Assembly (NCBI RefSeq): GCF_014279975.1
Contig: NZ_CP047936.1
Span: 620,001 to 684,000, forward strand
DNA length: 64,000 nucleotides
Direction: 5' to 3'
From: Synechococcus sp. BIOS-U3-1
GTDB lineage: Bacteria > Cyanobacteriota > Cyanobacteriia > PCC-6307 > Cyanobiaceae
Shown here: positions 1 through 64,000 of the stretch, piece after piece
Position numbering within the stretch: position 1 is the first letter of the stretch
Layout of the letters: each line of letters opens with the position of its first letter
Notes under the pieces: model-generated
Database searches by the model: none
Seen by the model: the letters and a program-made list of their open reading frames with translations, nothing else
Told to the model about the DNA's origin: nothing
Program-made: the position numbers and the translations under genes

Positions 1-1491
1 CGTTTACAGCTGCCGGCGGAGATGCAGGAGCGTCTGCGCTTTGTGCTCGTACTGGAGGGCCCAGCTCCTACGGGCGCGATTGATTTCGATGCTTTTCTCG
101 CCCTTGCCGATGGCCACGATGCACCGGATCCAATGGCCGGGCGGGACCGCGTCTCTGCACCAGCCACCACGGCCACGATTTTGTATACGAGTGGAACTAC
201 AGGTCGGCCCAAGGGCGTGCCGCTGACGCATGCCAACCTCCTGCATCAGATGCGGAGCCTCGCCTGTGTCACTCGGCCGCAACCAGGATCCCCGGTGTTG
301 AGCGTTCTACCGATCTGGCATTCCTACGAACGCAGCGCTGAGTATTACTTCTTCTCTTGTGCCTGCTCGCAGAGTTACACCACTATCAAGCAGCTCAAGA
401 AGGATCTGCCTCGGGTTAAGCCGGTGATCATGGCCACGGTCCCCAGGTTGTGGGAAGCCGTTCAGGCAGGCTTTGAGGATGCCGTCAAGACCTTTCCAGC
501 TTCCCGTCAACGCCTGTTGAGGGCAGCCTTGGCCAATAGCAAGGCGTACTGCCTCGCCAGGCGCCGCAGCCGTGACCTCATGATTCAGCCGCTACGCAAG
601 CGCGACCGTCTGAGAGCTGCTGCAGAGGCGAGTCGCCGCTGGCCAGCCCATGCGCTTGCCTCCAAACTGATCTGGCCAAAGCTGAGGCAGCAACTCAGTG
701 GCGGAGCACTGCGCTTCCCGATTAATGGAGGAGGCGCCATCGCTCCCCACGTTGATTCGTTCTTTGAAGCGGTGGGCATCGAGCTTCTGGTTGGTTACGG
801 CCTCACGGAAACCAGTCCGGTGGTGAGTTGCCGGCGGCCATGGCGCAACATCCGCGGTAGCTCTGGCCTACCGCTCCCTGACACTGAATTCCGCATTGTT
901 GATGCCGAGACCAGGCAACCGCTTGGGTTTCGAGAACGCGGTGTGGTGTTGGTGCACGGTCCTCAGGTGATGGGTGGATACCTCGGCAAGCCTGAGGCCA
1001 CCGCCAAGGTGCTTGATGCTGATGGCTGGTTCGATACAGGCGATCTGGGCATGCTTCTCCCTGATGGATCTGTGGTCCTCACCGGACGGGCCAAGGACAC
1101 GATCGTGCTCAGCAGCGGAGAGAACATTGAGCCCGGGCCGCTTGAAGAGGCGCTGGTCTCAAGCCCGCTGATCGAGCAGGTGATGCTGGTGGGGCAGGAC
1201 GAACGTCAGCTGGGGGCTCTGGTAGTGCCACGGGCCGATGCGATCAAGGCCTGGGCTAGCTCTCAGGGCTGCGATCCAGGCGATCAGCGCTTGTTCAAGC
1301 TGCTGCGCGGGGAGTTGAACCGACTCTTGGCTGAGCGTGTTGGATCCAGGGCTGATGAGCGTCTTGCTGGTGTCGCTCTCGTGGAAGCCTTCTCGATTGA
1401 GAACGGCCTGCTGACTCAGACGCTTAAGCAACGCCGAGACCGCATCACGGAACGGGACCGCTCAGCAATCGAAAGCATGTATGGCCGCTAA
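1..1491 (+). CDS. AMP-dependent long-chain acyl-CoA/acyl-ACP synthetase (5' truncated by window)
   Basis: Member of the adenylate-forming ligase family, which activates fatty acids with ATP to an acyl-adenylate and passes them to CoA or ACP. The reading frame is open from base 1, so the start lies upstream. The P-loop-like AMP-binding motif YTSGTTGRPKG is at 184-216. Later come GYGLTETSP, the FDTGDLG motif and GRAKDTIVLSSGENIEP, which are the usual core motifs in the usual order. In cyanobacteria this family mainly recycles free fatty acids by acylating ACP. Whether this copy uses CoA or ACP cannot be told from the motifs. It ends at TAA, 72 bp before the next gene on the same strand. Confidence 0.92.
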   Translation, partial: RLQLPAEMQERLRFVLVLEGPAPTGAIDFDAFLALADGHDAPDPMAGRDRVSAPATTATILYTSGTTGRPKGVPLTHANLLHQMRSLACVTRPQPGSPVLSVLPIWHSYERSAEYYFFSCACSQSYTTIKQLKKDLPRVKPVIMATVPRLWEAVQAGFEDAVKTFPASRQRLLRAALANSKAYCLARRRSRDLMIQPLRKRDRLRAAAEASRRWPAHALASKLIWPKLRQQLSGGALRFPINGGGAIAPHVDSFFEAVGIELLVGYGLTETSPVVSCRRPWRNIRGSSGLPLPDTEFRIVDAETRQPLGFRERGVVLVHGPQVMGGYLGKPEATAKVLDADGWFDTGDLGMLLPDGSVVLTGRAKDTIVLSSGENIEPGPLEEALVSSPLIEQVMLVGQDERQLGALVVPRADAIKAWASSQGCDPGDQRLFKLLRGELNRLLAERVGSRADERLAGVALVEAFSIENGLLTQTLKQRRDRITERDRSAIESMYGR

Positions 1492-1563
1492 GAGCTCTTA
1501 GGTCAGGCTCGGGTTGACCATCCGCCATGGGGCTGAGACGCTTGGCGCTGATTCCCCGCCCCA

Positions 1564-2007
1564 ATGTCCGACGGCACCACCCTGTCGATCAAGCGTTCCA
1601 TCACCATCCGTGCCGTGGTCACGCCGGCCTGGAAGGAGGAGGCTGAGCGTGAGCTGAGCGCTGGCATCTCCACCAGCGACCAGCAACTGGCTCAACTTGA
1701 GCAGGAGGGTCAGCAGGTTGTCGATGATGTTCGTCGTCAGAGCGCCAACCCCCTAGATCCGCGTGTGCAGGAACAGGTCGCTCAGGTGCAGCAGCAGGTT
1801 GCGGCCAAGCGGGCTGAGCTCGAAGAACAGAAGCGCAATCTGCTTCAGCAGCAGGCTCAGGTCCGCGAGCTTGAAATGGAACAGATCGTGGATCAGGGTC
1901 AGCTCGAGAGCTTCTGTGACATACAGGTGGGTGACAACCTGGTGAGCAAGATGCAGGTTGCTGTCGTGGTGCGCGACGGTGTGATCGAGGCCATCGAGCA
2001 GGGCTGA
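1564..2007 (+). CDS. YlqD-like conserved cyanobacterial protein
   Basis: 147 residues. The N-terminus is a short beta-rich segment (SIKRSITIRAVVTPAW), followed by a long Gln/Glu-rich segment that looks like a coiled coil (roughly residues 40-105) and a C-terminal beta-like piece (CDIQVGDNLVSKMQVAVVVRDG). This order matches the YlqD family, whose function is unknown. It has no signal peptide or membrane segment and is probably cytosolic. It lies between the acyl-CoA synthetase and the PDH E2 gene on the same strand, 64 bp before the latter. Confidence 0.75.
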   Translation: MSDGTTLSIKRSITIRAVVTPAWKEEAERELSAGISTSDQQLAQLEQEGQQVVDDVRRQSANPLDPRVQEQVAQVQQQVAAKRAELEEQKRNLLQQQAQVRELEMEQIVDQGQLESFCDIQVGDNLVSKMQVAVVVRDGVIEAIEQG

Positions 2008-2071
2008 GCGCTGACGAGGGCCGGCCTGCCGGCCCGTAAGATTTTTCTAGTCAGCCCCTCTGGAAACGGTT

Positions 2072-3415
2072 TTGGCAACCCACGACATCTTCATGCCTGC
2101 CCTCAGCTCCACGATGACGGAGGGAAAGATTGTTGAGTGGCTCAAAAACCCTGGCGACAAGGTGGGCCGCGGCGAGTCTGTGCTTGTGGTCGAGTCCGAC
2201 AAGGCCGACATGGATGTCGAATCCTTCAATGAGGGTTATCTCGCGGCTGTTCTGATGCCTGCGGGCAGCACGGCTCCCGTGGGCGAGACCATTGGTTTGA
2301 TCGTGGAGACCGAGGCTGAGATTGCCGAGGCCCAGGCCAAGGCGCCGTCGGGTGGTGGATCGGCTCCCGCAGCCACCGCTGCGCCAACAGCTGCGCCAAC
2401 AGCGGCTGCTTCAACGGCACCTGCTTCCCCAGCACCCTCTCCCGTTCCTGCTCAAACTGCACCAGTCGCCCCACCTGCTCCGGCGGCTGCGCCGCCCAGT
2501 AATGGTCGACTGATTGCCAGTCCAAGGGCCAAGAAGCTGGCCTCTCAGATGGGTGTTGACCTTGCCGGCATCCGCGGCAGTGGCCCCAATGGTCGAATTC
2601 AGGCCGAAGACGTGGAGCGCGCTGCTGGGCGTCCGATCAGTGTGCCTTTGGTTGGGGAAGGCACCGCCGCTGCCGTGAGTTCTGGAGCTGCGAGCGCCGC
2701 CAAGGCTCCGAGCTCTCCCGCGGGTAACAGCTTTGGTCGCCCTGGAGACACCGTGGCGTTCAACACGCTCCAGGGCGCGGTGAATCGCAATATGGAGGCC
2801 AGCCTCGCCGTCCCCTGCTTCCGGGTGGGCTACACGATCACCACCGACCTACTCGATGCTTTCTATAAACAGGTGAAGCCCAAGGGCGTCACGATGACGG
2901 CCCTTCTGGCTAAGGCTGTTGCCGTCACCCTGGCGCGGCATCCGCAGGTGAATGCCGCAACCACTGCCGCGGGCATGAGCTATCCCGCCGATGTGAATGT
3001 GGCAGTTGCAGTGGCGATGGAAGACGGTGGATTGATCACACCCGTGCTGCGTCAAGCCGATCGAACCGATTTGTATGAGCTCTCTCGCCAATGGGGGGAT
3101 CTAGTGAAGCGCTCTCGCAGCAAACAGCTTCAGCCCGAGGAATACAGCACCGGAACGTTCACCCTCTCCAATCTCGGCATGTTCGGGGTCGATCGCTTCG
3201 ATGCCATCCTTCCTCCCGGCACTGGTGCCATTCTCGCGGTGGCTGCTTCAAGACCTGCCGTCGTGGCTGGAAAGGATGGATCTATCGCTGTGAAGCGGCA
3301 AATGCAGGTCAATCTCACGGCGGACCACCGTGTGATTTATGGCGCCGATGGTGCCGCGTTCCTTAAAGATCTGGCTGAATTGATCGAAACTCGCCCTGAA
3401 AGTTTGGCGATCTGA
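2072..3415 (+). CDS. pdhC: Dihydrolipoamide acetyltransferase, E2 of pyruvate dehydrogenase
   Basis: E2 core of pyruvate dehydrogenase, which transfers the acetyl group from lipoyl-lysine to CoA. Start is TTG at 2072, because the protein begins directly with the lipoyl domain (ATHDIFMPALSSTM). Lipoyl lysine K44 lies in SDKADM. A Pro/Ala-rich hinge runs about residues 95-145, the E3-binding domain about 145-185, and the acyltransferase domain extends to the end with catalytic DHR near residue 419. The classic HRxxDG motif reads HRVIYG, with Tyr where Asp is usual. As far as I recall this is normal for cyanobacterial and plastid E2. Its partners E1 and E3 are not in this window. Confidence 0.93.
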   Translation: MATHDIFMPALSSTMTEGKIVEWLKNPGDKVGRGESVLVVESDKADMDVESFNEGYLAAVLMPAGSTAPVGETIGLIVETEAEIAEAQAKAPSGGGSAPAATAAPTAAPTAAASTAPASPAPSPVPAQTAPVAPPAPAAAPPSNGRLIASPRAKKLASQMGVDLAGIRGSGPNGRIQAEDVERAAGRPISVPLVGEGTAAAVSSGAASAAKAPSSPAGNSFGRPGDTVAFNTLQGAVNRNMEASLAVPCFRVGYTITTDLLDAFYKQVKPKGVTMTALLAKAVAVTLARHPQVNAATTAAGMSYPADVNVAVAVAMEDGGLITPVLRQADRTDLYELSRQWGDLVKRSRSKQLQPEEYSTGTFTLSNLGMFGVDRFDAILPPGTGAILAVAASRPAVVAGKDGSIAVKRQMQVNLTADHRVIYGADGAAFLKDLAELIETRPESLAI

Positions 3416-3489
3416 AACAGGTCAGCAAAAGACACCCAGCTGCCGAGCTCAGGGAACCTTGCCACTCTTGAAGTGGTGTAGGTCGCCCT

Positions 3490-5385
3490 GTGTCTGTTCC
3501 GTCCTTTTCACGTCTGCTGGGCCGCCCCCTGCCGCGCTCCAGTGCCAAGGATGAGCGACTCCCCAATCTTCAGGCGCTGCCGATTTTGTCCTCGGATGCT
3601 CTGTCATCCGTGGCCTATGCCACGGAAGCGGCGCTTGGCATTCTGATCCTTGGAGGCGGCGCAGCTCTTCGGCTGTCGCTCCCCATCACCTTGGCGATCA
3701 TCGCTTTGATCACGATCGTGGTGCTGTCCTACCGGCAGGCGATCTCGGCTTATCCCAATGGTGGCGGTTCCTATGTGGTGGCCCGCGACAATCTCGGACG
3801 CAATGTGGGATTGGTGGCAGCCGCTGCGCTGCTAATCGACTACACCCTCACCGCAGCGGTCAGCCTGATGGCTGGAACCCAGGCCCTGTCGTCACTGGAT
3901 CCATCGTTGTTGGGCTACGAGGTTCCGATCGCTCTGCTGCTGCTCGTGCTCGTGGGCTGGGCAAACCTTCGCGGGGTGAGGGAAGCGGGGCGTGTGTTCT
4001 CGGTTCCCACCTATGCCTTCGTGGTGATGATCGTTCTGCTCACGGTTGCTGGGCTCAAGGACCTCACCTTCCATCACGGCTGGAGTCCCGATGCCCCTCC
4101 AATGGCGGCTGCGCTGCAGCCGATCGGCTTATTTCTGATCCTCCGGGCATTCAGCTCAGGCTGCTCAGCGATGACCGGCATCGAAGCCATTGCCAATGGT
4201 GTTCAAGTTTTCCGGGAGCCTGCTCCCGTCAATGCCCGTAAAACCCTTCTGGTGATGGGTGTTCTGCTGTCGGCAATGTTTCTTGCAGTCAGCACCATGG
4301 GCTTCATGTATGGAGTCGCACCCAATCCCGACATCACCGTGTTGGCTCAGATCGGTCAACGCGTGTTTGGTGATGGCAGCGTTCTGTACTGGACTCTGCA
4401 GATCTCAACGCTGCTGATTCTGGTGCTGGCAGCGAACACGGCCTTCTCCGGATTTCCCCGTCTGGCGGCAATGCTGGCGGAAGACCAGTGCTTGCCGATG
4501 CAGATGAAGCTGCTTGGTGATCGGCTTGTTTATCAGAACGGAATCGGGGTGTTGGTGGCGATCACGGCGCTGATCATCGTGATCTGCAGGGGTGATACCA
4601 CCGTTGCAGTCAATCTGTATGCCCTTGGGGTCTTCACCGCCTTCACGCTGTCGCAGCTGGGATTGGTGTGTCGCTGGTTGAAGCAGCGTGGAGAGGGCTG
4701 GCGGGGGCGAATGGCGATGAATGCCCTCGGATCGATCACCACCTTCGTGGTGCTGGTGGTGATCGTGGTGAGCAAATTCGATGAGGGGGCTTGGACTGTG
4801 GTGATCGCCATCCCGCTTTTGGTCTGGGGATTGGCCTTGATCCGCCGCCGGTACCGGGAGATCTCCGCTGCCCTCGCTCTCGACCCTGTTGGGTCGTCCT
4901 TAAAGCTGGTTCCCCGAGATCCACCAACTGGGCACCATGCGATCGTCTGGGTCGCGAGTGTGATGCAACCGTCTTTTGAGGCGTTGCGCTACGCCTGTTC
5001 GTTTGCCGATTCGGTCACGGCGGTGATGGTGGTGCAGAAGGACGAGGATGCCGGCCAGCTCAGCCAGTTGTGGGATCGCTATGCGGGTACCGACACCGGT
5101 GCTCTTGAGCTGGTGCTGCTCGACAGCCCATACAGTTCGCTACTTGATCCCTTCTGTGACTTCGTGATGGAGCAGGAGCGACGGCATCCTGAGCGCACCA
5201 CGACCGTGGTGATGCCTGTGGCTATTCCTAGGGATCGATTGGATGTGGCCCTACTCAACCAAAGGGCACGCAACCTTTTTGAAGCGCTTTCCACCGACCA
5301 GAGCCGGGTGTTTTCGATTGTGCGCTATTTCGTGCCCCGTTCGACCCGCAGGGGTGGAAGTTTGCCCTCAGGCAGCATGGATTGA
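3490..5385 (+). CDS. APC-superfamily amino acid permease
   Basis: 631 residues with about 12 hydrophobic helices over residues 30-445 and a soluble C-terminal domain of about 180 residues. The first helix region carries SSDALSSVAYATEAALG, and the next YPNGGGSYVVARDNLG, both typical of large APC permeases with a C-terminal cytosolic domain. It should import an amino acid or related substrate across the plasma membrane, but the substrate cannot be predicted. The start is GTG at 3490. It runs in the same direction as queA, which begins 15 bp after the stop, so the two may be co-transcribed. Confidence 0.88.
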   Translation: MSVPSFSRLLGRPLPRSSAKDERLPNLQALPILSSDALSSVAYATEAALGILILGGGAALRLSLPITLAIIALITIVVLSYRQAISAYPNGGGSYVVARDNLGRNVGLVAAAALLIDYTLTAAVSLMAGTQALSSLDPSLLGYEVPIALLLLVLVGWANLRGVREAGRVFSVPTYAFVVMIVLLTVAGLKDLTFHHGWSPDAPPMAAALQPIGLFLILRAFSSGCSAMTGIEAIANGVQVFREPAPVNARKTLLVMGVLLSAMFLAVSTMGFMYGVAPNPDITVLAQIGQRVFGDGSVLYWTLQISTLLILVLAANTAFSGFPRLAAMLAEDQCLPMQMKLLGDRLVYQNGIGVLVAITALIIVICRGDTTVAVNLYALGVFTAFTLSQLGLVCRWLKQRGEGWRGRMAMNALGSITTFVVLVVIVVSKFDEGAWTVVIAIPLLVWGLALIRRRYREISAALALDPVGSSLKLVPRDPPTGHHAIVWVASVMQPSFEALRYACSFADSVTAVMVVQKDEDAGQLSQLWDRYAGTDTGALELVLLDSPYSSLLDPFCDFVMEQERRHPERTTTVVMPVAIPRDRLDVALLNQRARNLFEALSTDQSRVFSIVRYFVPRSTRRGGSLPSGSMD

Positions 5386-5400
5386 TCATCTTTAAACCTT

Positions 5401-6510
5401 GTGGTGGATCCAAGGGATCTTCAGCTCAGCTCCTACGACTACCGACTGCCTGAAGAGCGCATCGCGCAGGCACCTGTGGAGCCACGCCATGCAGCACGTT
5501 TGCTGATGGCGCCCCCCCAGGCCCGATCAGCGACGGAGCTTATGCATCGTCAGGTCTGGGATTGGCAGGATCAGCTTCGAGCTGGCGACTTGCTGGTGGT
5601 GAACGACACACGGGTCCTGCGGGCGCGCTTGAGGGTGCGGCGTTGCGGTGGTGGTCTTGCGGAGCTTCTGGTGTTGGAGCCCCGCGGTGAGGGCCGCTGG
5701 CTCTGTCTTGCCAGACCCGGCAAGAAATTGAAGCCCGGTGATCAGGTTTGGCTTGAAGCCCCTGAACAGGAGCCCATTCCACTGCAGGTGGTCAGCGCGG
5801 ATGGCGCTAGTGGCGGCCGCGTGATCCAATTCCCTGCTGCTTTCATCGATGCTGCAGCGATCGAAGCGCTGCTTGAGCGCTATGGCGAAGTGCCGTTACC
5901 GCCCTACATCTCGCGTCACGATGAGTCGGATCAGGAGCGTTATCAGACGCGTTATGCCTCCAGCCCAGGAGCGGTTGCTGCACCAACCGCGGGCTTGCAC
6001 CTCAGTGACGAGCTTTTGAAGGCGATCCGTGGCCGCGGCGTTCAACTGGCCACGGTGACGTTGCACGTGGGGTTGGGCACATTCCGGCCGGTGGAGACTG
6101 AAGATCTCACAGATCTGAGCCTGCATAGCGAATGGGTGGAGGTCACTCCTGAGCTGGTGGCTGCTGTTGTCGCATGCCGGCAGCGTGGAGGCCGTGTGAT
6201 TGCCGTAGGCACCACCAGTGTGCGCGCTCTGGAGGGAGCGGCGGCAGCAGGGGGCGGCAGCCTGCAACCGCTACGGGGACCTGTGAATCTTGTGATCCAG
6301 CCCGGCTTTCGTTTTTTGGTGGTGCAGGGTCTGTTGACCAACTTTCATTTGCCCAAGAGCTCACTGTTGCTTTTGGTCAGCGCTCTGATCGGACGCAACA
6401 GGTTGCTTGAGCTTTATGAAATTGCCATTCAGGAGGCCTATCGCTTTTATTCCTACGGTGATGCCATGTGGATCGCTCCGGATGCCGTCCTGCCTGGTGT
6501 GACTCCCTGA
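5401..6510 (+). CDS. queA: S-adenosylmethionine:tRNA ribosyltransferase-isomerase
   Basis: Enzyme of queuosine synthesis: it moves the ribosyl part of SAM onto 7-aminomethyl-7-deazaguanine in tRNA to make epoxyqueuosine. Start GTG at 5401; 369 residues, normal length. Family features visible are the N-terminal [13 protein letters not shown], the central [22 protein letters not shown] and the C-terminal [19 protein letters not shown]. It follows the permease by 15 bp. A hairpin terminator shared with convergent cysK lies just after it at 6535-6560. Confidence 0.97.
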
Positions 6511-6534
6511 GCTGATGGCTGACCAGCTCGGCAT

Positions 6535-6560
6535 CAAAAAAGCCCCGGTGTTCCGGGGCT
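6535..6560 (-). terminator. Rho-independent terminator of cysK (probably bidirectional with queA)
   Basis: Perfect 8-bp stem AGCCCCGG / CCGGGGCT with loop TGTT at 6541-6560. On the minus strand it is followed by six T residues (6535-6540 read in reverse), 24 bp after the cysK stop. On the plus strand the stem follows queA but has no T-run. Confidence 0.85.
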
Positions 6561-6583
6561 GAGTGGTGTGCAAAAGCTGCGGT

Positions 6584-7570
6584 TCAGGCTGTGACGGGTT
6601 GCTCGATGATCCCTGTGGGAACGTCGGCGAACATCACTGAAGAGAGGTAGCGCTCGGCCAGATCGGGGAGAACAACCACGATGGTCTTGCCGGCATAAGC
6701 GTCTTGCTTGGCCAGGCGAATGGCGGCGGCCGCTGCGGCTCCGCAAGAGATGCCCACCAGCAGTCCTTCTTCCTTGGCCAAACGAAGAGCCATCTCAACG
6801 GACTCGTCGTTGGTGACCTGTTCCACTTTGTCGACCACGGACAGGTCGAGGTTCTTGGGAATGAAGCCGGCGCCGATTCCTTGGATCTTGTGAGGGCCTG
6901 GCTTCAGGTCCTCACCGTTCATGGTCTGAGTGATCACTGGGCTATGGCTGGGCTCCACGGCAACCGATTCAATCGCCTTGCCTTTGGCGTTCTTGATGTA
7001 ACGGGACACGCCAGTGATGGTGCCGCCGGTACCCACGCCGGCCACCAGAACGTCGATGGCGCCTTCGCAGTCGTTCCAGATCTCAGGGCCAGTGGTCTTT
7101 TCGTGAATCTCCGGGTTGGCGGGATTCTCAAACTGCCCGGGCATGAAGTATTTACCAGGGTCGCTGGCAGCGATCTCCTTGGCTTTGGCAATGGCGCCAG
7201 GCATGCCTTTGGCAGCTTCGGTGAGCACGATTTCAGCGCCGAGAACGGCCATCACGCGGCGACGTTCGATCGACATCGACTCGGGCATTGTGAGCACGAG
7301 CTTGTAACCGCGAGCGGCGGCGGTGAAGGCGAGAGCAACGCCGGTATTGCCTGATGTGGGCTCAACGATCACCTTGCCTTCGGTGAGTTCGCCACGCTTT
7401 TCGGCATCCCAGATCATGTTCGCGCCGATGCGGCACTTCACGCTGTATGCGGGATTGCGTCCTTCAATTTTGGCAAGAACGGTGGCTTTGCAGCCCTTGG
7501 TGACATTGTTTAGACGCACCAGGGGGGTATTACCGATGGCCTGGCTGTTATCGGCGTAAACGCGAGACAT
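6584..7570 (-). CDS. cysK: Cysteine synthase A (O-acetylserine sulfhydrylase)
   Basis: PLP enzyme that makes cysteine from O-acetylserine and sulfide. 328 residues, normal for the family. The PLP lysine is K45 in SVKCRIG, the substrate loop PTSGNTG is at residues 71-77, and the glycine-rich phosphate loop [10 protein letters not shown] follows later. ATG start at 7570. It is the last gene of a minus-strand sulfur amino acid block with two cystathionine gamma-synthase-family genes upstream, 133 bp away. It is closed by the terminator at 6535-6560. Confidence 0.97.
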
Positions 7571-7703
7571 GAGGGAGTCGAAAAAGTGGCCAATTTTCGC
7601 AATTTAGGGAGACTCTTCGTCAGGTGCCTGGCTCTTAAGAGCTTGTTCAAACTCTGTCAATCCAGCAGGAAGCAACTCAGCATTCATCAACCCAGTTTTC
7701 TGC

Positions 7704-9191
7704 TTAAGCCTTGTCCAGAGCCAGCAGGAATCGATTCCAGAGATCTTGCTGCTCCTCAAGCCCTACGGAGACGCGCAGCAGATGGGATGGCACATCGCAA
7801 CGCTTGGCCCATATCAGCTCTTCGTAGTGAGCAAGAAGCACGTAAGGGCACACCAGTGTGAAGGCGGTGCCGAGACTGGGTCCCTTGCAGACCTCGAGAG
7901 CGTCGTAGACCTTTTGTGCCGACCGGGTTCCACCTTTCAGCTCAAAGGACAGCAGACAGCCATGGCCAGCTCCCGGCCGCTGCAGAGCCTTGAAGTTCTT
8001 GCATTGACCCGGATGGAACACCTTCGCTACGGCGGGGTGCTTGCGTAGGCGTTCAGCCAGAAACAGTGTGTTGCTATTGAGCTGGTGCACCCGCTCGACC
8101 ACATCTTCACTGCCCTGGTCGAGGGTGATGACATCCATGTCGGCAAGCTCCGCCAATGGCTGCAGGGAGCGAGCTGATGCAGCGAGCTGATCTCTCCACG
8201 TTGAGTGGTGACTCAGCACCAGACTTCCTGCAAGAACATCACCTCGGCCGGCGAAGCTTTTGGTGAGGGAGCTGAACACCAGATCGGCATGTGGCAGCGC
8301 GTCGATATTGACTCCGGATCCGATGGTGTCGTCGGCGATCACGGGGATGCCCTTCTCGTGGGCGAGCCTGGCGATGGTTGATAGATCAATGCAGCGCAGT
8401 AGGGGGTTGCTGGGTAGCTCAATCACCACTACCGAGGGTTTTAGCCGCTCGAGGGCGGCGCTCACGCTGGCTGCACTGTCATCCAGCAGCAGTTCGGCTC
8501 CGTTGAACACCACCTGGGGCAGCTTGAGCACATCGACATAGGGGAAACCGATTTGCAGCACGGGCCTGTTGGGCCGAATGGCTGAGATCAGTTGAAGTGC
8601 TCTGTGCAGAGCGGACATTCCGGAGGGGTGGAGGCTGATCGCATCCCCCTCGCAGCAATAGATCCGCTTCAGGCGCTGCGTCACATTGCTGCGGGCGTTC
8701 TCTGCTGCCGAACCGCTGGCAGTTCGCTCCTGGCCGAGGGCAATGGCAGCCAGCCTGGAAGACGCTCCAAGGCCAGTGTGTTGCCAGAACGCCTTCGCGG
8801 CAGGAGTGCTGGCTGCATCAGCAATCAGGCAGGTCAGGCCATGAATCGCGCTGAGCTGTGTTTCTCCCGGAGGCCTTGTTCTCCGGCAGTGGGCTAGAGC
8901 GGCTTCAGCCGCGGCGAGGCTCGGATACGGCCAACTGCTTGCTCCATTGGAGCTGCCAACGTCGGAGGCCTGCAGCGACAGCTTCGCCAACTTCTCAACC
9001 AGCGGATGCTGGCCGAATCTCGGATACACCGCCCGCAAAGCTTCTCGGCAGGCAGGATCTTGTTCCTCATAGGCGATGACATCGCTCCATCGAGGCAGGG
9101 CCACCGACACGGCATGGGTGGCATCAGGAAGAGGGTGGCCGAGATCACTGCCTTGCCAGCAGGGATCGCGCAGTAAGTCACGCGAACTCAT
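7704..9191 (-). CDS. Cystathionine gamma-synthase/beta-lyase-family PLP enzyme, long paralogue
   Basis: 495 residues, about 110 longer than normal for this family because of an N-terminal extension. The C-terminal two thirds carry the Cys/Met-metabolism fold: VVIELPSNPLLRCIDL, IADDTIGSG, and the PLP lysine in SSLTKSFAGRGDVLAGSLV. The start is taken as ATG 9191, because it gives an exact ATGA overlap with the upstream metB stop (9188-9190); a TTG four codons earlier is less likely. It is clearly coupled to metB. It may act in transsulfuration, but the divergent sequence makes the reaction uncertain. Confidence 0.85.
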   Translation of the reverse strand: MSSRDLLRDPCWQGSDLGHPLPDATHAVSVALPRWSDVIAYEEQDPACREALRAVYPRFGQHPLVEKLAKLSLQASDVGSSNGASSWPYPSLAAAEAALAHCRRTRPPGETQLSAIHGLTCLIADAASTPAAKAFWQHTGLGASSRLAAIALGQERTASGSAAENARSNVTQRLKRIYCCEGDAISLHPSGMSALHRALQLISAIRPNRPVLQIGFPYVDVLKLPQVVFNGAELLLDDSAASVSAALERLKPSVVVIELPSNPLLRCIDLSTIARLAHEKGIPVIADDTIGSGVNIDALPHADLVFSSLTKSFAGRGDVLAGSLVLSHHSTWRDQLAASARSLQPLAELADMDVITLDQGSEDVVERVHQLNSNTLFLAERLRKHPAVAKVFHPGQCKNFKALQRPGAGHGCLLSFELKGGTRSAQKVYDALEVCKGPSLGTAFTLVCPYVLLAHYEELIWAKRCDVPSHLLRVSVGLEEQQDLWNRFLLALDKA

Positions 9192-10345
9192 CGGAGCAAG
9201 CAAAGTGCCTGGTCGAGATCAGCAATCAGGTCCGAAGCGTCTTCACAGCCCACGGAGAGACGGATCAAACCATCGCTGATGCCCAGTTTCTCCTTCACTT
9301 CTGTTGATACCGAAGCATGAGTCATCGTGGCGGGGTGGCAGATCAGGCTCTCTACGCCCCCAAGACTTTCGGCCATGGTGAACCATTGCAAGGCCTTGCA
9401 CATGGCGTAAGCCTGGTCGCGGCTGGCTTCGACTCCGATCGTGACAATGGCGCCGCCGCTGCTCATCTGCTGAATCGCCAATGAGTGTTGGGGGTGATCC
9501 GGGCGATGCGGATAGCGCACCCAGTTCACCTGAATATGGTTGGCGAGATGATCAGCTATGACGGCCGCACTGGCCATCTGTTGTCTGAGTCGCAGAGGCA
9601 GGGTCTTGATGCCGCGGGTGATCAGCCAGCAATCGAAGGGGGAAGGCTGCAGGCCAAGGGCTTTCTGGGCGAACACCATTTTTTGATGCCAAGCCGGATC
9701 ATCAGTGCAGACCGCTCCGCCAAGAGCGTCAGAGTGCCCGTTGATGTATTTGGTTGTGCTGGTGAGTGAAAGGGTGGCCCCTAGCTGCAAGGGCCGCTGC
9801 ACAAGTGCGGTGGCGAAAGTGTTGTCCACGACCACTGGTACGTCGACGGCAGCGGCGGCTGCGCAGACCTGTTTCAGGTCGATCACCTTGAGCAGTGGGT
9901 TGGTGGGACTCTCAATCCAGACCATCGCGGGTTTTCGAGCCGCGATGCTGGAGACAGCCTCAGTTGATGTGAAATCTACCCACTCAGTTCGGACTCCGAA
10001 TTTGGCGAACACTTGTTCAAAGAGCCGCACGGTGCAGCCGTAGAGATTCTCCTCGCAGAGCACCAGATCTCCTTGGCTCAGGCCGGAGGCGATCGCCGTG
10101 ATCGCGCTGACGCCGGAGCCAAACACCGTGGCATGGTTGCAGTGCTCCACCGAAGCGAGCACGCCCTCCAGGATGCGGAAGTTGGGGTTTCCTGAACGGG
10201 TGTAATCGAAACCACCGGCGTTGCCATGAGCAAACGTCGATGTGGAGTAGATCGGCGGCATCACGGTGCCCGTCCCCTCCGCAAAGCTCTCCCCGTGGTG
10301 AATCGCCCGGGTGGCATCGGCTGGTGTTGGTTCTGGACGCTGCAA
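9188..10345 (-). CDS. metB: Cystathionine gamma-synthase (trans-sulfuration PLP enzyme)
   Basis: 385 residues, normal length for the Cys/Met metabolism PLP family. Visible motifs are PPIYSTSTFAHG near the N-terminus, YTRSGNPNFRILE, WIESPTNPLLKVIDL, VVDNTFATALVQRP and the PLP lysine in STTKYINGHSD. It should join an activated homoserine to cysteine, or act as the related gamma-lyase; sequence alone does not separate these. The start is TTG at 10345, and no better ATG precedes the conserved region. The stop overlaps the next gene by 4 bases. A divergent small gene begins 66 bp upstream. Confidence 0.88.
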   Translation of the reverse strand: MQRPEPTPADATRAIHHGESFAEGTGTVMPPIYSTSTFAHGNAGGFDYTRSGNPNFRILEGVLASVEHCNHATVFGSGVSAITAIASGLSQGDLVLCEENLYGCTVRLFEQVFAKFGVRTEWVDFTSTEAVSSIAARKPAMVWIESPTNPLLKVIDLKQVCAAAAAVDVPVVVDNTFATALVQRPLQLGATLSLTSTTKYINGHSDALGGAVCTDDPAWHQKMVFAQKALGLQPSPFDCWLITRGIKTLPLRLRQQMASAAVIADHLANHIQVNWVRYPHRPDHPQHSLAIQQMSSGGAIVTIGVEASRDQAYAMCKALQWFTMAESLGGVESLICHPATMTHASVSTEVKEKLGISDGLIRLSVGCEDASDLIADLDQALCLLR

Positions 10346-10411
10346 GTGATGGCTGCGATCAGGTCTTAACGCTAGGAAACAGCCTGGCTGTCGCCGCTAG
10401 CGTCAAAACCG

Positions 10412-10687
10412 ATGTTGAGACCTGGAGCCTTGGCTGATACTTCAGTGCCACAGAGCCACAAGGATGAGTGGCGGGATCATGTGCTCAACGAAATTGTCAC
10501 GTTTCTGAGCCAGAACAAGCAGCAGATTCATGCTCGCTATCTGGAGCAGCGACAGGGACAGTTGCCTCGCGATTTGATTGAGCGGGAGGGACTGATGGAT
10601 TTCGAGCTGGCCATTACCTTTTTGGAGGACAAGCCCAAAGGCTTTGGGTTGGGGCTCGGCTTTTTTAAAGCGAATCTGATTCGTTGA
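10412..10687 (+). CDS. Small conserved-type hypothetical protein
   Basis: 91 residues, charged and soluble, with a likely helical N-terminal half (HVLNEIVTFLSQNKQQIHARYLEQ) and a Gly/Phe-rich tail (KGFGLGLGFFKANLIR). I do not recognise a family. It is divergent from metB with 66 bp between them. ATG at 10412 or TTG at 10430 could be the start; neither has a strong ribosome-binding site. A short self-complementary run (AAAGCTGGCCCAGCTTT, 10755-10771) lies 68 bp downstream and could be a weak hairpin. Confidence 0.55.
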   Translation: MLRPGALADTSVPQSHKDEWRDHVLNEIVTFLSQNKQQIHARYLEQRQGQLPRDLIEREGLMDFELAITFLEDKPKGFGLGLGFFKANLIR

Positions 10688-10690
10688 AAT

Positions 10691-11082
10691 GACCGTATCG
10701 ATACCACTGATGACGCAGGACAAGTAAAAAAACTCAGCGAGTTCAGCCGTCTTTAAAGCTGGCCCAGCTTTCTATTGTTGTTGTGCTTGTAAGACTTTAT
10801 GGACAATCAGTACTAGCTCATGCCTCCGCTTCTTGCTTAGTAAGACACATTTAATCAGTCATGATGAATGATGTGAACGAAGTGGGTTGAATGAAGCGAC
10901 TCAGGCTGACAGCATGGCGACGTAACGGCCAAGAATGGAACGTCACTGTTGCCTTTGAATGACCACTGACTGGCTTTTATAAAAGCTGATGAGATTGAGG
11001 GTGTCGAGCGTTCTTTGGTTGTCGAGTTGCCTTTGTTCTGTATGATGAGTTAAGAATCTTGCAAGTAGGTCTCTTTAAAGAC
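10691..11082. other. Gene-poor interval
   Basis: 392 bp between two small genes. It holds the inverted repeat AAAGCTGGCCCAGCTTT (10755-10771), a 14-bp palindrome GCTTTTATAAAAGC (10973-10986) and a possible 23-codon frame at 10891-10962 (MKRLRLTAWRRNGQEWNVTV...) with no convincing ribosome-binding site. No RNA gene is recognised. Confidence 0.4.
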
Positions 11083-11478
11083 ATGATTGAATATCTGCGA
11101 AATAAATTTGACTACCGAAGGCCGATGGGGCGCCTCAACTATTTTCGTAGCGTTGTCGTCTATTCACTGTTAATCACTATTTTGCCGGTTTCGTTGACTC
11201 TTGGCTCTGCGTCCCCTCCTTCTGTAGAGACAGCGCTTTTGCTTGGACTTTATTATTTTGCTGTAGGGATTCCCCTGCAGCTACTAGGTCTTAGGCGTGC
11301 AAAGGCTGCCACGATTCCAAGCGCGTTCATCTTTGTGGCGTGGGGATTTTCTATTGTGAATCTTTTGGGTGGCTTTAATCAGCTATTCTCTTTTACAGTT
11401 TTTACTATTGTCTATGGAGTCATTCTTGGCTTGTTCCTTTATTTTATGCCTAACAAGGTTGAGCCATTAGTTCCTTGA
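11083..11478 (+). CDS. DUF805-like small membrane protein
   Basis: 131 residues from ATG 11083 (an upstream TTG at 11059 is also in frame). The N-terminus has FDYRRPMGRLNYFRS, resembling the GR..R..FW entry motif of DUF805/YhaH proteins. About four hydrophobic segments follow, the third near LLGLRRAKAATIPS, which matches the usual 'GLxRxxD' position of that family though the Asp is absent. It is probably an inner-membrane protein of unknown role. The surroundings are AT-rich and gene-poor, as in accessory DNA. Confidence 0.6.
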   Translation: MIEYLRNKFDYRRPMGRLNYFRSVVVYSLLITILPVSLTLGSASPPSVETALLLGLYYFAVGIPLQLLGLRRAKAATIPSAFIFVAWGFSIVNLLGGFNQLFSFTVFTIVYGVILGLFLYFMPNKVEPLVP

Positions 11479-11623
11479 TTGAGCTCTGATTCGATAGCTC
11501 TTCTGCTGTCCGGATTAGCCAGCACCATTCTTTTGTCGACGCCTGCAGTGAGAGGAGCGACTACGTGCCGTGCCATGTGACTGATCGGCAAGATGTGCCG
11601 CTCGCTGGACTGGTCAGAACTGG

Positions 11624-11651
11624 TTGCACTCTTGTTGTTGGTGAATATTGT
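11624..11651 (+). promoter_or_regulatory. Sigma70-like promoter for candidate small RNA
   Basis: -35 TTGCAC (11624-11629), 16-bp spacer, -10 TATTGT (11646-11651). The expected start point is near 11658, which leaves an 85-90 nt transcript ending at the strong terminator at 11715-11745. No reading frame with a ribosome-binding site fits between them. Confidence 0.5.
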
Positions 11652-11657
11652 TTGATT

Positions 11658-11745
11658 GTGAGGAGAAAAATCTCGCGGGGTGGAAACAAGGCAACACTCC
11701 CTCAAGAGTTTTCAAAACCCCTGCCTTTGGCGGGGGTTTCTTTTT
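11658..11745 (+). ncRNA. Candidate Yfr2-family small RNA
   Basis: A transcript of about 88 nt bounded by a promoter-like pair upstream and a T-run terminator downstream. Stem GGGGTG (11677-11682) pairs with CACTCC (11695-11700) around the 12-nt loop GAAACAAGGCAA. Together the strand reads GGAAACAAGGCAACA, close to the doubled GGAAACA-type loop motif that I recall as the hallmark of the cyanobacterial Yfr2-5 RNAs, which are also 60-95 nt and end in a terminator. The match is from memory and one base differs from a perfect double motif. The function of this RNA family is not settled. Confidence 0.55.
11715..11745 (+). terminator. Strong Rho-independent terminator
   Basis: Stem AAACCCC-T-GCC / GGC-G-GGGGTTT with loop TTT (11715-11739), then CTTTTT. 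An 11-bp stem with one T-G wobble. It ends the candidate small RNA. No protein gene ends nearby except the DUF805-like one 237 bp upstream. Confidence 0.85.
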
Positions 11746-11956
11746 ATCTGCGCTCCGCAGGCAAAAAGCTCAATCTCACCAGCTCTGCACGTTTCTTGAT
11801 TGAGCTTGGTTGTCGAGGAAAAAGCCCTCCCCAGTCTCGGTATCAAGAGAATCCATGCGATATCTGGGATGACCGAGTGCTTCCGCTGGTCGCCATGAAA
11901 GTGTGTTGAGAAGACCTCCATTGTATTGCGATCTTCACTGGTCCTGAGATGGAAAA

Positions 11957-12139
11957 TTAATGCTTATCATTCGTTTTGTTGTCAAACATCCACTCCAGCA
12001 TTCCTTTGCTGTCGTTTTTGAGGGAGACGATTCCGAAGCTCACCAGAAAAACGATTGATACTCCGCTCAGAACAACTGCGCTGGCCTCGCTGATTTCGAG
12101 ATTACCGAGCGATAGCGTGAGTAGCACTAGGCCATTCAT
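11957..12139 (-). CDS. Possible small membrane protein
   Basis: 60 residues, one long hydrophobic stretch (residues about 3-41) and a charged tail ending KTNDKH. ATG start at 12139; a GGAAG sequence lies too far upstream to be a good ribosome-binding site. No family is recognised. It is kept because the hydrophobic/charged pattern looks like a genuine small membrane protein rather than random sequence, and nothing else occupies the region. Confidence 0.4.
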   Translation of the reverse strand: MNGLVLLTLSLGNLEISEASAVVLSGVSIVFLVSFGIVSLKNDSKGMLEWMFDNKTNDKH

Positions 12140-12483
12140 TCAGTGATTTCGCTTCTTCCTTCTCTAGGGACTGGCCCGAGAATTAAGAGCATTTTTTCAT
12201 CTGGGAAGCTCTGATTGCCTGAGAGCAACGACATTAACCAATTCAGCATTTTAGTCGACCATATTCAACAAACTTAGCCGCGCACACTGAGCCGGAGTTC
12301 GTTTGGCATGACCGCTTATCAACACTCAATATGGTTGTATCCGATTTAACTCTTTGTTGGGCTCTTTTGCAAAATTGCTCTTTTTGTTTGCCACGGTTTT
12401 GACTCCCATTCTGTTGCGATCAGCTGTTGAAGGGTTGATGTTGTCAGCAGAGTTGATCCCTTGGGTGAATCTCGATCCATAGC
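12140..12483. other. Interval with no recognised gene
   Basis: 344 bp of AT-rich sequence between the small membrane protein gene and a minus-strand terminator. Open frames here have no ribosome-binding site, no domain signal and no conserved look. No tRNA-like or riboswitch-like structure was seen. Confidence 0.4.
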
Positions 12484-12513
12484 AAAAGGGGCCGGATAAA
12501 TCCGACCCCTGCC
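12484..12513 (-). terminator. Minus-strand Rho-independent terminator
   Basis: Plus-strand GGGG-C-CGGAT / ATCCG-A-CCCC with a short AA loop, preceded by AAAA. On the minus strand this gives a 9-bp stem with one mismatch, followed by TTTT. It lies 15 bp after the end of the interrupted mini-gene at 12529-12630, which implies that a minus-strand transcript is made here. Confidence 0.65.
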
Positions 12514-12528
12514 ACCTGCATCCTTTGA

Positions 12529-12630
12529 TCATGGCGATGCGGCTGGCATCTGCAGGCCGCTCTTAACGTCTTGAGACCAACGCGGATAAGACTGTCAGGG
12601 TTGAGTCTTGACTTGTTGCTTTTGCTCCAT
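12529..12630 (-). pseudogene. Interrupted small open frame (in-frame TGA)
   Basis: Reading from ATG at 12630: 11 codons (MEQKQQVKTQP), TGA at 12595-12597, then the same frame continues QSYPRWSQDVKSGLQMPAASP and stops at 12529. The part after the TGA looks like real protein (Trp, Lys, Gly, Pro-Ala-Ala-Ser-Pro end) and is followed 15 bp later by a terminator. The simplest reading is a 33-residue small protein gene whose Trp codon TGG became TGA. It could also be chance. Confidence 0.3.
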
Positions 12631-12902
12631 GGTCTCGGCATCAGCTGAATTTTGGCTGCGGCCACAGCCGCCTTAGCTTGCTAAAAAGCATCGTTGTCAT
12701 TGTGTTTCTGGAATGCTTGCGAATCAACAACTGTGATCGCGAGCATTACTCAACGCCAAAAAGAGGCCGCAAGAAGCAAGCGTTTAGGCACAAGAATGCG
12801 CTCAAATTGTCGTTCAATGTCGCGTGATCCCAAAGCTGGTCTATTGCTTATTGGCTTGTAAATGCCGGCTGAAGCACACTGCACTCATCACAGGGTGCGC
12901 TC
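12631..12902. other. Interval with no recognised gene
   Basis: 272 bp upstream of the GTG-started hypothetical gene. It may hold the promoter of the minus-strand transcript that ends at 12484. Nothing else was identified. Confidence 0.35.
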
Positions 12903-13181
12903 GTGTTTTGTATTCAACGGCTTTCTGATCAAGGCTGGGTCGGCATTGCAGAAAACCTCAACCTGCTGGAAGCCCGAGCTAAGGCGACACTGTTCTCTCA
13001 AGAGCATGGCGCTGCATTTCGGGTGGTGAGTGATGATCAATCCGACATGCAGTTTCTCTGCCGGGATGGCGTGATTCTGGTCGATCTTTCCGAACCCGCG
13101 GATCTTGCTGCCGCTCTCGAGGGGCAGCCATCGGTGCTGATGGAAGACATCTCCTGGAAAATTCTTGCCGAGGCCAACTGA
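12903..13181 (+). CDS. Conserved-type hypothetical protein
   Basis: 92 residues from GTG 12903. Soluble and mixed alpha/beta in look, with an acidic C-terminal half (DLSEPADLAAALEGQPSVLMEDISW). No membrane segment or metal motif. It is convergent with rpsD, with the rpsD terminator between them. Base and codon use match the backbone, so it is likely a genuine picocyanobacterial gene of unknown role. Confidence 0.6.
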   Translation: MFCIQRLSDQGWVGIAENLNLLEARAKATLFSQEHGAAFRVVSDDQSDMQFLCRDGVILVDLSEPADLAAALEGQPSVLMEDISWKILAEAN

Positions 13182-13251
13182 AATTTCACGTGATTGCTGC
13201 CGCTGATGGGACGGCGGAGGGAACCTTTCATTCACTCATTCGTCAGACATG

Positions 13252-13283
13252 AAAAAACCCCGCTACGGAAGAACCGGGCGGGG
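13252..13283 (-). terminator. Rho-independent terminator of rpsD
   Basis: Stem CCCCGC (13258-13263) / GCGGGG (13278-13283), with an inner CGG/CCG pairing in the loop. On the minus strand it is followed by six T residues. It lies 39 bp downstream of the rpsD stop. Confidence 0.85.
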
Positions 13284-13321
13284 AATGCAACACAAGAACG
13301 CTGCGAGGTGCGAGGCAGTCC

Positions 13322-13930
13322 TCAGACCTTGCGGGAGTAGTACTCCACCACCAGCAGCTCATTGATCTCCAGCGCGACCCATTCGCGTTCGCACTTGCTC
13401 ACCACCTTGGCGCTGAGCTTGGCTTTGTCGAGCTCCAGGTGAGGAGGCACGTTGGCGAGACCAGGGAATTCCAGATTGCCCTCAGCCAATTTCTTGCTGC
13501 CCTTGCGCTCACGGACGGTGATCACATCACCGGCCTTGCACTGATAGCTGGCGATGTCGGTGACGCGGCCGTTCACGGTGATATGGCCATGATTCACCAA
13601 TTGGCGGGCGCCAGGCACTGTGGGGCCGAAACCGAGGCGGAAGCAGACGTTATCGAGACGATTCTCGAGAAGTTTGAGCAGGTTGGTTCCGGTGGAACCG
13701 TCCTGAGCGCGTGCTTTTTTCACGTAGCGCACGAGCTGGCGTTCGGAGACGCCGTAGTTGAAGCGAAGCTTTTGCTTTTCCTCAAGGCGGATCGCGTATT
13801 CAGAGCGCTTGCGACGGGCTTGGCCGTGCTGACCGGGTGGATAGGACCGCTTTGCGGCCTTCCGGGTGAGACCAGGGAGGTCTCCCAAGCGCCGCGTGAT
13901 CCTCAGGCGAGGGCCGCGGTAACGAGACAT
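13322..13930 (-). CDS. rpsD: 30S ribosomal protein S4
   Basis: Primary 16S rRNA-binding protein of the small subunit body. 202 residues from ATG 13930 ([21 protein letters not shown]), normal for cyanobacteria. The frame stays open 29 codons further upstream, but that part is not S4. The S4 RNA-binding domain is seen as [13 protein letters not shown] then [14 protein letters not shown]. It is monocistronic here: divergent from yidD, with its own terminator. Confidence 0.98.
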
Positions 13931-14070
13931 AGGTGTAGAAGGTGTTGGAGCATTCACGCTGACGAAACGCCATGCTGGACTTGAAGTCAGCTTTGCGTTT
14001 CTGCATGCGCGAACCACGCATCCTATCTGTCGGCTTCCTGGCGGGTGTCGGAGAGGGTTTCAGCAAGGCC

Positions 14071-14283
14071 ATGGCCGAGCTGATGATCGCGGCGATCGGT
14101 TTTTATCGCAGCTGGTTTTCGCCCTTATTTGGCCCCCGTTGTCGCTTCATTCCCAGCTGCAGTGCCTATGGACTGGAAGCGATTCAGCGCCACGGTCCCT
14201 GGCGTGGTGGCTGGCTCACAGTGCGCCGGATTTGTCGCTGTCATCCCTTTACCCCCTGTGGCTGTGATCCAGTCCCCGATTGA
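14071..14283 (+). CDS. yidD: Membrane protein insertion efficiency factor YidD
   Basis: 70 residues from ATG 14071, with AAGG six bases upstream. YidD helps YidC-dependent membrane insertion. Family motifs are present: FYRSWFSPLFGPRCRFIPSCS, GLEAIQRHG, RRICRCHPF and CGCDPVP, with the conserved cysteines. The N-terminal amphipathic/hydrophobic start fits a membrane-attached protein. The next gene's likely start lies inside its 3' end. Confidence 0.95.
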   Translation: MAELMIAAIGFYRSWFSPLFGPRCRFIPSCSAYGLEAIQRHGPWRGGWLTVRRICRCHPFTPCGCDPVPD

Positions 14284-14572
14284 GTCCCTAGAGCTGACCT
14301 TGTTCAGTAGGCAGGGCTGCTGTCTTTGTGAAGGACTCGAGCAACGTCTGAAAGACCTTGATCTCAGTCGTTTTGAGCCACCGCTGAACTTAGAGGTGAT
14401 TGATATTGATGGTCCTGGAATCGATCCGGAACTGAGGATTCGCTACGACCTTGAAGTGCCTGTCTTGGCGCTGCAGGGAAAGCCCTTGCCACGGGTGTCT
14501 CCTCGCTTGAGCGGCGAGGGACTGTTCAATTGGTTGCAACGGCTTTGCTCCACCATCGCCGGATCGGACTAG
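14264..14572 (+). CDS. Glutaredoxin-like (DUF836 family) protein
   Basis: Thioredoxin-fold small protein with the N-terminal beta strand LELTLFSRQGCCLC and the redox-type motif GCCLCEGLEQRL, then LEVIDIDGP and the cis-Pro region YDLEVPVLAL. About 102 residues from GTG 14264 (GTG 14258 is also possible); both overlap the end of yidD, suggesting coupled translation. It probably acts in thiol redox. The precise substrate is unknown. Confidence 0.8.
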   Translation: MIQSPIESLELTLFSRQGCCLCEGLEQRLKDLDLSRFEPPLNLEVIDIDGPGIDPELRIRYDLEVPVLALQGKPLPRVSPRLSGEGLFNWLQRLCSTIAGSD

Positions 14573-14598
14573 AACGACCTCAGCTTTAGGGGCCGGTG

Positions 14599-16104
14599 AT
14601 GACGCAGACGCTCCATTCGCTGCTGAACGCAGTGTTGCTTCCCGTGCCGGCGGAACTCGCCAACCCAGTGGTTACGTCGATCACCTGTGATTCCCGCAGT
14701 GTCAGCGAGGGCTGTCTCTTCATTGGTCTTACCGGTGAACGAGTGGATGGTGGCTGTTTCTGGCCGCAGGCTCTGAAGGCCGGCGCCGTAGCCGCGCTGA
14801 TCGGAGAGCAAGCTGCGCAGTCGCATCCGCCTTCCGATCAGGATCCTGTTCTTGTGATCCCTGAGCCTGTGGCCCATTGGGCGGGAGAACTGGCTGCAGC
14901 TTTCTGGCAACAGCCCTCTTTGCGCATGCAGTTGATTGGTGTGACGGGCACTAATGGCAAGACCACAACAACCCATTTGATCGAACACCTCAGCCTGGAG
15001 TGCAGTCGCCCTGCAGCGCTGTTCGGAACACTGGTGAACCGTTGGCCTGGTCAAAGCCTCACGTCTACTCACACCACTGCAGTTGCTGATCGGCTGCAGG
15101 CCCAGCTCGCTGAAGCGTTGAACCAGGGCACACAGGTGGCGGCGATGGAAGTCAGTTCCCATGCTTTGGATCAGCAACGGGTCGCAGGTTGTCGTTTCTC
15201 CTCCGCTGTGTTCACCAACCTCACGCAGGACCATCTCGACTACCACTCATCAATGGAGGCCTATTTCGAAGCGAAAGCGCGCCTGTTTGCCGATCCCTTT
15301 CTGGTCGGCGAAGGCCCTCGAGCGGTAGTGAATGTTGATGATGCTTGGGGACGTCGACTGGCTGATCGCCTTGGTGATCGCTGTTGGCGCTGCAGTCTCG
15401 ACGAGACGGCTGATCTCGGCATGCGTGATCTCGTGATGACATCCAATGGTGTGCAGGGACTGTTGCTCACACCTCGAGGGCAAGGACGTTTCCATTCGCC
15501 TCTGGTGGGTCGCTTCAATCTGATGAATGTGATGCAGGCCGTCGGCTCGCTGCTCCAGCAGGATCTGCCACTGCCCCAGTTGTTGGAGGCCCTATCGCAG
15601 TTCCGCGGTGTACCGGGTCGGATGGAACGGGTGATGCCTTCTTCCCTTTCTGCAGATCAGCTACCCGCCGTTGTTGTGGATTACGCCCACACCCCGGACG
15701 GCCTGCGCAGTGCGCTCCAGGCCAGTCGCCCCTTCGTGGATGGACGCCTGGTGTGTGTGTTTGGCTGCGGTGGAGACCGCGATCGGGGCAAGCGCCCTCA
15801 GATGGCCTCAATTGCTGCCGAGCTGGCTGACCGTGTTGTGGTCACATCCGATAATCCACGTACTGAGGATCCTCAGCACATTCTCGAGGATGTGGTCGCG
15901 GGTCTCTCTTCAAGCATCGACTACCAAGTTGAAGTCGACAGAGCGATCGCGATCGCTCAGGCGATTGCTCAGGCAGGACCCGGCGATCTTGTCTTGATCG
16001 CGGGTAAAGGGCATGAGGATTACCAGATTGTCGGTACAGAAAAGCGGCATTTCGATGACCGAGAAGAAGCAGAGCGAGCGCTCAAGCAACGCCTCGATGG
16101 CTAA
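14599..16104 (+). CDS. murE: UDP-N-acetylmuramoyl-L-alanyl-D-glutamate:meso-diaminopimelate ligase
   Basis: Adds meso-diaminopimelate to the peptidoglycan precursor in the cytosol. 501 residues from ATG 14599, with AGGGG a few bases upstream; GTG 14596 directly before it is also in frame. ATP loop [10 protein letters not shown] is near residues 117-126. The DNPR motif near residue 418, which in this family marks meso-DAP rather than lysine specificity, is intact. It is 26 bp after the glutaredoxin-like gene on the same strand. It contains an 18-bp palindrome with two overlapping HIP1 octamers at 15941-15958. Confidence 0.97.
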
Positions 16105-16208
16105 AAGGTTTGTGGTTAAGGTTCAAATTTTTGACAGGCATCCGTCTAATAATTGCCAGTAAAACATGGCAATGTTGAGTTGTTTCGATGTTGAGCTTTT
16201 AGTGAAGT

Positions 16209-17132
16209 CTATCGATTGGGCTTGGATTCCCGAGTTGCCATTTTGACGAGTTGAGTGAGCTGTTCGCAAACGAGCTTGGGCTGTTCGAACTGTATGAAGT
16301 GGCCACCATGAGCTCTGAGAATAGTGCTATTGGGATTCTGGTTTAACCATTGCTTTTGCAGGCTATGCCAATTCCCTTTGATTGGTTTCTTGATTCTCAT
16401 TTCAGTCGATGAAATGATGATGATTGGGAATGTGTTGCTCATCAGAGGTAGCTCTGCTACTTGCTCCATGGTCTTATGAAATCCTTTCAGTTGATAAAAC
16501 CCATCGGCTGTTATCCCATTGTTTTTGCTTTGTCTTGAAATGCCGTATAGCTTGTAGGCTTCTTTGCTAGTCATTTCTCCCATTGCTGTGAGGGCGATCT
16601 CGAAGTCTTTTTGAATCTGGTCTGAATACAGGAAATTGCTCGGCACCGGATCAACCATCAGCATGCCGGCAACTGAATCAGGGTATTTGCGTGCAAAATA
16701 TCCCGCATAGAGTCCACCGTATGAGTGTGAAACGAGAATATATGGTGATTTGATGCGATTCCTTTCGAGCAGTTGAATGAGTTTTAAATTAACGAGTTCC
16801 GCTGTGATTGGATTTGCGGAAGAGACGCTGAAATCTGGTGAGCTTTTGCCTAGGCCACTTCTGTTGTACATAAACAGATTGCCGAGTTGTTTGATGCACT
16901 CAAAGAACGTTTTGTTTGCAGACCATGCTTCAAATGATGATCCTGTCCCGTTTTGAAAGATGATCGTACCTTTGAAGCTTGAATTAGGATTTGGGTGATA
17001 TTGAGTGTGTAAAAGACTTCCGTCAATTTCTGTGAAATTGACCTGAGCAGAAGCCTGAAAGGTGCAGAAATAAGAAGAGAGGATGACTAGTTTCTGGAGT
17101 ATGTTTTTCATGCCTTTTAAGGTGCATTTCAT
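16209..17132 (-). CDS. Exported alpha/beta hydrolase
   Basis: 307 residues from ATG 17132 (ATG 17111 would give a more typical signal peptide start, MKNILQKLVILSS). The signal peptide ends near FQASAQ. The alpha/beta-hydrolase core shows an oxyanion-type FQNGTGSS, YNRSGLGKS, the nucleophile elbow SHSYGG (Ser of GxSxG-like) and a late HGGHFIQ for the catalytic His. The substrate is unknown. It is visibly AT-richer than murE and the aminotransferase around it and lies 13 bp after the aminotransferase stop, so it may be a recently acquired gene in the same transcript. Confidence 0.8.
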   Translation of the reverse strand: MKCTLKGMKNILQKLVILSSYFCTFQASAQVNFTEIDGSLLHTQYHPNPNSSFKGTIIFQNGTGSSFEAWSANKTFFECIKQLGNLFMYNRSGLGKSSPDFSVSSANPITAELVNLKLIQLLERNRIKSPYILVSHSYGGLYAGYFARKYPDSVAGMLMVDPVPSNFLYSDQIQKDFEIALTAMGEMTSKEAYKLYGISRQSKNNGITADGFYQLKGFHKTMEQVAELPLMSNTFPIIIISSTEMRIKKPIKGNWHSLQKQWLNQNPNSTILRAHGGHFIQFEQPKLVCEQLTQLVKMATRESKPNR

Positions 17133-17145
17133 AGTGCTCTCTGTG

Positions 17146-18393
17146 CTAGCTGTTCATTGCTGACAACATCCGAATCTGATCGATGAGTTGCGCGATGTCG
17201 TTCTCGCTGGTGCAGACGTGGGTACAGGCACGCAGGCAGATGGGATCTGCTAAGTCACGGATCCAAATCTGTTCTGCGCCTAGGGCTTTGACCACCTCAG
17301 ATGGTGTGGCTCCCGTTGCCTCAGAGTGCATCTGAAAACTCACGAGGCCAGCCGGCGGTGGGCCTTCAAGTAGCGGTGAGACCTCTGGAAGCGACTGCAG
17401 CTCTTTCCAGAGCTGTTCGCTCAGCGTGCGGATGTGCCTGAGTCGTTCGTCGTCTGAGCCCTCCTGTTCCAGCAGGTCAAGAGAGCAGCGCAGCCCAGCC
17501 ATCAACGGCACACAGCTGGTAGCCACCTCAAAACGACGGCTGTCGTGATGGAAGGGGTCTGGATCATCAGCCACAGCCCGCGTTTCATCTTGAAGGCTGC
17601 GCCAGCCGATCACGGTGGGATGAGCCTCAGTGAGCATCCGCTCTGAGATGGCTACCCCGCCGAGTCCTTCTGGACCGCAAACCCATTTGTGCCCGGTAAA
17701 GGCATAGATATCGGCCGCTTGTGCCGCCTTTGCAATGGGGATCTGGCCAACGCTCTGTGCAGCATCCACAAGGAGGTAAGGCTGTGCCGGGTGCTGTTGC
17801 AGTTGTGCTGCCACCGCTGTGATCGGCATCTGTTGCCCGGTGTTCCAGAGCAGATGCGACAACACCACCAGTCGGGTTCGGCTGGTGAGCTGTTGTTCGA
17901 TTGCCGCCAGTACGTCGTGATCGGTGCGGGCCTGCTGGTCGCGTCCGAGTCTGAGTTGCTTGACCGGCAGCGTATGGACCTGAAGCTGGCGGCGACGAGC
18001 CAGTTCGTGACAGGCCGCCACGACACCGGGGTGTTCACAGTCGCTAATCAAAATGTGGTCGCCATCGTGCAGGGGAAGGCCCCAGAGCGGCAGCACACAC
18101 CCCGTGGTCACGTTCTCGCTGAGGGCGAGCCGATGCGCTGGCACATTGCACAACCGGGCTAGACGGCCGCGAGTTTTACTCACTTCGGCGCTGATATAGG
18201 GCCAGATGTCCGTGGTGAAGGGGCCGAGCTCCTGGATTCGTTTCCAGCTGGTGGTAATGGCATCCAGCGAGGGTGTTGGCAGCGGCCCCTGCCCGCCGTA
18301 ATTGAAGTAGGTCTTGTTGGCCAGTGCGGGGCAGAGTTCTCTCAGCATTGGGGATCTAGACCTGGTCTCATGATCGCTCCTCAGCTCATGCAT
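17146..18393 (-). CDS. Class V aminotransferase, cysteine desulfurase-like
   Basis: PLP enzyme of the NifS/SufS/isopenicillin-N-epimerase class. ATG 18393 has AAGG about seven bases upstream; ATG 18348 (MLRELCPALANKTYFN) is the point where family similarity begins. Motifs are YFNYGGQGPLP at the N-terminus, ENVTTGCVLPLWG, VLSHLLWNTGQQMP, VDAAQSVGQIP and the PLP lysine in FTGHKWVCGPEGLGG. No obvious Cys loop of SufS is seen, so it may be a desulfurase-like enzyme of other specificity. It is divergent from the DUF4079 gene. Confidence 0.85.
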   Translation of the reverse strand: MHELRSDHETRSRSPMLRELCPALANKTYFNYGGQGPLPTPSLDAITTSWKRIQELGPFTTDIWPYISAEVSKTRGRLARLCNVPAHRLALSENVTTGCVLPLWGLPLHDGDHILISDCEHPGVVAACHELARRRQLQVHTLPVKQLRLGRDQQARTDHDVLAAIEQQLTSRTRLVVLSHLLWNTGQQMPITAVAAQLQQHPAQPYLLVDAAQSVGQIPIAKAAQAADIYAFTGHKWVCGPEGLGGVAISERMLTEAHPTVIGWRSLQDETRAVADDPDPFHHDSRRFEVATSCVPLMAGLRCSLDLLEQEGSDDERLRHIRTLSEQLWKELQSLPEVSPLLEGPPPAGLVSFQMHSEATGATPSEVVKALGAEQIWIRDLADPICLRACTHVCTSENDIAQLIDQIRMLSAMNS

Positions 18394-18549
18394 TGCTGCC
18401 TTGCCAGGCTGCTTCAGATGTGGTGGCGCTGAGCGTTGCACCAGGTGCCTTTAAGCGGGTCAGTTTCGACGTTCAAGGCTTGGTTTTGCTGCGGAATGTT
18501 CAGCCAAGCGATGGCTACGTTGCGTTTGTTCGTTGGCTTGGTATCACCG

Positions 18550-19269
18550 ATGGCCCTGGTGGACTGGCTCTGGATCCTCCACCCGGTTTTGGCGGTGGTG
18601 TTGATCTATCCCCTCACCGGGATCGTGATGCGACTGGCGATGCAGACACGATCTCGGCGATTGAAGACCGCAAAACCGCCTCCGACGGTGGGGCGGGACC
18701 ACAGTGATCTCGGGCGCTGGCTGGCCGTAGGTGTGGTTGTGCTGGTGATCGTTGCGCTCACCGTGGTCATCGCAACATCTGCACCGCTTGATCAGTTTCA
18801 AGGCGGCTTCCGTCGTGCTTGCACGCTGTTCTTGGTGCTGATCGGAACCCTGCTCAGTGTTGGGGCGCTGTGGATTGCGAAGGCGCCTGGTCTTCGGCTG
18901 GCGTTTGCTCTGATCACTTGGGCTGGCGTTCTTGGTTTGGGAGCTCAGCCGGAGGTTTGGCGTCTCTCCGATGACCCTTTCTCGCCAGCGTTCTGGCAAT
19001 CCCATTACTGGTCTGGTGTTGCGGTGGTGGGCCTCATGCTGTTTTCTCTTGGTGCCCGGCCGGAGATTTTGCGTGACCTCCGCCTGCGCCGCCTGCATGT
19101 CACCGCCAATGTGCTCGCCGCGCTGCTATTCGTGCTGCAGGGCATTACCGGCACCCGTGATCTGTTGGAGATTCCCTTGAGTTGGCAGAAGCCGACGATC
19201 TATGCCTGCAATGTCGAAGCCCGCAGCTGCCCGCCGTTGGCCCCGCTTTCTCCGGCTTCTCAGCCTTAG
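18550..19269 (+). CDS. DUF4079-family membrane protein
   Basis: About 239 residues from ATG 18550 (the frame extends upstream to 18436, but that part lacks family character). It starts LVDWLWILHPVLAVVLIYPLTG, a signature I associate with cyanobacterial DUF4079. About seven hydrophobic helices follow; the loop RRACTLFLVLIGTLL and late LRRLHVTANVLAALLFVLQG carry His/Arg that could be cofactor-related in this family, but this is not established. It ends 4 bp into the 3' end of the convergent binding-protein gene. Confidence 0.72.
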   Translation: MALVDWLWILHPVLAVVLIYPLTGIVMRLAMQTRSRRLKTAKPPPTVGRDHSDLGRWLAVGVVVLVIVALTVVIATSAPLDQFQGGFRRACTLFLVLIGTLLSVGALWIAKAPGLRLAFALITWAGVLGLGAQPEVWRLSDDPFSPAFWQSHYWSGVAVVGLMLFSLGARPEILRDLRLRRLHVTANVLAALLFVLQGITGTRDLLEIPLSWQKPTIYACNVEARSCPPLAPLSPASQP

Positions 19270-20516
19270 AGAGGGGTGTTGCTGCCATGCACGCAGTGTT
19301 GCCCGGCTGACTCCGGATGATCTGGATTCCAGGGTTTGGGTTCGATCACCCCGAAATCTTTCACCACTTGGAAGTTGCCAGTGTCATCAGCTTTGCCAAG
19401 CAGGGAGCGCTTGTTGAGGTGCTGGCTAGGGGTGATGGTTAGCAAGCCCTGTGGCGCTGAGTAACTGGTTCCGATCAGTTGCCGACGTACGTCTTTGGGA
19501 TTCGTACTGCCTGCTCGTTCTGCAGCGCGGGCCCAGAGATGGACCAGGCTGTAGCCGGCTTCAGCGGGGTCGTTGATGACGCGGTGATACCCATAGCGAC
19601 GACGAAAGCGCTGCGCGAATGTTCTGGAATGATCTCCAGCCAACGATTGGAAATAGCTCCAGCTGGCATAGGTTCCGGAGATTTTGTTCGTACCGATCGC
19701 CAGGGCCTCTTCCTCCGAAACAGACAGACTCAATACGGTCACACCGGTATCCACCGCTTCTGAGCCAATGATGGCCTCGCGGTAGAGCTGTTCAAAGAAG
19801 GCGAGGTTGCTATCGCCGTTCAGGGTGTTGATGACAACAATCGGACCGCTTGCATTGGCCTGCTGAATGCTTTCAACCAGTGGGTCGACATCTGCACTGC
19901 CGAGTGGGAGGTAGTGCTCATCCAGTACTGTGCCACCCGCCCGTTGTACCTGGGTGCGCATGATGCGATTGGCGGTACGGGGGTAGATGTAGTCCGAGCC
20001 GATCAGCAGGATGCGTTTGCTGCGGTTCGCCAGCATCCAGTTCAAGGCGGGTTCCGATTGTTGATTGGGAACCGAACCGCCATACACCACGAAAGGGGAG
20101 CACTCCTGGCCTTCGTATTGCACCGGATAGAACAGCAGTGCATCACGTTCTTCCAGGGCTGGCAGCATTGCCTTGCGACTGGTCGATGTCCAGCCTCCGA
20201 AGATGGCCACCACCTTTTCGTGATCGAGCAATTGTTCGGTCCGACGAGCGAAGGTGTCCGGATCGGACATGCCGTCCTCCTCGACTGGTTGAATCAAGAC
20301 CCGCTTGCCCTTCAGCATCAGTCCGCCGCCGGCATTGAGTTCCTCGATCGCTAGTCGTTCGGCTTCGGCAACGGTGTTTTCAGACAATGCCATCGTTCCA
20401 CTTCGGGAATGCAGCAGGCCTACGCGCACCACGTTGATGTCGCTTTTTGAAGCGCTTCTGCCGCAACTGCTGAGTAGCAGGGTGGCCAGCAGGCCGATGA
20501 GCACCTTGTGGTTCAT
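19266..20516 (-). CDS. Urea/short-chain amide-type periplasmic binding lipoprotein (UrtA/AmiC-like)
   Basis: 416 residues. Lipoprotein signal with lipobox LSSC (Cys18), so membrane-anchored in the periplasm. Family features of the urea/amide branch of type I binding proteins: VGLLHSRSGTMALSE near residue 33, ELNAGGGLMLKGK, GGWTSTSRKAMLP and LLFYPVQYEGQECS. No urt permease or ATPase gene is nearby. Its ATG overlaps the stop of the upstream pentameric channel gene (ATGA, 20513-20516), so the two are translationally coupled. It most likely senses urea, an amide or a related small molecule for the channel; the ligand is inferred only from the family. Confidence 0.88.
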   Translation of the reverse strand: MNHKVLIGLLATLLLSSCGRSASKSDINVVRVGLLHSRSGTMALSENTVAEAERLAIEELNAGGGLMLKGKRVLIQPVEEDGMSDPDTFARRTEQLLDHEKVVAIFGGWTSTSRKAMLPALEERDALLFYPVQYEGQECSPFVVYGGSVPNQQSEPALNWMLANRSKRILLIGSDYIYPRTANRIMRTQVQRAGGTVLDEHYLPLGSADVDPLVESIQQANASGPIVVINTLNGDSNLAFFEQLYREAIIGSEAVDTGVTVLSLSVSEEEALAIGTNKISGTYASWSYFQSLAGDHSRTFAQRFRRRYGYHRVINDPAEAGYSLVHLWARAAERAGSTNPKDVRRQLIGTSYSAPQGLLTITPSQHLNKRSLLGKADDTGNFQVVKDFGVIEPKPWNPDHPESAGQHCVHGSNTPL

Positions 20517-21652
20517 CGACTTCCCCAGCTGATCAAGGCGGTCAGCACCAAGGCTGAGGCCGAGATGATCTGAAAGCGCATGTCAGCTCGATTGATCTTG
20601 AGCATGGTGTTCAGTTTCTGATCATCTGCAGCGGCTGCGTAGGTGTTGTATCCCCACGTGAACAGACCAAAAAGGGCCATCGCGATCAGATAACTGGCAG
20701 TGAACAGATCGTCGAGGAAGGTGGTGTAAGGCAGTTTCGGCAGCGAGGAGTGATACGACTGCTGGAGAAAGATCAGTGTGAGTAGTGCCGTGGATGGGAC
20801 GGCCAGTCGCACATCGGAGAGTGTTCCCTCAACAGAAGGAGCCATCAACACAATTGAGTTGATGATCATCAGCGGGATGACCCAATTCACGATTCCAGGC
20901 CAGAGATTCGATTGGTAGACCACTTCCAGGCGTACCTGGCTGATGTGCGGCCGATACCAGGTGCCCCGACGGTTGCTTGTGCGTCGCAGATAGGGCGTGA
21001 AGCTGGCACTTTCGAGTTGATAGCCGCTCAGGGAACCCAGCTCCCCAACAAGGTTGTCGTCACTCGGTTCGGGCAGCAAACGCAGGTCGGCGTATTTCTG
21101 CGATGTCCACAGTGGTTTGAGCTCCACGATCACCGGCAGCCGCAACATGTCGAACGGATCTCGGCGGAAGTCGACTTCATCGTCGTAGAAGCGGCTTGAA
21201 AAGTGGTAGTGCTGCTGGCGCCTGCCTCCGGAAAGCTCCCGTGGTCTTTCCGTGGAGGGTTCAAAGGTTGAGTCCCACGTTTCGATGCGGTTGGCGAGTG
21301 TGATCAGCTCGGCAGGATCCTCGCCATGTTTTTGCAGCAGTGCTTCCACTTCGGGCAGCCATTCCAGCCAAAGTTCACCATCGGCGGTGAACGTGCGTGA
21401 GTTCAGATTCAGCTCATAGATCTTGTCGAGATGGATGCCGGCGTAGATGAACGGATGCTTTTGCACCAGAGCTTCCGAGATGCGCACCTCTTGAAGTCCT
21501 GAAGGACCCTCCATCACTTCCGTGATGGAGTCCTGGTCAAGGACCTTGCTTGGACTTTGCCCGACCAGCTGGCGTCCGCCCAGAATCAGAGTGATCGTGA
21601 GCGCCGCCATCAGCAACAACACGATTGGACGTGGACGGGGAAGCCTCCGCAT
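20513..21652 (-). CDS. Pentameric ligand-gated ion channel (prokaryotic Cys-loop/Pro-loop family)
   Basis: 379 residues from ATG 21652. N-terminal membrane/signal segment about residues 10-28. Beta-rich extracellular domain about 55-250 with IHLDKIYELNLNSRTFTADG and LWLEWLPE, then the Pro-loop motif DFRRDPFD (about 161-168), matching the YPFD-type loop of the family. M1 about 251-271 has the conserved IP; M2 about 280-302 (VRLAVPSTALLTLIFLQQ) has a Leu at the usual gate position; then LPKLPYTTFLD and M3; M4 is about 361-377. Aligned by eye with the GLIC pore, an Asp sits just before M2, hinting at cation selectivity. It is coupled by a 4-base overlap to a urea-type binding lipoprotein. Confidence 0.88.
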   Translation of the reverse strand: MRRLPRPRPIVLLLMAALTITLILGGRQLVGQSPSKVLDQDSITEVMEGPSGLQEVRISEALVQKHPFIYAGIHLDKIYELNLNSRTFTADGELWLEWLPEVEALLQKHGEDPAELITLANRIETWDSTFEPSTERPRELSGGRRQQHYHFSSRFYDDEVDFRRDPFDMLRLPVIVELKPLWTSQKYADLRLLPEPSDDNLVGELGSLSGYQLESASFTPYLRRTSNRRGTWYRPHISQVRLEVVYQSNLWPGIVNWVIPLMIINSIVLMAPSVEGTLSDVRLAVPSTALLTLIFLQQSYHSSLPKLPYTTFLDDLFTASYLIAMALFGLFTWGYNTYAAAADDQKLNTMLKINRADMRFQIISASALVLTALISWGSR

Positions 21653-21726
21653 CAACTGTTGTTCAGACCGTCACTGATGTCTTCAGGATGGCTTCGCGCG
21701 TTGAACCTGTCAGTGGCTGGACTGAA

Positions 21727-21972
21727 TCAGAGAACCTGAACCACTTCACTCACTTCGGGGATCGACTCGCGCATTTTGCGTTCGATGCCCATTTTCAGAG
21801 TCATGGTGCTGCTGGGGCAGCTGCCGCAGGCACCTTGCAGTCGCACCTTGACCACGGGTCCATCGATCTCCACCACTTCCACGTTGCCTCCGTCGGCCAT
21901 CAGGAATGGGCGCAGCTCATCCAGCACCTTTTCCACGTTTTCAGTGGTGAGCGGCAACGTTTCGGTGCTCAT
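21727..21972 (-). CDS. nfu: NifU-like Fe-S scaffold protein (Nfu)
   Basis: 81 residues, the compact cyanobacterial Nfu form with only the C-terminal NifU domain. Core motif GACGSCPSS holds the CxxC that binds a transferable Fe-S cluster. The preceding [15 protein letters not shown] is typical. In cyanobacteria it supplies clusters to photosystem I and other proteins. ATG 21972. The channel gene lies 74 bp downstream on the same strand, probably a separate unit; mqo is divergent, starting 91 bp away. Confidence 0.95.
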
Positions 21973-22063
21973 GGCCGGATGGGGGGTAAGTGCTTCTTTC
22001 CAGCGTAGGCAGGCACGTGTCCGGATTGATTCATACCCTTGAGAAGCAGGATCACCCGATGCG

Positions 22064-23545
22064 ATGGATCGTTACGACGCCGTGCTGGTGGGTGCGGGAA
22101 TGATGAGTTCAACCCTGGCTTCATTGCTGCATGCTCTTGACCCTGAGATGCGCTTGCTGATGGTTGAGCGTCTCGAGGCACCTGCTCTGGAGAGCAGTGC
22201 CGCGGTCAACAATGCCGGCACCGGCCATGCCGCGAATTGTGAGCTCAATTACACCCCTCAGCAGGCCGATGGAACAGTGTCCACCGATAAAGCCCTGGGG
22301 ATCAATGCAGCGTTCGAGCGAAGTCTCGAGTTCTGGGCATCCCTCACAGAACGGGGAATTCTGAATCCAGACAGCTTCCTTCACTTGGTGCCCCATCTCA
22401 GTTTTGTCTGGGGACAGGAGGACGTGGCGTTTCTTCAACAGCGGCATCGTCAGTTGAGTGCCCTGCCGGCCTTCGCAGCCATGCACTGGAGCACAGATGC
22501 CGGGCAGATCGGCAACTGGATGCCTTTGGTGATGGAAGGGCGTCGTGCTGGTCAACCGATTGCCGCTACCCGTATCGAGCGTGGGCTCGATCTTGATTTC
22601 GGGGCCCTGACCAGGGCATTGCTGCTGCCGTTGCAGACAGCGGGTGCTCTGCAGGTGGTGTACGGCACGTCAGTGCAGGGACTCAAACGACCGCTGACGG
22701 AGTCGATGACCCGCTGTGACTGGCAGCTTGAGCTGCGCGGTCCGTCGGGCCGACGCAAGGTGCAGGCTCCATTTGTGTTTCTCGGTGCTGGTGGTGGTGC
22801 TCTTCCATTGCTGCAGAGCAGTGGTATCCCTGAGGCAGCCGACTATGCCGGCTTCCCCGTGAGCGGCCAGTGGCTGGTGTGCGGCGAGCCTGCACTGGTG
22901 GAGCGGCACCACGCCAAGGTGTATGGCAAAGCGAAGGTGGGAGCACCGCCGATGTCGGTGCCCCATCTGGATACGCGCTGGATTGACGGCAAGCGGTCGC
23001 TGTTATTTGGTCCCTACGCCGGATTCAGCAGCAAATTTCTCAAGACCGGCTCGCTGTTGGATCTGCCGCTTTCGGTGCGTCCTGCCAACCTGTTGCCGAT
23101 GCTGCAGGTGGGAGTCCACAACCTGCCTCTGGTGAAGTACCTGATCAATCAACTGCGCCAGAGCGAAGCCGATCGGATGGATGCAGTGCGAGCCTTTCTG
23201 CCGGAGGCCAATGCGGAGCACTGGAGTCTGTCGGTGGCCGGTCAGCGCGTGCAGATCATCAAACGCACACCTGATGGCGGTCGCCTGCAGATGGGCACAG
23301 AAGTGGTCAGTGCAGCAGATGGATCCCTTGCCGCGCTGCTTGGTGCTTCCCCTGGGGCCAGCACGTCCGTGCAGATCATGGTGGAGGTGCTGGAGCGTTG
23401 CTTTGCCTCAAAGCTGGCCACGCAGGCCTGGCAAGAGCGACTGCAGCAGCTAATTCCCAGCTACCGGCGAGATCTCAACAGCGATGCCGAGCTATTGATG
23501 CGCACCCGAGAGCGCACTGATGCGCTGCTGGGTCTAAGCGTCTGA
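22064..23545 (+). CDS. mqo: Malate:quinone oxidoreductase
   Basis: FAD-dependent membrane-associated enzyme oxidising malate to oxaloacetate and reducing quinone. 493 residues, normal length. N-terminal dinucleotide motif [15 protein letters not shown], then [22 protein letters not shown] and [15 protein letters not shown]. It feeds electrons from malate into the thylakoid or plasma-membrane quinone pool. The last 12 bases overlap the convergent TVP38-type gene. Confidence 0.96.
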
Positions 23546-24187
23546 ACCTGTTGGCTTGCGCATGCGTTTCTGGATCACTCCCGCCACAATCGCCAAGGCG
23601 AACATGCCGAAAACAGCTCCGATCAGCAAGAGTTTGCCGCCGCTGAAAATCCCAGCGCCCAGGGCCACGATCGGTGCACTGCTGAGCAACACACTCACCA
23701 GCAACGGCAGCGCGAACGCCCGCCAGGGGATGCCTCCGAGGCCAGCGGCATAGCTCACGAAATCAAACAGGCCCGTCATCAGCAGCCCGGTGAGCAGAAA
23801 CGGATTGCCCTCCAGTTGATTTTTACTGAAGCGTTCAATGGTGGTCATCGCTCCTTCTCCCACCAGTTTCTGGATTGGGCCGCGCCCATAGTTGCTGGCC
23901 AGCAGGAAGGCGGCCTGGCAGAAGATCAGATCGCACACCACGATTGTGATGAAGCCAGTCTGGAAGCCCAGCAGCGCTCCGGCCAGGAGTGAGTAAGCCG
24001 TGCTGGGTAGTGCTGGCAGGATGATGCTCACGCCGCGCAGGAACAGGATCCCTAAGGGGGCCCAGAACCCCAAGCGCTCCACCTGCGCTCGGATCGGCTC
24101 AAGACCGTGCACGTTGATGAGGTGAAACAGCACGGCGAGTCCGGCAATCACAGCTGCAATCAGCAGGAATCGGCGAAAGCGCGGCAC
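23534..24187 (-). CDS. TVP38/TMEM64 (DedA-related) membrane protein
   Basis: 217 residues, GTG start at 24187, about six hydrophobic segments. The family signature is the pair [16 protein letters not shown] and [22 protein letters not shown]. Homologues are VTT-domain proteins implicated in lipid handling or small-molecule transport; the substrate is not predictable. It is convergent with mqo (12-bp overlap). Confidence 0.88.
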
Positions 24188-24334
24188 AGGTGGGGAGGTT
24201 CAGCGTGCTGATGACCTTCCCATATCAATGTCATCTCACGCGACTACTGGTATCACTTGATATGAGCGCTTCCTGTTGATCCGCGGTCCTGATGCAGCCG
24301 CTACCGCTGCAGCGTTGATTGAGTTTTGGCCCAA

Positions 24335-24670
24335 CTATGGGTGCCCGGTGGTGCTGCTGAGATTCACTGTGATGACGCCGGCTGTAATGAGGGCCATACC
24401 AATAAGTTGCCCATGGGTTGGCACTTGGTGGTATAGCAGCAGGCCGATTAGCACGATCGCCACGATGCCGATGCCACTCCAGAGGGCATAGGTGAGGCCC
24501 ATCGGGAGCACCTGCACCACCCGTGACATCAACGTCATCGAAATCGCATAAGCAGACAGCACAATCAACGTGGGGCCAGGTCTGCTGAACCCTTGCGAGA
24601 GCTTGAGGCACGAAGTGCCGATCACTTCTGCACCAATCGCCAGCAACAGTAAAAACCAGGGCGAATTCAT
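24335..24670 (-). CDS. Small multidrug resistance (SMR) family transporter
   Basis: 111 residues, four helices. The essential membrane-embedded glutamate is E15 in AIGAEVIGTSCLK, and the family WSGIGIV loop in helix 3 is present. It acts as a dimer exchanging protons for cationic compounds or guanidinium; EmrE-type and SugE/Gdx-type cannot be separated with confidence by eye. Single gene, ATG 24670, divergent from the sulfatase gene. Confidence 0.93.
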   Translation of the reverse strand: MNSPWFLLLLAIGAEVIGTSCLKLSQGFSRPGPTLIVLSAYAISMTLMSRVVQVLPMGLTYALWSGIGIVAIVLIGLLLYHQVPTHGQLIGMALITAGVITVNLSSTTGHP

Positions 24671-24792
24671 CCGTTGACAAACCAGAGGGTTAATCCATTC
24701 AACAAAACGTTGGTTTGTTCAGGCTTGGATTGACAGTATTCAACTCATGTCTACGGTTTGGTAGTCGATTTGGCATTGTTGCCTCTGCTGTG

Positions 24793-27213
24793 ATGTGGTC
24801 ATCTCTCAGTCGTGATGAACGCCGAGTTGCTCGCTTGATCGGTTTTGAAGAAGAGTCGTTCGGTACTGATCAGCTTCAGGAAGTGCAGGACCTCCTGAGT
24901 CGTGCCGAAGATCTTGGCATTTGGCGGCTTGATCAACGGTCTGAACTGAAACGGGTCCGCTCGCTTCTGAATGAACAGGCCTCACCAGATGATCTGCTGG
25001 GTCTAAAGCCCAACAACAGTGAACGGCGAGTCGCCGAGTTGGCCGGGTTCAATCTCGATCAGCTCAGTGATCAGGAGTTGATGCAGACCAGGGATTACCT
25101 GAGCGTTGCTGAGCAGATCGGATTGGAGGGAATTCAGAACTCAGATCAACTTGATCAGGTTCGTAGAAGCATTACTGATTCCGAATCCTCCACGGAACGT
25201 CCACCGAATCTGGTTCTGTTCATCCGAGATCAAGTCAAACCTGAAGATCTGTGGTTGCCCCGCGATTGGGCCCGCGACAATCTGCCCACGCGTCAGTGGC
25301 TGCTTGATAACGGCCTTTCATTCGAGAATTCCTTCACGAACACGGCGATGTGCTCGTCTGCACGTGCCACGTTTTTTACCGGTAAATTTCCAGCTCAACA
25401 TGAGCTCGACCTGCTTCTCAGCGATATTGAGAATCCAATTCTCGACTCTCAGGTTCAGCTCAATCCAGATCTGCCCACTCTCGGCAATGTTTTGCTGGAT
25501 CAGGGGTATGACGTGTCGTATTTCGGCAAGACCCACCTGAGCAAAACCATCACCCTCAAAGACGGCGAGGTGGTTTATCAAGACATGCTGCCCTACGAGC
25601 TTAGCGACTGGCAGGGACCGGATGCCGGTCAGGACATGGATCCCGCCAATGCGGGCGGTGGTTATGCCGATAACGACTCCCGTTTTGTCGCCGAGGCCAC
25701 TGACTGGCTCAATCGACGTGTCAACTCAGGGAATGATCGACCGTTCGCCATGGTTGTGTCGTTGGTCAATCCCCATGATGTGTTGTCGTATCCAGAGACC
25801 TGGCATAAGGGCGATCCCGAGACGATGTTCGGCTACAGCCCGGACATGCTCGAAGGCAGCATCGACATCTTGCCTAAGACGGTGAATGAACCGATTGCAT
25901 CACCCACGGCGGTACAGAAAGGGTTTGATATTGCTGGCAATTACAAACCCCAGATTCAGCGCGAGTGGCTTGTAGGGCAGGCCAGCACGCAACCGCTGCC
26001 GACCGATGAGATGAAGCTCGATTACCTCAACTTCTACGGCAATCTCATGGAGATCGCCGATACCCAGATGGGCCAAGTGATCTTGGCGTTGCGTCGTCAT
26101 GGGATGGTCGACGACACTATGTTTGTGAGCACCAGTGATCACGGAGAAATGGGCCTGACCCATGGCGGCATGGTTCAGAAGATGTTCAACGCTTACGAAG
26201 AGTCGATCCGGGTGCCGATGATCTGGTCGAATCCCCAATATTTCAAGGGTGGTCAGACATCTGATGCCCTGGTCTCACTTGTGGACTTCCTACCCACAGT
26301 GGCTGGGCTCTATGGCTCCAGTCAACAGCAACTGAAGGAGTATGACCTGCGCGGCGTTGATTATTCCCCGATCATTCGCAGAGCTGCGGCCAATTCGCCA
26401 CTTTCAGTGGATGATCTGGATGTGCAGTCGTCGTTGCTTTACACCTATGACGACATCTATGCAGGGCAAGATCCTGCTAATTCAATCCCAGAGGGCGCAT
26501 GGGATCACGGAATACTCCCAGGCCCTAATCGTCTGCAATCTGTACGTACCAAGGATTACAAATACGTTCGCTACTTCTCAGGTGATGAGCCGTATGACCC
26601 GGCGAATTGGCAGGGCGAGTTTTATGACCTCCGACCAGGCGGTGGCGACTATTACCCCAACATTGATCCAATCACCGGCCAGTTGAACCCATTCAAGGCG
26701 GCTCCTCTGGAACTGCGCAATCTGGATCCCAAGGCTGAGGCTCTGAGAGTGATCCATGGAAACGAGCCCTTGGCCAGCGATGGGCAACGGCTGGCCTACG
26801 CGCAGATGTCGCAGCTGCTGGATGACCAGATCAACAGTCGACTCACGCCTCTGTTGCCCTTTCCGTCGCGCCAACCCACGCCGACCATCTATCGAGGCGG
26901 TTCCGCTGGAGATTCATCCGCTTATGACTACGGCGATCCGATTGTCAGGCTGATGCCGACGGCGAATGGCACCAATGCCCTTGAGGTGGCCTTCAACACC
27001 CGGGCTGGCCAGAGCTACAACATCGTGACGCTTCAGAGCCAGATGGAAGATGGACAGCTGGTCTTCAGCAGGGATGACGTTCTGGCATCGAACATCATCG
27101 GCACCAACGGACCCACTTATCACTACATCACTGGCCTCTCGAGTGGCCTGGAGCTCTCGGACTTGGCGGTGGAATGGATTGGTGGATTTGTGCCTCTTGG
27201 TTTATGGGGATGA
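24793..27213 (+). CDS. Sulfatase-family hydrolase with duplicated N-terminal helical repeat
   Basis: 806 residues from ATG 24793 (an in-frame TTG at 24715 would add 26 residues). Two similar segments of about 50 residues (roughly 5-58 and 75-130), each starting ERRVA.L.GF and ending in LxxVRS, precede the catalytic domain. That domain begins PNLVLFIRDQ and shows TAMCSSARATFFTG at the active site, VSLVNPHDV and STSDHGEMGLTHGG. Known sulfatases and phosphonate hydrolases carry C-x-P-x-R or C-x-A-x-R; here it is C-S-S-A-R. It should cleave sulfate or phosphate/phosphonate esters. No signal peptide is evident from this start. The stop overlaps the following Nif11-like gene by 4 bases. Confidence 0.85.
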   Translation: MWSSLSRDERRVARLIGFEEESFGTDQLQEVQDLLSRAEDLGIWRLDQRSELKRVRSLLNEQASPDDLLGLKPNNSERRVAELAGFNLDQLSDQELMQTRDYLSVAEQIGLEGIQNSDQLDQVRRSITDSESSTERPPNLVLFIRDQVKPEDLWLPRDWARDNLPTRQWLLDNGLSFENSFTNTAMCSSARATFFTGKFPAQHELDLLLSDIENPILDSQVQLNPDLPTLGNVLLDQGYDVSYFGKTHLSKTITLKDGEVVYQDMLPYELSDWQGPDAGQDMDPANAGGGYADNDSRFVAEATDWLNRRVNSGNDRPFAMVVSLVNPHDVLSYPETWHKGDPETMFGYSPDMLEGSIDILPKTVNEPIASPTAVQKGFDIAGNYKPQIQREWLVGQASTQPLPTDEMKLDYLNFYGNLMEIADTQMGQVILALRRHGMVDDTMFVSTSDHGEMGLTHGGMVQKMFNAYEESIRVPMIWSNPQYFKGGQTSDALVSLVDFLPTVAGLYGSSQQQLKEYDLRGVDYSPIIRRAAANSPLSVDDLDVQSSLLYTYDDIYAGQDPANSIPEGAWDHGILPGPNRLQSVRTKDYKYVRYFSGDEPYDPANWQGEFYDLRPGGGDYYPNIDPITGQLNPFKAAPLELRNLDPKAEALRVIHGNEPLASDGQRLAYAQMSQLLDDQINSRLTPLLPFPSRQPTPTIYRGGSAGDSSAYDYGDPIVRLMPTANGTNALEVAFNTRAGQSYNIVTLQSQMEDGQLVFSRDDVLASNIIGTNGPTYHYITGLSSGLELSDLAVEWIGGFVPLGLWG

Positions 27214-27542
27214 ACGGAGCAGAGCAGCTCACAGCCTTTCTGACCAGAGTGCGCTCGGATGCCGAGCTGCAACAGAAACTGGCGGCATTTCATGTGGAGC
27301 TTTGGGGAGACGCCCATCTTCCACTGGATATTGATCTTGATGCCGTGATCGCTTTGGCCTCAGAGATCGGCTTTCACTTTGATCGTGCTGATGTGGTGAC
27401 CAGTCAGTGCAGGCACCTAGAGCGTTTTGCTTCCTTTGAGATGGATAACGCCGTCGTGGCCAGGCGCTACTTGGCCAGGATCCAGTTGCAGGTTGATCGG
27501 GGTGGAGAACCAGAAGCACCAATGAATTACTACCGGGCTTAG
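27210..27542 (+). CDS. Nif11-like domain protein coupled to the sulfatase
   Basis: 110 residues from ATG 27210; ATG and the sulfatase TGA share bases (ATGA), implying translational coupling. The N-terminal part EQLTAFLTRVRSDAELQQKLAAF followed by DLDAVIALASEIGFHFDRADV matches the Nif11 fold, which serves as leader of prochlorosin-type peptides but also occurs as a free-standing protein. Here an acidic loop splits the domain, no GG cleavage site and no Cys/Ser/Thr-rich core follows, and the C-terminus is RYLARIQLQVDRGG. It is therefore probably not a lanthipeptide precursor but a partner of the sulfatase. Confidence 0.72.
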   Translation: MNGAEQLTAFLTRVRSDAELQQKLAAFHVELWGDAHLPLDIDLDAVIALASEIGFHFDRADVVTSQCRHLERFASFEMDNAVVARRYLARIQLQVDRGGEPEAPMNYYRA

Positions 27543-27615
27543 ATTCTCCTGCTTCTCAAGTCGCTGAAAACTTGTGGTAATGAAGTGTTTGCTTTGAGGA
27601 TTCCGCAGATAGTTT

Positions 27616-29169
27616 TTATTTTGTCGATGAGCTCAATACATACTTTTTGTCGATATATAGGTAATCTCCTGTTGTTTTGCCTGCAAGGGATTGCATCCAA
27701 TTGGATTGTAAACCCAATGCAACGGTGTTGACTTTCAGTGAGATCTCCCTGTTGTTATTGAGACCTGCATAATGACCTGAGGTTGACGAATGATCAGCTG
27801 TAGTCCACCGACCGCGATTTCGATCATAGTTTGGTTCGCCGTCGGAAAGGAAGTAAAGCGTGTCGGTGTTGTTGTCGGCGAAGGCTTCATTCAGGCCCTC
27901 CCAAGGATCTGTTCCGCCCCAGCGGTAGGCGTAACCGTCATCCAAGGTGTTCACAAATGCAATCGCTGAATCACGTGCATTGTTTTGTCCGATTTTGACC
28001 AGTGATTTGGCCGAGTTCTGCCAAATTCGGTGATTTTGATAGCCAGGTGAGCTGAAAGAGCGAAGGCTAATTTGTGTGTCGTTGGGAAGCTCTTGGAGAA
28101 GCGAAATTAATTCATGCTGGAGTGACTCCATTCGTGTGAGTGCGCAACTTCTTTGGGTTGAGAAGTAATAACGACCACTCCAGAAGATCTTTCTGTTCCC
28201 AATTCCACTACCCCACAAGATGCATGCACTCATCGAGCCAGAGCCATCGACCAGAAAACGCATGCGCTTGCTGCTGACATTCCGGAAGAAGAGACCATCA
28301 AGCACTTCGCCGTCATCCGGACCCTTCTCAATGCGTTTGTCGGCGCGGGAGTAGGCAATAAAATAAAACGGATGTGTCGTGATCTCTTTGTTGACGTCTT
28401 CAATTTTTAGGTAGCTCGTTTGAATATTGTCTTTTTCTGTGGTTGGGTCGATGAAGCGAATGAGTTTTCTGTTTTCATCCGTCATTAGACGAATCGCCGG
28501 CTCACGTGAGGATCGCTCAGGGGTTTTGTCGTCGTTAAAGACGAATTGCATCTTGCTGGCTAGCTCACTTAAGGGTGTTGTCTCCTTGCTCGGATCAATG
28601 ATGCACTCGGGCTGATCTGAGGCGCATCGAATGACACCAATATCATCAATCACCATTGCGAGGGATTGTTGTTCTCTTTCGTTGTATCGGCCATCGAGTT
28701 GCATTGAGGATCCACAGCGCTGTAATGAATAACCCCTGCCAACGCTGCTTAGTGATAAGCCGTAGTACACAGGATTATTAAGTTCAGCCATTTTGACGCC
28801 GAATACAGGATTAAACACCTGTCCAGATTCTTGCGCCAATGATTGACATTGGCTTAGAGAAACTTTGTAGTCTGCGTGAGTGATATCAGTATGCGCTAGT
28901 TGATCTGCAGGCTTTTGTTGGGTTTTGATTAGTAGGTGCAAACTTCGCTCAATTTCTGAACGCATCATGCGTTTACCGCTGATGGTGTTTTGTTGTAGGC
29001 CTGCCTTGAGATCCATCTTGTTGATCAGGCTTCCAGTGGTTCGTAGAGCCAGTGCTGATGCTCCAATGAGTACGACTCCTGCAGACGCAGCAATCAATGT
29101 TTCCGGTAGACCAAAGCCGCGTTGAGCATGGGAGGCCATATGTTGTTTGATCCTGTTCATGAACTTCAT
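27616..29169 (-). CDS. Prepilin-like protein with von Willebrand factor A domain
   Basis: 517 residues from ATG 29169 (ATG 29160, 29139 and GTG 29280 are alternatives). It has a type IV prepilin-like N-terminus: QRG then FGLPETLIAASAGVVLIG, with Gly at -1 and Glu at +5, then a hydrophobic helix. The middle is a Cys-containing pseudopilin-like region. From about residue 300 it is a VWA domain: MIDAS DGSGS at about 308-312, then SLRSFSSPG and YFLSDGEPN. It is the last gene of a six-gene pilin operon, consistent with a minor pilin carrying an adhesive tip domain, analogous in design to PilY1-type tips. The ligand is unknown. Confidence 0.82.
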   Translation of the reverse strand: MKFMNRIKQHMASHAQRGFGLPETLIAASAGVVLIGASALALRTTGSLINKMDLKAGLQQNTISGKRMMRSEIERSLHLLIKTQQKPADQLAHTDITHADYKVSLSQCQSLAQESGQVFNPVFGVKMAELNNPVYYGLSLSSVGRGYSLQRCGSSMQLDGRYNEREQQSLAMVIDDIGVIRCASDQPECIIDPSKETTPLSELASKMQFVFNDDKTPERSSREPAIRLMTDENRKLIRFIDPTTEKDNIQTSYLKIEDVNKEITTHPFYFIAYSRADKRIEKGPDDGEVLDGLFFRNVSSKRMRFLVDGSGSMSACILWGSGIGNRKIFWSGRYYFSTQRSCALTRMESLQHELISLLQELPNDTQISLRSFSSPGYQNHRIWQNSAKSLVKIGQNNARDSAIAFVNTLDDGYAYRWGGTDPWEGLNEAFADNNTDTLYFLSDGEPNYDRNRGRWTTADHSSTSGHYAGLNNNREISLKVNTVALGLQSNWMQSLAGKTTGDYLYIDKKYVLSSSTK

Positions 29170-29242
29170 GGTTAGAGGAGTCATCGATGAAAAAAGCGGT
29201 TGATTGGAGATGGACAGGTAGTGAATAAGCTTCTTGTTGTTT

Positions 29243-29851
29243 TCATCGGCGTCGACATCGCGTCTTTTCCCATGTTCCACTATGCAGGTGACCTGAAGTT
29301 GATAACTTGATGCAGCGAACTGGTAGAGGCCGTTGTGGATCTTGATTCCAGCTGGTAGAGCGAACTAGCAGAACTAATGCATTCCCATCAGTGCTCGTTC
29401 CTGGTGGAGAGAGAGAGTATGCCTTTTGCGAAACCTTGATTTCTACATTTTTTGAAATCCTTGTCTGTTCCATGTTGATCAATCGATACGGTGGATCCCA
29501 CTCGCATTGAGTTGTGTCGCAGCATTGCAGCCGGTTAGCCCGATCTTCCTTTGATAGGTGACCTAATTCGATAACATTCTCAACTGCACCAAATCCCCCA
29601 GTATTATTGTTAACGCCAACATAAGAATCAGCAAAATTTATTTCACAGCTTGTCCCCTCTGCTGACTGGCGAGCTCGCAAGTTGAATAATCCTGATTCGA
29701 TTTTTTGTGTGTATTGATCCAAGTGGTTTAGTGCAAGTTGACGCTGATATTGAGGGATTGCCCAAGATGCACTAATTATCACGATCACCGTCGTGATCAA
29801 TACTTCGACAAGGCTGAACCCTGATGAGGCTGAGGATTTATTGTTTGTCAT
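29243..29851 (-). CDS. Type IV pilus minor pilin (GspH/FimT-like)
   Basis: 202 residues from ATG 29851, which shares one base with the stop of the upstream gene (TAATG). Prepilin leader MTNNKSSASSG, then FSLVEVLITTVIVIISASWAIPQ with Glu5. Cysteines downstream (CEINF, CCDTTQCEW) suggest disulfides. As a minor pseudopilin it would help initiate pilus assembly or cap the tip. It is fifth in the operon running from 33149 to 27616. Confidence 0.87.
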   Translation of the reverse strand: MTNNKSSASSGFSLVEVLITTVIVIISASWAIPQYQRQLALNHLDQYTQKIESGLFNLRARQSAEGTSCEINFADSYVGVNNNTGGFGAVENVIELGHLSKEDRANRLQCCDTTQCEWDPPYRLINMEQTRISKNVEIKVSQKAYSLSPPGTSTDGNALVLLVRSTSWNQDPQRPLPVRCIKLSTSGHLHSGTWEKTRCRRR

Positions 29852-30369
29852 TATTCTAAAATGCATCGGGTCTGGAAATTGGGATTGAGTTCGATAGTTC
29901 TTCGTTCGTTCTTAATTGAATGCTCTGGGGCTAGAAATTGATAAGTGATAACAGTAATGCCCGGATGTTGTCCTGCCGAGATTGATCTTTCGATCAGGTT
30001 GTTATGACTCACCCCGGATAAGGCCGGTGCAGGAACAGCAATTGCCCCACCTTTTTGTGATAATTGCTTTTTAAGGTATGCAGCTGGATTGAGACAGGCC
30101 GATCTTTGGTCTTTTTTCGGCATTGATTCCAGGGTTAGCATTGAATCAGCCTGTTGAATTAATTGAATATTGTTGTGTATTGCAGCTTCGATTCTGTCTC
30201 GTTCGATTCGATGCCTGCCACTTGTGATCGATTGGATTGAAATCCTCGCAGTTCCAACCATCACAATCAGCATAATCACCCCAGCGAGGAGTACCTCTAC
30301 CATCGTAATGCCCTTGCTGCCATTGCTAAGTAGGTGACGTAATTGCTGCTTGGATAAATTATTGCTCAT
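29851..30369 (-). CDS. Type IV pilus minor pilin (PilV/PilW-like)
   Basis: 172 residues from ATG 30369, placed 2 bp after the upstream stop. The frame extends further upstream, but that part overlaps the PilX-like gene and is not pilin. Leader ending NGSKG, then ITMVEVLLAGVIMLIVMVG with Glu at +5. The rest is a small soluble head. Fourth gene of the pilin operon. Confidence 0.85.
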   Translation of the reverse strand: MSNNLSKQQLRHLLSNGSKGITMVEVLLAGVIMLIVMVGTARISIQSITSGRHRIERDRIEAAIHNNIQLIQQADSMLTLESMPKKDQRSACLNPAAYLKKQLSQKGGAIAVPAPALSGVSHNNLIERSISAGQHPGITVITYQFLAPEHSIKNERRTIELNPNFQTRCILE

Positions 30370-30371
30370 GA

Positions 30372-32099
30372 TCAGAATCGTTGGAATTGATCGAGACCTG
30401 TTCCTCTGATCCCGCGGGTGATTCGGCGCCCATACCCCGAGAAGCCTTTGTTTCCCCACTCCCAGAGAGTAGATGCCTGCTTCATCAGGGATGAGGATCC
30501 GTTGGTTTGTGCACTCAGGCTCAGGCGATGACCATTGGAGCAATAGCTATGGCTCCAGATCACGCCCTGAAGCTGTGTTGCTTCTTGCAATGACACGGTT
30601 CCTTGACGCATCAGAATCCATGCTGCTGGGAGACTTCGACCGGCCAGATTGATTCTGTGGTTTTGTCCTGAACACTGATCAGGCTTTTGAGTTGCATCCG
30701 TCATGATCACCAGTCGTTCAGGGCGCTGATTACAGCTATTAGAGTTGGTATTAACTCCGCAGATCAGTGCCTGACGTCCCAGAGTGATCGATGCTGGTTC
30801 GCTGTTTGTACCAGTGTGTCTTTGCTTAGGTCCCAGCAGGTGAATCACAACGGGTCTGTTGCTATTTTCGATCAGAAGTTGTGAACGACTGAGGTTGATG
30901 CGATCAACGTAGATATGACAATCGCCACTCTTCCCTGCGCAGATATCTTTTTCTTTTAATCGAATGGTTGCTGTTGTCTGCCATCGACCGTTGATTCGAC
31001 GCCACAATCTTCTGCTGTCAAGATTCGCGGGTGTGCTGTAAGCCCCCGACTGATTGCTGCGCTGGCAAAGCACACGCCACCAGCAGTTGCCTGAAGGGTT
31101 GTACTGATCATCATCAATTCTCCAGACTCGAACCATTGAAGGCTGTCCCGGGTAGGTATCCCTGGATCCTGTTGATTTGAAGATGCCGGAAGCGGGTTGT
31201 TTTTGATTGATAACGGGCCAAATACGAGATTGTAAGTTCGTTGTGTAGTTATCGTTGCCTTTGATCTGTTTTAAAATCCCTGATTGATTGCACAGGCTTG
31301 TGATTGCTTTGGCATTGTTATCCGATGTGTGCCAAAGAATTTGCCCAGGGCTATTCAGCTGAACTGGTCCAAGTTCAATGTGATGTGCAGCTAAAATTGC
31401 CCAATCATTGGACCTGTTCACATCAACCCAGGATTGAATATAGAGGGATCTTTCAAGGCGACTGCGTGCGAGATAAGAATCAGGTGCTGCATCCTTGCGA
31501 CGAACAATGCCTTCGATGATGAATTTCGCTTCACCGTTATCTGTGCTCCCTGATGTTCCCGGACTGCTATAACCCCTCAGCCGATAAAACGTCTCTATTT
31601 TAGAGACCCCATCCTCACGCAGGCTTGGATCGCCCGCACCTTCAAGTGCAACATTCTGCGTTGGCCAGAATCCACCTGATTGATTCTGGCGATGCTTGGG
31701 CAGACCGATGGATGTATCGAGGCAGACTTCTGAAAATTGAGGTGGTTGGCTGCTTTTCAAGCGTTCCCAGTGGAACCCGTTATTGGCTTCATTTAGGTTT
31801 TCACGGTTGTCGAGAGTGAAGAGGAATCCTCTGTTTTGATTGGGGTTGGGATTGTTCAGTTCACCAAGAATACGGTTTAATCCATTGTTTGCTGCTGATT
31901 CAGCCATCTGTTGATAGCTTTCTTTTGCGCTTAGCCGCCGTGACATCAACTGCCTTGCTAGCAGACTACTAACACCAGCCGTAATCACCACCCCAAGCAT
32001 TAATGTTGAGATTAAGGCCAGCCCGTCTTCGTGGCCTTGCCTTGTGATGATTGATCGATTATGGCTTTTTTTTCTTCTCATGGGCAATGATCTTGTCAT
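30372..32099 (-). CDS. PilX/GspK-like large minor pilin component
   Basis: 575 residues from ATG 32099, which overlaps the upstream stop as ATGA. The N-terminus GHEDG then LALISTLMLGVVITAGVSSLLARQ is pilin-like but lacks Glu5, as is usual for GspK/PilX tip proteins, and MAESAANNGLNRILGEL is the typical PilX helix continuation. The long C-terminal head contains many Trp and Cys residues (e.g. CWWRVLCQRS). It probably sits at the pilus tip complex. Third gene of the operon. Confidence 0.83.
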   Translation of the reverse strand: MTRSLPMRRKKSHNRSIITRQGHEDGLALISTLMLGVVITAGVSSLLARQLMSRRLSAKESYQQMAESAANNGLNRILGELNNPNPNQNRGFLFTLDNRENLNEANNGFHWERLKSSQPPQFSEVCLDTSIGLPKHRQNQSGGFWPTQNVALEGAGDPSLREDGVSKIETFYRLRGYSSPGTSGSTDNGEAKFIIEGIVRRKDAAPDSYLARSRLERSLYIQSWVDVNRSNDWAILAAHHIELGPVQLNSPGQILWHTSDNNAKAITSLCNQSGILKQIKGNDNYTTNLQSRIWPVINQKQPASGIFKSTGSRDTYPGQPSMVRVWRIDDDQYNPSGNCWWRVLCQRSNQSGAYSTPANLDSRRLWRRINGRWQTTATIRLKEKDICAGKSGDCHIYVDRINLSRSQLLIENSNRPVVIHLLGPKQRHTGTNSEPASITLGRQALICGVNTNSNSCNQRPERLVIMTDATQKPDQCSGQNHRINLAGRSLPAAWILMRQGTVSLQEATQLQGVIWSHSYCSNGHRLSLSAQTNGSSSLMKQASTLWEWGNKGFSGYGRRITRGIRGTGLDQFQRF

Positions 32100-32641
32100 T
32101 GACCATTCCCCACGCATTGTAAATCGTTGATTGAAGCAGCCTCCCCGTGAGTTCCTTTCCTTAAATCACTGGACCCGTTGCGTAGATCAATGCAGGCCAC
32201 AACGTTGTAAGTGCCAGCATCTGGATTTTTCGAACGTGCTTGTAAGGTGAAAATCTGATCCTTTTCTGTGATGTTCGCCTCATAGCAATTCATCTCATCT
32301 TGATTGCTATTTGATTTGCTTTTTGCTGCCTTCTTGCAGGCTGCGCTCGCGAGCGAAATCCATTCGAAATTTTCTTCAACGGCCGGCCCGCTGGGCGTCA
32401 TCAGCGGGGTGATCTTGTTGAGATCAGCCCAACTTTTTGGCAGCAAGCCCATCTCGTCGACAAACGCCGCGATTGTGACCTGTAGTTGCGATAAGTGCGT
32501 TGCTGTTTCGTTTTGCCTGGTTTTCTGTACTTGGTTGAAGTATTGGGGCCAAGCGACGGCTCCTAGGATGCCAACAATTGCAACAGTCACGATTAGTTCA
32601 GTCAATGAAAAACCTTTTTCGTTTTCACTGGCGAGTGACAT
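32096..32641 (-). CDS. Type IV pilin-like protein
   Basis: 181 residues from ATG 32641. Leader MSLASENEKG, then FSLTELIVTVAIVGILGAVAWPQYF with Glu5 and Pro22, a full class IV pilin signature. The head domain has a Cys pair region (CKKAAKS and CYEANI). It follows the major-pilin-like gene (stop 32685) by 43 bp and is probably a minor pilin. Second gene of the operon. Confidence 0.9.
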   Translation of the reverse strand: MSLASENEKGFSLTELIVTVAIVGILGAVAWPQYFNQVQKTRQNETATHLSQLQVTIAAFVDEMGLLPKSWADLNKITPLMTPSGPAVEENFEWISLASAACKKAAKSKSNSNQDEMNCYEANITEKDQIFTLQARSKNPDAGTYNVVACIDLRNGSSDLRKGTHGEAASINDLQCVGNGQ

Positions 32642-32684
32642 TTTTATGTGTGTTGCGTGAGAATTTTTGGAAATTCTTGCTGGC

Positions 32685-33149
32685 TTAAATGCCTGCAACA
32701 ACTGGCTTTGAGAACGTTCCGTCGGTAAGGTTTGCAGTGACAGTGACAGTCACTCCTTTTGTATTGTCGTTCGTATTTTTACCAGTTGCGGTTACGACAA
32801 ACGCATCTTTGGTCCCTGAGCAGCCATAGGTAAAATTAGTATTGTCCTGCTTGATTGTTCCTCCATAGGCGGAGCAATTTGTGTGAGTTTCTCCGCTTGC
32901 AACCCCACCGTTCTCCAAGTAGTACGCACTGGCTTGCTTTGCAATTGCTGAGGCCTGTTGCGTCCCCTCCGTCGCTGCTGCTTTTTTGGTCTGCCCCAAA
33001 AATTGAGGAAGTGCCACGGCGCTCAGGATTCCAACAATCGCCACCACAACAAGGAGTTCAACCAGCGTGAAGCCTCCGCTCAAGGCTGTTTGGGCCCTGC
33101 TTGAGCGTGTAGCCAGTGAGCGAAGAAGCTGCGTTTTGATCGTTGTCAT
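32685..33149 (-). CDS. pilA: Major-type type IV pilin
   Basis: 154 residues from ATG 33149, with leader MTTIKTQLLRSLATRSSRAQTALSGG; mature FTLVELLVVVAIVGILSAVALPQF is a textbook pilin N-terminus. The head has two Cys (TNCSAYGG, YGCSGTK) likely to form a disulfide, and the Thr/Asn-rich C-terminal half expected of a surface subunit. First gene of the operon and the best candidate for the main pilus subunit. The 597-bp gap before lepA must hold its promoter. Confidence 0.9.
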   Translation of the reverse strand: MTTIKTQLLRSLATRSSRAQTALSGGFTLVELLVVVAIVGILSAVALPQFLGQTKKAAATEGTQQASAIAKQASAYYLENGGVASGETHTNCSAYGGTIKQDNTNFTYGCSGTKDAFVVTATGKNTNDNTKGVTVTVTANLTDGTFSKPVVAGI

Positions 33150-33746
33150 GAGTTCAGGGATGAGAATGTCCTGATGGTCAGCGGATGCTGCCAAGGTTCT
33201 TGACATTCGCCCAGTGCTTTGGCCAGGCGATCATCAAGATTTTTAGTCCTGAATCACAAATTAGTTGCTGTCGATCATTTGGCTGACAATTTAATGAGAT
33301 CTTCGTGAGAGCTTCATAACCAAATGTGACTGGGCCTGTTCTTTCCAGGAAGCCTTGAGACTTGGCTGTTTGGCAAAGGCCATGGCTTGACACTCTTGCC
33401 GGGCTCTTTGGTTACATGATTTCTTCAATCCTTCAAATGAAGGATTTTGAGCTTGTCCGTTCGCTTCGCTGCGATATCGGTTTGAAGCAGAGAGCCGTGC
33501 TGGTTGACCATCGGATGCCCTGAGTGGTGGCTTCACAAACACTCGCCCTTCGATCACCGTTGGATTGATAGGCCAGTTAGGCCATCCATCAATGCATCTA
33601 TGAGTGCTCGAAGCTGCTTTTGCCGCCTAGAGCGATGAGCTGGCGCCAGGCTCGAAAGCGCCATTCATTGGCCCTTGGGACTCATGGCTGCTCCCTAGGA
33701 TTAAGTCAAAGCCTTGATCAGCCCCAGACGGGACACCGCCAACCGC
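33150..33746. other. Intergenic region between pilA and lepA
   Basis: 597 bp separating divergent pilA and lepA. It holds a perfect 8-bp hairpin AATCCTTC-AAAT-GAAGGATT at 33427-33446, followed by TTG. Two open frames on the minus strand (33178-33393, 33291-33557) have no ribosome-binding site or recognisable domain. It must contain both promoters; no clear -35/-10 pair was fixed. Confidence 0.4.
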
Positions 33747-35561
33747 ATGACCGACGCCCCCGTCTCACGGATCCGTAATTTCTGCATCATTGCCCACATC
33801 GACCATGGCAAGTCGACGCTGGCCGACCGTTTGTTGCAAGACACGGGCACGGTGGCTAACCGGGATATGCAGGAGCAGTTCCTGGACAATATGGATCTTG
33901 AGCGTGAGCGCGGTATCACGATCAAGCTGCAGGCGGCGCGGATGAATTACACCGCCGCTGATGGTGAGACCTACACCCTCAACCTGATCGATACCCCAGG
34001 CCACGTGGACTTTTCCTACGAGGTGAGCCGCAGCCTGCAGGCCTGTGAGGGAGCGCTGCTGGTGGTGGATGCCAGCCAGGGCGTGGAAGCCCAGACGCTG
34101 GCCAACGTGTACCTGGCCCTGGAGAACGATCTAGAAATCATTCCAGTGCTGAACAAGATTGATCTGCCGGGGGCGGATCCTGATCGCATCAAGGAAGAAA
34201 TCGAAGCGATTATTGGGCTCGATTGCAGCAACGCGATTCCTTGTTCAGCCAAGACAGGACTTGGTGTGCCTGAGATTCTTCAGGAGGTGGTGGACAAGGT
34301 GCCTGCGCCTGCCAATGCGGTGGATGAACCCACCAGGGCTTTGATTTTTGATTCCTATTACGACCCCTACCGGGGAGTGATTGTGTATTTCCGGGTGATG
34401 AGCGGCCGGATCAATTGCAAAGACAAGGTCCTGCTGATGGAAAGCAAGAAGGTCTACGAGCTCGATGAAGTGGGTGTGATGGCGCCCGACCAGCGCAAGG
34501 TGGATGAGCTGCATGCCGGTGAGGTTGGGTATCTGGCTGCGTCGATCAAGGCCGTGGCTGATGCGCGGGTGGGTGACACCATCACCTTGCTCAATGCACC
34601 TGCTGAAGAGGCGTTGCCCGGTTACACCGAAGCCAAGCCGATGGTGTTCTGTGGTTTGTTTCCCACGGAGGCGGATCAGTACCCCGACCTGCGTGAAGCA
34701 CTCCACAAGTTGCAGCTCTCTGACGCTGCGCTGAAGTTTGAACCTGAAACCAGCAGCGCCATGGGTTTCGGCTTCCGCTGCGGCTTCCTCGGTTTGCTGC
34801 ACATGGAAATTGTGCAGGAGCGGCTGGAGCGCGAATACGACCTTGATCTGATTGTCACCGCACCGTCGGTGATTTACCAGGTGAACATGATTGATGGCAG
34901 CGAGGAGATGGTGGACAACCCCGCCACACTTCCGGATCCGCAGAAACGTGAATCGATCGAAGAGCCTTACGTGCGCATGGAGATCTATGCGCCTAATGAG
35001 TACAACGGTGCGCTGATGGGCCTTTGCCAGGAGCGTCGCGGTGAGTACATCGATATGAAGTACATCACCACTGACCGGGTGACGTTGATCTATGAACTAC
35101 CGCTGGCTGAAGTGGTGACTGACTTCTTCGATCAGATGAAGACCCGCACCCAGGGCTATGCCTCGATGGAATACCACCTGATCGGTTATCGCAAAAATGA
35201 ACTGGTGCGCCTTGATGTGTTGATTAACGGCGAACGGGCTGACCCGCTCACCACGATCGTGCACCGTGATAAGGCCTACAACGTGGGCAAGGGTCTGGTG
35301 GAAAAGCTCAAGGAGCTGATTCCTCGCCAGCAATTCAAGATTCCGCTGCAGGCTTCCATCGGTAGTCGCATCATTGCCTCCACAAGTATCAGTGCCATGC
35401 GTAAAGACGTGTTGGCCAAGTGTTATGGCGGTGATATCTCGCGGAAGAAGAAACTGTTGAAGAAACAGGCCAAAGGTAAGAAACGCATGAAGGCGATGGG
35501 CAAGGTCGATGTGCCGCAGGAAGCCTTTATGGCGGTGTTGAAGTTGAATGAATCGAAGTGA
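33747..35561 (+). CDS. lepA: Elongation factor 4 (back-translocating GTPase)
   Basis: Ribosome-associated translational GTPase. 604 residues from ATG 33747 ([28 protein letters not shown]); the open frame extends upstream to a TTG at 33714, which lacks conservation. G1 [10 protein letters not shown]3 DTPGHVDF, G4 NKIDLPGA are intact. The family C-terminal domain ends [25 protein letters not shown]. It is a housekeeping gene that now separates two pilin clusters. Confidence 0.98.
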
Positions 35562-35752
35562 TTGTGACTGGCTGTTTGTGTATTTTGTTTTTATCGGGTT
35601 TTTGTAATTGCTGAATAGTGTTGTTGTATTAGTCTCAACTACTGTAGATATTCATTTGCAATCTTTTCAAGGTTTCTTTTCTCTTTTTTTGAAAATTTGG
35701 ACGTTTTGGTGGCTCGAAGGCTTGCATTAAAAACTGCCGCAGGGGCGTGTCT

Positions 35753-36280
35753 CTAGTAATTTGGGTGACTGCCCCAGCCATTATGGTTGTTGGCGTCATA
35801 AAGCCAGCTGCTTGGATCAGACGCTAAGTATTTTTCTTTAGACCAAAGATCTTGAGGCTTGCAAGCAGAGGTTCTGGTGTTAGTGCCATAAACCCCCCAT
35901 CTATCATTTTGAGGACATTGATGTCCTGAATATTTTGTGGGAGGTTCAAAAAGAAAGCTGCGACCACCGCTGCCACCATCGTTAATTTCAGGGGCAATCC
36001 GAAAGCTGCGCGAAGCCATGGATTGAAATCTTCCGTCCCCTGCATTACAGTTAATCTTGTAGACACTGTCTATTGGATCTGTGACTGAGCAGCCTGAAGG
36101 GATATCAGGCAGAGACTGTTCGGCTTCCGCTTTTCCTGCAAAAGTAACAGCAAGTGCTTCGGCTTGAGTAAACATCTGAGCGCGCTTTTGTGCTTCCAGT
36201 GGAGCAAGGGACATTTGAACTATCGAGGGGGCCGCAGCCCCCGCAATGGTTAATCCAACGATTGCTGAGATTATGTTCAT
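35753..36280 (-). CDS. Pilin-like protein without leader peptide
   Basis: 175 residues. ATG 36280 lies 3 bp after the stop of the upstream pilin. The N-terminus MNIISAIVGLTIAGAAAPSI resembles the hydrophobic pilin helix including the Pro, but there is no charged leader and no Glu5. The head is secreted-looking with Cys residues (GCSVTD, KINCNAG, GHQCPQ, SACKPQ) and many aromatic residues near the C-terminus. It is probably a partner of the upstream pilin; this is inference from position and hydropathy. Confidence 0.68.
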   Translation of the reverse strand: MNIISAIVGLTIAGAAAPSIVQMSLAPLEAQKRAQMFTQAEALAVTFAGKAEAEQSLPDIPSGCSVTDPIDSVYKINCNAGDGRFQSMASRSFRIAPEINDGGSGGRSFLFEPPTKYSGHQCPQNDRWGVYGTNTRTSACKPQDLWSKEKYLASDPSSWLYDANNHNGWGSHPNY

Positions 36281-36283
36281 GGG

Positions 36284-36691
36284 TCAAGGTTTGGTAACGT
36301 TTTCGGCAACTTGGCTCACTCCGTCTATTAGTGTTACCTTCCAGTCTTGTTCGCCACCTGTGAAGGCGAAAGCTGCAGACAATCCACAAGTGATATCTTT
36401 AGCGTCTGTTATCTTTACGTCGCCTGTGTAATCGGCTGTTGCAACATCTCCGTCCGTAGAATCAGTGCCAATTAAAGCAATAGAGCAAGTCTTAGCGGTA
36501 TTGATTGCTGTAGTGCGTGCGGCGGATGACTTGGCTGTGCTTTGAGCTTTTGTTAATTGAGGCAGGGCTACTGCAGATAATGTTCCAACAATGGCAACGC
36601 CAATCATTAGTTCGATCATTGTGAAGCCGTTTGGCTTTTTGTTCTTCGACTTGATGTTTTCCCGGCTGAGAAGTTGTTTGAAGGAGTTCAT
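36284..36691 (-). CDS. pilE: Type IV pilin
   Basis: 135 residues from ATG 36691. Leader MNSFKQLLSRENIKSKNKKPNG, then FTMIELMIGVAIVGTLSAVALPQL with Glu5. Short head with two Cys (KTCSIAL, ITCGLSA). It is divergent from a histidine kinase gene, and a perfect 16-bp palindrome lies in the shared promoter region. The symbol is given by analogy with pilin-like genes of marine Synechococcus and is tentative. Confidence 0.85.
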   Translation of the reverse strand: MNSFKQLLSRENIKSKNKKPNGFTMIELMIGVAIVGTLSAVALPQLTKAQSTAKSSAARTTAINTAKTCSIALIGTDSTDGDVATADYTGDVKITDAKDITCGLSAAFAFTGGEQDWKVTLIDGVSQVAENVTKP

Positions 36692-36790
36692 GGTTATCGA
36701 ATTTTGAAGGTTTTGTCGGCACCTGTGGTGCTCACTCATTCACCATCTCCTGTTTTCATGGCCGCTGGAGGAAAGAACGGCTAAAGCTCT

Positions 36791-36806
36791 CTAAGAACGT
36801 TCTTAG
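36791..36806. promoter_or_regulatory. Perfect 16-bp palindrome, likely operator
   Basis: CTAAGAACGTTCTTAG, fully self-complementary, lies 100 bp upstream of the pilin start and 16 bp upstream of the kinase start. Its position between divergent genes and its perfect symmetry suggest a binding site for a dimeric regulator. No second copy was noticed in the window. Confidence 0.5.
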
Positions 36807-36821
36807 GGTCTTTCTCAGACG

Positions 36822-38135
36822 GTGAAACACCAGCGACTGCTTTCCTTGCAGATGTGGGTGCAGTCCACATCAGTGTTCAGTGTGATCGCCGGTTACATCG
36901 TGTTGTTGATGCTCTATGGCGCTCTGGCCGATCAGCAACGCAAGCAGGGCCACCAGCAGCTTGTTGCTGCATTGACGCAAAGCATTGAGACAGCAGGCTC
37001 ACAGCCCTCTTCACTGCCGTTGCCTGGCATGGGCGTGCAGGCCTCATTGTTGCCCTCAAGTCCGAACCTGTTGCCTCAATTACAAGCAGGCACATCAGAT
37101 CAGCACTGGCTGGTGAGCCGAACACGCTTAACGCTGCCGTCCGGAGAACTCCGAAACCTTCAGGTCCGCCAGAACGTGTCGGCATCGATCAAGCAGCAGC
37201 GTTTCAATCAACTTTTGCTCGTGGGCGCTGCAGGTGTCTCGATTCTGTTCACATCACTGTTGCTGAGGCTGGTGTTGCGCCGTGGGCTGCTGCAGCCTCT
37301 GCAAGATCTCGATCAGCATTTGCAGTCTCTTGAAGCCGGCAATCTGGGCGCAATTCTTGTTGATCCTGAACTGCAGCCCAGGGAATTGCGTTCGATTGCA
37401 GAGTCTTTCAACAGCCTTCAACTGCGTTTGGCAGAGGCCTGGCAGCGGGAGCGCGCCTTTGCGAACTCCGTTTCCCATGAATTGCGGACACCGATCACCG
37501 TGATCGTTGGGCATGCCCAGCGACTGCGGCGGCAGAACCTTCCTCCAGCGGCTGAGCGCTCAGCAGCCTCCATCCGCTTAGAGGCCAAGCGGATGGATCA
37601 GCTGCTCAGGGTGCTTCGTGATCTGGCTCGCAGTGATTCAGCGCGGCTGCAGCTTCAGCTGATGCCTGTGGATCCCGATCAGCAGCTGCTGTTGGCCTAT
37701 GAACGGGTGCTGCCGATGGCAATAGATCGACTGATCATTCCTCAACCCTCAGGCAAACCCCATCCGATGCTGTGTGGCGATCGTGTGCGTCTGCAGGAGT
37801 GCCTGGATGTGCTGCTGGAGAACGCCTTGATCTACAGCAAGGGGGCTGTGCAGATGACATCCGAGCGGGTCGGCGATCAGATGGTGTTGCACGTGATCGA
37901 TCAGGGGCCAGGTATCGCCATTGATGAACGTGAGCTTGTTGTGCAACGTTTCAAGCGGGGCTCCACATCCGCTGGCACCCGAGGATCCGGGATCGGCCTT
38001 GCACTTGCCGATCAGCTGATGCGTGCGATGCAGGGAGCTCTGGTGATTGCTGATGCAGATGGGGGCGGTGCCGATCTGCAGCTTCGTTTCAAGCTTTGGT
38101 CAGATCAGGATCAGCAGCCGGACAGCGAGCGATGA
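36822..38135 (+). CDS. Sensor histidine kinase
   Basis: 437 residues, GTG start 36822. Membrane helix about residues 14-35, periplasmic region about 36-128, second helix about 130-150, HAMP about 150-205, H-box SVSHELRTP with phospho-acceptor H219, N-box ENALIYS and G-box DQGPGIAID. It is divergent from the pilin pair and convergent with an OmpR-type regulator whose gene overlaps its 3' end by 47 bp, so the two probably form one two-component system. Its location among pilin genes suggests control of pilus or competence. Confidence 0.92.
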   Translation: MKHQRLLSLQMWVQSTSVFSVIAGYIVLLMLYGALADQQRKQGHQQLVAALTQSIETAGSQPSSLPLPGMGVQASLLPSSPNLLPQLQAGTSDQHWLVSRTRLTLPSGELRNLQVRQNVSASIKQQRFNQLLLVGAAGVSILFTSLLLRLVLRRGLLQPLQDLDQHLQSLEAGNLGAILVDPELQPRELRSIAESFNSLQLRLAEAWQRERAFANSVSHELRTPITVIVGHAQRLRRQNLPPAAERSAASIRLEAKRMDQLLRVLRDLARSDSARLQLQLMPVDPDQQLLLAYERVLPMAIDRLIIPQPSGKPHPMLCGDRVRLQECLDVLLENALIYSKGAVQMTSERVGDQMVLHVIDQGPGIAIDERELVVQRFKRGSTSAGTRGSGIGLALADQLMRAMQGALVIADADGGGADLQLRFKLWSDQDQQPDSER

Positions 38136-38862
38136 ACCCCACTCCGCGCACGGTCTGCAACAAAGCAGGTTGATCGGGCCTCTCGATCTTGCGCCGCAAG
38201 TAGCCCACATAGACATCCAGGGTGTTTGGGTCACCCACGAAAGGTGCTCCCCAAACGGATTCCAGGATTTGCTGGCGAACTTGGACTACCTCCTTGTTCT
38301 TCACCAGGTAGGCGAGCAGATCGAATTCCCGCCGCGAGAGAGACAACGCATGATCTCCTCGTTTGACCTGTCGTTCGATCAGGTCAATGTGCAGATCTCC
38401 AAGGCTGAGGCTGTCTTTGCTGCGTTCGGAGCTGGCGTATTGGCCTCGGCGTAAGCCCGCACGCACGCGAGCGTGTAATTCTTTCAGCTCGAAGGGTTTG
38501 GTGAGGTAATCGTCCACACCGAGATCCAGCGCATGGACCCGATCGTCCACGTCATCATTGGCGGTGAGCATCAGCACTGGTGTGGTGTCGTTGCTGCTGC
38601 GCAGACGCCGGCAGATCTCAGTTCCATCAAAATCAGGCAGGTTCCAATCGAGTACGACCAGATCAAATCGTTCCTGCCTCAGCATCAGCAGGGCATCACT
38701 GCCGCAAGCAGCACTGCTGCATTTCAACCCCTGCTGACTGAGCTCATCCCTTAGCAGCAAGAGCAGTTCGGGATCGTCATCAACGACCAGCAATCTGCTG
38801 TTGTTGGCTTCCACCGCGGAACTGCACATCCCAGCTACACCCTTACCAAGTGTCTGCATCAT
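38089..38862 (-). CDS. OmpR-family response regulator
   Basis: 257 residues from ATG 38862 (ATG 38859 is next; the upstream frame is open but not conserved). Receiver domain with acidic pocket VVDDD and phospho-acceptor D72 in VVLDWNLPD, Thr in LMLTAND, Lys in LTKPF. C-terminal winged-helix effector with SRREFDLLAYLVKN and VYVGYLRRKIE. It overlaps the kinase gene tail to tail by 47 bp and is divergent from the minor-pilin operon 67 bp away, so it could regulate that operon directly. Confidence 0.93.
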   Translation of the reverse strand: MMQTLGKGVAGMCSSAVEANNSRLLVVDDDPELLLLLRDELSQQGLKCSSAACGSDALLMLRQERFDLVVLDWNLPDFDGTEICRRLRSSNDTTPVLMLTANDDVDDRVHALDLGVDDYLTKPFELKELHARVRAGLRRGQYASSERSKDSLSLGDLHIDLIERQVKRGDHALSLSRREFDLLAYLVKNKEVVQVRQQILESVWGAPFVGDPNTLDVYVGYLRRKIERPDQPALLQTVRGVGFIARCPAADPDLTKA

Positions 38863-38929
38863 TTCTGGATCATCCGGAATCCACATCACCCATTCGGGGG
38901 AATGCTTTGCGCAGTGGTGAAGCTTTGCT

Positions 38930-39442
38930 GTGTGGTTACCGAAATTTCGCCAGTCGCTTGTTGCCAAAACGAAGCCGCGAGCGACAGGTTTTGTTCTTCC
39001 CTGCGCACTGTCCGCTTCCGCCGTGTTGCTGCTGGGTAGCGCCTCGATTCATACGCTCAGCTTGAAAGGGCGTCTGCGCTTGCAGGCTGCCATGGAGCGA
39101 GACCAAGCAGCAGATCAGTTGCGCTCAGCGGCCCAGGCGTTCACGACCATGGCTAGTGGTGCGCAGGCCTGTCTGCTGCTTTGGCCGTCTGTTGATTGGA
39201 CCTTCCGCAAGAAAAGCTGCTTCGGCGCTGAGCCCAAATCACTGTGGGAAGGCAGCGTGGCTGATCAGCAATGGCAGCTGCTGTCATGGCAACCCAGTCC
39301 TGGATCGGGTGATTTGCGCTTGGCATTGGCGGATGGTCGCCGTGCCCATTTCAGGTTGAAGCTTGCCCCGAATGGGTCTCAGGTCCTGGGCATCAGTGCT
39401 GTGCAGTTGATCGGGCGTGATGGATCGGAGTCCTCGTCATGA
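38930..39442 (+). CDS. GspK/PilX-like minor pseudopilin
   Basis: 170 residues, GTG start 38930. Leader MWLPKFRQSLVAKTKPRATG, then FVLPCALSASAVLLLGSASI: a prepilin-like cleavage Gly and helix but no Glu5, the usual state of GspK/PilX. First gene of a four-gene plus-strand cluster of pseudopilins joined by 4-base overlaps. It probably forms part of the pilus tip or priming complex. Confidence 0.75.
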   Translation: MWLPKFRQSLVAKTKPRATGFVLPCALSASAVLLLGSASIHTLSLKGRLRLQAAMERDQAADQLRSAAQAFTTMASGAQACLLLWPSVDWTFRKKSCFGAEPKSLWEGSVADQQWQLLSWQPSPGSGDLRLALADGRRAHFRLKLAPNGSQVLGISAVQLIGRDGSESSS

Positions 39443-39852
39443 GCCTGCCGGAGCTGCTGATTGCATCGCTTTTGCTGGCTTCCAGCAGTGGTGCTGCCCT
39501 TGGGGTGTGGAGCCAGGCGATGGCGACCTGGCAGCAGAGCAGCGAGCTGCAGAAGCAAGCCGATCAGCTGGAACTGTTGCAGCTCGCCAGCCATCGCTGG
39601 CTCACTCTTCGTGGCTCTGAGCACGATCTGGTGATCTCTGGTTCTGATCGATGCGTTCTGGATGTTGAGGCTGTTGATGTTGCCTCGGATCGGGATTTAC
39701 CAATGCCTCCGGGCATGACGCGGCAATGGGTTGTGGATCCTGAGCGACTGGGCATCTGGCAGGAGCTGTCTGCGCTGAACGTCAACGGTGAGGTGCTCTT
39801 GCAGCGTCGACAGTTGGTCAGTCCAGCGGCCTACGGGCTTTGCGAGTCATGA
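39439..39852 (+). CDS. Leaderless minor pseudopilin
   Basis: 137 residues. ATG 39439 overlaps the previous stop (ATGA). The protein begins MSLPELLIASLLLASSSGAA, so the initiator Met sits where the first mature residue of a pilin would be and Glu is residue 5; there is no leader and no earlier start codon before an in-frame stop. The head carries two Cys. Second gene of the minor-pilin operon. Confidence 0.72.
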   Translation: MSLPELLIASLLLASSSGAALGVWSQAMATWQQSSELQKQADQLELLQLASHRWLTLRGSEHDLVISGSDRCVLDVEAVDVASDRDLPMPPGMTRQWVVDPERLGIWQELSALNVNGEVLLQRRQLVSPAAYGLCES

Positions 39853-40388
39853 GACGTGCGAGCGCAGGGTTCAGCCTCGTGGAGCTGACGGTCACTGTCG
39901 CTGTGATGGGGATCATCGCCTCAATGGCTTCGCCCAATACAGCTGCTGATCGTGATCGGTTGCAGCTGGATGCAGCAGCCCGGCGCTTGCAGCTCGGCCT
40001 GGAACGAGCCCGCTTGATCGCGAGACGTGCGCAGCAGGCCTGCGGGTTGAGCCTGGGCAGTGATGCTTGGGTGGAGCCTGAGCAGCGTGCATTGCCGGGT
40101 GAGTTGGCTCCCTGCTCAGGGATTGACTTGGCATTGCAAGAGGACTCTGAGCAAGGGCCGATTCAGGTGCACACCAACCTGCCGGATGTGATCCGCGTGT
40201 CGGCCAATGGCTTGCTGTTGGATGGAGGCACCACCGTGCTCAGCCATGCCCGGCTCGATCGAAGTCGCTGTTTTGTTGTGAGTTTGCCGTTGGGTGTGAG
40301 CAGGGTTGGTGTTTATCCGGCAGGCCCTCCTGAGCTGGGTGAAGCACCTCGCAGCACTCTCTGCCGACCCATGGCTCAGGAGGATTGA
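39849..40388 (+). CDS. GspH/FimT-like minor pseudopilin
   Basis: 179 residues from ATG 39849, overlapping the previous stop as ATGA. Very short leader MRRASAG, then FSLVELTVTVAVMGIIASMASP with Glu5. The helix continues DAAARRLQLGLERARLIARRAQQ, as in GspH/FimT. Third gene of the minor-pilin operon. Confidence 0.86.
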   Translation: MRRASAGFSLVELTVTVAVMGIIASMASPNTAADRDRLQLDAAARRLQLGLERARLIARRAQQACGLSLGSDAWVEPEQRALPGELAPCSGIDLALQEDSEQGPIQVHTNLPDVIRVSANGLLLDGGTTVLSHARLDRSRCFVVSLPLGVSRVGVYPAGPPELGEAPRSTLCRPMAQED

Positions 40389-40392
40389 GGTG

Positions 40393-40992
40393 ATGCGAAG
40401 ACGGTGCAAAGCCGAAGGCTCGCGCGGATTCACGCTGTTGGAGCTATCGCTGGCTCTCAGTTTGGGCACCCTGTTGTTTGCACTGATGCTGCGGTTGATC
40501 GGCGCTGATCTGCAGTTGGGCAGGGCGATGGCCGTGCGCCTGAGTGAAACGTCTCGCCAGCGTCGCAGTCTGGAGCTGATTCGCGAAGAACTGGCATTGG
40601 CCCATGGCTGGCAAGTGAATCCACCGGTCTCCACGCGTTGGCCTTGCCGAATGAGTGGTCGTCGTCCGGTGCTGGCTATTGCCACTGTGGCTGACGATGA
40701 ACTGGCGCGTGGTGAGGGTGCGATCGTCTACTCGGTTGGTTCTGTACCTGATGTGATCTGGCGCGGTCAGGTCTTGATGCGTTGTGGCCCGGCCTACAGC
40801 CTGGATGGCGTTCCTAACCTGCGGGGTGCTTTCCAGAACCGAGTCCTGCTGGATGCTCTTCCCAGCGACATCGGATCAGGATTCACGGCACAGCCCCACC
40901 CGCAATGGCCTGTGCTTGAGCTGGAGATCCAACAGCAGTTGCCGTCTGGTTCCGGTGAACAGCAATTACTGCGCAGTCGGTTGGCGGCCTGA
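40393..40992 (+). CDS. GspJ/PilW-like minor pseudopilin
   Basis: 199 residues from ATG 40393, preceded by a strong AGGAGG at 40377-40382. Leader MRRRCKAEGSRG, then FTLLELSLALSLGTLLFALM with Glu5; the helix continues into SETSRQRRSLELIREEL. The head region has two Cys (RWPCRMSG, LMRCGPAY). Fourth and last gene of the minor-pilin operon. Confidence 0.85.
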   Translation: MRRRCKAEGSRGFTLLELSLALSLGTLLFALMLRLIGADLQLGRAMAVRLSETSRQRRSLELIREELALAHGWQVNPPVSTRWPCRMSGRRPVLAIATVADDELARGEGAIVYSVGSVPDVIWRGQVLMRCGPAYSLDGVPNLRGAFQNRVLLDALPSDIGSGFTAQPHPQWPVLELEIQQQLPSGSGEQQLLRSRLAA

Positions 40993-41045
40993 GGCATGGA
41001 TCAGTGCTGATTCTGAATAGATGACTTTGCTGAAGACTCTGATCC

Positions 41046-41414
41046 TTAGAAGGTGCGTGTCTCCTGCTCCGGAAGCGCATCCTCCGCTTCATTGAGCAGG
41101 TAGTAGGCCAGCACCGCCATGCAGGCGATGGCTAGGAAGAGGTGATCCACCCAGCCGTACTCCACGCCCATTCCCATGGCAGTGATCTTGCTGTTCACCA
41201 CCACCAGCACTACGGCAAAGCTCGCCAGCAGCAGGGCGGGTAGCCGTTGAATTTGCCGGCGTTGACGCCACATGCTGAACAGAGGAGGCACCAACACCAC
41301 TGTCGACACCCCGTGCAGAAGTCGCATGCTCAGATCGCTATGCAGATGTGGAGTGATTGACGCCCAGAGGTTGGCCGGCACCAGCAGCGAGATCAGGATC
41401 AGGTAGGGAATCAA
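41046..41414 (-). CDS. Small four-helix membrane protein
   Basis: 122 residues, taken from TTG 41414, which shares bases with the upstream kinase stop (TTGA); the frame extends to a TTG at 41444. Four hydrophobic segments: LIPYLILISLLVPANLW, RLLHGVSTVVLVPPLF, LPALLLASFAVVLVVV, and HLFLAIACMAVLAYYLL, then an acidic tail. Family not recognised. Coupling to the kinase gene suggests a sensory or accessory role. Confidence 0.68.
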   Translation of the reverse strand: MIPYLILISLLVPANLWASITPHLHSDLSMRLLHGVSTVVLVPPLFSMWRQRRQIQRLPALLLASFAVVLVVVNSKITAMGMGVEYGWVDHLFLAIACMAVLAYYLLNEAEDALPEQETRTF

Positions 41415-42823
41415 GGGGCTCGCCTCAATTGAATGGCAAAGCAACTGCCCATGCCGGGTTCGCTTCTCAACTTGATGCTGCCACCCATCGCCTCCAGCAA
41501 CAGTTTCACAACGGATAATCCAACGCCACTGCCGCTTTGCCCTGTGGTGTTGGCACCGCGGTGGAAGCGATCGAAGACGTAGGCCTGGTCTTGAAAGGGA
41601 ATGCCGATGCCTCGATCTTCCACCTCAAGCACCAAGCTGTTGATGTCCGATCGCAGGCGCAGCTGGATGGGCTGCTCAGGCGGTGAGTACTTGTGAGCGT
41701 TTTCGATCAGGTTGAGCAACACCTGCCGCAGCCTGGCGGCATCGCCGAGGGCTGTAGTGGAGCTGCCTTCTGCAGGTAGCTCCAGGGTGAGTTGACGATC
41801 CAGGGCCGCTCCCTGGGCACGAACCACTTCATCCAACAGAGGATGCAGATCTACCGGTTCCTGTTTGACCTGCAATCGCCCGGAATCGCTGCGGGAGAGG
41901 TCGAGCAGGTCATTGAGCAGCTGCTGCATGCCGATGGTTTCCTCTTCGGCGTCATGAAGACGCTGAATTAGTTGTGCATTCAGCTCTGGTGCTTTGCGGA
42001 TCACGCGTTTGAGAGATCCCGAGACCAGGGTCAGCGGCGCTTGTAATTCATGACTCACCGCGCTCACGAACTGACGTTGTTGGCTCCAGGATTGAGCTAG
42101 TCGCTCGGTGAGGGCGTTGTAGGTGCGGGTCAGCTGGCTGAGTTCTTCTGGACCCCTCGGCACCGGTAAAGCAGCGGTCTGCAGGCCTTCAGCAGTGAGC
42201 TCGGCGCTGCGGCTGCTCAGCTCTTGCAACGGTCTGGTGATCCGCTTCACCAACAGGCTGACCAGTAGTAATGAGGCGCTGAGGGAGCTGCCCCAGATCA
42301 GGATCATCCAAGCTAGAAATTCGCTTTGGGCCGAGCCCAGGCCGGAGATCTCTGTGCTGCTCCAGAGAAGATCACCAGACTGCAGACGGCGGTCTAACAG
42401 GGTGAGGTACTCGCGCTCTTGCAGAACGATCAGATTGGATTGGCCTTGCTTCCGTAGGGGGTTTGCCGCAACGGCGGCCTGCAGCAGAGCTACTGGGATG
42501 GGGTGATGGCCCCTTCGCGGTGTGATCACCTGGCCGTTGGGCTGTTCCAGCCACAGATTGGTGCGCACGCTGGAGTGATCCTGCAGGTCTTGCACGATCA
42601 ACGCTGTGCCCTGATCGCCTTGGCTCTCCAGACGAACAGCGAGTGATGCCGATGCGGCAAGCAACTCATCTTCACCCACACGTAGCCGGCTGCGTTCGCT
42701 CAGTAACAGCCCCGTACTGGTGGCACCGGTGAAGCCCAGCAGCACTGCGGCGTAGGTGGCAAGTTGCAGCTGGCCGAGCATGGTGCCCGTCAGGCGAGAG
42801 CGCCAGTGGCCGGAACGGTTCAT
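41411..42823 (-). CDS. Sensor histidine kinase (HAMP-HisKA-HATPase)
   Basis: 470 residues from ATG 42823 (AGGA upstream; GTG 42877 is also in frame). Helix about residues 13-40, periplasmic domain to about 160, second helix about 165-195, HAMP, then H-box SAVSHELQAPL with H258. The usual HELRTPL reads HELQAPL. N-box NLIENAHKYS, G1 VEDRGIGIP and G2 GQSGSGVGLSVVKLLLEAMGG are present. No response regulator is adjacent. The stop is shared with the small membrane protein gene (TTGA). Confidence 0.9.
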   Translation of the reverse strand: MNRSGHWRSRLTGTMLGQLQLATYAAVLLGFTGATSTGLLLSERSRLRVGEDELLAASASLAVRLESQGDQGTALIVQDLQDHSSVRTNLWLEQPNGQVITPRRGHHPIPVALLQAAVAANPLRKQGQSNLIVLQEREYLTLLDRRLQSGDLLWSSTEISGLGSAQSEFLAWMILIWGSSLSASLLLVSLLVKRITRPLQELSSRSAELTAEGLQTAALPVPRGPEELSQLTRTYNALTERLAQSWSQQRQFVSAVSHELQAPLTLVSGSLKRVIRKAPELNAQLIQRLHDAEEETIGMQQLLNDLLDLSRSDSGRLQVKQEPVDLHPLLDEVVRAQGAALDRQLTLELPAEGSSTTALGDAARLRQVLLNLIENAHKYSPPEQPIQLRLRSDINSLVLEVEDRGIGIPFQDQAYVFDRFHRGANTTGQSGSGVGLSVVKLLLEAMGGSIKLRSEPGMGSCFAIQLRRAP

Positions 42824-42888
42824 GCTCCAATCCTGCTCTCGGTTGGATAGTCGGGCAAGAATGCGCTTGATCAACACTGCGCTCCTCT

Positions 42889-43761
42889 GTGGGTTTTGCC
42901 GCCTCGCCCCTGGGCATTGCCCGCCCCAGTCTTTCGGCTCGCATGGCCCGCTGGGGTCTGGTGATCGTGGCGATCTATGGCCTGGTGGCCCTGGTCACAC
43001 CCGTGTTACTGGCCGCTGGACTGCTGCCGGATCCCAATGCAGGGCTGGAGAATCCCATCTATGCGCCTCCCTCAATGGCGCATTGGTGCGGCACCGACCG
43101 TCTCGGCCGTGATGTTTGCGTGCGCACGCTGCAAGGCAGCGGGGTAGCTCTTCAGGTTGTGCTCTTAGCTGTGACCTTCGCGCTGGTGATTGGTGTTCCC
43201 CTGGGCATGGTGAGTGGCTATCTGGGGGGAGGCGTGGATCGCGTGTTGGTGCTGCTGATGGACACGCTGTACACCTTGCCGGTGTTGTTGCTGTCGGTGG
43301 TGCTGGCTTTTCTGTTGGGGAGGGGGGTTCCCAATGCGGCCGCGGCATTGTGCGTGGTTTATATCCCTCAGTACTTCAGAGTGGTGCGCAATCAGACAGC
43401 CCAAGTAAAAGCAGAGCTGTTCGTGGAGGCAGCGCGCACGCTGGGTGCCGGACCGGTCTGGATCCTGCGCCGTTACCTACTGCGCAACGTGATCACCTCT
43501 GTGCCGGTGCTGCTCACCCTCAATGCTGCCGATGCGGTACTGGTGCTGGGTGGCCTCGGATTCCTTGGCCTAGGACTGCCGGAAACAGTGCCGGAATGGG
43601 GGAGTGATCTCAATCTTGCGCTTGCTGCCGTGCCGACCGGTGTGTGGTGGACCGCCCTCTATCCAGGCCTAGCGATGTTCGTGCTGGTGCTCGGGTTGTC
43701 GTTCCTGGGTGAGGGTCTCGAAGCCTGGGTCAGCAGCACGGGGCGTGACGCTGCAAAATAA
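42889..43761 (+). CDS. ABC transporter permease, DppC/OppC-like
   Basis: 290 residues, GTG start 42889. N-terminal helix, then the typical HWCGTDRLGRDVCVRTLQG of peptide/nickel-type permeases, five further helices and the EAA-loop EAARTLGAGPVWILRRYLLRN that contacts the ATPase. It imports oligopeptides or a related substrate together with partner genes that are not in this window. It is divergent from the kinase, with 65 bp between starts. Confidence 0.92.
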   Translation: MGFAASPLGIARPSLSARMARWGLVIVAIYGLVALVTPVLLAAGLLPDPNAGLENPIYAPPSMAHWCGTDRLGRDVCVRTLQGSGVALQVVLLAVTFALVIGVPLGMVSGYLGGGVDRVLVLLMDTLYTLPVLLLSVVLAFLLGRGVPNAAAALCVVYIPQYFRVVRNQTAQVKAELFVEAARTLGAGPVWILRRYLLRNVITSVPVLLTLNAADAVLVLGGLGFLGLGLPETVPEWGSDLNLALAAVPTGVWWTALYPGLAMFVLVLGLSFLGEGLEAWVSSTGRDAAK

Positions 43762-43782
43762 CTCAACAGGATTGATCAGATC

Positions 43783-44043
43783 ATGCCGTTCTGGGCCACG
43801 CTCGCTCTGCTGACCCTGATGGTGACGTTGTGGATTTCTGGCCGCAGCAACCCAGATGATGTGATCGGTCTGCTTGAGCAAATGTTGGCCATTGCTCTGG
43901 GGCTGGTGGTCCTATTTATCAGCCGCAGCCTGCCTCTGGAATTGCTCACTCTCGCGTTCGCCTTGCGACTGCCTGCAGCGCGCCGAAACCATCCGGTGAT
44001 GGAACGCAGGCAAGGCAGTAAGGATGTGTTGATGCCGTTTTGA
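43783..44043 (+). CDS. Small membrane protein, unknown
   Basis: 86 residues, ATG 43783, 21 bp after the permease stop. Two or three hydrophobic segments (FWATLALLTLMVTLWI, LLEQMLAIALGLVVLFI) followed by a basic C-terminal tail. No family recognised. Its proximity suggests co-transcription with the permease. Confidence 0.62.
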   Translation: MPFWATLALLTLMVTLWISGRSNPDDVIGLLEQMLAIALGLVVLFISRSLPLELLTLAFALRLPAARRNHPVMERRQGSKDVLMPF

Positions 44044-44046
44044 ATT

Positions 44047-44070
44047 AGTCCTCAGAACAGTCCTCAGAAC
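44047..44070. repeat. Tandem 12-bp direct repeat
   Basis: AGTCCTCAGAAC occurs twice head to tail, just after a small membrane protein gene and 12 bp before the convergent trmH stop. Perfect copies. Confidence 0.8.
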
Positions 44071-44082
44071 TGTGGTTTTCAC

Positions 44083-44772
44083 TCAGCAGTGCAGCTTGGC
44101 TGTGCGAGGCAGCTGCTCGAGAATCTCACCGTCTTCGCTGAGGGCCGGATAGCTGCGGCCCTGCTCGCGGCACCAGCCCGCCACCTCGGGGTAGCACCAC
44201 TCAAACAGCAGGTCGGTATAACGCTCTACTGGAATCCCCTCACCCTCAAGTGGTGCCAGCCCAACCGCCTGACGCTGTCTGAGGGCTTCAAACAGCAGTG
44301 TGGCCGTGGCCACTGACACATTCAGCGACTGCACCATGCCACGCATGGGGATGAAGATTGCCTGATCCATCAACGCGGTGGCTTCCTCGGTCAGCCCCCA
44401 TTTCTCTGCACCCAGAACGAAGGCGCTGGGGCCGGTGAAGTCGCATTCGCGGTAGTCGCGCGCGTTCACGCCCAGGTTGGTGCCATACAGCCGGAAACCT
44501 TGAGTCTTGAGCTGGCGCACAGCGCTGCTGATGTCGGCATGGTCATGCAACGGCACCCACCGCTGACTTCCTTGGGCGGTGCTGTTGAAGGTGCGGGGCC
44601 TGCCGCTGAAGCTCACGGCATGGGCTTCGAGAACCCCTACGGCATCACAACTGCGCAGGATGGCCGAGAGGTTGTGGGGTTTTTCCACATGCTCCACCAG
44701 AACGGTGAGATCCGACATCCTGCTGTCCAGGACTTGCTTCAGACGCTGAAATCGGCGGGGAAGAATCGGCAT
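44083..44772 (-). CDS. trmH: tRNA (guanosine-2'-O-)-methyltransferase, SPOUT class
   Basis: 229 residues from ATG 44772; the open frame upstream is not conserved. SPOUT knot motifs: VEHVEKPHNLSAILRSCDAVGVLEAH at the start, FVLGAEKWGLTEEA, and IPMRGMVQSLNVSVATATLLFEALRQR near the end. It methylates G18 ribose in tRNA by analogy with TrmH. The C-terminal extension LFEWCYPEVAGWC fits TrmH. Confidence 0.93.
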   Translation of the reverse strand: MPILPRRFQRLKQVLDSRMSDLTVLVEHVEKPHNLSAILRSCDAVGVLEAHAVSFSGRPRTFNSTAQGSQRWVPLHDHADISSAVRQLKTQGFRLYGTNLGVNARDYRECDFTGPSAFVLGAEKWGLTEEATALMDQAIFIPMRGMVQSLNVSVATATLLFEALRQRQAVGLAPLEGEGIPVERYTDLLFEWCYPEVAGWCREQGRSYPALSEDGEILEQLPRTAKLHC

Positions 44773-44954
44773 CGCTGAGATCTCTGCAGGCGCGAAAACT
44801 GGCCGGCAGCCATGGGGGCAGTGCTCAGATTTGCATGCAAGCGGCTTTTGCCATTCCGCTGACACGTCATTGCATTTGCTACACAAGTCCACGTCATGGC
44901 CACCATCTGAAGGAGGCTTCAGCTGGTAACTCTGATCAGAACGAGGGATCTTGG

Positions 44955-45278
44955 ATGGGCACGATCTTGACGTCAAACGCGGCTATGGAGCTGATGCGTC
45001 AATCCGCCGTCGCCGGCATACCAGGTGAAATGCATGCCGAAGTGGTGGCGGGAGGCTGTTCTGATTGCGCGATTGTGTTCAAGGCAGGTCGTCATTCAGG
45101 TGAGCCAATCTCTAGAGAGTCTGGCGTGACGCTCTATTCAAAAGCCGAACAGGTCCGTCTGTTTTCGGGGATGGTTATCGATTATCAAGAATCACTATCC
45201 GGCGGAGGTTTTTTTCTGTCGGGTAAGACGATTGATGTGTCGTCGTGTGGAAATTGCTTCTCTTTTAAGGCTGATTGA
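44955..45278 (+). CDS. A-type Fe-S carrier-like (HesB/IscA-related) protein
   Basis: 107 residues from ATG 44955 (MGTILTSNAAMELMRQSA). The fold pattern follows HesB/IscA: first Cys region GGCSDCAIVF, then VRLFSGMVIDYQESLSGGGFFLSG and a C-terminal Cys pair CGNCFSF. Classical IscA has CxC plus a distant Cys; here there are two CxxC motifs instead, so metal or cluster binding is likely but may differ. It is closed by the hairpin at 45293-45323. Confidence 0.75.
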   Translation: MGTILTSNAAMELMRQSAVAGIPGEMHAEVVAGGCSDCAIVFKAGRHSGEPISRESGVTLYSKAEQVRLFSGMVIDYQESLSGGGFFLSGKTIDVSSCGNCFSFKAD

Positions 45279-45292
45279 GATTTTTGCAAGTG

Positions 45293-45323
45293 GTTGAACT
45301 CTTCTTGATTGGAGTTCAACTTT
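45293..45323. terminator. Hairpin between convergent small genes
   Basis: Perfect 9-bp stem GTTGAACTC (45293-45301) / GAGTTCAAC (45312-45320), followed by TTTG. It lies just after the HesB-like gene and before the convergent CCG-tailed gene. A short T-run makes it a moderate terminator. Confidence 0.6.
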
Positions 45324-45355
45324 GAAAGACCGAGTTAATCGGACTGCATTGCGTT

Positions 45356-45550
45356 TTACCCACAGCATCCGCTTTGCTGAAGGGGCGTGATGGTGACATC
45401 GCTAACAACTTTTGGATCCATTAAGACACGTACTTTGATGCCGCCATCTGGATCATCGGCAAGTTCGATGCCGAGGCCAAGCAGCTCCTTGCCAGCTTCG
45501 TTTTTGTAGTTGATCAACTCGACTCGTTGGATATTGCCTTGCTCAGACAT
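45356..45550 (-). CDS. Small protein with C-terminal Cys-Cys-Gly
   Basis: 64 residues, ATG 45550. Beta-rich, acidic (GIELADDPDGGIKVRVLMDPKVVSDVTITPLQ), ending SGCCG. No family recognised. The vicinal cysteines at the extreme C-terminus suggest metal or redox chemistry, and the convergent neighbour is an Fe-S-carrier-like protein, but a link is only inferred from position. Confidence 0.6.
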   Translation of the reverse strand: MSEQGNIQRVELINYKNEAGKELLGLGIELADDPDGGIKVRVLMDPKVVSDVTITPLQQSGCCG

Positions 45551-45617
45551 TGTTGAGGCCTGTGTTGTTATCCACTATTATGCCTGTCTGATGTTGAAAG
45601 AATCTTGATTGCTGAGA

Positions 45618-46172
45618 TCAGCTCTCTTCATCAGCACTTCCTTTGGTACGGCAAAGGTTGTGGGCTGATGAGCAATAGCGTTGGCAGAAGCTGCTCACCA
45701 TGGCGTTTTGTCCTGAGCGCGACGCCTTGCTCTGAATCTGCCGCCAGACAGGTTTGTCGTTGAGGTACGACTCCAAATTTTGGCTTGCTTCTGAGTCGCT
45801 GCCGAGCGGTGGCAGTCGTTCACCAAGGGCGACTCGACTCACCAGATTCCACTCCTGCGGGATGCCATCGACCGACACGATCGGCAAGGCTTCAAGCCTG
45901 CAGGGCTGGTTGCTCCGACCACTCTGGTCAACGCCATGTTGACTGGATCGCAGCCAAAGCTCGTTCTCTTGGTCGCAAACCTGCAGGTAACGCAGGTCAG
46001 CTGCTTGCAGGCCATAGGTAGCCATCAGTTGGAAGGCGAACCCGTAGCGGCGCCCCATCGTTGTATTCGGCAAAGCTGCCAGTAGCTCAAGGATTTCGGA
46101 ATCCTGCAGCGCATAGGTGATGGGTTCGCGTTGATTTCTCTTGGGTTGATTGCTTTTGGGTTTGTTGATCAA
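45618..46172 (-). CDS. Integrase-like protein, possibly a degenerate tyrosine recombinase
   Basis: 184 residues, basic N-terminus (KPKSNQPKRNQREPITYALQDSEILELLAALPN), then RRYGFAFQLMATYGLQAADLRYLQV. That stretch resembles the start of the tyrosine recombinase catalytic domain, where a conserved Arg follows GL; here it is Gln. No second Arg/His/Tyr boxes follow, so it cannot be an active recombinase of the usual kind. It is either a remnant or a repurposed picocyanobacterial protein. Confidence 0.5.
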   Translation of the reverse strand: MINKPKSNQPKRNQREPITYALQDSEILELLAALPNTTMGRRYGFAFQLMATYGLQAADLRYLQVCDQENELWLRSSQHGVDQSGRSNQPCRLEALPIVSVDGIPQEWNLVSRVALGERLPPLGSDSEASQNLESYLNDKPVWRQIQSKASRSGQNAMVSSFCQRYCSSAHNLCRTKGSADEES

Positions 46173-46301
46173 TGGCTATGTCCCCTTCGCTCGGTGTAGG
46201 TCACGGAGCCAAGTCATATCTGGATGCAGAATCGCCGAAGTTCAGTCACCTCTTCAGAGGTCGGTCCCAACAGGATGGCTCTATCCATGAATGGAGTCAT
46301 C

Positions 46302-46694
46302 ATGAATCATTCGGTTCCCGTGAGTCTGTCGGCACTGTTGTCGCTGAGTGCTCTGTTGCCGATGACGGCAACTCCTCTGTTGGCGTATGAGAATCGTGAT
46401 GACGACCGCTACGCCTATAGCGGCCGCGATGCCTACAACAGCAGTCGGTCCTCCAACGGTCGTGACCATGACGAGAGTCGTGAGTATCTGTATCGACCGA
46501 AAGGAACAGCTCAGAGAGCTGCATGGGAGAAGCCCAACTCAGATACCAACAGTTGCGTGGAGGGCAGCTTGATCGGTGGTCTGCTCGGAGCCGGTCTTGG
46601 CGCTGTGCTGTCGCGAGGCAATGGCCGTTGGATCGGTATGCCTGTTGGGGGTGCCGCTGGTGCCTTGATTGGTTGCCAGGTTGATGGGGGCTGA
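46302..46694 (+). CDS. Exported glycine-zipper protein (17-kDa antigen-like)
   Basis: 130 residues from ATG 46302, with GGAG just upstream. Signal peptide MNHSVPVSLSALLSLSALL ending near LLAYE. A hydrophilic Arg/Asp/Ser-rich linker follows, then CVEGSLIGGLLGAGLGAVLSRG and IGMPVGGAAGALIGCQVD, the glycine-zipper two-helix pattern of surface antigen/SlyB-like envelope proteins. It probably sits in the outer membrane or periplasm. It shares one base with the next gene (TGATG). Confidence 0.78.
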   Translation: MNHSVPVSLSALLSLSALLPMTATPLLAYENRDDDRYAYSGRDAYNSSRSSNGRDHDESREYLYRPKGTAQRAAWEKPNSDTNSCVEGSLIGGLLGAGLGAVLSRGNGRWIGMPVGGAAGALIGCQVDGG

Positions 46695-47065
46695 TGTCTC
46701 CATCTCAACGCAGCACATTTGATCGACGTGTGAGAGCTGTTGTTGCTTTCATCCCTCCGGGCCGCTTGTCCACTTATGGCCAGGTCGCAGATTGGATCGG
46801 TGCCTATGGCTGTGCGCGCCAGGTGGGTTGGGCTTTGCGGCGTTTAAGCCTGCCAACTCAGGTTCCCTGGCAGCGTGTGGTCAATGGCCAAGGCCGCATC
46901 TCGATGAGCCTGAGTCGTGAGGGATCCGACTGGATTCAGAGGGAGCTGTTGATCGCTGAAGGAATTCCTGTGGATCTAGAAGGTCGTCTGCCCCTCAAAA
47001 GGTTTCTGTGGGCACCTGATGAAGGGCAGATCGCTGAGATGGGTCAGTTACTCAGGGCGCTATAG
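46694..47065 (+). CDS. Alkyltransferase-like protein (ATL; inactive MGMT homologue)
   Basis: 123 residues. Resembles the C-terminal domain of O6-alkylguanine-DNA alkyltransferase: IPPGRLSTYGQVADWIG and ARQVGWALRRL. The active-site PCHRV box reads PWQRVV, with Trp in place of the acceptor Cys. This is the hallmark of ATL proteins, which bind alkylated bases and hand them to nucleotide excision repair. Coupled to the glycine-zipper gene by a one-base overlap; the 3' end overlaps cpcL by 22 bp. Confidence 0.9.
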   Translation: MSPSQRSTFDRRVRAVVAFIPPGRLSTYGQVADWIGAYGCARQVGWALRRLSLPTQVPWQRVVNGQGRISMSLSREGSDWIQRELLIAEGIPVDLEGRLPLKRFLWAPDEGQIAEMGQLLRAL

Positions 47066-47823
47066 GCCACGGTGACCGCCAGGCGCGTGATTTCGATCAC
47101 CCCAGCGATGACGAATACCGTTGCGAACCGGGTCGCCCAGCGCGGTGGCTGATTGCCTCTCCAGCTGTTAGAGATCCGCATCCACTGGACCTCGGCGGAG
47201 GCCGGAAAAGTGATCCTGCTTGCCCGCCCTGAAGCCAGCTGATTGCCGAGTTTGGAGCTTGTTCCGATCGCTTTGTCGCTGAAGGCGTACCCCAGCGACA
47301 CCGCAGCAGTGCGGTTGAAGGCCGACTGGGCTGATCCCGGTTGGGATTGCCAGGAGCGCACGAACGGCACGCCATGCTCCCCGAAAGCTTCGCTGTATTC
47401 CTCTGAATCAATAAGTGAATCCACGAGTGCATTGTGTCCTTGTGAAGCTTGAATCTGAATGGATTCGGACACTTCTCTTTGATGGTGGGGTGGTCTGCCT
47501 AGCAAATGTTTGAAATCCAGTTCGATGGTTCTCTGTGGAGAACAGAAATCGTAAAAGTTTTTGCGATAGAAGTCGGACTTAGCGAGTCCCCGGACGAACT
47601 CCTGCACGGTGATCCGTCCATCGTGCAATTCAGCCTCAAGAGAGATTGAGCGCTCACAATCCATGACATGTCCATTGCCGTAGACATGCTTGTAGGCAGC
47701 TTGAATCGCCATATCGACATCCGCCGCTTCGGCAGAGCCTGCGTATCCGGAGCGCAGTTTCACGGGCTGCTTTGTTGCACGTTCACCACCGAATTGTGTC
47801 GCGACAGAGGTGGACGAAAGCAT
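47044..47823 (-). CDS. cpcL: Membrane-anchored phycobilisome rod linker, CpcL (CpcG2) type
   Basis: 259 residues from ATG 47823. PBS-linker domain at about residues 28-155 (DVDMAIQAAYKHVYGNGHVMD, DGRITVQEFVRGLAKSDFYR, ELDFKHLLGRPP). The C-terminus ends in a hydrophobic helix FATVFVIAGVIEITRLAVTV (about 233-255). Ordinary rod-core CpcG lacks such a helix; CpcL uses it to anchor rods to thylakoid membranes and serve photosystem I or NDH-1. Single gene, convergent with the ATL gene (22-bp overlap). Confidence 0.88.
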   Translation of the reverse strand: MLSSTSVATQFGGERATKQPVKLRSGYAGSAEAADVDMAIQAAYKHVYGNGHVMDCERSISLEAELHDGRITVQEFVRGLAKSDFYRKNFYDFCSPQRTIELDFKHLLGRPPHHQREVSESIQIQASQGHNALVDSLIDSEEYSEAFGEHGVPFVRSWQSQPGSAQSAFNRTAAVSLGYAFSDKAIGTSSKLGNQLASGRASRITFPASAEVQWMRISNSWRGNQPPRWATRFATVFVIAGVIEITRLAVTVAYSALSN

Positions 47824-47871
47824 GGCAATTTTTGAAGGTGACCTTGGTATCAAAGAGAGTCTTGAGCCGAA

Positions 47872-48129
47872 CTAAGATTGAATTGTGCGATTCTTATGTT
47901 TTCGCAAATAAACAAGATCTTTTTTCAAGTTAATCAGCATTTTGGGTGAAGTTGAGTATCGCTTTTCAGCGATTTCGAATGTTTCTGGTAATGGCGATAG
48001 TTTTTGATCTTGTGGTTTTTTGGGTTTGACTTCGATGCGCGCCGTCTCAGGCCGAGCCTTGGCTTGCTGTTTGCGCTCAGTCCAGGTGCTGGGGGTTGCT
48101 GGCAGATGATTGAAATCAGTGAAGCCCAC
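47872..48129 (-). CDS. Possible small basic protein
   Basis: 85 residues from GTG 48129, divergent from rsmB and starting 3 bp away from it. Lys/Arg-rich (TERKQQAKARPETARIEVKPKKPQDQK) with a likely helical C-terminal end. No family recognised. The composition looks like real protein and it fills an otherwise empty 300-bp gap, but a ribosome-binding site is not obvious. Confidence 0.4.
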   Translation of the reverse strand: MGFTDFNHLPATPSTWTERKQQAKARPETARIEVKPKKPQDQKLSPLPETFEIAEKRYSTSPKMLINLKKDLVYLRKHKNRTIQS

Positions 48130-48131
48130 CT

Positions 48132-49484
48132 ATGGCTCAACCTGCTGAACCCTCTCTCCGTGATGCACTGCTCTCTCGCCGTGTTGCATGGGACGTTCTG
48201 GAAGCAGTTGCGGCCGGGGCTTACGCAGATGTGGCTTTGGAGCGGGCGCTGCGCCGCCGGCCTCTTAGTGCTGTCGATCGTCGCTTTGTCACCGAGCTGT
48301 CTTACGGGGCCATTCGCTGGCGACAGTGGCTTGATGGTTGGCTGGATCGCTTGGGCAAGGTGCCTGCTCGTAAGCAGCCGCCGCGTTTGCGCTGGCTCTT
48401 GCACATCGGGCTTTACCAGTTGTTGCGTATGGAGCGCATTCCTGCCTCCGCTGCAGTGAACACCACTGTGGAGCTGGCGAAACAGGGAAAGCTGGCCCGT
48501 CTAGCGCCAGTGGTGAATGGACTGTTGCGTTCAGCATTGCGAGCCCGTGAGGCCGGCGAAGCGTTGCCTATGCCCGAGGACCCGGCAGCTGCTTTGGCCC
48601 AGGAACATTCGCTGCCGTTGTGGCTCAGCCGCGGACTGTTTCAGTGGTGTGGCCCCGAACAGGCTGAGTGCGTTGCCAGAGCCTGTAATCAGGTTCCGCC
48701 CCTCGATCTGCGCGTGAATCGCCTGCGTTCAAAGCCTGACCTTGTGGCAGCACTGTTCGCCGAACGGAGCATTGCAACAGCGCCGATTACAGGTTGCCCG
48801 GATGGGCTTCAGGTGCTGGAGCCATCCGGTGATCTGCGCCAATGGCCCGGGTACAGCGAAGGGTATTGGTGCGTCCAAGATCGTGCGGCCCAGTGGGTGG
48901 CACCGCTGCTGGATCCACGCCCTGGTCAACGAGTGTTGGATGCCTGCGCTGCCCCAGGTGGCAAAGCCACCCACCTAGCGGAATTGATGGGAGATGGTGG
49001 GGAGATCTGGGCTGTGGATCGATCCCCCGGTCGTTTGCAGCGGGTGGCAGCCAATGCTGCTCGGCTTGGCTGCAGCAGCATCCATGCGCTGGCGTCTGAT
49101 GCGTCGCAGCTTGGGCAGGAGAGACCGGAGTGGCAGGGCCGCTTCGACCGGATACTTGTGGATGCACCGTGTTCCGGCTTAGGAACGTTGGCGCGCCATC
49201 CCGACGCTCGCTGGAGAGTCACAGAGGAGTCGGTTGCTGAATTGCTGAAGCTGCAGATCGGCCTACTGAATGGTCTCCGATCTCTGCTGGCCCCAGGTGG
49301 GCGTCTGGTTTATGCGACTTGCACCATCCAACCTTCAGAAAACACCGAACAGATCCATGGTTGGCTGCAGGCCCATCCTGATCTCGTGCTCAACTCCGAG
49401 CAGCAGCGTTGGCCTGACCCCGGAGGGGGAGATGGTTTTTACGCCGCAGTGATTACTGCACCGGGAGATAACAGCAGTGGCTGA
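48132..49484 (+). CDS. rsmB: 16S rRNA (cytosine-C5) methyltransferase RsmB (Sun)
   Basis: 450 residues, ATG 48132. N-terminal NusB-like RNA-binding domain (about 10-150), then a SAM-binding methyltransferase domain: VLDACAAPGGKATHLAELM, VDRSPGRLQR, VDAPCSGLGTLARHPD with one catalytic Cys, and YATCTIQPSENTEQI with the second. It makes m5C967 in 16S rRNA. After its stop the backbone is interrupted by an integrase-bearing island. Confidence 0.96.
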   Translation: MAQPAEPSLRDALLSRRVAWDVLEAVAAGAYADVALERALRRRPLSAVDRRFVTELSYGAIRWRQWLDGWLDRLGKVPARKQPPRLRWLLHIGLYQLLRMERIPASAAVNTTVELAKQGKLARLAPVVNGLLRSALRAREAGEALPMPEDPAAALAQEHSLPLWLSRGLFQWCGPEQAECVARACNQVPPLDLRVNRLRSKPDLVAALFAERSIATAPITGCPDGLQVLEPSGDLRQWPGYSEGYWCVQDRAAQWVAPLLDPRPGQRVLDACAAPGGKATHLAELMGDGGEIWAVDRSPGRLQRVAANAARLGCSSIHALASDASQLGQERPEWQGRFDRILVDAPCSGLGTLARHPDARWRVTEESVAELLKLQIGLLNGLRSLLAPGGRLVYATCTIQPSENTEQIHGWLQAHPDLVLNSEQQRWPDPGGGDGFYAAVITAPGDNSSG

Positions 49485-49603
49485 CTAGGATTTTAGGATT
49501 ATTACAGTGTTTGAATAACGTTGGACTAATTGGTTTGTCCGACAAGAGCTGGAGGTTCCTGCTGCCAGCTGCTATGGTGTGTACCTATTAAGCACCGTGA
49601 TAC

Positions 49604-50008
49604 ATGCCTACAGCCTTAGACAGAGTTCAGGTACTGCTGCAGCCTGATGAATATGCAGAGCTAACCCTGCTTGCGAAGGAAGACCGGAGATCTCTTGCTG
49701 CAATGGCTGCTGTTCTCATCTCAGAAGCCATCAAGGCTCGGGTGAAGAGTGGAGACTTTGTTATTGACCCTGAGGACCCTGCTTATGCAAAGGCTCGGGA
49801 GCGCCAGTTAGAGAGAGCCGGGATTACTCCAGAGGCTCTAAAGAAGGTGGATAAGGAGTTCTGGGACAAGGCTGCTGAAGCAAAGGCTCAGTCCGAAGAG
49901 GTCATGAAGAACACCAAGGCAAAGAATAAGTTGGCTTCTACTGAGGAACTTGAGGCTCAGATGAAACAGATGATGGAACAGATTGCTGCTCTAAAATCTC
50001 AGGATTGA
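49604..50008 (+). CDS. Hypothetical protein with ribbon-helix-helix-like N-terminus
   Basis: 134 residues, ATG 49604. The N-terminal part RVQVLLQPDEYAELTLLAKEDRRSLAAMAAVLISEAI looks like a beta strand plus two helices of an RHH DNA-binding protein. The rest is a long Lys/Glu/Ala/Met-rich helix, probably coiled coil, ending EAQMKQMMEQIAALKSQD. First gene of the island; possibly its regulator, by inference. Confidence 0.62.
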   Translation: MPTALDRVQVLLQPDEYAELTLLAKEDRRSLAAMAAVLISEAIKARVKSGDFVIDPEDPAYAKARERQLERAGITPEALKKVDKEFWDKAAEAKAQSEEVMKNTKAKNKLASTEELEAQMKQMMEQIAALKSQD

Positions 50009-50066
50009 CTCCAAGCTTTAGAGTCTTTACTGTCTTGCTAAAGTAACGAATATTGATTTTAAGCTG

Positions 50067-50468
50067 ATGCTATCGAAGGTGCTTGGCTTCTCGCTGATTC
50101 TTTCATCCCTTGCTATATCCGTGAATGCACAGGTGACAGAAAAAGATGTAACAGATAATTGGCAACGAGGTGCATTCCAATGGCCAACGAAAAAACAGTA
50201 CGCCTCTTTCAAGTTTCTAGGGAAAAATTCTGAGTTTGCAGTTGCATTCATCTATCCAAGCAGTTTCATTCAGTGGGATGATCGGATGCCATCGCTTGCC
50301 ATGGTGGATTGTAAGTCTTTTGAGATGATCGGTGGATGGCTGGTAACTGACAGCACTGACGAGAAGCTAGTTAAAGATCCCACGAAGCAGATTGAGGAGG
50401 CACAGCAGGTTGTCAATGACTTCTGCACTACACACAGAAATCTCTTTCCAAAAGCTGCTATTTATTAG
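50067..50468 (+). CDS. Exported hypothetical protein
   Basis: 133 residues from ATG 50067. Signal peptide MLSKVLGFSLILSSLAISVNA, then a charged small domain with KDVTDNWQRGAFQWPTKKQYASFKF and two late Cys (VDCKSF, NDFCTTH). No family recognised. Island gene. Confidence 0.62.
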   Translation: MLSKVLGFSLILSSLAISVNAQVTEKDVTDNWQRGAFQWPTKKQYASFKFLGKNSEFAVAFIYPSSFIQWDDRMPSLAMVDCKSFEMIGGWLVTDSTDEKLVKDPTKQIEEAQQVVNDFCTTHRNLFPKAAIY

Positions 50469-50576
50469 AGTATTGAGATGTAAATTGGTATGAATCACCA
50501 GGTAGCAGATTTGATCTGCAGCATCTCGCGTGATGCCTGGCTATAAGATGAACTAACTGACAAAGAGGATGTCCTG

Positions 50577-50669
50577 ATGGATCCAACGTTAATGCCAGTA
50601 GTTATTTCTGTTATTGGCTACAGCATCATCCTTGCAGTTGGTGGAGCCTGTGTTGCAGCTGCGCCATAG
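50577..50669 (+). CDS. 30-residue single-helix membrane peptide
   Basis: ATG 50577 preceded at good spacing by GAGGA. It encodes MDPTLMPVVISVIGY followed by SIILAVGGACVAAAP: one hydrophobic helix with a Cys. Its size fits a small membrane protein or toxin-like peptide. No family recognised; the good ribosome-binding site is the main support. Confidence 0.45.
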   Translation: MDPTLMPVVISVIGYSIILAVGGACVAAAP

Positions 50670-51034
50670 TTAGTGTTACTTAGCCATGAACGGTTAGTGA
50701 TGCCTACTATTCTAATCATTGGATGTAGTGCACATCAACCATGCTCTAGTCCAACAAAATTGAGTGGCTTAGTCCAGCAACCTAGGCAGATGCACTGGCA
50801 CCACTGCATGGTGCTGTGTTCATTGGAATCACAGTGCATTCATTAGATGGCCTATCTATCTAGCTGGACTGGCTAGCACCGCTGAATCACGCTGGCTGGC
50901 AGTTATTAACACCTACTAGTGGCACAGTAAGCACCACATAGCACTATGGAATATGGGTGCGAACTAGACACCCGGCACGGGGATAAGTCCAACTACAACA
51001 CCTTCTTGTAAGCCTTCAGACTTTTTTATTATTT
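50670..51034. other. Non-coding stretch with nested inverted repeats
   Basis: 365 bp inside the island with no convincing gene. It contains ATGCACTG (50790-50797) facing CAGTGCAT (50832-50839), with an inner hairpin GCACCA-CTGCA-TGGTGC (50798-50814) between them. Many GCAC/GTGC words occur. It may be regulatory DNA or a decayed element end. Confidence 0.45.
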
Positions 51035-51739
51035 TTAATCGATATTATCATAATAAATATTTTCTAATTCATAAGCACCTATGCCGTATTCTGACAGTAA
51101 TTCTGACGGTGGCTGAGTAAGAACATAAGCCCAAGCCAATTGAATATCCATGTGAATATCATCTCTAATATCCATGAAAATATCCCCTTTAATATAATCT
51201 GAAATATCCATGTAGATCTCATTGAAAAATTGACCTGTCATTCCGTGATTACCGAAGGTATGGTTCGTATCGACAGGCTCTAGACTATTTTCGTTGGGAT
51301 AAAAAGTTATGCCGTGCAGATGCGGCGTTCCAGAATGAAGAGCATTTTGCACATCCATTTGAATTACATTGTCAATAGCTATATATGCAGTCTGAGTAAT
51401 CTGACCACCGAAATTTCCGTATTGATCTGGATTTCTATCAAAGTCCCACGCACTTCCACCTGGAATTTCTACAGGAAAGCTAAACCAGGACTGACCGCCA
51501 TCAAGAACTGAAGGAATAAAATCTAACCCGTATTCCCCTAGGTTTGTACCTATTATTTCATCTAGATTCTCTTGTATCTGACCGTTAATAGCAACAATAA
51601 AATTTCCTTGTAAATCCATCACATCGTCTCCAACAGACGCAATCGCAAACGGAATAGATTCAGAAAAAGTTAATTCAATTGAGTTATCACCACTTGTAGA
51701 AATGATGTTACTGCCAGGCTGACTATTTGTTTCAGTCAT
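51035..51739 (-). CDS. Acidic hypothetical protein with MDI repeats
   Basis: 234 residues, ATG 51739, strongly AT-rich coding. Very acidic, no signal peptide, no Cys, rich in Asp, Asn, Ile and Gly. Near the C-terminus a short motif recurs: YMDISDYI, FMDIRDDI, HMDIQLAW. A possible metal-like His cluster (HLHGITF, NHTFGNHG) lies in the middle. No family recognised. Codon use is unlike the backbone, so it is probably imported. Confidence 0.6.
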   Translation of the reverse strand: MTETNSQPGSNIISTSGDNSIELTFSESIPFAIASVGDDVMDLQGNFIVAINGQIQENLDEIIGTNLGEYGLDFIPSVLDGGQSWFSFPVEIPGGSAWDFDRNPDQYGNFGGQITQTAYIAIDNVIQMDVQNALHSGTPHLHGITFYPNENSLEPVDTNHTFGNHGMTGQFFNEIYMDISDYIKGDIFMDIRDDIHMDIQLAWAYVLTQPPSELLSEYGIGAYELENIYYDNID

Positions 51740-51812
51740 TATTGCCTAAAGCCGTTGTTGATAGAAACAGGGTAGCAAGGTATTGTGCTAGTGACAGAAC
51801 GGGAAGCAAACA

Positions 51813-52151
51813 ATGAAAACCATTCTTTTACTAGCTGCTCTTGTTATGTCTAGTGTGCCAGTAAAAGCTGATGACACACGGCTTCTTCATAGATCAAAAG
51901 TGGTAGGAGCTTTAGCATTTGCAGAGTGCCTTGTAAGGAAGGGAGAAATAACAGAAAAGCAAGCAAAAGAACTAATGAATGAATATGTAAGCGAGAATCC
52001 AGAACTCAATGCTGCATATTCATGGTCATTAACATCTGACAAAGTATCTAAAGCTGTGCAAGCATTAGTTCCTCATTTGAGCTCTGATTGTGGCGAACTT
52101 ACTATTTCAGAAGATGAGGCATTGCGATTAGCTGGACCTTACATGAATTAA
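51813..52151 (+). CDS. Exported hypothetical protein
   Basis: 112 residues, ATG 51813. Signal peptide MKTILLLAALVMSSVPVKA, then a mostly helical domain with two Cys (FAECLVRKG, SSDCGEL) that may form a disulfide. Island gene followed 14 bp later by another exported protein on the same strand. Confidence 0.66.
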   Translation: MKTILLLAALVMSSVPVKADDTRLLHRSKVVGALAFAECLVRKGEITEKQAKELMNEYVSENPELNAAYSWSLTSDKVSKAVQALVPHLSSDCGELTISEDEALRLAGPYMN

Positions 52152-52165
52152 CAGACGCTCAACCA

Positions 52166-52573
52166 ATGAAGAAATTATCAGTCCTCCTAGGCGCTCTGCT
52201 CCTCTCAGCATCACCTGCTGTGGCACAGGATATTGTTTTTCTTAAATGTGATATCACGTATTATGGCACTCTTATTGATGCTGAAACATCAGATGTTGTT
52301 GACTCCATGAAAGAAGAGTACACAACGGGTTTTATGATTGATCTAAGGAATGAAACTCTTAATGGATGGCATGATACGCCAGATCCTGTTGAGATTAGGG
52401 ATGGGGAAGTGATATACAAGTATGTAAAAGATGATAAAACATTAAATATGACGATGAAGTTCAATCCACCTGGAGAGATGTTAGGAACTGGAGATGCGTC
52501 CGTGGTCGTGGATGGTAAAAAATATAATTTGATGTTGCGTATGACTGGTAGTTGTAAAGGGGCTAATCAATGA
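52166..52573 (+). CDS. Exported hypothetical protein
   Basis: 135 residues, ATG 52166. Signal peptide MKKLSVLLGALLLSASPAVA, then a beta-rich small domain (DIVFLKCDITYYGTLI, VIYKYVKDDKTLNMTMKF) with Cys at both ends (LKCDI, GSCKG). Likely periplasmic with one disulfide. Co-directional with the preceding exported protein gene. Its 3' end overlaps a convergent small gene by 7 bp. Confidence 0.67.
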   Translation: MKKLSVLLGALLLSASPAVAQDIVFLKCDITYYGTLIDAETSDVVDSMKEEYTTGFMIDLRNETLNGWHDTPDPVEIRDGEVIYKYVKDDKTLNMTMKFNPPGEMLGTGDASVVVDGKKYNLMLRMTGSCKGANQ

Positions 52574-52734
52574 GACTTCCAACCCTCCTGGTGCTCTGCA
52601 ATGAGTTTCTGAAGGGTTTGGATAGACCCAGTTCGTACAAGTAGTTCTTGCTGTAACTCTTGGAACTGTTGCTGCCTAGCGTTGTATTCAGTGATGGCTA
52701 GTTGCAGGGTCTCTTCTAGGTTGTGATTACACAT
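52567..52734 (-). CDS. 55-residue coiled-coil protein
   Basis: ATG 52734, stop 52567. Gln/Glu/Leu-rich helix (NARQQQFQELQQELLVRTGS) likely forming a coiled coil. Its start lies inside the 3' end of the upstream gene (8-bp overlap), and that gene in turn overlaps the one before it, so three small minus-strand genes form a tight string downstream of the integrase. Function unknown. Confidence 0.6.
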   Translation of the reverse strand: MCNHNLEETLQLAITEYNARQQQFQELQQELLVRTGSIQTLQKLIAEHQEGWKSH

Positions 52735-52942
52735 CTGTTTCTTCCTCTGGTGTAGGTGTAGTAGTTGCTGGTTTAACGAGACCAGTGCTCATCTCATAGA
52801 CATATCCAGGAGCAACCATTGATGCTGCTAATGGTGATGGCCGTTTCTCGAACTGACGTGCATTGGCTGGATACTTAAATTCGAATGATGGATAGACTGG
52901 AAGCTCTTCTGTTGTTGTTTTAGATTTACGTTTTGAGGACAT
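52727..52942 (-). CDS. Small hypothetical protein
   Basis: 71 residues, ATG 52942. Basic N-terminus MSSKRKSKTTT, aromatic middle (YPSFEFKYPANARQFEKRPSP), Pro/Thr-rich acidic tail. No membrane segment. It overlaps both neighbours (17 and 8 bp), which supports it being translated as part of the string. Such short Pro-rich proteins are common in phage-like DNA. Confidence 0.58.
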   Translation of the reverse strand: MSSKRKSKTTTEELPVYPSFEFKYPANARQFEKRPSPLAASMVAPGYVYEMSTGLVKPATTTPTPEEETDV

Positions 52943-53180
52943 TCTGATTACGATTGGTAAGTTTTAGAAGTTGTTCAAACTCTCTTGACTTGATAAGCAT
53001 GATGTAAGCGTTGTTGCTGACATCCATCTCATCTCCAAGAGTTAGCAGTGCTGTGTAGATATCCCACAGGTCATCTTTGATGTTGTTCTTCCATTCACCA
53101 GATGCTTTGCTGTAATCCCTGAGGGAGCTAATCCATTGATGAAAGAGCGATTCTATTTGTACTGATATAGGTACGGTCAT
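52926..53180 (-). CDS. Small hypothetical protein
   Basis: 84 residues, ATG 53180. Helical throughout (IESLFHQWISSLRDYSKASG, LWDIYTALLTLGDEMDVSNNAYIMLI). It lies 23 bp downstream of the integrase stop and overlaps the next gene by 17 bp. Family not recognised. Confidence 0.58.
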   Translation of the reverse strand: MTVPISVQIESLFHQWISSLRDYSKASGEWKNNIKDDLWDIYTALLTLGDEMDVSNNAYIMLIKSREFEQLLKLTNRNQNVLKT

Positions 53181-53203
53181 TTAATAAGTCCATTGGTATT
53201 AGG

Positions 53204-54655
53204 TCAATAATCAACATCCCACTCAAGGATTTCAGGAAGGATCTCTTTCCTTCTGCCGGGTGTGAATGCCGCTGCTTCTTTAGTTGCACGTTCTCTGGCT
53301 GGTAGGCGTGCATAGATCTTTTGCATCACTGACACATCGTGACCTAACAGGTCTGCAGCAAGTAGAGGATCAACACCCATTCTTTTGAGTTCCATAGCTC
53401 TGTAACTACGGAATGAATAGGGAGTGTATTTACGGTCTGTTAGCTCTGCACCTTTGAGCTTTGTGTTGCACCTTTCCATAATGGTTTCCCAGCCTGTGGC
53501 ATAGGTGCGTTCAGCTAGTCGTCTCCATTCATTGTGAATAGGTAGTGCGAAGACCAGTGTGTCTTCAGTGAGCTTGAGAGAGCCTCTTTGTTTGGCTAGC
53601 TCTTTACGTTGCCATTCTTTCCAGGCTAGTAAGCGTTCAGCTGCTCTACAGGAGACCTCTCTGGCTTTGTGAGTCTTGGAGTGAAGGATTCTGATGTGAG
53701 TAACTACATCATCAACCATTCCAAATGACATCCGTTCTGGGTTGTCTTCTGGTAAGTCAATGATGCGTTGAATGTCTATCTCTGGGTTCTCTATGCTGAG
53801 CTTCTGCATGTTCTCTTCGAACATCGTTTTGCTGAACCGTTTGACATTATCGAATTCAATATCAGACCATTTGACACCTAAAGCTTCACCGGGTCTACAG
53901 CCACTAGCTCTAAGGAATGCAAAGAAGGCCCACATCCTGCGTCTTGAGTGCAGCCATCTCCCATTAAGTATCCAGCCTCCTTCTTTAACCCAGGCGTGCA
54001 TCTCTTTCCAGAAGACTGCTAGGTCACTGTCTCTCCAAGGCGGATTGGAGTCGTAATCGCTGTCCTTTGGTTTGACAGCAGGTATGAGCTTTTTGTTGAT
54101 GAGTAGAGCTGCATCTAGGTGACCAGCTGTAACTAGGTGAACTATGAACTCTTTGAGGTGAGTGAGTTCCCGCCTCCAGGTCCAGATGGAGTACTCAGCT
54201 CTGTAAATCGGGTAGTTGTCAAAGCAACCAACCTTGATCTGGTCTGTGTAGGTAAGACCTTCCTGATTCAAGAAAGGGATGAGGCCATCCATGTTGGATT
54301 TCCTATTCCTCAACGTCGCATCTCTGATGAGACCTGCTCGGTGCTGCTTAATGAATCCCTGATGCCACTCGTGCATTAGGTCAACAATCTTTTGCTTGCG
54401 CTTCTTTGTGCTGCCAACGGTTGAACCTCTCTTTGGCTTACTGCCTGCTTTGAGGTTCTGAGACAGTCCTATGAAGGCATCCAAGGCCATGCTTTTGGCC
54501 TCAGTGAGAGATCCAGCCTCTTCGAGCTTCTGGCTCCTGTAGGCACGTCTGGATGCGTCGTAAACCCTGAGGAAGTAGGTAGAGGGATCACGGGTATAGG
54601 TGAGTAACTCAGCTCTCCCGTCCAGCACCTGTTCCTTATGGGAGATAGCCGGCAT
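53204..54655 (-). CDS. Tyrosine recombinase (integrase)
   Basis: 483 residues, ATG 54655. N-terminal arm-binding-like region, basic linker GSKPKRGSTVGSTKKRKQK, core-binding domain about 85-190, catalytic domain from about 230. Catalytic Arg is R254 in ASGCRPGEALG. Box II reads PYSFRSYRA with R416, its usual His replaced by Tyr. H439 lies in LLGHD and the nucleophile is Y448 in MQKIY. It should integrate and excise the island. Two GTTAGACA repeats lie just upstream of its start. Confidence 0.92.
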   Translation of the reverse strand: MPAISHKEQVLDGRAELLTYTRDPSTYFLRVYDASRRAYRSQKLEEAGSLTEAKSMALDAFIGLSQNLKAGSKPKRGSTVGSTKKRKQKIVDLMHEWHQGFIKQHRAGLIRDATLRNRKSNMDGLIPFLNQEGLTYTDQIKVGCFDNYPIYRAEYSIWTWRRELTHLKEFIVHLVTAGHLDAALLINKKLIPAVKPKDSDYDSNPPWRDSDLAVFWKEMHAWVKEGGWILNGRWLHSRRRMWAFFAFLRASGCRPGEALGVKWSDIEFDNVKRFSKTMFEENMQKLSIENPEIDIQRIIDLPEDNPERMSFGMVDDVVTHIRILHSKTHKAREVSCRAAERLLAWKEWQRKELAKQRGSLKLTEDTLVFALPIHNEWRRLAERTYATGWETIMERCNTKLKGAELTDRKYTPYSFRSYRAMELKRMGVDPLLAADLLGHDVSVMQKIYARLPARERATKEAAAFTPGRRKEILPEILEWDVDY

Positions 54656-54657
54656 TT

Positions 54658-54676
54658 GTTAGACAGGCGTTAGACA
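54658..54676. repeat. Two 8-bp direct repeats upstream of integrase
   Basis: GTTAGACA at 54658-54665 and 54669-54676, one helical turn apart (11 bp), immediately before the integrase start. The spacing suits binding of two protein monomers on one DNA face, such as a regulator or the integrase arm domain. Confidence 0.5.
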
Positions 54677-54727
54677 AGCAGTGTGTCAGACCTTGAGATC
54701 CCTTTCTACAGCTGATGCTATCTGCCG

Positions 54728-56734
54728 CTACTGCACCGGCAGCGGTCTGAAGTTTTCATCCACTGGTGGACCACCAGCTGGTGCGATGTAGCGCCTTGGA
54801 GGTGCGCCCGGAGCGACTGTTGTTGGTTCTCCGCTGCTAAAAGGCTGGTCACCATTACTTTCTGAGGCAGCGTCTCCTGTTGTGGTGCGGCCCTGCTTTT
54901 TCGGTCCTGTGAAGGGGCGGTTGAGGACTGGTTTGGGAGGAAACTTCTGGATGTTGTAGCTGCCTTTGACAGTGGTCATGAATTGCTTCCAGGCCCAGGC
55001 AGCCTCACCGCTGCTGCTTTTGGTTTCGGCGTTGTTGTCGTAGCCAAACCAGACCGCTGTGGTGAGTTGTGGGATGGAGCCGATAAACCACAGGTCCCTG
55101 GCTCCTTCCGAAGTACCGGTTTTGCCCGCTACAGGGCGATCATCGAGTCGGGCAGCAGCACCCGTTCCTCCTGTTACCACCCGTTGCAGCATCCAGTTCA
55201 TGGCGTCGGCTACCTCGCTGTCGAGGGCCCGACGCCCCTTGTCGCCATCAATGCGCCTGCTCCAGAGAACGTTGCCTTCAGGACCGCGGATTTCTTCGAA
55301 GGCCATTGGTTTCACGTACACCCCGCGATTGGCAACTGCGGCATAGGCCGCGGTCATGTCGAGCACGGTCTGCTCATAGGCACCGATCGCCATCGGGTAG
55401 TACTTGCCCAGAGGGCGCTCGTTGCCAATCCCGAGCTGGTTCGCGGTGCTGATGATTGCGTCGAAGCCCACCTTGTCCTGCAGCTGCACGGCCACCGTGT
55501 TCAGAGAATTCTTCAGGGCATCAGCTAGTGAAATTTTGCCGAAGTATTTGTTCTTGAAATTTTTGGGGCAGTAGCCGGACCAGCAGCGGGGCGCATCCAC
55601 AAAGATGTCCTCTGGCTTCACTCCCGATCTGATGGCGGCGGCATACGGAAAGAGCTTGAACGTGGATCCCGGCGAGCGCAGACCTTGGGTTGCTCTGTTG
55701 AATTGACTGCTGCTGAAGTTCTTGCCGCCTACCATCACGCGCACTAGGCCCGTTCCTGGTTCCATCGACACGATCACCCCTTCGGTGTTGAAGGGGGCAA
55801 ACTTCCGGACCACTTGCTGGGCTTTCTTCTGCCAATCAAGATTGAGGCTGGTGCGGATCTTCAGGCCTCCAACTTCAATTTGCTCAGCAGTGAGCAGCTG
55901 CGGCAACTGCTGGGCCACCCAGCTGGTGAAGTACGGCGCTGAGCTGTTGAAATATTTGGGAATGGCTGGTTTGAGATCGAGCGGGCTGGTGCGCGCCTGC
56001 TCGGCTTCGCTTGCGGTGATGAAGCCAGCCTGTTGCATTCGATTCAGCACGATGCTTCGCCGCTCCAGGGCAAGGTCTGGATTGACCAGAGGCGAATACA
56101 CCGATGGAGCAGGGGGTAGGCCCGCAATCAGTGCGGCCTCCTGAAGGTTGAGTTGATCTGGTGTCTTGGAGAAATACACCCAGGCGGCATCGGATAGCCC
56201 ATAGGCGCTGGCGCCGAGATACACATAGTTCAGGTATTGCTCGAGAATCTGCTCCTTGCTGAGTTGGCGTTCGAGTTTGTAGGCCAGGGCAGCTTCCTTG
56301 AGCTTGCGCGTGATCGTGCGGTCCTGGCTGAGGAACACTGTTCGTGCCAGTTGTTGGGTGATCGTGCTGGCGCCTTCCCGCACGGCTCCTTGACGCACGT
56401 TGCGTACTAGAGCCCGACCGATTCCCCAAATATCAACGCCGTTGTGGTCGTAGAAGCGTCGATCCTCCGCGGCGATGAAGGCCTGCTTCACGAGCAGAGG
56501 CATCTTCCCGGGTTCGATCTTTTCACGAGTCGCGGGCCCCAGCTTTTGGATCACCGCTCCATTACTGGCCAGCAGGGTGATCGTGCCGGGTCTGTTGAAG
56601 CGGCTGATGCCGCGTGCATCGGGGAGCGTTGCATCGAAAGCGCTGACAAGAGCAGATTGCGCCAGAGCCACGCCACTGCCGATCACAACGGCTGAACCCC
56701 CTATCAGAATCCAATGACGACGGGTGCGGATCAC
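54728..56734 (-). CDS. Class A penicillin-binding protein (glycosyltransferase-transpeptidase)
   Basis: 668 residues, GTG 56734 overlapping the chlG stop (GTGA). N-terminal membrane helix about 9-30. Glycosyltransferase domain with EDRRFYDHNGVD (from residue 90) and GASTITQQLAR. Transpeptidase domain with SPGSTFK (catalytic S357) and AGKTGTSEGARDLWF. Pro-rich tail ending VDENFRPLPVQ. It polymerises and crosslinks peptidoglycan on the outer face of the plasma membrane. Confidence 0.95.
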   Translation of the reverse strand: MIRTRRHWILIGGSAVVIGSGVALAQSALVSAFDATLPDARGISRFNRPGTITLLASNGAVIQKLGPATREKIEPGKMPLLVKQAFIAAEDRRFYDHNGVDIWGIGRALVRNVRQGAVREGASTITQQLARTVFLSQDRTITRKLKEAALAYKLERQLSKEQILEQYLNYVYLGASAYGLSDAAWVYFSKTPDQLNLQEAALIAGLPPAPSVYSPLVNPDLALERRSIVLNRMQQAGFITASEAEQARTSPLDLKPAIPKYFNSSAPYFTSWVAQQLPQLLTAEQIEVGGLKIRTSLNLDWQKKAQQVVRKFAPFNTEGVIVSMEPGTGLVRVMVGGKNFSSSQFNRATQGLRSPGSTFKLFPYAAAIRSGVKPEDIFVDAPRCWSGYCPKNFKNKYFGKISLADALKNSLNTVAVQLQDKVGFDAIISTANQLGIGNERPLGKYYPMAIGAYEQTVLDMTAAYAAVANRGVYVKPMAFEEIRGPEGNVLWSRRIDGDKGRRALDSEVADAMNWMLQRVVTGGTGAAARLDDRPVAGKTGTSEGARDLWFIGSIPQLTTAVWFGYDNNAETKSSSGEAAWAWKQFMTTVKGSYNIQKFPPKPVLNRPFTGPKKQGRTTTGDAASESNGDQPFSSGEPTTVAPGAPPRRYIAPAGGPPVDENFRPLPVQ

Positions 56735-57684
56735 ATGACTTGGGTCAGAGGGCTGTGACCAATCGCTAAAGCAGTGACCAACATGCCGAGCACCAGGAAG
56801 GGTTGCGCGCTCGCCTGATACTTCACGTCATAGGCCACGGGATCGCGCAGCAGCCAGATGTCCTGGAAGGTGATCTGGGGCACGATCAGCAGCACAAGAA
56901 GAACAGCAGCAAAATGCTGCCCGATCGCGATCAGCACCGCAACCATCAGCAGCTGAAAAAGATCAATCATTCCAGCGCTGATCCAGCTTGCGGGGCCAAT
57001 CCCGAATGCAACTGGAAGTGACTGAAGGCCAAGTGCACGGTCGCCCTCAACACTCTTGAAGTCGTTCACGACGGCGATGCCCAGTCCTGCCAGGCTGTAA
57101 GCAAGGGTGAGCAAAGCGGTCGCCCAGGTGAGCTGTCCGAACAGCGCCTGCCCTGCCCACCAGGGCAGGGCGATATAACTCGCACCCAGGGCGTAGTTCC
57201 CTAACCAGCCGTTCTGTTTGAGCTTGAGAGGAGGGGCTGAATAGATGTAGCTGACGAGAGACCCGCCGATAGCCAGCAGAAAGAGAACGGGGGTCTCATG
57301 GTGGGCCCACTGGTCGAGCCCCCAGGCCACAGCCAGCCCGCTTAGCAGCAGTACCCAGATCTGCAGCCTCACCTGTCCGAGTGAGATCGCTCCGGAGGGG
57401 ATCGGCCGATAAGGCTCGTTGATCGCGTCGATTTCGCGGTCGTAGTAATCGTTGATGGTCTGGGTGTAGCCGGCAAGCAGCGGACCACTCATCACCATGC
57501 AGATCGTGGCGGCAAGAAAGTGATCAAGCCGCCATTCGTAGTTTCCGCTTGCCGCAGCACCGCAAACAACTCCCCAGATCAAGGGGATCCAGGTGACCGG
57601 CTTCATCAGCTGCAGACGCAGCTTCCAGATGTTGGTGGTGCCGCTGGCACCCTTCATGCCGAGCAGTTGTCGGGCGTCACTCAC
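56731..57684 (-). CDS. chlG: Chlorophyll synthase
   Basis: 317 residues, GTG 57684. UbiA-type prenyltransferase with about eight helices. Motif NDYYDREIDAINEPYRPIPSG near residue 80-100 is the allylic diphosphate site; NDFKSVEGDRALGLQSLPV is the second Asp-rich site. It attaches the phytyl or geranylgeranyl tail to chlorophyllide in the thylakoid membrane. It forms a tight minus-strand string with the DUF2862 gene and the PBP gene. Confidence 0.97.
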   Translation of the reverse strand: MSDARQLLGMKGASGTTNIWKLRLQLMKPVTWIPLIWGVVCGAAASGNYEWRLDHFLAATICMVMSGPLLAGYTQTINDYYDREIDAINEPYRPIPSGAISLGQVRLQIWVLLLSGLAVAWGLDQWAHHETPVLFLLAIGGSLVSYIYSAPPLKLKQNGWLGNYALGASYIALPWWAGQALFGQLTWATALLTLAYSLAGLGIAVVNDFKSVEGDRALGLQSLPVAFGIGPASWISAGMIDLFQLLMVAVLIAIGQHFAAVLLVLLIVPQITFQDIWLLRDPVAYDVKYQASAQPFLVLGMLVTALAIGHSPLTQVM

Positions 57685-57695
57685 AGAACTAAGCC

Positions 57696-57968
57696 TCAGG
57701 CGGCGACGATCTCGTCTTCAAAGAACCAGGAGCTGGATCCATCACTGAGCTCGACGACCACTCCAATCCCTTTGCCATCGACTGTTCGGAACTCAGTGAC
57801 GGTGCCGAAGGCATCACTTTTGAGCAGGTCAACCATGCCCTGGGGAATGCGATCACGAACCCGGGTCACTCGAACTTTGCTTCCAACTTCAATGGATTCG
57901 AGTTGAGGTGTTGGAAGAGGTTCGGAGCCGGTTAATCGTTTGATCAGATTGAGAACATTTCCCAGCAT
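57696..57968 (-). CDS. DUF2862 family protein
   Basis: 90 residues from ATG 57968. Core LESIEVGSKVRVTRVRDRIP and GTVTEFRTVDGKGIGVVVEL, ending SSSWFFEDEIV, an SH3-like beta pattern characteristic of the cyanobacterial DUF2862 family. It lies 11 bp before chlG on the same strand. The role is unknown; its conserved position beside chlG suggests a photosynthesis link by inference. Confidence 0.82.
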   Translation of the reverse strand: MLGNVLNLIKRLTGSEPLPTPQLESIEVGSKVRVTRVRDRIPQGMVDLLKSDAFGTVTEFRTVDGKGIGVVVELSDGSSSWFFEDEIVAA

Positions 57969-58021
57969 GACCTGCAAGGCTTGGAAAGACGCTGCACCTT
58001 AACAGCCATGTATCGAATGCC

Positions 58022-58801
58022 ATGGTCGCCCTGCGCTTGATTCCCTGCCTTGATGTCGCCAAAGGGCGCGTGGTGAAGGGTGTGAATTTCGTAGGACTTC
58101 GCGATGCGGGAGATCCTGTCGAGTTGGCTTGCCGTTACAGCCAGGCCGGTGCTGATGAGCTGGTGTTTTTGGATATCGCGGCCAGTCATGAGGGCCGAGC
58201 CACTCTGGTGGATATGGTCCGCAGGACATCGGATCAGGTCACCATTCCCTTCACGGTTGGTGGCGGCATCGCTTCGGTGGAGGGCATTACCGAGTTGTTG
58301 CGGGCCGGTGCTGACAAGGTCAGCCTCAACTCCTCAGCGGTGCGAAGGCCGGAGCTAGTGAAGGAAGGCGCGGATCGCTTTGGCTGTCAGTGCATCGTGG
58401 TGGCCATTGATGCTCGCCGACGGCAGGCAGGCGGCTGGGACGTGTATGTGAAGGGTGGACGTGAAAACACCGGCCTGGATGTCACCGCATGGGCACGCCG
58501 GGTTGTTGAACTCGGAGCTGGCGAAATCTTGCTCACATCCATGGATGGTGACGGCACCCAGGCGGGGTATGACCTGGAACTCACGCGGTCGGTCGCACAG
58601 GCCGTACCCGTGCCTGTGATCGCTTCCGGAGGCGCCGGTTGTCTTGATCACATCGCTGCCGCCCTCGACGACGGCCCAAATGGCGGGCAGGCTTCCGCGG
58701 CACTGCTGGCATCCCTGCTTCATGACGGAATCCTCACCGTTGAGGCGATCAAGTCGGATTTGCTCGGCAGAGGTCTGATGATCCGCCCTCTGGAGACTTG
58801 A
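58022..58801 (+). CDS. hisF: Imidazole glycerol phosphate synthase subunit HisF
   Basis: (beta/alpha)8 barrel cyclase of histidine synthesis; with HisH it forms imidazole glycerol phosphate and AICAR. 259 residues, ATG 58022. Catalytic D11 in [15 protein letters not shown] and the second Asp in [14 protein letters not shown] are present, as are phosphate sites VGGGIAS and IASGGAG. It is divergent from the DUF2862 gene. Confidence 0.98.
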
Positions 58802-58849
58802 CTTCTCATTAATGTGTAAAGAACTGTTCTGCGTGGTCGGACTCCCTTA

Positions 58850-59107
58850 GTGCATCTCCTGCTTTCCACGATTGAGGCACTGACGGTTTCTTCAGTTCAC
58901 CCACTGATCCCAACGAGCTGGGCGCTTCCTCTTGGCATTCTGCTCGTGTTCGTGGTGATCGTCCTTGTGGGCTGGGCACTTCAGTTGATGCAAGCCGCCA
59001 TGGACCAGGGTGAGTTTTCGCTCATGCTGGCTGGCTGCATGGTGTGTTCAGCCGCCGTCGGACTCGCCACTGTGATGGTGATGACTCTCAGTGATCTGCC
59101 GCTTTGA
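58850..59107 (+). CDS. Small membrane protein upstream of menG/ubiE
   Basis: 85 residues, GTG 58850. Two hydrophobic helices (WALPLGILLVFVVIVLVGWAL, LMLAGCMVCSAAVGLATVMVM). Its stop overlaps the next gene's TTG start (TTGA), showing coupling to the naphthoquinone methyltransferase. No family recognised; conserved in look. Confidence 0.7.
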   Translation: MHLLLSTIEALTVSSVHPLIPTSWALPLGILLVFVVIVLVGWALQLMQAAMDQGEFSLMLAGCMVCSAAVGLATVMVMTLSDLPL

Positions 59108-59805
59108 AGCCTGGCGATGCTGAAGCCGTTGAACAGTTGTTCAACGATGCTGCGCCCAGTTACGACAAGTTGAACGACTGGCTCAGTCTCGGGCTGCATC
59201 GCCAATGGAAGCGAGAGATGGTGCTGCAGCTCTCGCCACAGCCAGGAGAGCAATGGTTGGATCTTTGTTGTGGGACGGGTGACTTAGCCCTCTCTTTGGC
59301 TCGCCGTTTGCGCCCTGGAGGACACGTGATTGGTGTGGATGCGGCCGCTGCACCTCTCGCGATTGCGGACCAACGATCGGCGCGCGAACCCTGGCTGCCG
59401 GTGCAATGGCAGCAGGGTGATGCTCTGAATCTGGAGATGCCGGATGCCTGTGCCGATGGGGCGTTGATGGCCTATGGATTACGAAATCTTGCCGACCCAG
59501 CTGCGGGCCTCATGGAGCTTCGGCGCGTGCTGCGTGATGGGGGCCGGGCCGGTCTGCTGGATTTCAACCGACTGCCCTCTGGCACTGCTGCGGCTGTGTT
59601 CCAACGCACTTACCTGCGCAGAGTGGTGGTTCCGATTGCATCTCGGGTTGGTCTTGCTGAGCACTACGCCTATCTGGAGGAGAGCCTCAAGCGTTTTCCC
59701 GACGGAGCCGCTCAGCAGCAGCTGGCTCTCGATGCCGGTTTCCGCGAAGCCTGCCATCGCCCAGTAGCAGGAGGGCTGATGGGCCTTCTCATCGTTTGGG
59801 CCTGA
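59104..59805 (+). CDS. menG: Demethylnaphthoquinone (phylloquinone) methyltransferase, UbiE/MenG type
   Basis: 233 residues, TTG 59104. SAM-dependent methyltransferase: AAPSYDKLNDWLSLGLHRQWKR, motif I WLDLCCGTGDLALSLA, VIGVDAAAAPL, and DGALMAYGLRNLADP. In cyanobacteria this family makes the last methylation of phylloquinone for photosystem I. Start chosen for the 4-base overlap with the upstream membrane protein. Confidence 0.94.
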   Translation: MKPGDAEAVEQLFNDAAPSYDKLNDWLSLGLHRQWKREMVLQLSPQPGEQWLDLCCGTGDLALSLARRLRPGGHVIGVDAAAAPLAIADQRSAREPWLPVQWQQGDALNLEMPDACADGALMAYGLRNLADPAAGLMELRRVLRDGGRAGLLDFNRLPSGTAAAVFQRTYLRRVVVPIASRVGLAEHYAYLEESLKRFPDGAAQQQLALDAGFREACHRPVAGGLMGLLIVWA

Positions 59806-59890
59806 ACCATTCATCCTTCGACGCACCTCGCTTGCGACAAGCGAGACCGATGAACTATGAAGGAATGATTAAGAAGCGGGGGAGAAACGT

Positions 59891-60238
59891 ATGGCCTTTC
59901 CGTTGCCGTCTCTGCTGTCCTCCATCGAGGATCTGCTAGATGAAGTCCAGTGGCTGGATGGAATGATCCTGGTCACTGACTCACAGAAGGCCACCTTCGT
60001 TTCGTTCTCTCAGGTGGATCCGGTTCTGCGCCGGCTGCGCTCTCGCCCCAGGGGTGCGGAGGTGGCTGAAAAGCTCTGCATGTCGCTGCTAGAGACCCAC
60101 GGCAAAGGGGCTAGTAAACCGGTCCTGGTTTTTCAGGGTGATGGCAGTTTCTGGTTGGGCACGATGGGCCCAGGGCGTAGTCATCCCCATCGCCATCACG
60201 CGATCGCCCATCTGCGCCGCTGCCTTTCCCTGAGCTGA
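59891..60238 (+). CDS. Conserved-type hypothetical protein
   Basis: 115 residues, ATG 59891. Small alpha/beta protein without membrane segments; features include [40 protein letters not shown] and a His-rich [15 protein letters not shown] end. No family recognised. Single gene between menG and glyQ. Confidence 0.68.
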
Positions 60239-60291
60239 GCTGCCGAGGCGGCTCTGACGCGAGAATGCATCGGATTGGCTCCAGCGCACGG

Positions 60292-61197
60292 ATGCATTTT
60301 CAAGACATCATCAGCACTCTTAACCGTTTCTGGTCCGAGCAGGGGTGCCTGCTGCTGCAGCCTTACGACACGGAAAAGGGCGCAGGAACGATGAGTCCGC
60401 ACACGGTGCTCCGAGCGATCGGGCCTGAGCCCTGGGCCGTGGCTTATCCCGAGCCTTGTCGCCGCCCCACTGATGGTCGCTACGGCGACAATCCCAATCG
60501 AGCCCAGCACTATTTCCAGTACCAGGTGCTGATCAAACCTTCGCCGGATGGCATCCAGGAGACCTATCTCGCTTCGCTGGAAGCGATGGGTATTCGAGCT
60601 GCTGATCACGACATCCGCTTCGTGGAAGACAACTGGGAGTCGCCCACCCTCGGGGCCTGGGGCGTGGGCTGGGAGGTGTGGCTCGATGGCATGGAGGTGA
60701 CCCAGTTCACCTATTTCCAGCAGTGCGGCGGCATCGATTGCAAGCCGGTGTCGATTGAGATCACCTACGGGCTTGAGCGTTTGGCGATGTACTTGCAGGA
60801 CGTGGAGAGCATCTGGGATCTGAGTTGGAATTCCGACCGCAGTTATGGCGATATCTGGCTTCCTTTTGAGAAAGGACAGTGCCATTTCAACTTTGAGGCC
60901 TCTAACCCTGAGCGCCTCAAGCAGTTGTTCGCGATCTATGAAGCGGAAGCCGCTGATCTCATTGAGAAAAATCTGCCTGCGCCGGCCTTGGACTTCGTGC
61001 TCAAGTGCAGCCATACCTTCAACCTGCTTGAGGCTCGTGGGGTGATCTCGGTGACGGAGCGCACGGCCACGATTGGCCGTATTCGCAACCTGGCGCGCAA
61101 GGTCGCGGAGGCCTGGCTGGCTGAGCGCGAAGCGCTGGGATTTCCGTTACTTGAACAGCCCGCCGCCGCTGCTGCTGCAACCACCACCGCTGTCTGA
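60292..61197 (+). CDS. glyQ: Glycyl-tRNA synthetase alpha subunit
   Basis: 301 residues from ATG 60292 ([19 protein letters not shown], the usual start); ATG 60265 is in frame but gives an unusual extension. Motif 2 [30 protein letters not shown], and [19 protein letters not shown] are hallmark segments. It pairs with GlyS (elsewhere) to charge tRNA-Gly. Confidence 0.98.
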
Positions 61198-61235
61198 TTG
61201 CGGGGGAACCCTCGTTCCAACTCCGATCGTGCTGA

Positions 61236-63158
61236 ATGAAACCGGTTTTCAGTGCCGGGTTGTTGCTGTTCATGGCCTGCATCGGGTCGGCCTGTGTCAG
61301 CTCCTCAGAGCAGTGGCTGAGCCTGGTGGCGGTTCTGGTCGGCGGACTGGCTGTCTGGGGGCGAGCCTTTCATCGGCCGAAAAAGGCCATGGCGGCTCTC
61401 GCTTTGATGCTCTGTCTGGTCTGCGCTCGCTGTGGAACTGGCGCCATGCCTCAGCCTCAGCCAGGCGATCCCAGCCTGCTCATTCCTCCTGATGGCAAGC
61501 CTTTCGTGGTGCGCCTGGTGGGCCGCATCCACGCTGACGCTGCTGTGACGAACGGTCGCTGCCGTTCGTTGCTGGAGGTCAGCAGCCTTAATGGCCAGGT
61601 CAGTCGAGGGCGAACGGAGCTGACACTCGATCCCTGTACGACCCCTTTGCTGACTGGGTCTTGGCTTGAGGTTCAGGGAGAACTGCGCCGTCCTCAACCT
61701 GCCTCCCACCCACTGTTGGCGAGTGGTGATGAGCGATTGGCTCTGCAGCGAACTTGGAGTCGTCTGCGCACTGATGCCATTCAAGTGTTCCGGCAAGACT
61801 GGACCCCACTGGCTAATGCACGCCGAACCATTGCTCAGCGCTTCACTGATCTCGCTGGAGAGCAGTCAGGTGGCTTGCTCGCGGCTCTGGTGCTTGGAGG
61901 TGCCCAGGTGTCCTTGCCGCAAAGCCTGCGCGATGGATTCCGGGTGGCTGGCCTATCGCATGCCTTGGCGGCTTCTGGATTTCACCTATCTGTGCTGCTG
62001 GGCAGCACACTCGCTTGCGCCAAGACGTTGCCTGCGGCCTTGAGGATTGCTGCGGGGAGTGGCGCTATGGCTTTGTTTCTCGCCCTTACGGGTGCGCAGC
62101 CATCCGTGGTGCGCGCGGTGTTGATGGGTGCAGCGGCACTGCTAATTGGTGAAAGCGGACATCGCAGTCGCCCGCTAGAGGTGCTCCTGGTCACGCTGGT
62201 GCTGATGCTGCTGGTGCATCCGGCATGGGGGCGTTTCATCGGCTTTCAGTTCAGCGCCGCGGCGACGGCCGGCTTGGTGATTTCGGCAGGCTCTCTGGAG
62301 CAATGGTTTGTGCAGCACTGGCCCCAGTGTTTGCATCGATTGGCTCCGGCGCTTTCGATTCCCCTTGCTGCTCTGTTCTGGACCTTGCCACTGCAATTGC
62401 TGTATTTCGGCGCAGCGCCTCTTTATGCATTAGTCAGCAACCTGCTTGCTGCTCCGTTGCTAGCTCCACTCACGCTGGCCGCCATGGCACTGGCTGTGAT
62501 GGTGTTGCTGCTGCCGGCTGCTCTGAGCGCTGCTCTGTTGCCTTGGTTGATCTGGCCTGTGCAGCAGTTGAGTTGGTGGCTGATCAGTTTGGTGCACTGG
62601 ATCAGTCAGTGGCCAGGGGCTCAGATGCTCACAGGGCCGGTGCATCCCCTGCTTGTGTTGTTGTTTGCTCTGGGGCTGCTCCCCTGGCTGATGCCCGCTA
62701 CGCAGCGCTGGCGCGGTCTGTCGTTGTTGTGGCTTGTGTTGGCGGTGTGCCTGCAGGTTCGGGTTCAGCTTCGGGATGACTTGATTCGTGTGGAGCAGTG
62801 GGGACGCCAGTGGTTGGTGCTGCGCCACCGAGGTCGGGCGGCCATGTTGAGCAGCCATGGCGATGACCTCAGTTGCCGAATCGCGACACGACTGAGTCAT
62901 GGGCTTGGTCATCAACGGCTTGATTGGATTGCGGTCCTCGACCCGGTGGGTACGGATCAGCAGGTGTGTTGGAACGTATTGGCGCACACGCTTGAAGTGG
63001 AACAGAGAGGACGGTTCCCCCTCACTCCAGGGCAGCGTCTGCAGAGCGATGGACTGAGTGTTGGCGTCGCTGACCAGCGGGGCCGCATGTTGACAGTCCG
63101 CTTTGGAACTCGAGTTCAACGACTACGTCGCAGCAATCTTCGCCCCCAATCGGGCTGA
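61236..63158 (+). CDS. comEC: ComEC/Rec2 DNA-uptake channel, short form
   Basis: 640 residues, ATG 61236. N-terminal helices, OB-fold-like DUF4131 region about 90-200, then competence domain helices with the core LAASGFHLSVLLGS about 245-258. C-terminal about 110 residues resemble only a remnant of the metallo-beta-lactamase domain (LVLRHRGRAAMLSS, LDWIAVLDPVGTD) without HxHxDH metal ligands. It is the inner-membrane pore that brings single-stranded DNA into the cytosol in natural transformation. It joins the pilin clusters to a likely uptake system. Confidence 0.9.
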   Translation: MKPVFSAGLLLFMACIGSACVSSSEQWLSLVAVLVGGLAVWGRAFHRPKKAMAALALMLCLVCARCGTGAMPQPQPGDPSLLIPPDGKPFVVRLVGRIHADAAVTNGRCRSLLEVSSLNGQVSRGRTELTLDPCTTPLLTGSWLEVQGELRRPQPASHPLLASGDERLALQRTWSRLRTDAIQVFRQDWTPLANARRTIAQRFTDLAGEQSGGLLAALVLGGAQVSLPQSLRDGFRVAGLSHALAASGFHLSVLLGSTLACAKTLPAALRIAAGSGAMALFLALTGAQPSVVRAVLMGAAALLIGESGHRSRPLEVLLVTLVLMLLVHPAWGRFIGFQFSAAATAGLVISAGSLEQWFVQHWPQCLHRLAPALSIPLAALFWTLPLQLLYFGAAPLYALVSNLLAAPLLAPLTLAAMALAVMVLLLPAALSAALLPWLIWPVQQLSWWLISLVHWISQWPGAQMLTGPVHPLLVLLFALGLLPWLMPATQRWRGLSLLWLVLAVCLQVRVQLRDDLIRVEQWGRQWLVLRHRGRAAMLSSHGDDLSCRIATRLSHGLGHQRLDWIAVLDPVGTDQQVCWNVLAHTLEVEQRGRFPLTPGQRLQSDGLSVGVADQRGRMLTVRFGTRVQRLRRSNLRPQSG

Positions 63159-63213
63159 TTGCTCATGGTGTGAGAGGGCTGCCTACTAAAGTGATAATGC
63201 GCTTTGAGCGCTT

Positions 63214-63300
63214 GGAGAGGTGGCAGAGCCCGGTTGAATGCGCACGACTCGAAATCGTGTAGGGGTAACACCCTCGTGGGTTCGAATCCCACCCTCTCCG
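63214..63300 (+). tRNA. trnS: tRNA-Ser (anticodon CGA)
   Basis: 87 nt with long variable arm. Acceptor stem GGAGAGG / CCTCTCC (63214-63220, 63293-63299) and discriminator G. Anticodon stem CACGA / TCGTG around loop CTCGAAA gives anticodon CGA (reads UCG). T-arm GTGGGTTCGAATCCCAC. CCA is not encoded. An integrase gene begins 172 bp downstream, so its 3' end is the likely attachment site of an island. Confidence 0.97.
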
Positions 63301-63413
63301 TTTTTAGTAAGTCCTTGTAGGTTCCGTGTCGCCCCAAACCCGTTGCGGTAAGGGACTTTTTGATGCCTGGTTGTCTCGAATAGTCGCATAAAACACCAGG
63401 GTGTCTCGCGGAT

Positions 63414-63465
63414 GTGTTGTTGGATTTGGGGGTTGTGTTGTTGGATAAAATCGGTGTTGTTGGAT
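63414..63465. repeat. Three 12-bp direct repeats before an integrase gene
   Basis: GTGTTGTTGGAT at 63414-63425, 63435-63446 and 63454-63465, identical, spaced about 20 bp (21 and 19). The last ends 7 bp before the integrase ATG. About two helical turns apart, all on one face: typical layout of binding sites for an integrase arm domain, excisionase or repressor. Confidence 0.85.
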
Positions 63466-63472
63466 TTCTGAG

Positions 63473-64000
63473 ATGTCCCTCTCTGACTCGCAAGTCAAGG
63501 CAGAGAAGGCAGGACAAGGAAGAAGGAGTGTCTCTGTTGGAAACTCTCTGATTCTGGTTATCGAATCAGAATCCAGAGGAGGTGGAAAGTCCTTTGAGGG
63601 ACGTATGAGGTTCCCTCCTGGGCGCAAGGGCAAGCAGGTTCCCGTGCGGATTGGTGTCTATGGAAAAGGTCTTGGGAAGTGGTCTCTCAGGGAGGCAAGG
63701 GATGAATGGGACCGCATCAAGACTTGGAGCAGGGAGACAGGCAGAGACCCCAGGGAACTGAAAAAGGAAGAACAGCAGGACAAGGTTCAGCAGTCCTCAG
63801 GTCCGACCTTCGAGCAGGCATGTGAGTCCTATCTCTCCAACTCAACGGCAAAAGAGAGAACCAAGCAGAACTACCGAAATGTCTTGTGGAACCAGGTGCT
63901 TCCAAGGTTTGGGGCAGAAACTCCTGTTGAGCACCTCTCTTGGGACCACAAAGGAGAAGGAGGGAAGAAGGGACGGGAACTGGTGATGGATTACTTCCGT
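63473..64000 (+). CDS. Tyrosine-type integrase, N-terminal part (cut by window end)
   Basis: 176 codons open from ATG 63473 to the last base without a stop. The N-terminus has an arm-type DNA-binding pattern (MRFPPGRKGKQVPVRIGVYG, GKWSLREARDEWDRIKTW) and then a core-binding domain start (PTFEQACESYLSN, KERTKQNYRNVLWNQVLPRFG). This is the order of P4/phage-type integrases; the catalytic domain lies beyond the window. It sits directly after tRNA-Ser, the classic position for an island integrase. Confidence 0.85.
   Translation, partial: MSLSDSQVKAEKAGQGRRSVSVGNSLILVIESESRGGGKSFEGRMRFPPGRKGKQVPVRIGVYGKGLGKWSLREARDEWDRIKTWSRETGRDPRELKKEEQQDKVQQSSGPTFEQACESYLSNSTAKERTKQNYRNVLWNQVLPRFGAETPVEHLSWDHKGEGGKKGRELVMDYFR

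Follow-up and report, generated by a model that had tools for sequence, protein, structure and literature searches.

The window, the whole stretch of 64,000 nucleotides from Synechococcus sp. BIOS-U3-1 that was analysed, contains the gene for an apparent pentameric ligand-gated ion channel (pLGIC) that runs directly into the gene for a UrtA-type binding lipoprotein. The question raised by this locus is what an ion channel and a binding protein of the urea type do together. An earlier note, made from the DNA letters alone, proposed that the lipoprotein senses urea, an amide, or a similar nitrogen compound and gates or loads the channel, giving a marine cyanobacterium a response to a nutrient. 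Of this interpretation, the conserved pLGIC/UrtA-type unit, the urea-type pocket, and the Asp before M2 were supported; the nitrogen-nutrient response was not supported in the form given, and the pair is not confined to marine cyanobacteria.

Features of the Locus

Both genes are encoded on the minus strand. The proposed overlap of the channel stop with the lipoprotein start was borne out as an ATGA at positions 20513–20516. The features of the locus are as follows.

20513–21652, minus strand: pLGIC gene, 379 amino acids counted from the ATG at 21652; an alternative in-frame TTG is at 21655
19266–20516, minus strand: UrtA-family lipoprotein gene, 416 amino acids
20513–20516, minus strand: ATGA overlap of the channel TGA and the lipoprotein ATG, from both reading frames
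20906–21451, minus strand: extracellular (periplasmic) domain of the channel, about residues 69–250, limits approximate, from the ELIC alignment
21149–21172, minus strand: Pro-loop DFRRDPFD, residues 162–169 (counted from the TTG), from the channel alignment
20744–20815, minus strand: M2 pore helix, Asp281 (−2′) to Ser304, with Leu292 as 9′, from the channel alignments
20711–20743, minus strand: M2–M3 loop LPKLPYTTFLD, from the channel sequence and family profile
20463–20474, minus strand: lipobox LSSC (Cys18), from the lipoprotein translation
19722–20192, minus strand: span of the eight urea-pocket positions W109, S111, Y130, Q133, E135, Y176, N233, and S265, from the alignment (positions from the available text of PMC10392092)

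Control of the pair by NtcA was considered and rejected. The motif GTAN8TAC is absent near the pair, and two sites are present in the window versus 1.49 expected by chance.

Family Assignment of the Channel

The channel of the window was matched to ELIC by phmmer at 7.5e-8 over residues 73–348. The match to a pLGIC profile, on which the earlier note had staked its assignment, was found with a family profile of 26 rows, which identified 180 PDB sequences at E ≤ 0.001 with ELIC as the best (4e-20). The matches listed (60 of the 180 PDB sequences) are ELIC, GLIC, and chimeras in which one of these two is combined with a GABA-A or glycine receptor. The homology to solved pLGICs spans the extracellular and membrane domains in the phmmer and profile searches, and this likeness of sequence is not due to chance. 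A Pfam-A scan of the channel at E ≤ 1, with PF02931 and PF02932 included, returned no family, and the single NCBIfam match (0.06, to a ligand-gated ion channel model) is far under the cut-off for that model. Pfam was likewise silent on four of the five other channels of the bacterial group that were scanned. The assignment is based on phmmer and the family profile because the Pfam models miss most of the bacterial group. When PF02931 was searched against the BIOS-U3-1 genome, neither a match nor any match for its controls was obtained.

The motifs claimed for the channel from the letters alone are all present: DFRRDPFD, Pro261 of M1, Leu292, LPKLPYTTFLD, and the last helix. Pro167, Phe168, Pro261 (M1), Leu292 (M2 9′), and Pro306 (M2–M3) are invariant in 26 of 26 rows, and Asp281 does not vary across the 16 aligned rows of the paired clade. 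The prime numbering of M2 (Asp281 as −2′ and Leu292 as 9′) is taken here to follow the GLIC/ELIC convention. The Asp near M2 that had been read as a hint of cation flow was confirmed at −2′, and from this position we infer that cations would be favoured. Apparent channel fusions at L059, L060, and L071, with frames of 676–885 amino acids, were rejected, since each proved to be an ordinary channel whose open frame extends far upstream.

The Lipoprotein and Its Candidate Ligand

The proposed UrtA-type lipoprotein was identified using PF13433 (Peripla_BP_5 type; 4.8e-122), the PDB entries for UrtA (1.2e-108) and AmiC (4.2e-51), and the lipobox LSSC. A strict lipobox is present in 26 of the 28 paired lipoproteins. 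The TIGR03407 score of the window lipoprotein is 431.9 bits, under the curated cut-off of 492.75. Scores of 442.8, 504.5, and 557.5 were obtained for the L036 partner, a myxococcal partner, and the gene beside the CS-1330 channel, respectively, and those for four transport UrtA proteins and one tandem copy are 559–585.

For Prochlorococcus UrtA, the available text of PMC10392092 names eight residues that are strictly conserved and matter for the binding of urea. At these positions, all eight residues are retained in the window lipoprotein and in every one of the 28 aligned partners, in support of the urea-type pocket that had been anticipated. The eight residues are also present in 13 transport-type UrtA rows and not in the Peripla_BP_6-type partners of other channels described below. 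AmiC, as read from the alignment, deviates at four of the eight positions. From this conservation we infer urea, or a close analogue of it, as the ligand of the lipoprotein.

Recurrence of the Pair

A relative of the channel was detected in 122 of 400 genomes drawn from the family (Cyanobiaceae sample). A close channel (71–100% identity) is present in 10 of 31 genus genomes, and the same ten, which include Synechococcus WH7803 (G246, locus L073), have a close lipoprotein (66–100%). The two genes are contiguous by their coordinates in all ten of these genomes. The channel is first in the Synechococcus gene order, and an ATG giving the 4-base overlap is available at nine of nine Synechococcus loci other than the window.

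Named genomes were also scanned for the channel, and of 134 confirmed loci the best 80 were kept. Among these best 80 loci, channels that are 48–58% identical (best segment) appear in records of Myxococcota/Deltaproteobacteria, Gammaproteobacteria (Halieaceae and others), and Verrucomicrobia, phylum labels that are provisional because many of the records are metagenome bins. A UrtA-type gene, 48–56% identical to the window lipoprotein, lies directly upstream on the same strand at all 18 non-cyanobacterial loci with enough flank. The gene order is reversed outside the cyanobacteria, with the lipoprotein first and the genes still contiguous, and a 4-base overlap is possible at 7 of the 18 loci. 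The earlier note had considered the pair in a marine cyanobacterium; with its presence in Myxococcota, gammaproteobacterial, and Verrucomicrobia records, it is not peculiar to that group.

Extra searches covered 140 genomes from the family to which a Luminiphilus bin belongs and 282 genomes of the phylum Myxococcota. Strong channel matches were obtained in 6 of the 140 and 6 of the 282 genomes, for a total of 13 loci, and the partner is present at each. Twelve of these repeat loci from the named-genome scan, and L170 alone is new. Three of the non-cyanobacterial genomes yielded no match to the lipoprotein other than the partner itself. Thirteen Myxococcota genomes with only weak channel matches had no partner in the flanks fetched. 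The cassette is rare but tightly linked.

A FastTree tree of 110 distinct channels was used for a family-wide count, to which the window and L170 were added. The recurrent adjacency on which the earlier note had made its proposal depend was found in the clade of the window's channel, where a UrtA-type neighbour is present at 30 of 33 assessable loci. These comprise 10 Synechococcus loci (channel first), 19 Myxococcota, gammaproteobacterial, or Verrucomicrobia loci (lipoprotein first), and one convergent locus. The 33 loci were obtained from 33 tree rows of this clade by dropping a broken second channel copy (L039:7758–8720) and L083, which is cut by a contig end, and by adding the window and L170; L140, a fragment under the length cut, was left out. 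The partner at L094 was counted as UrtA type from its pocket and 56% identity, despite a regex label as the other type. The three clade members without the neighbour (L041–L043) are freshwater Cyanobium-group channels whose genomes have UrtA genes elsewhere, and for this reason the channel may function alone or together with a UrtA from another site in the genome.

A second channel clade has a binding-protein partner of the Peripla_BP_6 type (three scanned) in 17 of 19 cases, 15 arranged head to head and 2 convergent. Outside these two clades, none of the 49 channels that could be assessed (9 contig-edge rows left out) has a binding-protein neighbour within the 1.5 kb limit, as counted with a neighbour profile built from the two binding-protein subfamilies, which would miss other classes. 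A Tll0287-like gene adjoins the channel at L068.

The neighbourhoods of 18 listed loci were compared by eye. Close relatives have neighbour genes in common, two of them in the case of the Synechococcus loci. No third gene was seen to recur across lineages at these 18 loci, and therefore the cassette seems self-sufficient. One scan with the channel as query confirmed no viral carriage of the channel.

The two-gene cassette is conserved in three gene arrangements and several lineages, with a complete urea-type pocket. That an orphan urtA simply landed next to a channel gene is thus scarcely credible, and this accidental neighbourhood is refuted in practice by the recurrence of the pair. The available text of PMC8786288 describes, in some picocyanobacteria, orphan urtA genes that lie close to phage-associated ones, and the lone channels at L041–L043 would fit such an accident. 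It does not account for a partner at 30 of 33 loci, spread over several lineages and three gene arrangements, versus 0 of 49 elsewhere, for the gene overlaps, or for the constraint on both genes.

Co-evolution and Constraint

Maximum-likelihood trees of 29 channels and 29 partners have their main clades in common, with some long-branch joins flagged as unsure. The correlation of channel and partner distances is 0.92 over 28 pairs and 0.947 without CS-1330. Within the 18 non-cyanobacterial pairs the correlation is 0.846, and 0 of 2000 permutations were as high. Shared descent explains part of the matching distances and can alone yield matching trees. The dN/dS values of both genes are approximately 0.12–0.18 against three relatives, and both genes look constrained by this comparison of sequences.

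The channel of Synechococcus sp. CS-1330 is located in the freshwater branch that otherwise has no neighbour. The gene beside it is convergent and nests among the transport UrtA proteins of Cyanobium (node 97/97), and another UrtA copy in CS-1330 adjoins urtB. This is most simply read as a renewed recruitment of a like partner.

Urea Transport and Urease

The BIOS-U3-1 genome contains no match to urtB (TIGR03409), and, beyond the earlier remark that no ABC permease lies near the pair, no LivH/UrtB-type permease (PF02653) was matched anywhere in the genome. Each of the two models was matched in 24 of the 31 genus genomes. No urtB was found in five of the ten pair-bearing genus genomes: G000, G246, G204, G312 (73% complete), and G317 (85% complete). 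For urease alpha (ureC), the BIOS-U3-1 genome has a 77-residue remnant with three stops and nothing more. The same search found none in G246, G204, and G317, two partial pieces in G312, and a full-length gene in all five pair-bearing genomes with urtB. No urtB match is present in any of the channel stretches L032–L151, and urtB is present in 11 of 12 stretches with a transport-type UrtA. According to the available text of PMC4923085, WH7803 has no genes for the assimilation of urea.

The cassette is thus retained even where neither a urea ABC permease nor an intact urease could be detected. Because its genome shows no urtB, no such permease, and only a ureC remnant, the window lipoprotein is not the binding protein of a urea ABC transporter. 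The proposed response to a nitrogen nutrient is unsupported as stated, given the missing urtB and the ureC remnant with stops. Since no urtB was found in five of ten pair-bearing genus genomes, this one among them, and ureC is a remnant here, urea would in such genomes be a cue rather than a food.

An uptake route, in which the lipoprotein captures urea and the channel passes it in place of a lost ABC transporter, is very unlikely. It would agree with the urea-type pocket and with the presence of the pair and no detected urtB in both BIOS-U3-1 and WH7803. The pores of pLGICs are ion pores, an intact urease is missing from BIOS-U3-1 and none was detected in G246, G204, or G317, and urtB is also retained in five pair-bearing genomes; the reported lack of urea assimilation genes in WH7803 (PMC4923085, available text) is a further point against this route. 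The pair recurs in distant bacteria, even where urea is unusable, and it therefore looks like a split chemical sensor and not an uptake system.

A urea-type pocket is, oddly, kept in genomes unable to use urea, which speaks against a firm assignment of urea as the ligand. It is quite unlikely that the lipoprotein senses a ligand other than urea (another amide, a carbamate, or another small molecule) with the pocket as inherited baggage. Such a ligand would suit the constraint that persists where urea is unusable (dN/dS of 0.15–0.16) and the TIGR03407 scores of the window and L036, which are under the cut-off. The retention of the full pocket by every aligned partner, whereas AmiC differs at half of the positions taken from PMC10392092, argues against such a ligand.

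The lipoprotein has a single match in WH7803, the partner of the channel, and for this reason a UrtA annotation should not be read as urea uptake.

Proposed Mechanism

The two genes probably encode one split receptor, by a judgment somewhat better than even, with urea or a close analogue as the ligand of the lipoprotein and a cation channel under its control. The lipoprotein, held at the membrane by its lipid anchor, would bind its ligand in the periplasm. It would then shut around the ligand and dock on the periplasmic domain of the pentamer. Docking would open (or shut) the cation pore. The signal would be an ion flux or a change in voltage, and the ligand would be a cue and not necessarily a food.

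The channel itself may bind ligand directly. The lipoprotein would in that case concentrate the ligand and hand it over, and the ligand would gate through the inter-subunit site of the channel. This hand-over is unlikely, with no result to favour it above docking; the conserved urea-type pocket would agree with it, and the idea has been proposed for binding-protein-linked bacterial pLGICs (PMC549065, available text).

For the split receptor, a more specific form is put forward tentatively, at somewhat less than an even chance: a two-protein urea-gated channel in which the agonist binds to a lipidated protein of the UrtA type, distinct from the pentamer, and the closing of this protein gates the cation pore. 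Urea would be an environmental cue, and such a channel would be the partner that some "orphan" UrtA proteins lack. As two clades of channels are accompanied by binding proteins of different subfamilies, control by a separate protein of this sort would be a design to which bacterial pLGICs have come repeatedly. Swimming marine Synechococcus show chemotaxis to nitrogen compounds. WH7803 is non-motile, and chemotaxis is therefore disfavoured as the general role of the cassette.

Comparison with Known Systems

For most bacterial pLGICs, no natural ligand has to our knowledge been identified. A candidate ligand is testable at once here because the pocket of the partner matches that of a solved urea binder. 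The channel resembles ELIC and GLIC in sequence over the periplasmic domain and membrane helices and in the Pro-loop, M1 Pro, M2 9′ Leu, and M2–M3 motif. It differs from them as a distant relative missed by Pfam and with a dedicated binding lipoprotein encoded alongside.

AmiC, from the amidase operon, belongs to the same binding-protein family as the window lipoprotein (4.2e-51). AmiC is a sensor and not a transport protein, and we know of no channel partner for it. It differs from the window lipoprotein at four of the eight pocket positions. UrtA of UrtABCDE is in the 50% identity class and is a lipoprotein with the same pocket residues. In contrast to that UrtA, the protein described here adjoins a channel and not urtB, occupies its own branch of the tree except for CS-1330, and in the window scores under the TIGR03407 cut-off.

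A 2021 review describes, in its available text, orphan urtA genes with unresolved partners (PMC8786288). For the UrtA genes at the loci analysed here the candidate partner is the channel, and the orphans of that review may be other genes. The available text of a 2016 inventory (PMC4795631) mentions Synechococcus channels and does not contain the words periplasmic or operon. In the open-access PMC literature, no report of a cassette of UrtA-type lipoprotein and pLGIC was found, and no paper with both UrtA and a ligand-gated channel is among the matches listed.

DeCLIC, as described in the available literature, is also a bacterial pLGIC and is modulated via an added N-terminal periplasmic domain; that domain is fused and involves calcium, versus a separate binding lipoprotein here. 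Fusions of bacterial pLGICs with binding proteins were reported in 2004 for Magnetospirillum and Bradyrhizobium (Tasneem et al. 2004, PMC549065). The available passages of that paper also describe pLGIC neighbourhoods with stand-alone genes for binding proteins (called PBP-II) or Cache proteins and suggest that such proteins sense or pre-concentrate ligands; in these passages Synechococcus appears in legends only. The likeness to the systems of 2004 lies in the association of a channel gene with one for a binding protein, by fusion or as neighbours. Unlike those systems, as far as these passages describe them, the locus here encodes its UrtA-family lipoprotein separately, in a gene that overlaps that of the channel; the urea pocket of the lipoprotein is complete, and the pair recurs across lineages. 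Links between pLGICs and binding proteins have thus been known since 2004, and what is new relative to the available text is the UrtA-lipoprotein cassette.

Second Channel Clade and Its Binding Proteins

In 17 of 19 rows of the second clade of the channel tree, the channel has a Peripla_BP_6-type binding protein as its partner, mostly head to head; the type of these partners was assigned from a domain scan of three of them. The second-clade pairs are located in the fetched stretches L035, L039, L052, L061–L063, L065–L067, L069, L070, L137–L139, L141, and L151. In L035 and L039, UrtA-type and Peripla_BP_6-type pairs are both present, no more than a few kilobases apart.

Additional Channel Copies and Neighboring Genes

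Several channel matches per genome were obtained in some picocyanobacteria, with a maximum of five in genome G339. The Pfam models for the channel family fail on most of the channels scanned. Other features beside or near channels or channel pairs:

L039:7540-8720 (-), broken tandem channel copy adjoining an intact channel-lipoprotein pair
L063:10-1176 (-), additional channel-like ORF, very distantly related (profile E 1e-47), with a Peripla_BP_6-type pair ~3.4 kb away
L068:4907-5650 (-), Tll0287-like family gene (PF11845, 1.6e-40), divergent, adjoining a channel that has no binding-protein neighbor

The Tll0287-like gene is perhaps another sensor partner of the channel.

Unlinked UrtA-Family Genes and a Urease Remnant

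Two UrtA-family genes are adjoined by neither urtB nor a channel:

L155:3167-4732 (-), UrtA-family gene
L159:2269-3804 (-), UrtA-family gene

One of these genes is from G158 (assigned to Cyanobium sp. FACHB-13342) and the other is from genome G260, where the gene lacking an adjoining urtB is a second copy, ~4 kb from the urtB-linked copy.

A urease remnant is found in the genome of Synechococcus sp. BIOS-U3-1 itself:

G000:C1:2652002-2652232 (within L163), 77-residue remnant of urease alpha, interrupted by three stops

None of the ORFs listed for L163 covers the remnant, which sits between them; nearby are apparent molybdenum-cofactor and nitrate-transport genes, as named by eye.
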